Positions 1 through 34,053 of a stretch of 34,053 nt of DNA are shown piece after piece. The position numbers were made by a program, and so were the translations under genes. Origin of the DNA: Phycisphaerae bacterium (lineage in GTDB: Bacteria; Planctomycetota; Phycisphaerae; Phycisphaerales; SM1A02); contig VGXL01000015.1 in the NCBI GenBank assembly GCA_016873315.1, positions 1-34,053 of the forward strand, given 5' to 3'. Every line of letters starts with the position of its first letter. Within the stretch, counting starts at the first letter, position 1. Below the pieces are notes generated by a model. That model searched no databases, was not told the DNA's origin, and saw only the letters and a list, made by a program, of their open reading frames with translations.

Positions 1-2
1 CC

Positions 3-866
3 CCAGCAAGTTTCCGTGCGGCGAATCCCAGAGGATTTTCGCTGACGGAGTTGCTCGTCGTGATCGGTCTTCTCGCCCTGATCCTGGCCCTGTTGCTCCC
101 CGCCATCAGGACCGTGCAGGCCGTGGCTCGGAAGTCGCGCGAAGTGGCCTCGGGCCGCTCGATCTTTGCGGCCTGGACGGGATATGCGACCGATGCGCAG
201 GGGCAGGTGCTGCCAGGTTTCAAGACCGGACTGCCGGCGTGGATCGCCAGCGGCGAGCGCATGCCTGCTGACGCGTACGGTGGTGGTCCAACGATCGCCG
301 CGCGATGGCCGTGGCGGCTTGCGCCGTACCTGTCGTTCGACATGCGAGGGCTCTACTTGGGCGGTGAGAGCGAGGTCTATCAACAACTCGCGAACGGCGA
401 TCCCGCCCAGTTCTACTACTTCACCAGCCTCTCGCCCGCGTTCGGGTTGAACAGCGCATTCGTCGGTGGCGATAGCGACCGCTATGGATTCTTGCCCGCA
501 ACGCTTCCCAACGGCAGCGCGAATCCGCTGACGGGCTTCTACGTCACGAGGCTGAGTTCGATCGTGAAGCCGGCATCGCTCACGGTCTTCGCCAGCGCCC
601 GCACGAACGCCACGGCCACGGGGTCGATCACCGAGGGGTTCTTCCGCATCGAATCGCCGTACTTGGCCGATGCCACCGCGCGATGGGCTGCCGCGTACGA
701 CCCGCTCGATCCGGCGAGCTGCGGCAACCTGAGCGCGCGCCACGGCGATGAAGTCGTCGTGGTCAACGCCGCAGGCGGCGTGGAGTCGGTGCAGATCGAT
801 GTCATGCGCGACATGCGCCGATGGGCCAATGGCGCCGACCGCGCCGACTGGCATATCCTGCCGTAG
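3..866 (+). CDS. Type II secretion-like pseudopilin (DUF1559-like), 5' end cut by window
   Basis: The reading frame is open from the window edge, so the true start lies upstream; 287 codons are visible. Near the N-terminus is the prepilin motif GFSLTELLVVIG followed by a run of Leu/Ile/Ala, the signature of class III signal peptides. These are cleaved after Gly by a prepilin peptidase, and the conserved Glu at +5 is present. The remainder looks like a soluble pseudopilin head with Tyr/Phe/Gly-rich segments. The C-terminal part has RHGDEVVVVNAAGG, which resembles the H-x9-DG end of the large planctomycete pseudopilin families, although the DG is replaced. The likely role is a fibre subunit in the periplasm or on the surface; a secretin is encoded at the other end of the window. 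The stop lies only 7 nt from the convergent acs stop. Family assignment is good, the specific role is unknown. Confidence 0.75.
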   Translation, partial: PASFRAANPRGFSLTELLVVIGLLALILALLLPAIRTVQAVARKSREVASGRSIFAAWTGYATDAQGQVLPGFKTGLPAWIASGERMPADAYGGGPTIAARWPWRLAPYLSFDMRGLYLGGESEVYQQLANGDPAQFYYFTSLSPAFGLNSAFVGGDSDRYGFLPATLPNGSANPLTGFYVTRLSSIVKPASLTVFASARTNATATGSITEGFFRIESPYLADATARWAAAYDPLDPASCGNLSARHGDEVVVVNAAGGVESVQIDVMRDMRRWANGADRADWHILP

Positions 867-873
867 CGGTCGC

Positions 874-2922
<2,049 letters not shown>

Positions 2923-2929
2923 GCCGCGA

Positions 2930-2935
2930 AGGGTA
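2930..2935 (-). promoter_or_regulatory. Putative -10 hexamer of acs (TACCCT)
   Basis: On the minus strand TACCCT is followed by 7 nt and then the acs ATG. There is no Shine-Dalgarno sequence and no clear -35. The spacing matches the other TAnnnT elements at unit heads in this window, suggesting a leaderless or near-leaderless transcript. Confidence 0.4.
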
Positions 2936-2979
2936 GCGGCGGGGATCAGAGAGATCGGCAGCACCAGATCAAGAGCCGG

Positions 2980-5763
2980 TCAGCGCGCAGCGTGCGAGCT
3001 GGCTGCAGCAAGTGCGGCGTCGATCTTGGAGGGATCCTTGCCGCCGGCCTGGGCCACATCAGGCTTGCCGCCGCCGCCGCCGCCGCAGGCGACGGCTGCG
3101 ACCTTCACCCACTCGCCAGCCTTGAGACCCTTGTCGATCCAGGACTTCGGGCACGCGGCGACGATCGCGACTTTGCCAGCCGCGTCATCGATGCCCATCA
3201 GCATGACGGGGCAGTCAGTGAGCGACGCCTTGGCGCAATCGAGCGCTGCCAGGAGCGCCTGGCCATCGCCCGTGTCGAGGCGCGTCACCATGGGACCACC
3301 CGGATGGCGGGCGATCATCTCTCGCACCTGCGCGACCGCCTGCTCCCGTTCGACCTTCTCGTTGGCCTTTCGGCTTTCCTTCACGCGCTCGCGCAGCGCT
3401 TCGATCATCGGTCCGAGCGATGCACGGTCGGTCGCCCCAAGACCCAAAGATCCCTCGAGCTTCACAATCTCGTTCACTTCGGCGGCAAGTGCGGCAGCAT
3501 CGAGGCGCGCAGCCTGTTCACAGCGCTCCACGAGCGACTTCGCCGCAAGGCGCGATGCCTTGGCAGCGCCCCCCGTCAGCGCGAACACACGCCGCACGCC
3601 AGCCGCGAGCGCACCTTCACTCGCCAGAACGAAGTCCAGCAGTTCCGCCGTGTTGGCAACATGGGTGCCGCCGCAGAACTCGGTGCTCTGCATGCGCCAT
3701 GCAGCATCGTCCGGCGCCGCCAGCAGCGCATCGACGGGAGCGCCGATGCTCACGACCCGCACCGGGTCCGGGTAGCGCTCGCCGAAGACAGCGCGAACGC
3801 CTTGCACTGCGCGGGCCGCATCGAGCGACGCCGACTGCGCGTGCACCGTCAGACCTTGGTCGATGCAGCCGCGGACTCGGTCCTCGACCTGCTTGATCTG
3901 CTCGGGCGAGAGCGCCTTGCGCGCGGCATAGTCAAAGCGCAAGCGATCCTGCGCCACCAACGAGCCGCGCTGTTCGACATCGTCGCCCGCCACCTCGCGC
4001 AGGGCAAGGTTCAGGAGGTGCGTGCCCGTGTGGTTCTGCGCGAGTGCTGCGCGCCGATGCGTCGCCACCTGCACCGTGATGTCGTCGTTCACATGCAGCG
4101 TGCCGCTGGTGGTCCGACCGACATGGAGCACATAGCCACCCATCGTTTGAGCATCGCGCACATCAAAGGCACCATCGTTGGCGCCGTGGATCGAACCATG
4201 ATCGCCCTCTTGGCCGCCGCTCTCGGCATAGAACGGCGTGCGGTCGAGCACGATCGCGCAGTCCGCGCTTCCCGTGGCCTGCACAAAGTCGCAGCCGTCC
4301 CAGATCGCACGAATCCGTGCGGTCATCGGCTTCGGCGCGTACTTCGCGCCGTCGTCCGTCGGCATGACGCCGAGCGTGCCGAGCTTCGCAATCGCATCGG
4401 GCGGGAAGTGCAGCGCGTCGTCGCCCCCGGCACCGCGACGGCTCGTCTCGCGGGCCTCTTCCATGAGTCGGTCGTACCCAACGATGTCGACCGCGAGACC
4501 GCGTTCCTCGGCCATGACCTGCGTCAGGTCGATGGGGAAGCCCCAAGTGTCGTGGAGTCGGAACGCATCGGCCGCAGCAATCGTGGCTGGCTGCGCGGCC
4601 TTCGCGCGCTCGGCGGCTTCGCCGAACAGGGCAAGCCCGCGGTCGAGCGTGCGACCGAAGGTCTCTTCCTCGTCGCGGATGATGTCGGCGGCAGCGCTCC
4701 ACTTCGTCCCGATCTCAGGAAACGCTTCGCCGAGTGTTGCGGCGACGGCGGGAACGAGTCGGTAGATGAAGGGGTCCTTGCGGCCAAGCGTCTGGCGGCC
4801 GTGCCGCGCTGCACGGCGCAGGATGCGTCGAAGCACATAGTTGCGACCTTCGTTGCCTGGGCCCGCACCGTCCACCGCGGCCACCGTCAGGCAACGCACA
4901 TGGTCAGCGATGACGCGGTACGCGATGTCCACATGATCAGTGAGCACGCCGCCGTACGCGCGGGCACCGGTCTCGCTGCGGATCGCATCGAAAATCGGCG
5001 ACCAGAGATCGGTGTCGTAGTTCGAACGCTTGCCTTGGATCACGCTGACGAGACGCTCCAGACCCATGCCAGTGTCGACATGCTTGGCCGGAAGCGACTT
5101 GAGTGAGCCATCGGGCTCGCGATTGAACTGGATGAAGACGTGGTTCCAGATCTCAAGGACATCAGGATCGCTGGAGTTCACGAGCGCAGCCGCATCGCGA
5201 CCGCCGATGCGGTCGAAGTGGATCTCGCTGCACGGACCACACGGACCCTGATCGCCCATCTCCCAGAAGTTGTCCTTCATGTTGCCCGGCAGCACACGGC
5301 TGGGCGGAAGGAACTGGCACCACAGCGCGCGCGCTTCCTCGTCGGGGTCGAGTCCAGACTTCGGGTTGCCGCCGAAGTAGGTGGCGTACAGGCGCTCGGC
5401 GGGCAGTCCGTAGACGCGCGTCAGCAGATCCCAGCCCCACTCGATCGATTCCTTCTTGAAGTAGTCGCCGAACGACCAGTTGCCGAGCATCTCGAAAAAG
5501 GTGTGGTGGTAGACATCTTTGCCCACATCCTCGAGATCGTTGTGCTTGCCGCCGGCGCGAATGCACTTCTGGGTGTTGACGGCGCGGGTGTACGGGCGCG
5601 ATCCGCGTCCGAGGAAGACATCCTTGAACTGGTTCATCCCCGCATTGGTGAAGAGCAGCGTCGGATCGTCGTAGGGGACGACCGGGCTCGACGGGGCGAA
5701 GGTGTGGCCGGCCCGTTGGACGAAGTAGTCGATGTAGGCCTTGCGGATTTCAGCGGCGCGCAT
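2980..5763 (-). CDS. alaS: Alanyl-tRNA synthetase
   Basis: Charges tRNA-Ala and edits misacylated Ser/Gly. The protein has 927 residues, slightly longer than the E. coli enzyme. The N-terminal class II catalytic domain begins with MRAAEIRKAYIDYF and includes LLFTNAGMNQFKDVFLG and GPCGPCSE (about 171). The editing domain has its zinc-binding pair HTGTHLL (about 575-581) and CGGTH (about 695-699). The C-terminal DHHA1-type region ends with a Gly-rich CGGGGGGKPDVAQAGG stretch (about 889-905). An in-frame GTG would add 16 residues, but the family begins at the ATG used here. That ATG has a TACACT hexamer 9 nt upstream. It is divergent from tpiA, with 51 nt between the two ATGs, and acs follows on the same strand. 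All catalytic and editing motifs look intact. Confidence 0.97.
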   Translation of the reverse strand: MRAAEIRKAYIDYFVQRAGHTFAPSSPVVPYDDPTLLFTNAGMNQFKDVFLGRGSRPYTRAVNTQKCIRAGGKHNDLEDVGKDVYHHTFFEMLGNWSFGDYFKKESIEWGWDLLTRVYGLPAERLYATYFGGNPKSGLDPDEEARALWCQFLPPSRVLPGNMKDNFWEMGDQGPCGPCSEIHFDRIGGRDAAALVNSSDPDVLEIWNHVFIQFNREPDGSLKSLPAKHVDTGMGLERLVSVIQGKRSNYDTDLWSPIFDAIRSETGARAYGGVLTDHVDIAYRVIADHVRCLTVAAVDGAGPGNEGRNYVLRRILRRAARHGRQTLGRKDPFIYRLVPAVAATLGEAFPEIGTKWSAAADIIRDEEETFGRTLDRGLALFGEAAERAKAAQPATIAAADAFRLHDTWGFPIDLTQVMAEERGLAVDIVGYDRLMEEARETSRRGAGGDDALHFPPDAIAKLGTLGVMPTDDGAKYAPKPMTARIRAIWDGCDFVQATGSADCAIVLDRTPFYAESGGQEGDHGSIHGANDGAFDVRDAQTMGGYVLHVGRTTSGTLHVNDDITVQVATHRRAALAQNHTGTHLLNLALREVAGDDVEQRGSLVAQDRLRFDYAARKALSPEQIKQVEDRVRGCIDQGLTVHAQSASLDAARAVQGVRAVFGERYPDPVRVVSIGAPVDALLAAPDDAAWRMQSTEFCGGTHVANTAELLDFVLASEGALAAGVRRVFALTGGAAKASRLAAKSLVERCEQAARLDAAALAAEVNEIVKLEGSLGLGATDRASLGPMIEALRERVKESRKANEKVEREQAVAQVREMIARHPGGPMVTRLDTGDGQALLAALDCAKASLTDCPVMLMGIDDAAGKVAIVAACPKSWIDKGLKAGEWVKVAAVACGGGGGGKPDVAQAGGKDPSKIDAALAAASSHAAR

Positions 5764-5772
5764 GGGGGGTGG

Positions 5773-5778
5773 AGTGTA
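5773..5778 (-). promoter_or_regulatory. Putative -10 hexamer of alaS (TACACT)
   Basis: TACACT on the minus strand ends 9 nt before the alaS ATG. It is back-to-back with an identical hexamer for tpiA 24 nt away on the other strand. No Shine-Dalgarno sequence lies between it and the ATG. Confidence 0.45.
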
Positions 5779-5802
5779 GGAGCGGGTGACTGGCCCGCTT
5801 CG

Positions 5803-5808
5803 TACACT
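5803..5808 (+). promoter_or_regulatory. Putative -10 hexamer of tpiA operon (TACACT)
   Basis: TACACT is followed by exactly 6 nt and then the tpiA ATG, so transcription would be expected to begin at or next to the A of ATG. No ribosome binding site is possible in that space and no convincing -35 is visible. Confidence 0.5.
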
Positions 5809-5814
5809 CACGCC

Positions 5815-6600
5815 ATGCGTCGTCCCTTCGTCGGTGGCAACTGGAAGATGAACACTGGTGCTTCGTCAGCACCTGCGCTGGCCGCTGCGACAGTCGCTGA
5901 AGTCGGCGATGCCGCTCGCGCGTGCGATGTCGTCGTCTTCCCGCCCTCGTGCTACCTGATCCCGGTGCGGTCGACGCTCGGCGATTCGGCCGTCGCGCTC
6001 GGATCGCAAGATGTCAGCAGCGAGGTCAACGGCGCACACACGGGCGACATCAGCGCCGAGATGCTCCTTGAGCTCGGGGTGACGTGGTCGATTATTGGAC
6101 ACTCCGAACGCCGCCGCGATCGCGGCGAGAGTGATCAGATCGTGGCGGAAAAGCTTGAGATGGCCCTGGCGAGCGGGCTTCGGGCCGTGCTCTGTGTCGG
6201 CGAGACACTCGACGAGCGAAAGGCCGGCCAGGCGCATCAGGTCACCGCGCGGCAACTTCGCGCTGCGTGCGCATCGATCCGCGAAGAACAGATGAGCGAT
6301 GTCGTGATCGCTTATGAGCCAGTGTGGGCGATCGGGACGGGCGTGAGCGCGACGCCTCAGGATGCGGCCGAGGCCCATCGGATGATTCGACGCGAACTCG
6401 GGATCCTGTATTCTCCGGAACTCGCCCAAGCGGTGCGCATTGTCTATGGCGGGTCCCTGAACGCGGCCAATGCGGCTGCGATCCTCGCGGACCCGGGCAT
6501 TGACGGTGGCCTGATCGGGGGCGCCAGCCTGAAGGCCGGCGACTTCGCGCAGGTGATCCGCACCGCGGCGGCTCGGGGGCAACCCCAAGGAAGGCTTTGA
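5815..6600 (+). CDS. tpiA: Triose-phosphate isomerase
   Basis: Interconverts dihydroxyacetone phosphate and glyceraldehyde 3-phosphate in glycolysis and gluconeogenesis. At 261 residues it is a normal TIM-barrel length. The catalytic residues are all visible: Lys11 in GGNWKMN, His96 in IIGHSERR, Glu168 in AYEPVWAIGTG. Phosphate-binding loops YGGSLN (about 211-216) and GGLIGGASL (about 231-239) are also present. The reading frame stays open far upstream, but this ATG is the family start and has TACACT 6 nt before it. It heads a compact plus-strand unit, with secG starting 3 nt after its stop. The tpiA-secG pairing is seen in many bacteria. Confidence 0.97.
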   Translation: MRRPFVGGNWKMNTGASSAPALAAATVAEVGDAARACDVVVFPPSCYLIPVRSTLGDSAVALGSQDVSSEVNGAHTGDISAEMLLELGVTWSIIGHSERRRDRGESDQIVAEKLEMALASGLRAVLCVGETLDERKAGQAHQVTARQLRAACASIREEQMSDVVIAYEPVWAIGTGVSATPQDAAEAHRMIRRELGILYSPELAQAVRIVYGGSLNAANAAAILADPGIDGGLIGGASLKAGDFAQVIRTAAARGQPQGRL

Positions 6601-6603
6601 CTG

Positions 6604-7062
6604 ATGGACTGGCTCTTCGGCATCCTCCTGCTCCTCTTCATCTTCGTGAGCATCGCCATGGTCCTTGTGATCTTGGTGCAGCGTCCGCAGGGCGGCGGTC
6701 TGTCGCAAGCTTTCGGCGGCGGCTCTGGCGGCACTGAAAGTGTCTTCGGCGGTCGCACCGGCGATGCGCTGACGGTCACCACCGTGAGCTGCTTCGTCGT
6801 GTGGCTCGTGCTTGCCTTAGGCCTGAACGCGCTGTCGAACACGCGCAGGACTGCTGCGGCGGATTCGCCTGCGCCTGAAGCAGAAGCAGCGCCAGCGACC
6901 GACACGCCGGCCACGCCGCCAGCAACCTTGACGCCAGTTCCCGCGCCGACTGCGACGCCGGCCACCGAAGTGCCCGTGGCACCCGCGCCGAGCGCTGAGC
7001 CCGCCGCTGCGCCGGCCGCAGAACCTGCACCCGCGGCACCGCCCGCGACCCCGACGCCGTAA
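6604..7062 (+). CDS. secG: Protein-export membrane protein SecG
   Basis: Small subunit of the SecYEG translocon in the inner membrane. The 152-residue product has the SecG layout: a first membrane helix (about 4-24), the conserved cytoplasmic loop with QRPQGGGLSQAFGGG (about 27-41) and SVFGGRTGDALT, and a second helix (about 58-78). After the second helix is an unusually long tail of roughly 70 residues made almost entirely of Ala, Pro, Thr and Glu. Canonical SecG is only about 75-110 residues, so the tail is an addition of unknown role and presumably disordered. The gene lies 3 nt after tpiA and 15 nt before yicC, consistent with co-transcription. Confidence 0.92.
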   Translation: MDWLFGILLLLFIFVSIAMVLVILVQRPQGGGLSQAFGGGSGGTESVFGGRTGDALTVTTVSCFVVWLVLALGLNALSNTRRTAAADSPAPEAEAAPATDTPATPPATLTPVPAPTATPATEVPVAPAPSAEPAAAPAAEPAPAAPPATPTP

Positions 7063-7077
7063 GCGGCGGACCGACTC

Positions 7078-7962
7078 ATGATTCGTTCGATGACTGGTTT
7101 CGGCGTGGCCTCGGCGGACGCCGATGGCGGTTCATTCAGCGTCGAGGTCCGCAGCGTCAACAACAAGTTCTTCAAGGCGACGATGCGTGTTCCGGACGCG
7201 CTCGGCGCGCTGGAAGGCGACCTTGAGGCGCAGCTGGGCAAGCGCATCTCGCGCGGCAGCGTCATGGTCACCGTGCGCGTGGCCGAGAGCGCTGCCGATC
7301 GCGTCGGTCGCATCGACGGCGCCGCGCTCGAGGCGTACATCGCGCAACTGCGCGCGGTGCTTCCACCGGAGCAGGTCGCACGGCTCGATCCATCGGCGCT
7401 GCTCGACTTGCCGGGAGTCGTTGTGACCGACGGCGCGCTCGACCGGGCCGAGCGTGCGCGGCCGGTCCTCACCAAACTGCTCGATCAAGCGTGCGATCGA
7501 TTGCTCGCGATGCGCGCCACCGAAGGACAAGCACTGGCCACCACGCTGGCTGAATTCGGCGTCACGATTCGCGCGCGAATGGCCGAAATCGCCGAGCGCG
7601 CGCCGCTGGTGGTCCAGGCGTACCAAGATCGCCTGCGCGCGCGCATGACCACGCTCTTGGCCGAGGCCGGCGCGTCGGTCCGCGAAGAGGACATCATTCG
7701 CGAAGTGGCCGTCTTTTCCGAACGCAGCGACATCGCCGAAGAAGTCAATCGACTCGGTGGGCATCTTGATCAGTTCGCGCGGCTCATCTCGCCGCAGCAT
7801 GCTGAACCCGCGGGGCGCACGCTCGACTTTCTAGCGCAGGAAATGCTGCGCGAGGCGAACACCATCGCGAGCAAGTCGAGCGATGTTGAGATCAGCCGCC
7901 GGATCGTCGAGATCAAGGCGTGCATCGATCGGATCAAGGAGCAGGCGCAGAATGCCGAGTGA
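7078..7962 (+). CDS. yicC: YicC/YloC family endoribonuclease
   Basis: YicC-family proteins are reported endoribonucleases linked to RNA turnover and stress adaptation; they act in the cytoplasm. The protein has 294 residues, the usual family length. It opens with the hallmark MIRSMTGFG, followed by VEVRSVNNKFFK (about 22-33). The C-terminal DUF1732 part runs through SDIAEEVNRLGGHLDQF and LDFLAQEMLREANTI to the end. The gene sits 15 nt after secG. Its last 11 nt overlap the start of the next gene, a small-molecule kinase. In many bacteria yicC is followed by gmk, but here the neighbour is an unrelated APH-fold kinase. Confidence 0.93.
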   Translation: MIRSMTGFGVASADADGGSFSVEVRSVNNKFFKATMRVPDALGALEGDLEAQLGKRISRGSVMVTVRVAESAADRVGRIDGAALEAYIAQLRAVLPPEQVARLDPSALLDLPGVVVTDGALDRAERARPVLTKLLDQACDRLLAMRATEGQALATTLAEFGVTIRARMAEIAERAPLVVQAYQDRLRARMTTLLAEAGASVREEDIIREVAVFSERSDIAEEVNRLGGHLDQFARLISPQHAEPAGRTLDFLAQEMLREANTIASKSSDVEISRRIVEIKACIDRIKEQAQNAE

Positions 7963-8956
7963 CGCCCGGGCGTCCTTCAGCACAAGCGAGATCGTCCGGG
8001 TGCTCGAGGTCTTCGGGATCGGCGGCCTGAAATCGCTCGCGGAGCTGCCGGCGGGATCGCGCAGGGCGGCCAAACTTGTCGCCACCTGCGAGGGAGGCGC
8101 GTACCTCTTGAAGCGTCGCGACCTGCTGACGGCTGGTCTCGAACGCATTCGTTACGCCAGCGAAGTGCACCGCCACGCCGCAACGATGGGCGTGCCGTGC
8201 GCGCGCCTGATGACGACTGCCAGCGACGAGCCCTTCCTTGTTGAGGGTCCGTACATCTACGAAGTGCAGGGATTCGTGCAGGGGCACCGCTTCGCGCACC
8301 AACACGATCAGGCGATTGCCGCTGGAGCTGCGCTGGCACGGCTGCATGATGCGCTGGCGACCTTCGCCGCCAGCGATGCCGCCCCGGCCTCGATCTACTG
8401 TCGCAACCCGTCGGTTCCCGCAGCGCTGCGGAAGATCGAGTCCAAGGCGACCGGACCTGCCGAGCGCGAGGTGTGCGCGGCGCTGCTGGCTCGTTACGAG
8501 CGAGCCGCGAACTCTCCGTGGCCTGAAGTCGTCGGCGTCACGCACTCTGACTACCACCCGGGCAATGTGCTGCTCGATGGTGCTCAGGTCGTGGCGATCA
8601 TCGACTTCGATTCCGCACGCGTTGCGCCAATCGTGAGCGATCTCGCGAATGCCGCGTTGCAGTTCGGCATGGCGCCACTCGTTGGCGGTGATCCCGCCCG
8701 CTGGGAGCCGCGCTTCAATGAGCACTGCCTTCGTGCAATCGTGCGCGGCTACCGCAGCGTGCGCAAGCCGCCCAAGGGCACATCCGCGTCGATCGCCCCG
8801 CTCATGATCCAAGCCGCGATCGCCGAAGTGGTCGCGCCGGTCGCGCGCAAGGGCGCGTTCGGTCACATCGACGGGCGTGCCATGTTGGACTTCGTGGACC
8901 GCAAGACGCAACGGATCGAGGAATCGGCGACCGGAATCGCTACCTTGTGTGCGTGA
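7952..8956 (+). CDS. Phosphotransferase of the aminoglycoside/homoserine kinase-like (APH) family
   Basis: Predicted cytoplasmic ATP-dependent small-molecule kinase of 334 residues with the APH fold. A candidate ATP-binding Lys lies in AYLLKRRD (about residue 54). The catalytic loop is HSDYHPGN (about 198-205), matching Brenner's HxDxxxxN. The metal-binding motif is IIDFDSAR (about 216-223), equivalent to DFG. The overall pattern resembles homoserine kinase type II and related kinases rather than resistance enzymes. The substrate cannot be read from the sequence. The ATG at 7952 is chosen because the frame is in homology from there and AAGGAG precedes it by about 10 nt. It overlaps yicC by 11 nt, and its TGA overlaps the next ATG (TGATG), so translation is probably coupled. 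Confidence 0.8.
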   Translation: MPSDARASFSTSEIVRVLEVFGIGGLKSLAELPAGSRRAAKLVATCEGGAYLLKRRDLLTAGLERIRYASEVHRHAATMGVPCARLMTTASDEPFLVEGPYIYEVQGFVQGHRFAHQHDQAIAAGAALARLHDALATFAASDAAPASIYCRNPSVPAALRKIESKATGPAEREVCAALLARYERAANSPWPEVVGVTHSDYHPGNVLLDGAQVVAIIDFDSARVAPIVSDLANAALQFGMAPLVGGDPARWEPRFNEHCLRAIVRGYRSVRKPPKGTSASIAPLMIQAAIAEVVAPVARKGAFGHIDGRAMLDFVDRKTQRIEESATGIATLCA

Positions 8957-10113
8957 TGACCACGCTTCTGGTCCTTGCCCTGTGCGCCATGTCGGCGCAG
9001 GACGCAGCCAAGCCGCTGCCAGGCGATGCGTTCGTTCGCCAGCAGGGCGTCGTCGATGAGCGCGCGCGCGAGGATGCGCGGGAACTGGAACGCGAGGCAG
9101 AGGTCCTTCGCGCGCTTGCGCAGGCGCAAGGCCTGCGGCAGCGCGGCGTCGTGATCGCCCCGGGCTTGCGCACGACCGACGATGCGAGCCTTGCGCTCGC
9201 ACGCTCAACGGTCGGTCGCGATGCGCCGCGCGCAGCGGAACTGCCGGCAGGGCTTCGCGCCATCGTGATGCGCATGGATGATCCAGCGTGGTCGGTTCGC
9301 GAGGCGGCCTCGAAGGAAGCATCGTCCGGAGCCTGGACCATGCAGGAACTCCGCAAGGCGCTCGATGAACCATCGCTCACGCTGGAGCAGCGATCGCGAC
9401 TGGAAGAAGCGCTGTGGCTTCGGTGGGAAGCGAAACCGCGCGGCGCGATCGGCATCACGATGGGGCAGGGGCAAGGCGGCGTGCTGGTGACGCAAGTCCA
9501 CGACGGGTTTCCGGCGTCGCGGGTGCTCCGCGTGGGTGATGTCATCACGGCGATCGATGGACTGCCGACGCCCAACAACGATGGACTCGTGGCCATCGTG
9601 CAGCAACGAGGTCCAGGCGAGCGGCTCCGATTGACGGTGATGCGTGGCGGGCCAGCTGGCGTCCCGGCAGTCGTCGCGCAGCAGCAGGTGAATGCGCAGG
9701 CGCTCGAACTCGATGTTGAACTCGGTGACTTCGCCGCCCTTGAAAAGTCAAATCCGCGCACGGCGCTTCGCCCATTCGGCCGTCGGAATGCATTCGATGC
9801 AGTCATGCGCGAGGAGCGCGACGGTTCGATGCCGCCGCTCATGCCCGTCGAGCCCGGATTGCCCAAGGGCTTCGTCGGCAGCGCGGTCGTGACGGGCGGC
9901 TCTCAGCCGGCGGGGACCAGCCTGAACCCGAAGATGGCGATCAGCCAACTCCGCAACACGCTCGAGACGACGACCGACAAAGAAGTACGCGCACTCATCG
10001 AAGAGCAGATCGCGCGCCTTGAACAGGGGCTGCGCGATGCTCAGCGCCAAGGCGGATTTGGCGTGCAGGCGAAGCCGCCGATTCCGCTGCCCGTCAAGCC
10101 AAAGCCAGACTGA
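8956..10113 (+). CDS. Exported PDZ-domain protein
   Basis: The 385-residue product begins with a signal peptide (MTTLLVLALCAMSAQ, cleavage plausible before DAAK), so it is expected in the periplasm. Residues about 35-60 are charged and helical, possibly coiled coil. A PDZ domain spans about 162-231, recognisable from GAIGITM, VLVTQVHDGFPASR, LRVGDVITAIDG and LRLTVMRGG. No trypsin-like catalytic triad is visible, so it is not a full HtrA/Deg protease. The C-terminus has an amphipathic helix (about 320-360) and a Pro-rich end. The ATG overlaps the previous stop as TGATG; a GTG 9 nt upstream is less likely. It is the last gene of the tpiA unit and converges on adk. It may bind unfolded or C-terminal peptides; the exact role is unknown. 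Confidence 0.75.
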   Translation: MTTLLVLALCAMSAQDAAKPLPGDAFVRQQGVVDERAREDARELEREAEVLRALAQAQGLRQRGVVIAPGLRTTDDASLALARSTVGRDAPRAAELPAGLRAIVMRMDDPAWSVREAASKEASSGAWTMQELRKALDEPSLTLEQRSRLEEALWLRWEAKPRGAIGITMGQGQGGVLVTQVHDGFPASRVLRVGDVITAIDGLPTPNNDGLVAIVQQRGPGERLRLTVMRGGPAGVPAVVAQQQVNAQALELDVELGDFAALEKSNPRTALRPFGRRNAFDAVMREERDGSMPPLMPVEPGLPKGFVGSAVVTGGSQPAGTSLNPKMAISQLRNTLETTTDKEVRALIEEQIARLEQGLRDAQRQGGFGVQAKPPIPLPVKPKPD

Positions 10114-10153
10114 ACGCGCGGATCGCGCGAGCGAAGGACCGGCGATGGTGCAG

Positions 10154-10170
10154 TGACGCACGCTGCGTCA
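10154..10170. terminator. Short inverted repeat between convergent genes
   Basis: TGACGCA, a 3-nt CGC loop, then TGCGTCA form a perfect 7-bp hairpin in the 98-nt space between the PDZ gene and adk. It has no T-run on either side, so it is at best a weak intrinsic terminator for both directions; it could also be a protein-binding palindrome. Confidence 0.3.
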
Positions 10171-10211
10171 GCAGTTGCGCGAGCCGGTTTGGCCCATGCG
10201 CGCCGGCGCGA

Positions 10212-10835
10212 TCACTGCGCGCCGAGCGGGTTCTTGAAGTGCGCGTCCTGCACGGGCACGACGACTTCAAGGACATGCTGGAGCACATTGGCGGGGGAGC
10301 CGATGGCGTCGACTTCGCGGATGATCGACGAGGAGTAGCAATCGAGCACGGGTCGGGTCTCGCGTTCGTAGACCTCGAAGCGGCGACGAATGACCTTCTC
10401 GTCGGCGTCGTCGATGCGGTTCTCCTTGAGCGCGCGGCGACGCATGCGTGCGACCATCTTGTCGAGATCGCGGCAGACGAGGTGGATCACCTCGAGCACC
10501 TCGATGTACTGCTCCATCTCCTTGACCTGCGCAACATTGCGCGGAATCCCATCGAGCACCAGAAGATCCTCGTGCGGCTTGTACAGGCTCAGCACCGTCT
10601 GCGCGTGGATGTTCTGGCGCCACATCTCGATCGTCAGGTGATCCGGCACGAGCTCGCCGCGGCTGGAATAGTGCAGGAACTGCTTGCCCAAATCGCTCGT
10701 CATGTCGAGAGCGCGAAAGACATCGCCGCAGGCTTGGTGGAAGAAACCAGGAATGCGTCCAAGGATCTTGCCTTGCGTGCCCTTGCCGGCACCGGGAGCG
10801 CCGAGGAGCAGAATCGTCTTGTAGCGGTTGGCCAT
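10212..10835 (-). CDS. adk: Adenylate kinase family protein (short form)
   Basis: Predicted to phosphorylate AMP, or another NMP, with ATP in the cytoplasm. The 207-residue protein starts with a perfect P-loop GAPGAGKGTQ (about 10-19). The late helix segment NRIDDADEKVIRRRFEVYERET is the typical adenylate kinase closing region. Two core motifs deviate. The NMP-binding segment reads QACGDVFRAL where most have STGD-x-LR, and DGIPRN replaces DGFPRT. The LID is short (RRRALKENR), without a zinc or full lid insert. ATG 10835 is preferred: TACGAT lies 7 nt upstream and homology begins there, although the frame is open for another 100 codons. It is divergent from recJ with 78 nt between starts. AMP specificity is likely but not certain given the changed motifs. 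Confidence 0.87.
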   Translation of the reverse strand: MANRYKTILLLGAPGAGKGTQGKILGRIPGFFHQACGDVFRALDMTSDLGKQFLHYSSRGELVPDHLTIEMWRQNIHAQTVLSLYKPHEDLLVLDGIPRNVAQVKEMEQYIEVLEVIHLVCRDLDKMVARMRRRALKENRIDDADEKVIRRRFEVYERETRPVLDCYSSSIIREVDAIGSPANVLQHVLEVVVPVQDAHFKNPLGAQ

Positions 10836-10842
10836 GGGAGGG

Positions 10843-10848
10843 ATCGTA
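10843..10848 (-). promoter_or_regulatory. Putative -10 hexamer of adk (TACGAT)
   Basis: On the minus strand TACGAT is followed by 7 nt (CCCTCCC) and the adk ATG. There is no Shine-Dalgarno sequence. It supports the shorter start over upstream in-frame codons. Confidence 0.4.
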
Positions 10849-10901
10849 GCCATCGTCCGCCAAGACTTGGTCACGGTCCGCGTCGCTGCGCGTTGGCCCG
10901 A

Positions 10902-10907
10902 TAGGCT
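10902..10907 (+). promoter_or_regulatory. Putative -10 hexamer of recJ (TAGGCT)
   Basis: TAGGCT is followed by exactly 6 nt and the recJ ATG, leaving no room for a ribosome binding site. No clear -35 is seen. Confidence 0.45.
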
Positions 10908-10913
10908 CTTGCC

Positions 10914-12668
10914 ATGGCCATGACCACCGACACGCCATCCGGGATGAGCGGACTTCGAGCTGCGTGGACACAACGGGGCGTGGCTGCTGCCGGTGGATCG
11001 CTCGTGCAGCGGCTCATGGCCGCGCGCGGCGTGAGTTCGACGGACCAAGATCGATATCTCAAGGCAGGGCTGGCGGACCTGCGGCCTGCACGCGAACTTC
11101 CCGGGGCGACCGATGCCGCCGCGTTGATCCTTGCGCACGCGCGGGGCGGACGGCGCATCGTGGTGCTCGGCGACTACGACGTCGACGGCACGGCCGCAGC
11201 GGCCACCTTACGACACACGCTGCGTGCGATCGCGCCCGGCGTTGACCTGATCATCGATATCCCGCACCGCGCCGATGGCTACGGACTGACCGATGACGCA
11301 GTCGAACGCATGCTCACGCTGCGGCCGTCGCTCGTGATCGCCGTCGACTGTGGTATCACCGCCGTATCGCAGGTCGCCGCGCTGCGGGCAGCTGGGCTTG
11401 ATGTGGCAGTGCTCGATCACCACGCGCTGCGATCCGATGGCGCGTTGCCCAACGCCTCGGTGATCGCGCATCCTGAGCGGCCTGATGCCGACTACGGCAA
11501 CCCCGACCTGTGCGCGTGCGCGGTCACCTGGAAGGTCTGTTGCGAGATCATGCGCTTGCACGCCGGCGAGAGCATGAACGGCGAGCTGCGCAAGCAGTTG
11601 GCGCAACTCCTGCCGCTTGCCGCGATCGCCAGCGTGGCGGATGTGATCCCGATCCAAGGCGAAACGCGCATCATCATTCGGCAGGGTCTCGAGTGGTTCC
11701 GATCCACGGATCTGCCGGGCCTTCGGATCATCGCCGAGCGCATCGCCGATGTGGGCAAGGTGCACAGCCAGGGCGTGGCCTTTGGCATCGTGCCGGTCCT
11801 CAACGCGGCAGGCCGCATGGGTCATGCTGGCGTGTGTGCGGAACTGCTCGGATTGACCGCGAGCGAGCCTGGCGCGCGCGATCGCGCGGCCGCAATCATC
11901 GACGAACTCAAGAAGTTGAATGTCGAACGCAAGATCGTGCAGCAGCAGGTCAGTGAGCAGGTCTTGGCGACGATCGCACGCGAAGGGCTCGACCAGGGCG
12001 ATCCGACTGCGGTCGTCCTAGCCAACGCAGCGTGGCCGCACGCGCTGGTGGGCATCATCGCGGCCAAGGTCATCGAACAGACCGGCCGCCCGGCGCTGCT
12101 TGGGCATGTGCAGCCCGATGGTCGGGTCAAGTGCAGTGGCCGCTCTGTCAACGGATGGGACATCGGCGCGGCGATCGGTCGCTGCAGTGAGTGGTTGGAG
12201 TCAGGCGGCGGTCACCCGATGGCTGCGGGTGCCACGGTCCGTGCGGGTGCGTTCGATGCGTTCGCTGCGGCACTGCGGGCCGATGCGTCGGCCGCATTCG
12301 CCGGTCGCTCGCTCAAGGCTTCTTTGCCTTGGGATGCGCAGGCCACCATTCGCGAAGTGGACTGTCCGTCCATCGATGCGCTTCAGGCGTGTGGCCCGTT
12401 CGGCCAAGCCAATCCGATGCCGACCTTTCGATTTCAGGGTTGTCGCTTGGCCAGCGATGCAGTGCACATGAAGCCTGGCAGCCCACATCTTCGACTGTCC
12501 GTGGCTCAGGACGGCGCGCGGATCGATGGCGTTTGGTTCGGTGCGGGCGATCTGGCAACACGACTGCGGCGCGGCGTGCCGTGCGATGTGCTCGCCGAAG
12601 TGACCGTGGATGAATGGAACGGGCGTCGAACGCCCAAGCTCTTGGTCCGCGACATCAGCTTGGCGTGA
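10914..12668 (+). CDS. recJ: Single-stranded-DNA-specific exonuclease RecJ
   Basis: A 5'-3' single-strand DNA exonuclease used in recombination and mismatch/base-excision repair. The 584-residue product carries the DHH phosphoesterase metal motifs in order: DYDVDG (87-92), DCG (145-147), DHH (168-170) and ASVADV (239-244). NAAGRMGHA follows at about 298-305. The DHHA1 half carries GGGHPMAAG (431-439), and a C-terminal OB-fold region follows. The start is the first ATG, supported by TAGGCT 6 nt upstream; a second ATG two codons later is possible. The length matches compact bacterial RecJ proteins. The 3' end overlaps the convergent UDP-sugar pyrophosphorylase gene by 14 nt. All manganese ligands appear intact, so it should be active. 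Confidence 0.95.
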   Translation: MAMTTDTPSGMSGLRAAWTQRGVAAAGGSLVQRLMAARGVSSTDQDRYLKAGLADLRPARELPGATDAAALILAHARGGRRIVVLGDYDVDGTAAAATLRHTLRAIAPGVDLIIDIPHRADGYGLTDDAVERMLTLRPSLVIAVDCGITAVSQVAALRAAGLDVAVLDHHALRSDGALPNASVIAHPERPDADYGNPDLCACAVTWKVCCEIMRLHAGESMNGELRKQLAQLLPLAAIASVADVIPIQGETRIIIRQGLEWFRSTDLPGLRIIAERIADVGKVHSQGVAFGIVPVLNAAGRMGHAGVCAELLGLTASEPGARDRAAAIIDELKKLNVERKIVQQQVSEQVLATIAREGLDQGDPTAVVLANAAWPHALVGIIAAKVIEQTGRPALLGHVQPDGRVKCSGRSVNGWDIGAAIGRCSEWLESGGGHPMAAGATVRAGAFDAFAAALRADASAAFAGRSLKASLPWDAQATIREVDCPSIDALQACGPFGQANPMPTFRFQGCRLASDAVHMKPGSPHLRLSVAQDGARIDGVWFGAGDLATRLRRGVPCDVLAEVTVDEWNGRRTPKLLVRDISLA

Positions 12669-14070
12669 TCGCCAGCGCCGCGCCGCGTTCGATCGCGCGC
12701 GGCACCAAGTTCGTACACGCGGCTTCACACCCCGCAGCCAAGGGCGAGAGTTCGATCGTGCAGTCCGGCGAACCGTCAGCGAGGCGGGGGATCGACCAGC
12801 CCGCCGACTCGAGCCAGCGTGCGGCGCGTGCGACCTGCGCCGCGATGCTCGTGACCGGGCTGTCGTCGCCGTCGGCGTTCTTGATGGGAGCGAACTCCTC
12901 GGCGCGATCGGTCTCAAGGACCAGACTCGACTGTGCCATCGGAATCGCATCGAAGACGAAGGTCTCCATCTTGATGGCGTTGGGCGTCGTCGGATCCACG
13001 CGGATGCCGTCGTCGCCGATGTGCGGCACCTTCTTGCGCGCCTTGTGCAGCGGGAGCGCCAAGCCGTGCGCAGTCAGGCGCTCCACGAATTCGCGCGAGA
13101 GCATGTGGATCGCGATGCTCCCGGCGTCGAAGCGCAATCGACCATCCCCGTCGCGCTCGGCCGCGAGTGACGCGGGCAAATCGCTGTACTCAACCACCAT
13201 GGTGCGGCCCGCGGATGCACAGAACACGCCGACCTTCTCGGCGGCGTCGCGCTTGGCGACCATCTTGCTCGTCATCTCACCGCTCGAGCTTGGGTGCGCG
13301 GCGTGCACACCGACGAAGATCGGATCGACCGCATGGACGAGCGGATTGTCAACCTGGAAGTAGCTGATGTGCTCGATGCCGTGGGCGCGCATGTCATCGA
13401 GCGCACCCGAGTGGCGAAGCGCGCGCAGCGAACCGCCGTGGCCGTCTGGATTCACCGCAAGTTCATCGGGCTCGGCGAGCAGCAGCCGCCCGTCGAGCGA
13501 GAGCGAGGGCAGCGTGCCCTGAGGGAAGAACATCACGGTGTCCGCACCAAGGCCGAAGTGATCGTGGCGAACGAAGAACTCGCGCGTTGGCGCGTCGTTC
13601 ATCGGGCTCGTCATGATGTACCAGCGGATCATCGCGCCAAAGCGCTGTCGTGCTGCGCGGATCTGCTCGGCGAAGACTTGAAAGAGCGGCGCTCGCGTGA
13701 TCGGGGTGGCGGGGAAGGTGCCCTTGGGAGCATCCCAACCCAGTCGCGTGCCTTGGCCGCCAGCGACCATGAAGCACGCGACTTTGCCCGCGCGGACGAG
13801 CGCCTCGCCGTGTGCGCTCCACGCCGCATCGACCTGCGCCCGGCGAACGATCGTGGCTGGAGCAAGATCCGCCGGCAGCACAAAGCCACCGTCATCGTCG
13901 AGTGCCGCAGCGAGCGCATCGACCTGTTCGAGCGAGAGCGCATCGACCTGATCGAGCAGACGATCGAGCCGCACGGGATCCAAGTTCGCTGCATGGCCGA
14001 GCACATGCTCCTGACCATGGCCGGCGAGCCGCTCACGGGCCCGCTCCAGACGCGATGCGAGCGTGGTCAT
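12655..14070 (-). CDS. UDP-sugar pyrophosphorylase, UAP/AGX-type (UTP--GlcNAc-1-P or UTP--Glc-1-P uridylyltransferase)
   Basis: Predicted to join UTP to a hexose 1-phosphate, giving UDP-GlcNAc or UDP-glucose in the cytoplasm. The 471-residue protein belongs to the UDPGP family typical of eukaryotic UAP1/AGX1, not to the bacterial GlmU or GalU folds. It has the nucleotide loop AGGQGTRLGWDAPKG (about 103-117), NPDGHGG (about 207-213), YFQVDNPL (about 237-244) and a late EEFAPIKNADGDDSP segment with the conserved Lys. The start is ATG 14070, whose ATGA overlaps the phoU stop by 4 nt; an upstream GTG would add 9 residues inside phoU. Coupling to phoU is therefore likely. The 3' end overlaps recJ. 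The sugar cannot be decided from motifs alone; a hexose-phosphate mutase encoded at 22.7-24.1 kb could supply the substrate. Confidence 0.87.
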   Translation of the reverse strand: MTTLASRLERARERLAGHGQEHVLGHAANLDPVRLDRLLDQVDALSLEQVDALAAALDDDGGFVLPADLAPATIVRRAQVDAAWSAHGEALVRAGKVACFMVAGGQGTRLGWDAPKGTFPATPITRAPLFQVFAEQIRAARQRFGAMIRWYIMTSPMNDAPTREFFVRHDHFGLGADTVMFFPQGTLPSLSLDGRLLLAEPDELAVNPDGHGGSLRALRHSGALDDMRAHGIEHISYFQVDNPLVHAVDPIFVGVHAAHPSSSGEMTSKMVAKRDAAEKVGVFCASAGRTMVVEYSDLPASLAAERDGDGRLRFDAGSIAIHMLSREFVERLTAHGLALPLHKARKKVPHIGDDGIRVDPTTPNAIKMETFVFDAIPMAQSSLVLETDRAEEFAPIKNADGDDSPVTSIAAQVARAARWLESAGWSIPRLADGSPDCTIELSPLAAGCEAACTNLVPRAIERGAALAITPS

Positions 14071-14744
14071 GGCCGCGGGCGCTCGGGCTCGGACCAACCT
14101 TCGGGACGGTGGCGGACGATCTTGCCGGTCTCGACATAGATCACCTGCTCGCAGATGTTCGTGCAGTGGTCGGCGATGCGCTCGACGCTTCGCGTGACGC
14201 TGGTCAACTGGAACGCGAAGCGCACGCTGAACTGACCCAGGGCAACTTGCTCCTGCGCGTGGAGCAGGATCTCGTTCTTGAAACGATCGACGGTGTCATC
14301 GAAGAGCAGCACCTGGCGAGCCAAGTCGGGATTACCGGTGACGAGCGCGCGATTGGAATCACGCAGCATGCCGAGCACCGAATTGGCCATGACCCGGAAG
14401 GTGGGTGGGATTCGCTCGTCCATGCGAGCTTGTCCGGCGACCTGCTCGGCGATGTTGACCGCGCAGTCGGCGATGCGCTCGAGTTCGTTGTTGACCTTCA
14501 CGATCGTGAGCACGCTGCGCACTTGGTATTCGTCGGAGTTGCCCATTTGGAGCAGCGGGATGCTGGCGCGCTCGATTTCGACGTCGGCCTTGTCGATCCC
14601 ATCGTCCGCGGCGATGACCGCACGCGCCTTGGTCTGGTCGTACTCGAAGTAGCACTCGGTGGCGAGCGAGCAGCACTCGAGGACGCGTTCACCCTGCGCG
14701 GTGATGTCGGAACGAAGCTGCTCAAGTCGTGCGGCGAAAGCCAT
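14067..14744 (-). CDS. phoU: Phosphate signalling protein PhoU
   Basis: Adaptor that damps phosphate-starvation signalling and phosphate uptake in the cytoplasm. The protein has 225 residues and two three-helix repeats, each with the PhoU metal-binding signature: ERIADCAVNIAE (89-100) and ERIADHCTNICE (188-199). A hydrophilic tail of about 20 residues follows. TATCCT lies exactly 6 nt upstream of the ATG. The gene sits between cysC (35 nt upstream, same strand) and the UDP-sugar pyrophosphorylase (4-nt overlap). No pstSCAB or phoR/phoB is in the window, so this is a PhoU away from its classical operon. A polyphosphate kinase is encoded about 10 kb away, a functional but not positional link. 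Confidence 0.92.
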   Translation of the reverse strand: MAFAARLEQLRSDITAQGERVLECCSLATECYFEYDQTKARAVIAADDGIDKADVEIERASIPLLQMGNSDEYQVRSVLTIVKVNNELERIADCAVNIAEQVAGQARMDERIPPTFRVMANSVLGMLRDSNRALVTGNPDLARQVLLFDDTVDRFKNEILLHAQEQVALGQFSVRFAFQLTSVTRSVERIADHCTNICEQVIYVETGKIVRHRPEGWSEPERPRP

Positions 14745-14750
14745 GGTCGT

Positions 14751-14756
14751 AGGATA
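14751..14756 (-). promoter_or_regulatory. Putative -10 hexamer of phoU (TATCCT)
   Basis: On the minus strand TATCCT is followed by 6 nt and the phoU ATG. It would drive phoU and the overlapping pyrophosphorylase gene separately from cysC. No -35 is obvious. Confidence 0.45.
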
Positions 14757-14779
14757 CCCGCGCGCTTACACCCGGCGGC

Positions 14780-15391
14780 TTACGCAGAGCGGATCAGCCG
14801 TTGCGCGAGTGCCACCACCGAGGCCACGCAGGAGTCGATCGAGGCGGCGTCGGTGGCCAAACGGAGTTCGGGTGTTGTCGGTGCCTCGTACGGATCACTC
14901 ACGCCGGTGAAGCGCTCGAGTTCGCCAGCGCGTGCTCGTCGATAGAGACCTTTGGGATCCCGCGATTCCGCCACGGCCAGCGGAGCATCGACATGGATGA
15001 GGGCGAAGGCGACTCCACTCGCGTCGTGACGCGCCCGCACGCGTGCCCGATCGGCTTCATAGGGACTCACCAAGCTCACGATCGCGACGGCGCCTGAGGC
15101 GGCAACGAGCAGCGCGGCCTCGCCGGCGCGGCGAACGGCCTCGGCGCGTCCAGCCTCATCGAATCCCAGTCCCGCGCTCAGACCATGACGGAGGTTGTCG
15201 CCATCCAGGACCATTGCGGGAACGCCGATGGCGAGCAGCGCGCGCTCAGCCGCGATCGCGATCGTGCTCTTGCCCGCACCGCTGAGTCCGGTCATCCAGA
15301 TTGTGCACCCTGCGCGGCCGAGCGCCGCGCCGCGCTCGGCGGGCGTGGCGGCTCCATGCTGCCAGACGACGTTGGACGAGGCGCCATCCAT
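14780..15391 (-). CDS. cysC: Adenylylsulfate (APS) kinase
   Basis: Phosphorylates APS to PAPS in sulfate activation. The 203-residue protein has the complete motif set: P-loop GLSGAGKST (35-43), [10 protein letters not shown] (62-71), LVSP with Ser at about 109, [20 protein letters not shown] (144-163) and DPYEAP. The frame is open upstream but this ATG is the family start; an alternative ATG lies two codons in. It is divergent from cysD, the start codons being separated by 40 nt. This intact stand-alone kinase contrasts with the decayed kinase-like domain at the end of CysN next door, so it is presumably the working APS kinase. PAPS could serve either assimilation or sulfation of glycans; the window does not show which. 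Confidence 0.93.
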
Positions 15392-15401
15392 CGATGCGCG
15401 G

Positions 15402-15407
15402 ACGCTA
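15402..15407 (-). promoter_or_regulatory. Putative -10 hexamer of cysC (TAGCGT)
   Basis: On the minus strand TAGCGT lies 10 nt before the cysC ATG, inside the 40-nt space shared with cysD. It is weaker than its neighbours in spacing, so the call is tentative. Confidence 0.3.
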
Positions 15408-15417
15408 GCACATCGTC

Positions 15418-15423
15418 TAGGCT
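15418..15423 (+). promoter_or_regulatory. Putative -10 hexamer of cysD (TAGGCT)
   Basis: TAGGCT is followed by 8 nt and the cysD ATG, with no Shine-Dalgarno sequence. The same hexamer precedes recJ. Confidence 0.4.
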
Positions 15424-15431
15424 TTGGTCGC

Positions 15432-16337
15432 ATGGCGCGTGGCCTGACCCATCTGGACGAGCTCGAAGCCGAGTCGATCCACATCCTGCGCGAGACCGCC
15501 GCGAGCTTCGAGCGGCCCGTCCTGATGTACTCGATCGGCAAGGACTCGACGGTGCTGCTGCATCTGGCGCTGAAGGCGTTCGCGCCCGGCCGGCTTCCGT
15601 TCCCTGTTCTGCATGTCGATACGACCTGGAAGTTCCGCGAGATGATCGCGTTCCGCGATGCGACGGCAGCGCGGCTTGGACTCGACCTGCAGGTGCACAT
15701 CAATCGTGATGGGCTCGCACAGGGCATTTCGCCGATCACGCATGGCAGCAAGGTCCACACCGATGTCATGAAGACGGTCGCGCTGCGCCAGGCGCTCACG
15801 GCTGGCCGATTCGACGCCGCGATTGGCGGCGCGCGACGGGACGAGGAGAAGAGCCGCGCGAAGGAACGCATCTTTTCGTTCCGCGATGCGAACCACCGAT
15901 GGGATCCCAAGGGTCAGCGTCCGGAGCTTTGGTCGCTCTACAACTCGCGCGTCCATCCGGGCGAGAGCATGCGGGTCTTCCCGCTCTCCAACTGGACTGA
16001 GCTCGATGTCTGGCTCTATGTGTGGAAGCACCGGCTGCCGGTCGTCGATCTCTACCTTGCGCGAAATCGGCCGGTCGTCGAGCGCGACGGCGCGCTCATC
16101 ATGGTCGACGATGATCGTCTGCCGCTCAAGGCGGGCGAGCGCATCGTGCAGCGCCGCGTGCGGTTTCGCACGCTCGGCTGCTACCCGCTCTCGGGCGCGA
16201 TCGAGAGCGATGCCGACACGCTGGAGAAGGTCATCGAGGAAATGCTGCTCGCGCGCACGAGCGAGCGTCAGGGGCGCCTGATCGATCATGACCAGAGCGG
16301 CAGCATGGAAGAGAAGAAGCGCGAGGGGTACTTCTGA
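15432..16337 (+). CDS. cysD: Sulfate adenylyltransferase subunit 2 (CysD)
   Basis: Catalytic subunit of ATP sulfurylase, making APS from ATP and sulfate together with CysN. The 301-residue product begins [17 protein letters not shown] and has the PP-loop MYSIGKDST (about 32-40). [38 protein letters not shown] and the end [10 protein letters not shown] are all characteristic of CysD. The start is chosen by family alignment and the TAGGCT element 8 nt upstream; the frame itself is open for 79 more codons. Its TGA overlaps the cysN ATG by one base (TGATG), indicating translational coupling of the two subunits. Confidence 0.96.
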
Positions 16338-18151
16338 TGACCCTTCCCACCTTCACCGCCGGCGAGGATCTGCGCGGATGGATTGAGCGTTACGAGCGGC
16401 TTCAGCTCCTGCGCGTGCTGACCTGCGGCAATGTCGATGACGGGAAGAGCACGCTCATCGGCCGGCTCTTGCACGACACTGGGCGCATCTACGACGATCA
16501 CCTGAAGGCGCTCGAGGCCGACAGCCGCGTGCACGGCACCACGGGCGGCGGACTCGATCTGGCGCTCGTCGTCGATGGCCTGAAAGCGGAGCGCGAGCAG
16601 GGGATCACGATCGATGTCGCGTGGCGGTACTTCACGACGGCCCGCCGCGCTTTCATCATCGCTGATTGCCCGGGCCACGAGCAATACACGCGCAACATGG
16701 CGACGGGCGCGAGCCACTGTCAGTTGGCGATCAGCCTGATCGATGCGCGCTCGGGCGTGACCACGCAGACGCGTCGGCACGCCACGATCGCCGCCATGCT
16801 CGGCATCCGTCATGTCGTCGCCGCAGTGAACAAGATGGATCTGGTCGATTGGAGCGAGACGCGGTTCCGAGAGATCGAGTCGGAGTTCTTGGCGTTCTGC
16901 TCGCGCTTGGGAATCGAGCACGCGGTCGCGCTGCCCGTCAGTGCGCTCACTGGTGAGGGCGTCGTCCGACGGACGGAGGTCATGCCCTGGTTCAGTGGCC
17001 CGGCGCTGCTTGAGTTGCTTGAGCGTGTCGACCTTCCTGGACCGAGCGGCGCGGACCCGTTCCGCATGCCGGTGCAGACGGTCCTTCGGCCCAACCTTGA
17101 CTTTCGTGGCTTCGCAGGCCAGATCACCAGCGGTGATGTGGCGGTGGGCGACCGCGTGCGCATCATGCCACGAGGCACCGAGGCACGCGTGGCGCGCCTC
17201 GCTCGGCCCGACGAGTTTGGAGGCGACCTTGAACGCGCCCAGGCGCCCGAAAGCGTCGTGATCTGTCTCGATCGTGAAGTCGACTGCAGTCGCGGTGATG
17301 TGATCGCGTGCTTCGGCGGGGCCAGCGACATGCGCGTGGGCCGACGCATTGTGGCAGACCTCGTGTGGATGGTCGATGCTCCGCTCGTGGCTGGACAGAG
17401 CCTGCTCTGCAGAGTTGGAACACGCATCACGCCGGCGCGCGTGGTGCGCATGATCCACCGACTCAAAGTCGACACGCTTGCGCACGAATCGGCTGAGTCG
17501 ATGGTGCTCAACGACATCGGCCGCGTGGAGTTGGAGTGCGAGGAACCGGTGGCCTTCGATCCATACCGCGTCTCGCGCGGCACCGGTGCGATCGTCCTGA
17601 TCGATCGCTTGACCAACGCCACGGCTGCGGCAGGCATGATCCGTACGGGCGATCCGACCGAACGCGGCGCTCACTGGGATGACCAGGCGCTCGAGACGGT
17701 GTCGTCGCCAGTCAGTGGTGTGTCCGCAGCCGAACGCGATGCGCGTTGGGCGCAGCGGCCATGCTGCGTGCTGCTGCATGGTCCGCCCAACACAGGCAAG
17801 ACCGAAGCAGCGTTCGCGCTTGAGCGCGCGCTCTGGGATCTTGGCCATGATGCCGTCGTGCTCGATGGTCAAGGCATGCGCAGCGGGCTCTCGAAGGATC
17901 TTCGCTTCGAGCCTGGCGATCGCAGCGAGAACCTGCGTCGCGCCGCCGAGGTCGCTCGGCTGCTCATGGAACAAGGGCGCGTGGTCATCATGTCGTTCGT
18001 CGCGCCGCAGGATCATGTTCGCGAGCGCGCGCGGGCTTTGCTCGGTCCGGACCGCTGCCTCTTCGTGCACGCAAGCGACGGCTTCGAGATCTCCAACATC
18101 GTTGCCCAACTCGCCTCGCGCGGTTTGATCGGTCGCCGAACCGCTCCCTGA
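16337..18151 (+). CDS. cysN: Sulfate adenylyltransferase subunit 1 (CysN) with a degenerate APS-kinase-like C-terminal domain
   Basis: GTPase subunit that drives ATP sulfurylase. Residues about 20-440 form an EF-Tu-like GTPase and two beta-barrel domains: GNVDDGKSTLIGRL (31-44), DCPGH (110-114) and NKMD (165-168), all intact. Residues about 476-604 align with APS kinase in CysNC fusions, but key positions have changed. The P-loop reads GPPNTGKT, DGDN has become DGQG (510-513), the ISP serine has become FVAP (554-557), and the RDPKGLY to FTG lid block is missing. The chain ends about 45 residues early for a CysC domain. The kinase half is therefore probably inactive, while CysN function should persist. 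cysD overlaps by 1 nt and pdxJ follows after 9 nt. Confidence 0.93.
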   Translation: MTLPTFTAGEDLRGWIERYERLQLLRVLTCGNVDDGKSTLIGRLLHDTGRIYDDHLKALEADSRVHGTTGGGLDLALVVDGLKAEREQGITIDVAWRYFTTARRAFIIADCPGHEQYTRNMATGASHCQLAISLIDARSGVTTQTRRHATIAAMLGIRHVVAAVNKMDLVDWSETRFREIESEFLAFCSRLGIEHAVALPVSALTGEGVVRRTEVMPWFSGPALLELLERVDLPGPSGADPFRMPVQTVLRPNLDFRGFAGQITSGDVAVGDRVRIMPRGTEARVARLARPDEFGGDLERAQAPESVVICLDREVDCSRGDVIACFGGASDMRVGRRIVADLVWMVDAPLVAGQSLLCRVGTRITPARVVRMIHRLKVDTLAHESAESMVLNDIGRVELECEEPVAFDPYRVSRGTGAIVLIDRLTNATAAAGMIRTGDPTERGAHWDDQALETVSSPVSGVSAAERDARWAQRPCCVLLHGPPNTGKTEAAFALERALWDLGHDAVVLDGQGMRSGLSKDLRFEPGDRSENLRRAAEVARLLMEQGRVVIMSFVAPQDHVRERARALLGPDRCLFVHASDGFEISNIVAQLASRGLIGRRTAP

Positions 18152-18160
18152 GGCCAGCGC

Positions 18161-18907
18161 ATGATCGAACTCGGATGCAACATCGATCACGTCGCCACCG
18201 TGCGCCAAGCGCGTCGCACCTGGGAGCCGTGCCCGGTGCAAGCCGCGCGCGAGGCGCTCGCCGGGGGCGCGGACCACATCACCGTCCACCTGCGCGAGGA
18301 TCGTCGGCACATTCAGGATCGTGATGTCGAGCGACTTCGAGCCGAGGTGCCGGCGCGACTGAACTTTGAAATGGCCGCGACCGACGAGATGGTCGAGATC
18401 GCCCTGCGGATCAAGCCCCAGCTCTGCATGCTGGTTCCCGAGGGTCGCTTCGAAGTCACGACCGAGGGCGGGCTCGATGTTGCGGGGCAGGAAGCCGCAC
18501 TGGCCGTGCAGGTGGCGCGGCTCCGACAGGCGGGCATCCTCGTGAGTGTCTTCATCGATGCGCTCCCGCATCAGATTGACGCCGCCCGACGGATCGGTGC
18601 CGGAGTGTGCGAGATCCACACCGGTCCCTACGCACACGCTTGGCACGATGAAGGTGGATTCGGGCCGCGGACGCGGGCCGAACTTGAACGCGTCGCGTCG
18701 GCCGGGCGCCACGCGTGCGCTGCCGGGCTCTGCTTCAACGCTGGGCACGCGCTGCACTACGAGAATGTCAAGCCCATCGCCGCGCTGCCGGGAATCCGCG
18801 AACTCCACATCGGGCACGCCATCGTGAGTCGAGCCGTCTTCACGGGTCTGCGTGAAGCGGTGCGTGAAATGAAAGCGCTCATGATCGAGGGCGCCTCGGG
18901 TCGCTGA
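18161..18907 (+). CDS. pdxJ: Pyridoxine 5'-phosphate synthase
   Basis: Condenses 1-deoxyxylulose 5-phosphate with 3-amino-2-oxopropyl phosphate in vitamin B6 synthesis. At 248 residues it has the usual length. The TIM-barrel landmarks are [12 protein letters not shown] (7-18), [13 protein letters not shown] (about 39-51), LNFEMA, and a late [14 protein letters not shown] segment with the phosphate-binding loop. The gene starts 9 nt after the cysN stop with no promoter-like hexamer of its own, so it is probably the third gene of the cysD unit. Its stop codon lies inside the first copy of a 30-bp direct repeat. No other B6 gene is present in the window. Confidence 0.95.
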
Positions 18908-18960
18908 TCGCTCGGCGCATTCGCCCTCGGTCGCTGATCGCTCGGCGCGGGCGGCCTTGG
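18901..18960. repeat. Imperfect 30-bp tandem duplication across the pdxJ stop codon
   Basis: TCGCTGATCGCTCGGCGC occurs at 18901-18918 and again at 18931-18948. The following 12 nt of each unit are partly alike, giving about 25 of 30 matching positions. Copy 1 contains the pdxJ TGA; copy 2 is intergenic, just before the dapA promoter element. It looks like a local duplication. Confidence 0.8.
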
Positions 18961-18964
18961 GTCG

Positions 18965-18970
18965 TACACT
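18965..18970 (+). promoter_or_regulatory. Putative -10 hexamer of dapA operon (TACACT)
   Basis: TACACT is followed by exactly 6 nt and the dapA ATG. It is the same hexamer and spacing as at tpiA. No Shine-Dalgarno sequence fits in the gap. Confidence 0.5.
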
Positions 18971-18976
18971 TGCGGC

Positions 18977-19891
18977 ATGCCACGGATCCTCGGCACCTAC
19001 ACCGCCATCGTCACGCCATTCTCCAACACGGATGGCTCGATCGACCTCGCTCGCCTTGAAGACCACATTCGCTTCCAGGCTGCTGGTGGCGTCACCGGCA
19101 TCGTGCCGTGCGGTACGACTGGCGAAGCGCCCACGCTCAATGAGCGCGAGCAGGCGGCGGTCATCGAGACCTCGGTGCGCGTTGGCAAGCCGCTGGGCTT
19201 GCAGATCGTCGCCGGCACGGGGAGCAACTCGACTGAGCATGCCATCCATCTGCATCGATCGGCGCACGCCCTTGGCGCTGATCTCTCGTTGCAGGTTGCG
19301 CCGTACTACAACAAGCCCTCGCAGGAGGGGATCTACCGCCACTTCATGGCCGTGGCCGACAGCTGCAGTCTGCCGATCATGCTCTACAACATCCCCGGTC
19401 GCTGCGGCGTGGCAATCGCGCCTGAGACCGTCGAACGACTTGCTCGCCACCCCAACATCGTGGCGATCAAGGAAGCGACGGGCAGCATGGACAGCGCGAG
19501 CGAGATTCGTCAGCGCTGTGGGATCACGATCTTGTCCGGTGACGACACGCTGACGATCGCATTCGCGGCGGTCGGTGCGGTGGGCGTCGTCAGCGTGCTC
19601 AGCAACATCGTGCCCGAGCGCGTGGCAAGGCTGTGCTCGCTCATGCAGTCCAACGACTTCGCGGCTGCGCGCGGCGAGCATGCTTCGCTCTTTGCGCTCG
19701 CGCGCGGCCTGCTCACGATCGACACGAACCCCGCGCCGATCAAGGCGGCCATGCAGGTCTTGGGTCGCGAGAGCGGTGTGCTGCGATTGCCCATGTGCCC
19801 GCTGCCGGCGACTGGTCTGGCTCGTGTGCGTGATCTTCTGCGAGCAGTCGGACTCGAGCCCGCGGCGGACTTCGCCGGGGCGATCCAGTGA
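18977..19891 (+). CDS. dapA: 4-hydroxy-tetrahydrodipicolinate synthase
   Basis: Condenses pyruvate with aspartate semialdehyde, the first committed step to diaminopimelate and lysine. The 304-residue product has the DHDPS set: GTTGE (46-50), YYNKPSQEG (110-118), YNIPGR (137-142) and the Schiff-base Lys165 in IKEATGS. It begins with GTYTAIVTPF, as the family does. Diaminopimelate production is consistent with a peptidoglycan-containing cell. The stop overlaps the next start as GTGA (4 nt), so the Nudix gene is probably co-translated. The C-terminus extends slightly past the usual 290-295 residues. Confidence 0.96.
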   Translation: MPRILGTYTAIVTPFSNTDGSIDLARLEDHIRFQAAGGVTGIVPCGTTGEAPTLNEREQAAVIETSVRVGKPLGLQIVAGTGSNSTEHAIHLHRSAHALGADLSLQVAPYYNKPSQEGIYRHFMAVADSCSLPIMLYNIPGRCGVAIAPETVERLARHPNIVAIKEATGSMDSASEIRQRCGITILSGDDTLTIAFAAVGAVGVVSVLSNIVPERVARLCSLMQSNDFAAARGEHASLFALARGLLTIDTNPAPIKAAMQVLGRESGVLRLPMCPLPATGLARVRDLLRAVGLEPAADFAGAIQ

Positions 19892-20427
19892 ACGACATCG
19901 ATCACCCGCGCTACGAACCGACGGCGCTGCCGTACCGCGTGGCGGTGCTCGTCTACCTGTACGACCACGAGGGTCGGCTGCTCCTTCTGCATCGTCGCAA
20001 GGCTCCCAACGCCGGTCTGCACTCGCCGATCGGCGGGAAGGTCGAGATCAGCCTTGGCGAGAGCCCGCACGAGTGCGCGCGTCGCGAGGCGATCGAGGAG
20101 AGCGGCGTGGTCCTTGCCGACCGCGACCTGCGGCTGACCGGCATCGTCAACGAGCGCGCCTACCAGGGCGAGAAGCACTGGCTGATCTTCCTCTTCGAAG
20201 CCACACGACCGATCAGTCACGAGGAGGTGACCGCCTACGAGTTTGACGAGGGAACGCTCGTGTGGGTGCCCATCGCGGAGGTGGCGTCCATCGGCATCCC
20301 TGAAACCGATCGCACGATCATGTGGCCGAGCGTGCAGTCGCACCGCGGTGGCTTCTTCATGGTCGACATCGACTGCTCCGGTGGATCCATCGACCACCGT
20401 CTTGTCGAGAGTTGGAAGGCGCGATGA
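19888..20427 (+). CDS. Nudix hydrolase
   Basis: Predicted cytoplasmic Mg-dependent pyrophosphohydrolase of 179 residues; the substrate is unknown. The Nudix helix is clear: GE-x7-REAIEESGV (about 57-74) with the catalytic Glu pair. The loop before it, GKVEISLGE, has two extra residues compared with the classical G-x5-E spacing. The protein begins with GTG, overlapping the dapA stop by 4 nt. It ends with ATGA, overlapping the kinase start. The C-terminal part is family-variable (WPSVQSHRGGFFMVDIDC). The upstream extension of the fold (LYDHEGRLLLLHRRKAPNAG) is like 8-oxo-dGTP or nucleotide-sugar hydrolases, but no specific call is justified. Confidence 0.85.
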   Translation: MNDIDHPRYEPTALPYRVAVLVYLYDHEGRLLLLHRRKAPNAGLHSPIGGKVEISLGESPHECARREAIEESGVVLADRDLRLTGIVNERAYQGEKHWLIFLFEATRPISHEEVTAYEFDEGTLVWVPIAEVASIGIPETDRTIMWPSVQSHRGGFFMVDIDCSGGSIDHRLVESWKAR

Positions 20428-22700
20428 CGACGGGCTCCGGATCGCCGCAGGATCCGCCGCGCGAGCCAGCGCGGGAGCCGCTTCCGACTGATGCGACGAT
20501 CGATGCGGCGGGAAAGCACGCGCCGCCGTTGCACGCAGCGGACACGATTGCCCCGCAGCGCATCGATCAGCCCCCGGTCTGTGACGGTCGTCAGGGATCG
20601 GCGCCGAGTCCTGAGCCCAGCGTCTCGCTGCGTGACTCGGTCGCTGCCGCGATCCGCGCCGCACGCGAGAAGTCTGGCGAGTGGATCGGGCCGTACCTCT
20701 TGGTCGAGCCCTTGGGCGAGGGTGGTTTCGGTGCGGTCTGGCATGCCGAGCGTCGCGAGCCGTATGTCCAGCATGTGGCGTTGAAGCTCATTCGCGCGGG
20801 CATGGATTCCGAGAGCGTGCTGTTGCGATTTGAGCAGGAGCGACAGGCGCTCGCGCTCATGGACCACCCGAACATCGCTCGCGTGCTCGACGGCGGCGTC
20901 ACGCCGTCCGGGCGGCCGTGGTTTGCCATGGAGTTCGTGAAGGGTGAGCCCATCACGGCGTACTGCGAGCGCCACTGCCTTGGGTTGCACGAACGGCTTG
21001 AACTCTTCCTGCAGGTGTGCGACGCCGTCCAGCACGCGCACATGCGCGGGATCATTCACCGTGATCTCAAGCCCGCCAACATTCTCGTGAGCGAGCGCGA
21101 TGGTGCTGGAGCTGTCGCCAAAGTCATTGACTTCGGCATTGCCAAGGCGCTCTCGTCGCGGCTTGCGGATCACGGCGCACAGACCGGCATCGGGCAGATG
21201 ATCGGCACGCCGGAGTACATGAGCCCCGAGCAGGCTGAGCCCGACGCGACCGACATCGACACGCGCGCGGATGTCTTTGCGCTTGGCGTGGTGCTCTACG
21301 AACTGCTCGTGGGTGCCACGCCGTTCGATCCAAAAGTGCTTCGCGCGCAGGGATTCCAGCACATCCAACGCACGATCCGCGAAGTCGATCCGCCGTCGCC
21401 GAGCGTGCGGCTGACGACGCTGGCGCGCCAGGATCCAGAGATGCGCGAGCGCATGGAGCGCGCGATGCGCCGTCGCATCGATGAACTCGCCCGGCACCTG
21501 CGATCGGAACTCGAGCTCATTCCGCTGAAGGCCATGCGCAAGCAGCGCGAGGATCGGTACGCGAGCGCCAGTGATCTGGCGCTGGATGTGCGCAACTACC
21601 TGTGTGGGCGACCGCTCCTGGCGGTGCCGGAGAGCCGCGCGTACCGAGCTCGAAAGTGGGTCCGCCGTCATCGTGGTCTGGTTGCCGGGGCGTCGGCGGT
21701 CCTCATTGCGCTCGTCATGGGATTGATCGTGTCGCTCGTCGGTTGGCGCGAGGCTGCCCTGCAGCGCACGCAGGCCGAGCGACGCGAGCGCGACGCGACA
21801 CGCGTGATGGAGTTCATGACGCAGACGCTTGCTGGCGCGAATCCGATGGATGGTGGGAGCGCCGATGTTTCGCTCGCCGACGCGCTCGATGATGCCGTGC
21901 GCCGTCTGGACACGGGCGAACTGGCGGGGCATCTTGAGAGCGAGGCCGCGCTCAGGCTTGAGGTGGCGCGCGTGTTGCGGGGGCAGGGGGACCCTGCGCG
22001 GGCGGCTGCCCTGGCGCAGCAATCCGCGCATCTGTTCCTGGAGTTCGAGGGCCCGTCGCCGAGCGTGGCGGCGGCGCTGACCGAGCAAGGATTGGCGCTG
22101 CTCGATCAGGACGCCGCGGCCGCGGCGTTGCCGGTGTTGATGCGGGCGCTTGAAATCAACGAACAGGCGTTGGGGAAGGACGCCGCAGGCATCGTTGGCA
22201 ATCTTGCCAGCATTGCGCTCGCGCAGGCTGCACTTGGTCAGGTTGATCGCGCCATCGCGCTGCACGAGCGCGCTCTGTCGATCGCCGTCGCGGCGTATCC
22301 GGAGCAGCACGCAGTTGTTGCCGCGTGCATGGGCAACCTGGGGGACTTGCTTGCGACGATCAATCGGCTCGACGAAGCCGAATCCCTGCTCGCGCGATCG
22401 CTCCAGATGCGAGAGTCGCTTCTTGGTGGTGCGCATCCCGATGTCGCGGAAGCGCAGAACAACCTCGCGATGGTGCGCTGGGAGCGCGGCCAGCGCGGCG
22501 ATGCGGACCGGCTCTTCAATCTTGCGCTGGCGAACTACGACCGTTCGTATGGACCCGCGCACGAGTACACGCGGACCGTGCTGGAATCGCTGCGCGACCT
22601 GCATCGCGAGTGGGAAGCCGCCGAGCCCGGCAAGGGCCACGCCGCTGCGGCAGATTCGTTCGAGCGGCGGTTGCACACGCCGGTCCGGTCCGCCCCCTGA
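20424..22700 (+). CDS. Transmembrane Ser/Thr protein kinase with C-terminal TPR domain
   Basis: The 758-residue product is a Hanks-type kinase. An acidic, Pro-rich N-terminal segment (1-85) leads into the kinase domain (about 90-395). Visible are the Gly loop LGEGGFGAVW (97-106), the ATP-binding Lys in VALKLIRAG (121), HRDLKPAN (212-219), DFG (236-238) and GTPEYMSPEQA (261-271). One membrane helix follows (about 419-440). The remainder (about 450-740) is helical with TPR-like repeats, such as LGQVDRAIALHERAL and NRLDEAESLLARSLQM, presumably outside the cytoplasmic membrane. The start ATG overlaps the Nudix stop as ATGA. The catalytic residues are complete, so it should be active. This kinase-TM-TPR layout is common in planctomycetes; its substrate is unknown. 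Confidence 0.92.
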   Translation: MTTGSGSPQDPPREPAREPLPTDATIDAAGKHAPPLHAADTIAPQRIDQPPVCDGRQGSAPSPEPSVSLRDSVAAAIRAAREKSGEWIGPYLLVEPLGEGGFGAVWHAERREPYVQHVALKLIRAGMDSESVLLRFEQERQALALMDHPNIARVLDGGVTPSGRPWFAMEFVKGEPITAYCERHCLGLHERLELFLQVCDAVQHAHMRGIIHRDLKPANILVSERDGAGAVAKVIDFGIAKALSSRLADHGAQTGIGQMIGTPEYMSPEQAEPDATDIDTRADVFALGVVLYELLVGATPFDPKVLRAQGFQHIQRTIREVDPPSPSVRLTTLARQDPEMRERMERAMRRRIDELARHLRSELELIPLKAMRKQREDRYASASDLALDVRNYLCGRPLLAVPESRAYRARKWVRRHRGLVAGASAVLIALVMGLIVSLVGWREAALQRTQAERRERDATRVMEFMTQTLAGANPMDGGSADVSLADALDDAVRRLDTGELAGHLESEAALRLEVARVLRGQGDPARAAALAQQSAHLFLEFEGPSPSVAAALTEQGLALLDQDAAAAALPVLMRALEINEQALGKDAAGIVGNLASIALAQAALGQVDRAIALHERALSIAVAAYPEQHAVVAACMGNLGDLLATINRLDEAESLLARSLQMRESLLGGAHPDVAEAQNNLAMVRWERGQRGDADRLFNLALANYDRSYGPAHEYTRTVLESLRDLHREWEAAEPGKGHAAAADSFERRLHTPVRSAP

Positions 22701-24092
22701 TCACACGCCCGCGGCGCGCTGGCACAGGTCGCAGAGTTCACTCGCGCGGGCATCGTTCGCGGCTTCCGCGATCACGCGCACGATCGGTTCTGTGTTGCTC
22801 GCTCGAAGGTGGACCCATCCGTCGGCGAAGTCCACACGCACGCCGTCGATGTCGCTCACACGCTCCGCCGCGAAAGTCGCCTTGACCTTCGCGAGCGCTG
22901 GCGCGACCGCGGCCATCCCACCAACCGAGGCCAACTCCATCTTCCGCTTGATCATCGCGTAGCGGGGGAGCGAGTCCACGATCACCGAAAGCGGCTTGCC
23001 CTCATGCGCGAGCAGTTCAAGGACGAGCGCCATGGCACTGAGCGAATCGCGGACCCAACAGACGCCGGGCAGGATCACGCCGCCGTTGCCCTCGCCACCA
23101 AGGACCCCTGCAACGGGCCGCAGGCCAGCCACGACATTCGCCTCGCCCACGGCCGTCCGCACCACGCGCGACCCCGGGAACCGCGCAGCGATGTCGTCGA
23201 TCATGCGGCTCGTGGACAGGTTCGTGGCGAGCGCGCCGCCTCCCGTGCGCTGGAGCATGCGCAACGCCGCCAGCACGAGCGTGCACTCTTCGCCGATGAA
23301 GCGTCCGGTCTCGTCGACGATCGCCAAGCGATCGGCGTCAGGATCCTGCGCGAACCCGCACGCCGCGCCGGGCGTCGATCCCGTCGTGTGCGCCAGTTCG
23401 ACCAGATTCTGGACGAGCGGTTCCGGTGTGTGCCCAAACACGCCCGTCTGCTCGCCAAACAGGTGCGTCACGCGGCAACCAAGCGCCTCGAGCAGCATGC
23501 GACCGCCTTCGCAGCCGCTTCCGTTGACGCTGTCGAGGACGACGGCGAACTGCCGCGAACGGATCGCGGCCGTGTCGACCAGCGCGAGCACGCGGTCGCA
23601 GTGCACGCGCGCAGCGCTCGGATCCTGCGTGACACGGCCGGTCTCAAGCGGTCCGCACCAATCGATGCGGCGCTCCTTGAAGCGAGCCACGATCTCCTTC
23701 GCAATCGCTGGTGGAGGCGCCAGCCCGTCGCCATCCAGGCACTTGATGCCGTTCCATTCGATCGGGTTGTGACTGGCCGTGATCGCGATGCCGCCATCCG
23801 CTCGATGGTGACCGATCATCACGCCGACCGATGGCGTCATCGCCACGCCAAGGTCGATCACATCGCACCCCGTTGCCATCAGGCCGCCGACTGCTGCAGC
23901 GGCGAGCGGTGGTCCGCTGATGCGGCCATCGAGTCCGACGACCACGCGTGGCCGCGCCTTGCCGGTCGTGGCCTTCAAGAATGAACCGAATGCTCCCGCG
24001 TAGGCAGCGGCGACTTCGGGCGTCATCGTCATGCCGACGATGCCTCGGGCACCACTCACGCTGAGCATCAGGGGGGCGTCGTGCGCTGTCAT
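22701..24092 (-). CDS. Phosphoglucosamine mutase / phosphohexomutase family protein
   Basis: Alpha-D-phosphohexomutase of 463 residues, interconverting hexose 6- and 1-phosphates in the cytoplasm. The phosphoserine loop is TASHNP (105-110), the Mg loop DPDADR (250-255), the sugar-binding loop GGEGNGG (332-338) and the phosphate-binding loop RASNTEP (430-436). The last two differ from bacterial GlmM (GEQSGH and RPSGTEP) and are closer to archaeal-type phosphoglucosamine or phosphomannomutases, so the sugar is uncertain. ATG 24092 is chosen over upstream codons because of homology and a TAGAGT element 8 nt before it. Its stop abuts the convergent kinase stop with no base between them (TGATCA). 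It may feed the UDP-sugar pyrophosphorylase at 12.7-14.1 kb. Confidence 0.88.
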   Translation of the reverse strand: MTAHDAPLMLSVSGARGIVGMTMTPEVAAAYAGAFGSFLKATTGKARPRVVVGLDGRISGPPLAAAAVGGLMATGCDVIDLGVAMTPSVGVMIGHHRADGGIAITASHNPIEWNGIKCLDGDGLAPPPAIAKEIVARFKERRIDWCGPLETGRVTQDPSAARVHCDRVLALVDTAAIRSRQFAVVLDSVNGSGCEGGRMLLEALGCRVTHLFGEQTGVFGHTPEPLVQNLVELAHTTGSTPGAACGFAQDPDADRLAIVDETGRFIGEECTLVLAALRMLQRTGGGALATNLSTSRMIDDIAARFPGSRVVRTAVGEANVVAGLRPVAGVLGGEGNGGVILPGVCWVRDSLSAMALVLELLAHEGKPLSVIVDSLPRYAMIKRKMELASVGGMAAVAPALAKVKATFAAERVSDIDGVRVDFADGWVHLRASNTEPIVRVIAEAANDARASELCDLCQRAAGV

Positions 24093-24100
24093 GACCACGG

Positions 24101-24106
24101 ACTCTA
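24101..24106 (-). promoter_or_regulatory. Putative -10 hexamer of the hexose-phosphate mutase gene (TAGAGT)
   Basis: On the minus strand TAGAGT is followed by 8 nt and the ATG at 24092. The same hexamer precedes the small lipoprotein gene at 27268. There is no Shine-Dalgarno sequence. Confidence 0.4.
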
Positions 24107-24174
24107 TCGAACGCTGCACGCCGGCGGCGTGACAGGCATTCACGAAACGCCTCGGAACGCATGACGACCATCGC

Positions 24175-24180
24175 TATACT
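24175..24180 (+). promoter_or_regulatory. Putative -10 hexamer of the PTPS/QueD-ppk unit (TATACT)
   Basis: TATACT, close to the TATAAT consensus, lies 11 nt before the ATG at 24192. A transcript would have a leader of only about 5 nt. No good -35 is visible at 16-18 nt upstream. Confidence 0.5.
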
Positions 24181-24191
24181 CGCTTGATTCC

Positions 24192-24563
24192 ATGTTCGAA
24201 CTGAGCGTCCAGCGGGTGTTTTCGGCAGCGCATGCCATCGTGATGCGCGGCGAGCGTGAACCGCTCCACGGTCATGACTGGAACCTTGAACTGATCGTCA
24301 CGGCTGATCGACTCGACGACGATGGTCTGCTCTGCGACTTTCACGCGGTGCAGGCGGTCGTCGATGAGGTGATCCGTCCCTTCCAAAGCAGCAACCTGAA
24401 CCAGGTTGCGCCCTTCGATCGCGTGAATCCGACAGCCGAACTCGTTGCCAAGCACATCGCCGACGCGACGGCCGCTCGACTCCCCGTCGGCGTCCGCGTC
24501 GTCCGCGTGCGCCTGACCGAAGCGCCCGGCTGCGCCGCCCACTACCACCCAAGGCACACTTGA
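24192..24563 (+). CDS. 6-pyruvoyl-tetrahydropterin synthase / 6-carboxytetrahydropterin synthase (QueD) family protein
   Basis: A T-fold pterin enzyme of 123 residues. Zinc ligands are His14 (FSAAH), His26 and His28 (LHGHDW), and Glu110 lies in the TEAPGCAAHY active-site strand. In QueD and PTPS the zinc-site loop carries the catalytic Cys a few residues before HGH; here that position is Arg (GEREPLHGH) and no Cys is nearby. Instead Glu23 gives an ExxHGH pattern. This resembles the PTPS-III subgroup that makes 6-hydroxymethyl-dihydropterin and can replace FolB in folate synthesis. A queuosine role is therefore uncertain and I give no symbol. It precedes ppk1 by one base and is divergent from the mutase gene. 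Confidence 0.87.
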   Translation: MFELSVQRVFSAAHAIVMRGEREPLHGHDWNLELIVTADRLDDDGLLCDFHAVQAVVDEVIRPFQSSNLNQVAPFDRVNPTAELVAKHIADATAARLPVGVRVVRVRLTEAPGCAAHYHPRHT

Positions 24564-24564
24564 C

Positions 24565-26712
24565 ATGGCCACCGCCCGAAAGAAGCAACTCAGTTCCGGC
24601 CCGCCGATCCTGACGAGCCCTGAGCGATTTCTCTGTCGCGACCTTGCGTGGCTCGAGTTCAACCGCCGTGTGCTGCACATGGCGCTCGATGCACGCACGC
24701 CGCTCTTGGAACGAGTTCGCTTCCTCACGATCTACTCGAACAACCTCGACGAGTTCTTCATGAAGCGCGTCGGCGGCATCCGTCACGCCGTCGAGACCGG
24801 CGAGATGCAGCCGGCATGCGAACCGCTCACTCCTGCGACCCTGCTGCATGAGGTGCGCCAGAAGGTGCATGCACTCTCGCGACAGCAGAGCGCGTGCTGG
24901 CGAGACATGGTCCGCCCCGCGCTTCGCGAGTCTGGCATCCGCGTCATGTCGTGGGACGAACTCGATGCCACTGAGCGCGCCCAGTCGGAAGCGTGGTTCC
25001 GGCGCACGGTCTTCCCGATCCTCACGCCGCTGGCCATTGACTCTGGGCACCGCTTCCCGTTCATCTCGAACATGAGCGTGTCGCTGGGTCTTGTGCTGCG
25101 CCGCCCTGGCGAGAACGAGGCGCTCTTCGCGCGCGTGAAGGTTCCCGATGTTCCCACGCGACTCTACGAACTCGAGCCGGGCCGGCGCTATGTCCCCGTG
25201 CTCGACGTCATCCGGCACAACCTCGATGACCTCTTCCCGGGCATGGAGATTCTTCAGGTCATGCCGTTCCGCGTCACGCGCGACGCCGAACTCGAAACCG
25301 ATCAGACCGATCCCGAGGATCTGCTCCAGGCGGTCGAGCAGAAGCTCAAGAAGCGCCGCTTCGCGGAAGTTGTGCGGCTCGAGGTGGCTCCCGGCGCAAG
25401 CCCGCGCATCCTTCGCTTCCTCATGGAGGAATTGCAGCTCGGCCCCGAGGACATCTACGAAGTCGACGGGCTGATCGATCACGGCATGCTCAATGCTGTG
25501 GCGGACCTGGATCTCCCTCAACAGAAGTTCAGCAAGTGGTCGCCGCTTCCGCCCGCCGGTCTTGAGGACGACGAAGCGGACATCTTCGCCCGCATCCGAC
25601 AGGGCGACCTGTTGCTGCACCATCCCTACGAGAGTTTCAACGACAGCGTCGAGCGGTTCATCGAGCAAGCCTCGCGTGATCCGAAGGTGCTCTGCATCAA
25701 GCAGAGCCTGTACCGAACGAGCGGCGACAGTCCGTTCATCGCCAGCTTGGTCCGCGCCGCCGAGGCGGGCAAGCAGGTCGCGGTGCTCGTCGAAGTGCGC
25801 GCTCGATTCGACGAGGCTCGCAACATCGAGTGGGCGAAGAAGCTCGAGCAGGCGGGCGTGCATGTGGCGTATGGCGTGATCGGCCTGAAGACGCACACCA
25901 AGACCAGCCTCGTCGTGCGACAGGAAGGCCAGTCAATCCGCTGCTACGGCCACATTGGCACCGGCAACTACAACAGCAAGACCGCGCGGCTCTACGAGGA
26001 TCTGGGCATCCTCACTTGCGATCCGTCGATCACCGAGGACTTGGTCGGGCTCTTCAACTACATGACGGGCCGATCACTCCAGGCTCAGTTCAACAAACTT
26101 CTCGTGGCGCCGACCACCATGAAGCGATCGTTCATCGAGCTCATCGAGCGCGAGGTGGCGATCCAGCAGAAGGGTGGCACCGGCAGGATCATCGTGAAGA
26201 TGAACCAGCTCGAAGACCGCAGCGTCATGGATGAGCTGTATGCGGCAGGCCGCGCGGGTGTGCAGGTCGATCTGATCGTGCGCGGCTTCTGCTGCCTCCG
26301 CCCTGGGGTCGAAGGACTCTCACCCAATGTGCGGGTACGCTCGATCATCGGGCGATTCCTTGAGCACAGCCGCATCTTTTACTTCGGTGGGGGGCACTCG
26401 GACCCGCTCAAGGGCGACTATTACATCGGCAGCGCGGACTGGATGTACCGAAACCTCAACACGCGCGTCGAGGCCGCAGCACCCATCGAACTCACCGCGC
26501 ACCGTCGCCACTTGTGGAAGATCCTGTCGTACTGCCTCGAGGATCGCAGGCAGTCGTGGCTCATGGGGCCCGATGGCCAGTTCGACCCTGTCTCCTCCGA
26601 TGGCGTGGACGCTGCCGATCCATCGATGCTCGGCCTTCACCAGCGACTGATGGACGATGCCCGCGCGGAGTTCATGCGTCGTCACGGCGGCGACGATCGC
26701 ATCGGGCCGTGA
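24565..26712 (+). CDS. ppk1: Polyphosphate kinase 1
   Basis: Reversibly polymerises the gamma-phosphate of ATP into polyphosphate. The protein has 715 residues, normal for PPK1. The N-terminal domain opens with RFLCRDLAWLEFNRRVL and IYSNNLDEFFMKRV. The catalytic half has His444 in KTHTKTSLVVR (the phosphorylated His) and HIGTGNYNSKTARLYEDLG. His601, in EHSRIFYF, is the second conserved His. YIGSADWMYRNL follows near the end. It starts one base after the stop of the PTPS-family gene, so the two are co-transcribed. Together with PhoU in this window it hints at phosphate storage control. All catalytic residues are intact. Confidence 0.97.
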   Translation: MATARKKQLSSGPPILTSPERFLCRDLAWLEFNRRVLHMALDARTPLLERVRFLTIYSNNLDEFFMKRVGGIRHAVETGEMQPACEPLTPATLLHEVRQKVHALSRQQSACWRDMVRPALRESGIRVMSWDELDATERAQSEAWFRRTVFPILTPLAIDSGHRFPFISNMSVSLGLVLRRPGENEALFARVKVPDVPTRLYELEPGRRYVPVLDVIRHNLDDLFPGMEILQVMPFRVTRDAELETDQTDPEDLLQAVEQKLKKRRFAEVVRLEVAPGASPRILRFLMEELQLGPEDIYEVDGLIDHGMLNAVADLDLPQQKFSKWSPLPPAGLEDDEADIFARIRQGDLLLHHPYESFNDSVERFIEQASRDPKVLCIKQSLYRTSGDSPFIASLVRAAEAGKQVAVLVEVRARFDEARNIEWAKKLEQAGVHVAYGVIGLKTHTKTSLVVRQEGQSIRCYGHIGTGNYNSKTARLYEDLGILTCDPSITEDLVGLFNYMTGRSLQAQFNKLLVAPTTMKRSFIELIEREVAIQQKGGTGRIIVKMNQLEDRSVMDELYAAGRAGVQVDLIVRGFCCLRPGVEGLSPNVRVRSIIGRFLEHSRIFYFGGGHSDPLKGDYYIGSADWMYRNLNTRVEAAAPIELTAHRRHLWKILSYCLEDRRQSWLMGPDGQFDPVSSDGVDAADPSMLGLHQRLMDDARAEFMRRHGGDDRIGP

Positions 26713-26763
26713 GTGGCCACGCAAACTTGGCGTGAGCCGCATGGCAGGGCGAGCTCTTGCGGT

Positions 26764-26775
26764 GAGCGATCGCTC
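26764..26775. other. 12-bp perfect palindrome in a convergent intergenic space
   Basis: GAGCGATCGCTC is a perfect palindrome in the 79 nt between ppk1 and the convergent lipoprotein gene. It has no loop and no T-run, so it is not a good terminator. Its core is the octamer GCGATCGC, which recurs elsewhere in the window. Confidence 0.4.
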
Positions 26776-26791
26776 TGCGCGTGCGGTGCGT

Positions 26792-27268
26792 TCAGGGAGC
26801 GGTCGGCTTGGCGTCGGGCAGGGTGCCATCGACGGCCGTCGGCGCCGGAGCGTCGCCCGCCGCCTTGATTGCTGGTGTGCCGGCGAACGGCACGGTCGGT
26901 CGGCTGAAGCCTGAATCGAACAGGATGTCATTCAGGCGACCAGCAGCGATGTAGGAGAGCTCGCCGCTCACGGTCCACGCAGTGATGGACGATGGGAGCA
27001 CGACGGGCAGCGACTCTTGGACCATGTCGCGCGGCGGAACGGTTCGCGTGGCGATCCACTCGACGCGGCCGCCTCCGGCATCGAGCGTCCAGCCATCGAG
27101 CACGAGTTGGGAGCCACTGGCGTTGTGGACTCGCACGATGAGCGCCCACTCCTGCATGGTGCCGACCTTGGCCACAGGAACGGCTTCGACGACTTCGACC
27201 CGCGGTGTTGTCCCGCAGGCGGCCAAGAACGCGGGCACGGCAATTGCATGGCGGGCGGTCAGTCGCAT
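26792..27268 (-). CDS. Small lipoprotein, possibly LEA14/WHy-like
   Basis: The 158-residue product starts with MRLTARHAIAVPAFLAACG, a lipoprotein signal peptide with lipobox LAAC and Cys18 as the acylated residue. It is therefore expected to be membrane-anchored. The central part (about 35-125) is beta-rich, with WALIVRVHNASGSQLVLDG, a VPPRDMVQESLPVVL segment and WTVSGELSYIAAG. This order resembles the LEA2/WHy beta-sandwich, but the match is by eye and weak. The C-terminus is Ala/Pro-rich. The ATG at 27268 has a TAGAGT hexamer 7 nt upstream; longer in-frame starts cross into the divergent gene and are unlikely. It is divergent from the large propeller protein, 51 nt apart, suggesting a shared control region. 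Confidence 0.7.
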   Translation of the reverse strand: MRLTARHAIAVPAFLAACGTTPRVEVVEAVPVAKVGTMQEWALIVRVHNASGSQLVLDGWTLDAGGGRVEWIATRTVPPRDMVQESLPVVLPSSITAWTVSGELSYIAAGRLNDILFDSGFSRPTVPFAGTPAIKAAGDAPAPTAVDGTLPDAKPTAP

Positions 27269-27275
27269 GAAGGGG

Positions 27276-27281
27276 ACTCTA
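27276..27281 (-). promoter_or_regulatory. Putative -10 hexamer of the small lipoprotein gene (TAGAGT)
   Basis: On the minus strand TAGAGT is followed by 7 nt and the ATG at 27268. It lies in a 51-nt divergent region with TACCAT for the opposite gene. Confidence 0.4.
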
Positions 27282-27307
27282 CACGCGTCGCGCGCACGCA
27301 CGGGGCG

Positions 27308-27313
27308 TACCAT
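27308..27313 (+). promoter_or_regulatory. Putative -10 hexamer of the double-propeller gene (TACCAT)
   Basis: TACCAT is followed by exactly 6 nt and the ATG at 27320. It supports that start over the 101 codons of open frame upstream. Confidence 0.45.
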
Positions 27314-27319
27314 CGACCC

Positions 27320-30300
27320 ATGCCTCGTGGACATGCGACGATCCTGGCTGCGTGGTTCGCGATGGCGGCGGCGGCCGGTCTTCGGACGAGTGCGCAGCAG
27401 TCCGCGATCACGCCCACCGTGGCTGATTCGCCGACGGCCGCAGAACTCATCTTGCGCGCGGACGAGCAGGCGGCAACGAACCCCGGCGAGAGTGCGCGTC
27501 TTGTCGCGGAACTCCTGCGAGATCTCGCGGACAGGCTCGTGCAGACGAAGCATCCAGGCGTCTATCAGGGTGTGGCTGATCAGGTCGCACAGTTGCTTGC
27601 ACACCATCCTGCGGTTCTGGAGCGATACCGCGGCGAGACGAGCGCACAGGCGCGCGAATGGCTGGCCGATGGACGGCTGATCGAGGTCGCCACGCGATTC
27701 GCTGCAACCGATGCTGGGCTTCAGGCCATGCTGAGGTTGGCGGGGCGCGCCGTTCAGGACGCTCGAGCTGACGAAGCCGCGGCGTGGTTGCGGCGCGCGT
27801 CGATCCATCCATCGGCTGCGCTCGATCCGGCACCTCGTCTGGCGCTCGAGGCGTTGGCCGCGTGGGCGGCAGAGGACCGCGCGATGTGGACCGAGTCCCT
27901 GACGAAGCTCTCCGCCGTGCCAGGTGTGGCGCAAACACTCGTGGATGAGATTCGTGCGATGGGCGAGCCGACCGAGTGTGCGGAGCGCCCGGTGCTCGCT
28001 GATGTCGCGCCGGATACCGCGGCTGCCGTTCCGATGATGCCGTGGATCGAAGCATGGTCGGTGCCATTGCCGTGGTCGCCGGCATCGATCCGCAACCGGG
28101 GTCTTGCGTCCGGCGACGGGATGGTGGTGCCCGATGACGCAACCCGTGCGCAGGGCACGCGCCTGCACACGATGGTGCCGATCATCGATGGGGGCGATGT
28201 CATTGTGGCCGATGGCCGCGTGGTGACCTGCTTCGATCTGCTCACGCACACGATGCGTTGGCAGACCATGATTGCGATCGATCAGGCGTCCCGAAGCGCC
28301 GACACCATGCTCACGCCATGCGTGGTTGATGCGGAGCGGGTCCATTCGGTCGTGTCCATCGGTGAACTCGGCGGAACGATCTCCTCGCGCGTGGTGACCG
28401 TGCGCCGCAGCGATGGACGCGTGCTGTGGCAGCGCTCGCTCGAAGAGCCGCTGGGTCTGCTGCCCGGAGGTCTGCGCGTGGCGGGTTCGATGGCGGCAGC
28501 TGGCGATGTGCTCGCCGTGCCGTGCATGCGTCAGAACGGCCGTCTGGAGGTCGCATGCTGGCTCATCGGGCTGGATGCTGAAGACGGCTCCACGCGATGG
28601 GCGGTGCCGATCGGGGCTGCCAACGGACTGCTGCCCGACTTTGGCGGCGTCCCCACGATTCGTGGCGGCATGGGGGCGGTGTCGCATCGCGGCCTCGTGC
28701 TCGTGGGCACGCTGGTCGGGACGGCGGCGTGCGTCGAAGCGGCAACAGGTGCGGTGCGTTGGATCGCGCGCGATGAAGTGTCGCGCACTCGGCAGCCGCC
28801 GCCTCAAGAAGCGTGGGACGCATCGGTACCCGTGGTCGATGGCGATGCTGCGTGGTTCCTTCATGCGGATGCACGCGTCGTCATGCAGCGTGCGCTCGCG
28901 GATGGCGCGCTGAAGCTGACCCAAGCGCTTGGGCAGGGCGAGCCGTTGGGCGCTGCGCAGTACCTCGTGGGCGGCTCGGGGACCATCGTTGGCGTGGCAG
29001 GCAGCGGTGCACTGTCCGCGGTGAGCGCACCTGATCTGACTGGGTTTCGATGGCAGCTTCCTGCAATCGTCAGCGAACCCTTGGTGGGACGGTTGGTGTT
29101 GGCGCGATCGGGGGATCGAACGGTCATCCTTCTGCCGCGCGCCACGCGCGTGGATCTTCACGACCTCGCCACGGGAGCGTCGATTGGATCGATGCCCGTT
29201 CGACGCAGTGGATCGATCGGCGTGGGCGATGATCGCGTCGCGATCGCGTCCGAGATGAGCCTGCAGGTCTGGGGTCGCGGCGAACAGATCGTGGCGGACC
29301 TGACGGACCTGGTCGCACGCGGCACGGCGAGCGACGCGGAGATCGCGCTAGCCGAATCAGCCTTATCGCAGGGGGACGCAGACCGTGCGATGGACATGGC
29401 CAAGCGCGCGCTTGCGCGACTTGGTGCGATCGAGCACGATGACGATGCGACGGTGGCGCGTTCGCGTGTCGTCGATGTGCTGCTCGAACTCGTCAGGAGG
29501 AGCGCCGAGGGAACCGAGGCGATTGAGGTGCTGCGTCAGACGGCGTTGTTGCCGTCCCAGTCGTTGCGCGTTGCGCTGGCGCTCGCTGATCGCCACGCGT
29601 CGCGTGCGGAGTGGTCCCAAGCCGCCCGCACTCTGGCCGATGCCATGCCGACGCTCGAGAGCGATCCGCTCGTCGAACGGAGCGGCGCGCGTGTGCGGAC
29701 GAGTCAAGTGCTCTCGCTCGCCATGCAGCGGTTGGTCGTCCGGGCGCATACGGCACGGAGCACCGCCATCGAAGAGGCCGCCCACGAAGCGGCCCGGTCT
29801 GGCGCGTTGGTGTCGCCTGAGTCGTTCGCCCGCGCGTGGCGCGGGACCGTGGCCTCGATCCGGATGCTGATCGAGTCGGGCGAAAGCGCTCGAGCGGATG
29901 GACGACTCGACGACGCCAGCCGATCCGCGCAGCGTGCGGCACTCATCGTGCTTGAACGGGCCGAGGCAGGACTGCCGATCGATGCTGCACTCGTCGAGCG
30001 AGTCGCTGCTCGCGTCATGGAGGTGGGTTGGGGCGACCTTCTCGCGGTCAAGACCCTTCGTCGATTGCACCGACTGGCTCCATCGGCCGCGGCGTTCACC
30101 GCGCTCGCCGCCGCGGACCCCTGGGTCGTCTCGCCGCGACTGGCCAGCGCGGGCGGCGCGCCACGCAAGGGACAGCGGGCGATTCAATTCTCGGCGACCC
30201 TTCCAGCACTCGATGTCTTCGCGCGGCAACAGTCGACGCCTGATCGGGGCATCCTCGTCGTGAACCAGCAGTTGGTGGGGATCGAGGGATCCACGCTCGC

Positions 30301-31393
30301 TCCGGAGTGGGCCCTCGACCTCGATGACCCATCGCCCGGCATCCTTCGCGTGATCCCGACGATGATGGTGCTCGAGCGCACGATGACGCTGCCCGGTCGG
30401 CTCCGTGGGGTTGACCCCGCGACCGGCACCGTGACATGGTCGATCGAGGATCTCGGCGTGCTGCTTGGCCCGGTTCAGCCGATCGTCGGTTGGCGCGATG
30501 ACGAGAATGTGCTGTCCCGGCGCGGCCAGTTCGCTGCGGTCCCGTTCGGTGATGGTGCGATTGCGGTCCGCGGCGATGGCAGCTGTGTTCGGATCGGAGC
30601 CGATGGACACACGCTGTGGACGAGCGGGCGCTCCCTGCCGATCGTCGAGCATGCGCAAGCGGCGATGGGTGGCGTCGCGCTCGTCGGCATGTCGCTGAGT
30701 TCCGAACCCTCGCTCACGCTGCTCTCCTCGGCTTCGGGGCAGGAGCGTGGTCAGGTCCAACTTGAGGGCATGAGTTCAGCAGAAATGGTCGAGTCGACGC
30801 TGTGTGGATTCCTCGTCACGCGCGGTTTGACGAGCACGCTTGTGGAAGACACCGAGACGGGACCGAGGATCCTGTGGGAGCGCATGGCCCCGCCCGCAGC
30901 CACGCGACGGATGGCCGCGGTCGTCTTGGACGAGGCGATGTTCATGGGCCAACCGACCGATGGGTCGTCTCGGATTGACCTAGAAGATGGATCGAGCACC
31001 GCGCTGGATTGGGAGGGCGGGACGACCGGAGCCTGGACTCCATTGCTCGAGCTCGCCGACGGATTGCTCTTCGCGAACGGGGATCGCGTTGTCCTCGCAC
31101 AGGCGAGCGGACGCATCATCGGCAGCGCGCGACTCGCTCCGGCGGCCACGCCCCAATCGGCCATCGAGTGTGATGGAGGCGTGATCGTCCAGTCGCTCCA
31201 AATGCCGGAATTGCCTGCAATTCAAGGGGGAACGATGTTCACGCTCCTCGATCTAGCGCAGGGTCTGCGTCAGGTTCGCCACCTCGCGCGGCTCATGGTT
31301 CCCGTCGGCTGGCGGCGTTCGATCGTGCTCGATGGCTGGATCCTGCAATTCGGTGAGGACCAGTGCATCGCCATCCCGATTGGGTCGGGTTGA
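27320..31393 (+). CDS. Large exported PQQ-like beta-propeller / TPR-like protein
   Basis: The 1357-residue protein starts with a signal peptide (about 1-26, ending near TSAQQ). A helical N-terminal region (about 35-220) is TPR-like, with SARLVAELLRDLADRL and ARADEAAAWLRRAS. A first set of PQQ/WD-like beta blades spans about 285-640, recognisable from repeated LTHTMRWQT, DGRVLWQRSL, DGSTRWAVPIG, TGAVRWIARD and LATGASIGSMPV units. A second helical region (about 655-960) and a second blade set (about 975-1350, for example ATGTVTWSIED and DGHTLWTSGRSL) follow. It probably sits in the periplasm or outer membrane as a binding or scaffold protein; no enzymatic motif is evident. The start is supported by the signal peptide and TACCAT 6 nt upstream. 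The acidic protein gene follows after 44 nt. Confidence 0.82.
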   Translation: MPRGHATILAAWFAMAAAAGLRTSAQQSAITPTVADSPTAAELILRADEQAATNPGESARLVAELLRDLADRLVQTKHPGVYQGVADQVAQLLAHHPAVLERYRGETSAQAREWLADGRLIEVATRFAATDAGLQAMLRLAGRAVQDARADEAAAWLRRASIHPSAALDPAPRLALEALAAWAAEDRAMWTESLTKLSAVPGVAQTLVDEIRAMGEPTECAERPVLADVAPDTAAAVPMMPWIEAWSVPLPWSPASIRNRGLASGDGMVVPDDATRAQGTRLHTMVPIIDGGDVIVADGRVVTCFDLLTHTMRWQTMIAIDQASRSADTMLTPCVVDAERVHSVVSIGELGGTISSRVVTVRRSDGRVLWQRSLEEPLGLLPGGLRVAGSMAAAGDVLAVPCMRQNGRLEVACWLIGLDAEDGSTRWAVPIGAANGLLPDFGGVPTIRGGMGAVSHRGLVLVGTLVGTAACVEAATGAVRWIARDEVSRTRQPPPQEAWDASVPVVDGDAAWFLHADARVVMQRALADGALKLTQALGQGEPLGAAQYLVGGSGTIVGVAGSGALSAVSAPDLTGFRWQLPAIVSEPLVGRLVLARSGDRTVILLPRATRVDLHDLATGASIGSMPVRRSGSIGVGDDRVAIASEMSLQVWGRGEQIVADLTDLVARGTASDAEIALAESALSQGDADRAMDMAKRALARLGAIEHDDDATVARSRVVDVLLELVRRSAEGTEAIEVLRQTALLPSQSLRVALALADRHASRAEWSQAARTLADAMPTLESDPLVERSGARVRTSQVLSLAMQRLVVRAHTARSTAIEEAAHEAARSGALVSPESFARAWRGTVASIRMLIESGESARADGRLDDASRSAQRAALIVLERAEAGLPIDAALVERVAARVMEVGWGDLLAVKTLRRLHRLAPSAAAFTALAAADPWVVSPRLASAGGAPRKGQRAIQFSATLPALDVFARQQSTPDRGILVVNQQLVGIEGSTLAPEWALDLDDPSPGILRVIPTMMVLERTMTLPGRLRGVDPATGTVTWSIEDLGVLLGPVQPIVGWRDDENVLSRRGQFAAVPFGDGAIAVRGDGSCVRIGADGHTLWTSGRSLPIVEHAQAAMGGVALVGMSLSSEPSLTLLSSASGQERGQVQLEGMSSAEMVESTLCGFLVTRGLTSTLVEDTETGPRILWERMAPPAATRRMAAVVLDEAMFMGQPTDGSSRIDLEDGSSTALDWEGGTTGAWTPLLELADGLLFANGDRVVLAQASGRIIGSARLAPAATPQSAIECDGGVIVQSLQMPELPAIQGGTMFTLLDLAQGLRQVRHLARLMVPVGWRRSIVLDGWILQFGEDQCIAIPIGSG

Positions 31394-31428
31394 CAGACCG
31401 CCCCGATCCCACGATAGTCCCGCCCATC

Positions 31429-31433
31429 GGAGG
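31429..31433 (+). promoter_or_regulatory. Shine-Dalgarno sequence GGAGG of the acidic protein gene
   Basis: GGAGG lies 4 nt before the ATG at 31438 and fixes that start. Most other unit heads in the window have no such site. A TAGTCC at 31414 is a possible but imperfect promoter element. Confidence 0.65.
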
Positions 31434-31437
31434 ACCT

Positions 31438-32007
<570 letters not shown>

Positions 32008-32033
32008 GCCTCGGTGACTCCAACCAAACACTC

Positions 32034-32066
32034 CAAGGGCCGGCCAAGCGCCGGCCCTTGTTCGTT
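32034..32066. terminator. Bidirectional intrinsic terminator
   Basis: CAAGGGCCGGC (32034-32044), a 5-nt loop CAAGC, and GCCGGCCCTTG (32050-32060) make an 11-bp perfect stem. TTCGTT follows on the plus strand. It lies 27 nt after the acidic gene stop and 38 nt beyond the stop of the convergent lipoprotein gene, so it can serve both. It is the only convincing intrinsic terminator in the window. Confidence 0.8.
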
Positions 32067-32097
32067 CAAGGGGATTCAGCGATCGAGATGGAGCGCC

Positions 32098-33270
32098 TCA
32101 ACCGCCCCGCGGCGGCGCGATCGTCAGGCGGTAGATCCGGAGCGAGCGTCCAATGGGCCGCGCGAGCATCGCCGTACGGCCCTGTGACTGCAGCACGATC
32201 CATGTCCCTTCGGCGACGAGGACGCGTTTCGTCGCGTCGGCCCTCGGGCCAGAACATGCCCAGACCCGGTCACTCGACGACCACACGCAGTGCTCACCGC
32301 ACTGGAGCATGCCGATGGTTCCCTCGGGAAGCAGCGTTGGCGCCTCATCGGATCGTGGGCTCCACGATGCCAAGCGACTGAACCTGGGGTGGTAGAGCAG
32401 CGCCGTCGACCCTGTGGTGCAGGTGGGACCGATCGCGCTCACGCATTGCCATGCCACCTCCCGGGTCCCGCGCATCGAGAGGAGCGCGCTGCGCAGCATG
32501 GTCGGCTCGCTTCGGGCAGGCGAAGCGTCGAAGGCCATGGCGCGGAGCACGCCGTCGCGGATCTGGATGACGGTGAGCACGCCGTCGATCATGCACGGGC
32601 CGCTCCACTCCACGCCGTCAGTCGCCGCGATCGATGGCCCTGCGCCATCCGCGCGTGGCAACCACGAGCAGCGGACCCACTCGAATGCAGCTTGTTCCAC
32701 GCTCCACGACCGTGCGCCGGCCGCTCGACGGCACCAGATCATGACGATTCCGTCGCCGTGATCCTCCACCCAAGCGTCCGTATTCGTCGCTCCGTCCTCA
32801 AGCAGCCACTGCACGGCGCCATCGCTCGGGGACATGACGCCGATCCGGCGCGCGCCGCCGGGTTGCGGCTCCTCGACGATGGCGCCGCCGCCCTCACGAT
32901 TGATCCACGCGCGGCCCAGCAGCAGATCCGGGCCCTGCGTCCGAGGCAGACCGAGTCCGCTCGGTTCGATGGGATAGATGGTGACGGTGCCGGCCTTGCG
33001 CTTGGGTGCGTCCGTCGTGCCCAGCCTCGTCGCCCAGTCGGGGACGCTGTCAGCCTGCACCGCCATCGCGCTGCCATCGCGAGCGACGACGGGCATCGTG
33101 AAGCCGTCCCAAGCGACCTCACCCAGCGACACCAATCCGAACTCGACGGACGCAAGCTTTGGATCTTGTTCGGCCGACGGCCGAACGCTCGCACTCGACG
33201 GCGCGCTCGAACAGCCCGTCATCCACAGCGCGGCGATGCTCACGACACCGATCGCCACGAACGCTCGCAC
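32098..33270 (-). CDS. Lipoprotein of unknown function, beta-rich
   Basis: The 390-residue product starts MRAFVAIGVVSIAALWMTGC, a lipoprotein signal peptide with Cys20 followed by SSAPSS. The start is GTG 33270, chosen because GGGAG lies 5 nt upstream and the signal peptide is then complete. An alternative GTG at 33312 would add 14 residues. The body has repeated short beta-like stretches with Trp, such as AVQWLLEDG, MIWCRRAAG and CVWSSSDRVWACSG. That is suggestive of a propeller, but I cannot name a family. Five Cys occur in the C-terminal half and could form disulfides. It follows the secretin gene by 85 nt on the same strand and may be a periplasmic partner or an unrelated envelope protein. 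Confidence 0.65.
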   Translation of the reverse strand: MRAFVAIGVVSIAALWMTGCSSAPSSASVRPSAEQDPKLASVEFGLVSLGEVAWDGFTMPVVARDGSAMAVQADSVPDWATRLGTTDAPKRKAGTVTIYPIEPSGLGLPRTQGPDLLLGRAWINREGGGAIVEEPQPGGARRIGVMSPSDGAVQWLLEDGATNTDAWVEDHGDGIVMIWCRRAAGARSWSVEQAAFEWVRCSWLPRADGAGPSIAATDGVEWSGPCMIDGVLTVIQIRDGVLRAMAFDASPARSEPTMLRSALLSMRGTREVAWQCVSAIGPTCTTGSTALLYHPRFSRLASWSPRSDEAPTLLPEGTIGMLQCGEHCVWSSSDRVWACSGPRADATKRVLVAEGTWIVLQSQGRTAMLARPIGRSLRIYRLTIAPPRGG

Positions 33271-33307
33271 CAGGACTCCCGTGACCGCCAAGCCCCTTGT
33301 CGCGTCG

Positions 33308-33326
33308 CCCACCTCCCGCAGGTGGG
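33308..33326 (-). other. Stem-loop between secretin and lipoprotein genes
   Basis: CCCACCT and AGGTGGG, separated by 5 nt, form a 7-bp perfect stem 30 nt after the secretin stop. No T-run follows in the minus direction, so it could be an RNA-stabilising hairpin or a poor terminator that lowers lipoprotein expression. Confidence 0.35.
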
Positions 33327-33355
33327 TCCGGCGCAGTGGGGTCGGCGACCGTGCG

Positions 33356-34053
33356 TCAGGGCGTCGTGGGGGGCTTGGGCGCATCCGGGATCATCAGTTC
33401 GCCGCTCGGCAGGCGCTTGGTGGTCGGGTCATCGAGCAACTTCTTCGGGTCGCTCGGCAGCGGCTTCTCAAGCTCCTTGAGCCGCTCGAGTTCCTTCACG
33501 TTGTAGTTCATGTTGAACTCATCGGGGTTCTCGATCACGATCGGCGTGACGAAGATCAACAGCTCCTTCTGGGCCTTCGAGTTGTCGACGTTGCCGAAGA
33601 TGAAGCCCAGGCCAGGGATGTCCTTCAGGATGGGGAAGCCCGTGTCGTCCTTCGTCTCCGACTCGATGCGGATGCCGCTGAGCACGATCGTCTGGCCGTT
33701 CTTGACGGTGACGGCCGTATTGGTCTGGCGGCGGTCGATCGTGGGGTTGTCGCCCACGCCGGCTGCGGCGATGTTCACATTGGAGAGGAGCACCTCGATC
33801 TCCATTGCAACATTCTTCTCGTTCGTCACGCGCGGCCGCACATTCAGGCCGATGCCGACGGCGATCTGCTCGAAGCTGGCCGTGGTGCCAGCCGCGTCGC
33901 TGGTCGTGCCTGACTGGAACGGCACATCCTGGCCGCTGAAGAACTTGGCTTCCTTGTTGTCGGTCGTGACGACGCGCGGTTGCTGCAGGATCCGCACGGC
34001 CGTGTCCTGCGCGAGCGACTGGAGCACCACGGTCGCGTCGACGCCGAAGTCGA
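33356..34053 (-). CDS. gspD: Type II secretion secretin (GspD-like), C-terminal part, cut by window edge
   Basis: The frame is open through the window edge, so the N-domains and start are missing; about 232 codons are visible. What remains is the secretin channel domain: QDTAVRILQQPRVVTTDNKEA, the VPFQSG segment, VGIGLNVRPRV, NVAMEIEVLLSNV, TVKNGQTIVLSGIRIES and the signature GFPILKDIPGLGFIFGN followed by KELLIFVTPIVIE. After the domain comes a charged tail (LERLKELEKPLPSDPKKLL) and a Pro-rich end. The channel would sit in the outer membrane as a ring for type II secretion or type IV pili. A pseudopilin at the other end of the window fits such a system, but they are 32 kb apart. The subtype (GspD or PilQ) cannot be fixed without the N-terminus. 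Confidence 0.85.
   Translation of the reverse strand, partial: DFGVDATVVLQSLAQDTAVRILQQPRVVTTDNKEAKFFSGQDVPFQSGTTSDAAGTTASFEQIAVGIGLNVRPRVTNEKNVAMEIEVLLSNVNIAAAGVGDNPTIDRRQTNTAVTVKNGQTIVLSGIRIESETKDDTGFPILKDIPGLGFIFGNVDNSKAQKELLIFVTPIVIENPDEFNMNYNVKELERLKELEKPLPSDPKKLLDDPTTKRLPSGELMIPDAPKPPTTP

Follow-up and report, generated by a model that had tools for sequence, protein, structure and literature searches.

The window, by which is meant the whole stretch of 34,053 nucleotides analysed here, contains a divergent sulfate-activation cluster with cysC on the minus strand and cysD and cysN on the plus strand (Table 1). The starts of cysC and cysD are predicted, each being a chosen, likely ATG, and they diverge from one another at a distance of 40 bp, while the stop of cysD and the start of cysN overlap by one base. 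The identity of CysN follows from its TIGR02034 score together with the adjacent CysD. Among full-length NCBIfam models it fits best to PRK05506.1, which describes the bifunctional CysN/CysC protein, but the score of 697.8 lies under the cut-off of 715. The protein thus shares its domain order with CysNC/NodQ enzymes such as that of Mycobacterium tuberculosis and falls outside the bifunctional class, differing from it by this score, by the loss of catalytic residues (D480, K562 and the lid in M. tuberculosis numbering) and by belonging to another clade than the intact fusions sampled.

The earlier note on this DNA had placed a complete CysC about 1 kb away on the opposite strand, and this is borne out. 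The stand-alone protein scores 204.3 bits against TIGR00455 (cut-off 138.7) and carries DGDN, SP, RDPKGLY and FTG; its start is separated from that of cysN by about 0.95 kb and from the fused domain by 2.4 kb. At E values up to 0.001, the CysN domain and this CysC are the APS-kinase matches in the window's own genome.

Table 1. Features of the sulfate-activation cluster, with coordinates in the window
Feature	Coordinates	Strand	Basis
cysC, intact stand-alone APS kinase, likely start ATG 15391	14780..15391	-	TIGR00455 204.3 bits; motifs intact
cysD, ATP sulfurylase catalytic subunit, likely start ATG 15432	15432..16337	+	TIGR02039 504.2 bits, cut-off 396.6
cysN, 604 aa, GTPase subunit of ATP sulfurylase with C-terminal pseudo-APS-kinase domain	16337..18151	+	TIGR02034 557.3 bits, cut-off 336.1
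CysN GTPase and beta-barrel domains, residues 1-440	16337..17656	+	Pfam GTP_EFTU, GTP-eEF1A_C; 1zun_B match to residues 9-435
CysN linker, residues 441-462, predicted flexible	17657..17722	+	pLDDT about 50 at 441-460 in full-length model
Pseudo-APS-kinase domain, CysN residues 463-604	17723..18148	+	Pfam APS_kinase; AlphaFold2 pLDDT 90.5; VIA-align Z 21.5 to 3uie_A
P-loop GPPNTGKT, residues 482-489, K488 kept	17780..17803	+	K invariant in 58/58 aligned fused domains
DGQGMR, residues 510-515; DGDN aspartate lost, R515 kept	17864..17881	+	Alignments
R529 of DRSENLRR, equivalent of M. tuberculosis CysC R497	17921..17923	+	Invariant in 58/58 fused domains; role of R497 from the accessible text of PMC4373884
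FVAP replacing the (I/V)SP loop	17996..18007	+	Sequence comparison
Internal lid deletion site, then kept C-terminal helix, residues 584-594	18086..18118	+	Alignments; predicted helix

Motifs and predicted structure of the fused domain

The C-terminal domain of CysN is related to APS kinase far beyond chance, because residues 474-572 match positions 1-99 of the 152-position profile PF01583 (E 2.6e-25, 89.7 bits, cut-off 21.1) and the domain on its own matches human PAPSS2 at 1.7e-18. The PF01583 match confirms the earlier assignment of residues 476-604 (17762-18148) to an APS-kinase domain, and the likeness extends over the fold (Z 21.5 to 3uie_A). Compared with stand-alone CysC, the domain has the same fold, P-loop lysine and phosphosulfate arginines; however, it reaches 84.1 bits against the APS kinase equivalog TIGR00455, where the cut-off is 138.7, and its catalytic residues are absent.

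The motifs of the domain are GPPNTGKT, DGQGMR, FEPGDRSENLRR and SFVAP. As had been claimed, the P-loop is recognisable and intact in form, DGDN has become DGQG, and the serine of ISP has become alanine. Of the two catalytic residues, the DGDN aspartate is replaced by Q and the lid lysine is removed by a deletion. The reported absence of the lid block also stands, in that the stretch from RDPKGLY to FTG is gone, with the correction that this is an internal deletion, because the final stretch IVAQLASRGLIGRR still aligns with the C-terminal helix of full-length homologues (e.g., VVELLQSRGLLG). AlphaFold2 predicts a helix at residues 143-152 of the domain model and at 585-594 of the full-length model. 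A frameshift or assembly error behind the missing lid is ruled out by eight other genomes of the same genus, which carry the same open domain with no stops (the contig of G003 is broken and spans residues 205-602).

The functions of the positions concerned are described in the accessible text on the M. tuberculosis CysC structure (PMC4373884): Lys456 touches the beta- and gamma-phosphates, Asp480 lies 3.6 Å from O3' of APS, the lid residue Lys562 touches the gamma-phosphate and Arg559 is stacked on the ATP adenine, Phe492 belongs to a loop that shifts on APS binding, and the phosphosulfate is held by Arg483 and Arg497. The window's domain keeps K488, R515, F524 and R529, the equivalents of Lys456, Arg483, Phe492 and Arg497, and has no equivalents of Asp480, Arg559 and Lys562. 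Because the reaction centre is lost and the phosphate and phosphosulfate contacts are strictly kept, binding of a sulfonucleotide without turnover would be expected. Judged from these residues, we infer that the domain is unable to phosphorylate APS and that it probably binds APS or PAPS.

The domain model, built with 57 homologues, has a mean pLDDT of 90.5 and a pTM of 0.84, and in the structure comparison (VIA-align, Foldseek) each of the 30 best rows is either an APS kinase or an enzyme containing a domain of APS-kinase or APS-kinase-like type. Arabidopsis APS kinase (3uie_A) aligns with Z 21.5 and rmsd 1.7 over 141 residues, and a fungal ATP sulfurylase (1i2d_A) with Z 17.1. The earlier description of the domain as open and well ordered is thus in keeping with its open frame throughout the genus and with its predicted order. 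In the full-length CysN model (mean pLDDT 86.2, pTM 0.69) the domain is confident and the linker at 441-460 has low confidence (about 50), so that a flexible tether is a fair reading; no signal-carrying docking of the domain onto the rest of CysN is seen in this model of the CysN chain. The CysN chain of known structure, 1zun_B (434 residues), corresponds to residues 9-435 only, and so is without the fused domain. The deposited name of 1zun_B is "subunit 1/adenylylsulfate kinase".

Distribution and age of the decayed form

The window's genome and 150 relatives were searched with the whole of CysN, which has strong matches in eight other genomes of the genus (91-93% identical) and weaker matches beyond it. 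Motif states were read from fetched loci only, and a fused domain without the DGDN aspartate was counted as decayed. Among the fused domains read, the decayed form occurs in 43 genomes and the intact form in 5, a comparison that does not amount to 48 independent cases because the genomes are related. A separate CysC is found in 42 of the 43 genomes of the window's order with a decayed domain, the exception being G114 (310 contigs, 91% complete), and none of the five intact fusions is accompanied by another APS kinase match above 22 bits. In the window's family, cysC lies on the opposite strand beside cysDN in 28 of 30 decayed-form genomes (G003, G005, G006 and G083 among the 28 being read from split contigs), while in G032 and G033 of this family cysC and cysDN are on different contigs. 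In other families of the order, this arrangement is seen only in G103 and G121, out of 13 genomes.

Outside the planctomycetes, in all four actinobacterial genomes searched the decayed domain is followed, about 160 bp downstream and outside the CysN frame, by an APS kinase match. For the Pseudomonas group, 13 genomes were chosen from 69 loci among the best 80 named loci, and all 13 carry a decayed domain; for 8 of them the search gave no other APS kinase above 25 bits. The expectation that a separate cysC accompanies decay therefore describes the order (42/43) and breaks down in the Pseudomonas group, and a strict rule that a dead domain needs a separate CysC was rejected on the same figures. 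A clade claim for bacteria at large was also set aside, the sample consisting of 151 genomes, the best 80 named loci and at least 199 genomes of the phylum of Pseudomonas.

A tree was built from 107 domain rows, of which 49 are decayed and 5 intact fusions and 53 are stand-alone; in it a split with SH-aLRT 100 sets the decayed domains apart. They still group together without the catalytic columns (support 87, unstarred), and the split stays at SH-aLRT 100 after the addition of 24 intact CysNC fusions and 4 Pseudomonas-type rows, drawn from the survey of the phylum to which Pseudomonas belongs (at least 199 genomes). All of these are unrooted "quick" trees. Trees and residue counts leave out the near-copies and broken rows G001, G002, G003, G005, G006, G007 and G148; the 107-row tree keeps about one in three, chosen at random, of the additional stand-alone CysC rows, and the enlarged tree keeps none of these, leaves out L315 and L316 and uses 24 of the 45 intact and 4 of the 8 decayed survey rows. 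The first alignment of fused domains (A1) leaves out G148, and alignment A2 leaves out G003, G148, G083 and G080, with G008 and L036 dropped since the start motif was not found.

The decayed side of the split comprises planctomycetes, the Pseudomonas group (DGQN, DGKV) and actinobacteria (DGEN), and all stand-alone CysC and intact fusions sampled are on the other side. Three of the four actinobacterial records are labelled Acidimicrobiales or Acidimicrobiaceae. The window's domain belongs to this CysN pseudo-APS-kinase clade, which consists of fused domains lacking D480, and in which the third DGDN position is occupied by Q, R, E, T, H, A, K, G or S, and also M. The Pseudomonas-group domain (DGQN type) shares the clade and the DGQ and FVAP substitutions with the window's domain; in contrast, it keeps the lid (RDPQGLY in most) and has no F492, the reverse of the state in the window.

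Because the decayed domains form one clade apart from the active forms sampled, catalysis appears to have been lost once and long ago. The loss looks old, and on this evidence the third DGDN position diversified after that single event; within the clade, the lid deletion alone is local. The five intact fusions sit among decayed ones in a tree of the GTPase part (support 91, unstarred), and domain replacement or re-fusion would be needed to explain this. Recent decay in this species is ruled out by dN/dS and by clade membership. The earlier proposal of a pseudokinase beside an intact cysC hence survives as far as catalytic decay in the sequence is concerned and fails in its timing: decay in this lineage after a local cysC had taken over is not supported, the clade being shared with Pseudomonas-group and actinobacterial domains. 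The domain is best read as a pseudo-APS-kinase, seemingly from an early side branch of the APS kinases, fused to CysN.

Residue counts across the tree agree with a split between catalytic and binding positions (M. tuberculosis numbering). All 58 active domains have D480 and K562; among the 49 decayed ones D480 occurs in none and K562 in one (G095, in which the lid is poorly aligned). K456, R483 and R497 are present in all 58 active and all 49 decayed domains, and the two arginines in 57 of 57 after eight Pseudomonas-type domains are added. D478 is kept in 48 of the 49 decayed domains, the S/T of the P-loop Mg site in 44 and F492 of the APS site in just 40. Position 468 is F in 52 of 57 clade rows versus 12 of 50 intact fusions, and position 512 is N in 52 of 57 clade rows versus 1 of 53 stand-alone proteins. 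G540 and R543 were dropped as clade signatures, as they shift with the alignment.

The main rival to a ligand-binding role is that the dead domain is an assembly or docking module, which dimerises with itself or with active CysC, holds the complex together and passes on APS, with no ligand needed. APS kinases are dimers, and the distribution of CysC agrees with such a role, from its presence in the order (42/43) and its place beside cysDN in the family (28/30) to the actinobacterial match close downstream (4/4). The fold is predicted to be intact without the lid, and even remnants that have lost the P-loop (see below) retain helix and strand. Furthermore, the newly conserved positions 508 and 512 would lie near the dimer helix if the Entamoeba numbering, as given in the accessible text of PMC13213808, is shifted by means of the P-loop lysine. 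However, the domain is kept in the 8 of 13 Pseudomonas-group genomes in which no separate CysC was found, so docking of CysC is not the general role, and a module of this kind does not call for K456, R483 and R497 to be kept so strictly. Assembly or docking is considered somewhat unlikely overall; it could apply in the window's family, in which cysC adjoins.

Selection and erosion

Within the genus, dN/dS was estimated from counts of synonymous and non-synonymous substitutions in 36 pairs drawn from nine genomes; the pairs are not independent of one another. The domain core (473-575) has a value of 0.043 and the tail (576-602) is less constrained at 0.139, giving 0.068 for both together (bootstrap 0.047-0.092), next to 0.061 in the active CysC and 0.054 (0.041-0.071) in the GTPase part. 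Constraint on the core thus equals that on the GTPase part in this genus. The value for the domain is 0.094 versus 0.121 for the GTPase part across 69 loci of the Pseudomonas group (2116 of 2346 pairs, 230 pairs of high synonymous divergence being excluded), and 0.112 versus 0.106 in genera g33 and g38, where dS is high. Selection on the domain in relatives, which the earlier note had made a test of its proposal, is thus found in the genus, with the core at 0.043 and truncation in 0 of 9 genomes. The companion expectation that truncation is infrequent holds within the genus, but wider out lid deletions and remnants without a P-loop exist.

In the phylum of Pseudomonas, 60 long CysN frames were read out of the matches listed, among which at least 7 more have a match that passes residue 560. 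Of the 60, 45 have the DGDN aspartate and the lid lysine, 8 are of the Pseudomonas type and 7 have neither. Three loci of this phylum (L313, L315 and L316) carry remnants without a P-loop, which are closer to the profile of the decayed clade (E 1.9e-13 to 9.1e-10) than to that of active forms (4.7e-4 to 0.02); L323, L320 and L321 give marginal matches, and L324 is unrelated. The P-loop-less remnants show that erosion of the domain can continue, and that ligand binding is not kept everywhere. As for the lid, the GTPase tree separates two cases of deletion and the domain tree (support 88) would permit a single loss, so that the lid was perhaps lost twice. G148, once a candidate for an independent lid loss, is an artefact, as its contig ends inside the domain. 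Four CysN rows are without any such domain; they group apart and may never have had one.

The series from a full-length dead domain through a lidless one to a remnant without a P-loop, with a lid lost perhaps twice, would also be produced by slow neutral decay, in which the domain is dispensable and its fold lingers since misfolding on an essential protein is costly. This is improbable: in each of three separate sets dN/dS comes close to that of the GTPase part, all 49 decayed domains share the same lysine and two arginines, some positions have acquired a new commonest residue in the clade, and CysN proteins without such a domain do exist, albeit as four rows in a group apart.

Pathway context and proposed role

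In all nine genomes of the genus, the PF01507 match is CysD, whole or in pieces, and no convincing CysH came out of the PF01507 search, the single additional match, in G001, covering 55 of 175 positions at 23.9 bits (cut-off 22.5). The sulfite reductase domain PF01077 was found in none of the nine, and the sulfotransferase domain PF13469 in all nine, including the window's own genome, though in G005 at 28 bits only. These genomes are drafts of 74-96% completeness, for which a gene missed in all nine is hardly likely. Because there is no convincing CysH and no sulfite reductase, and sulfotransferases are present, PAPS in the window's genus probably feeds sulfation and not cysteine synthesis. 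Beyond the genus, PF01507 has a single match in ten other genomes of the family tested and two matches in two genomes from other families of the order.

The situation differs in the Pseudomonas group, where all eight genomes without another APS kinase have a CysH-like protein. In six of the eight this protein carries CC, CEPC and ECGLH, which we take to be the pattern of an APS reductase; on that assumption no PAPS is needed there for reduction. In the other two, G155 and G157, the CysH-like protein was read without the CC motif, and G157 has one further, weaker match. This leaves room for a need for PAPS, and hence for kinase activity, or for a reductase that accepts APS. Remaining APS kinase activity of the fused domain, whether weak or specialised, is nevertheless very improbable: it has the retained P-loop and APS-site arginines and the possible PAPS requirement of G155 and G157 in its favour, but the clade has lost D480 and K562, the window's domain is missing its entire lid, six of the eight genomes without CysC have the presumed APS-reductase pattern, and in the accessible text on M. 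tuberculosis CysC the lid change Cys556Ser alone costs activity (PMC4373884).

Taken with its constraint, the domain is very probably a non-catalytic module of the CysDN ATP sulfurylase that is retained for some job. It may be the allosteric or scaffolding module suggested earlier. Sulfonucleotide sensing is the job preferred here, tentatively and with the balance still tipping slightly against it. Tethered as it is to CysN, the domain would bind APS or PAPS as a sulfonucleotide, phosphate, or both, and its position there would let it tune or channel the CysDN reaction, PAPS being made meanwhile by the divergently transcribed CysC. In the window's genus, the lid would have been deleted later, leaving an open, lidless pocket. 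The single clade, purifying selection, the retention of K456, R483 and R497 and the predicted fold count for sensing. Counting against it, the lidless domain is without the residues that close over both nucleotides, the P-loop is lost in L313, L315 and L316, F492 and the Mg-site S/T are incomplete in the clade, the linker is flexible in the model, and the tail (576-602) is less constrained. Additionally, R483 and R497 could be structural.

The nearest known system is the fungal ATP sulfurylase of Penicillium chrysogenum (1i2d/1m8p), in which an APS-kinase fold is likewise fused to an ATP sulfurylase (Z 17.1). The fungal host enzyme belongs to the other, GTP-independent family of ATP sulfurylases, and the P-loop is lost in its allosteric domain. 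In the window, by contrast, the carrier is the GTPase CysN and the P-loop is kept, which places the protein outside the fungal type, a fusion to a GTP-independent ATP sulfurylase. According to the accessible text of two sources, the C-terminal APS-kinase-like domain of fungal ATP sulfurylase is regulatory and inactive as a kinase (PMC3734648, PMC13213808), and that of the P. chrysogenum enzyme confers allosteric control by PAPS (PMC3734648), a precedent for the conversion of a fused APS kinase that is proposed for CysN. A broader proposal would be that dead APS kinases on CysN, as one old family in several bacterial groups including Pseudomonas, sense APS or PAPS and regulate CysDN, forming a bacterial counterpart of the fungal allosteric domain that arose on an unrelated ATP sulfurylase, and that the lidless form controls a sulfation-only pathway in the window's genus; this is conceivable, though more doubtful than not.

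In the open-licence literature, searched by title or start of abstract, no account was found of a dead APS-kinase domain or clade on CysN, and no description of the Pseudomonas-group CysN domain as a pseudoenzyme. As far as seen, dead fused APS kinases are known as a kind from fungi, and the CysN carrier, the clade and the lidless form are apparently undescribed. If the interpretation is true, these bacteria have a domain that is scored as an APS kinase by family models without being one, and a metabolic model crediting such genomes with PAPS synthesis on the strength of CysN alone would be wrong. Conversion of a fused APS kinase by an ATP sulfurylase would then be known from two cases, and the intact, dead, lidless and remnant forms would provide a natural series for how an enzyme becomes a regulator or scaffold. 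As the same domain occurs in the Pseudomonas group, the question is testable in common laboratory strains.

Arrangements of the decayed domain in other lineages

In four actinobacterial loci (L038, L040, L041 and L046), three of them named Acidimicrobiales or Acidimicrobiaceae, a separate, high-scoring APS kinase match lies about 160 bp past the match to the decayed CysN domain, which here has the DGEN form. In all four genomes, this downstream match is on the same strand. A single genome of Stutzerimonas nosocomialis (loci L039 and L212) encodes a decayed CysN and, in addition, another CysN-like frame whose APS kinase looks intact. In the CysN proteins of three loci from the phylum of Pseudomonas (L313, L315 and L316), the decayed domain is reduced to a C-terminal remnant without the P-loop, and the rest of the protein upstream is normal-looking.

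No separate APS kinase was found in the genomes of Pseudomonas argentinensis (L266) and P. straminea (L267), which encode CysH-like proteins without the CC motif, part of the CysH pattern of the APS-reductase type. Either these CysH-like proteins would accept APS, or else the DGQN domain would be active.

Surroundings of cysN in the window

The neighbours of cysN are ordinary. The long antisense frame is probably a by-product of high G+C rather than a gene.

Features around cysN in the window
Feature	Position	Strand	Remark
UDPGP-family uridylyltransferase	within 12655-22700
PhoU	within 12655-22700
PdxJ	within 12655-22700		immediately after cysN
Dihydrodipicolinate synthase family	within 12655-22700
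NUDIX	within 12655-22700
Protein kinase with TPR repeats	within 12655-22700
1131-aa open frame	16286-19681	minus	lies opposite cysN, pdxJ and some of dapA

Pathway use in the genus

Across the window's own genome and eight others of the same genus, no convincing CysH was found and the sulfite reductase domain is absent, while a sulfotransferase domain is present in 9/9. Thus, the sulfate-activation locus of this genus probably serves sulfation only.
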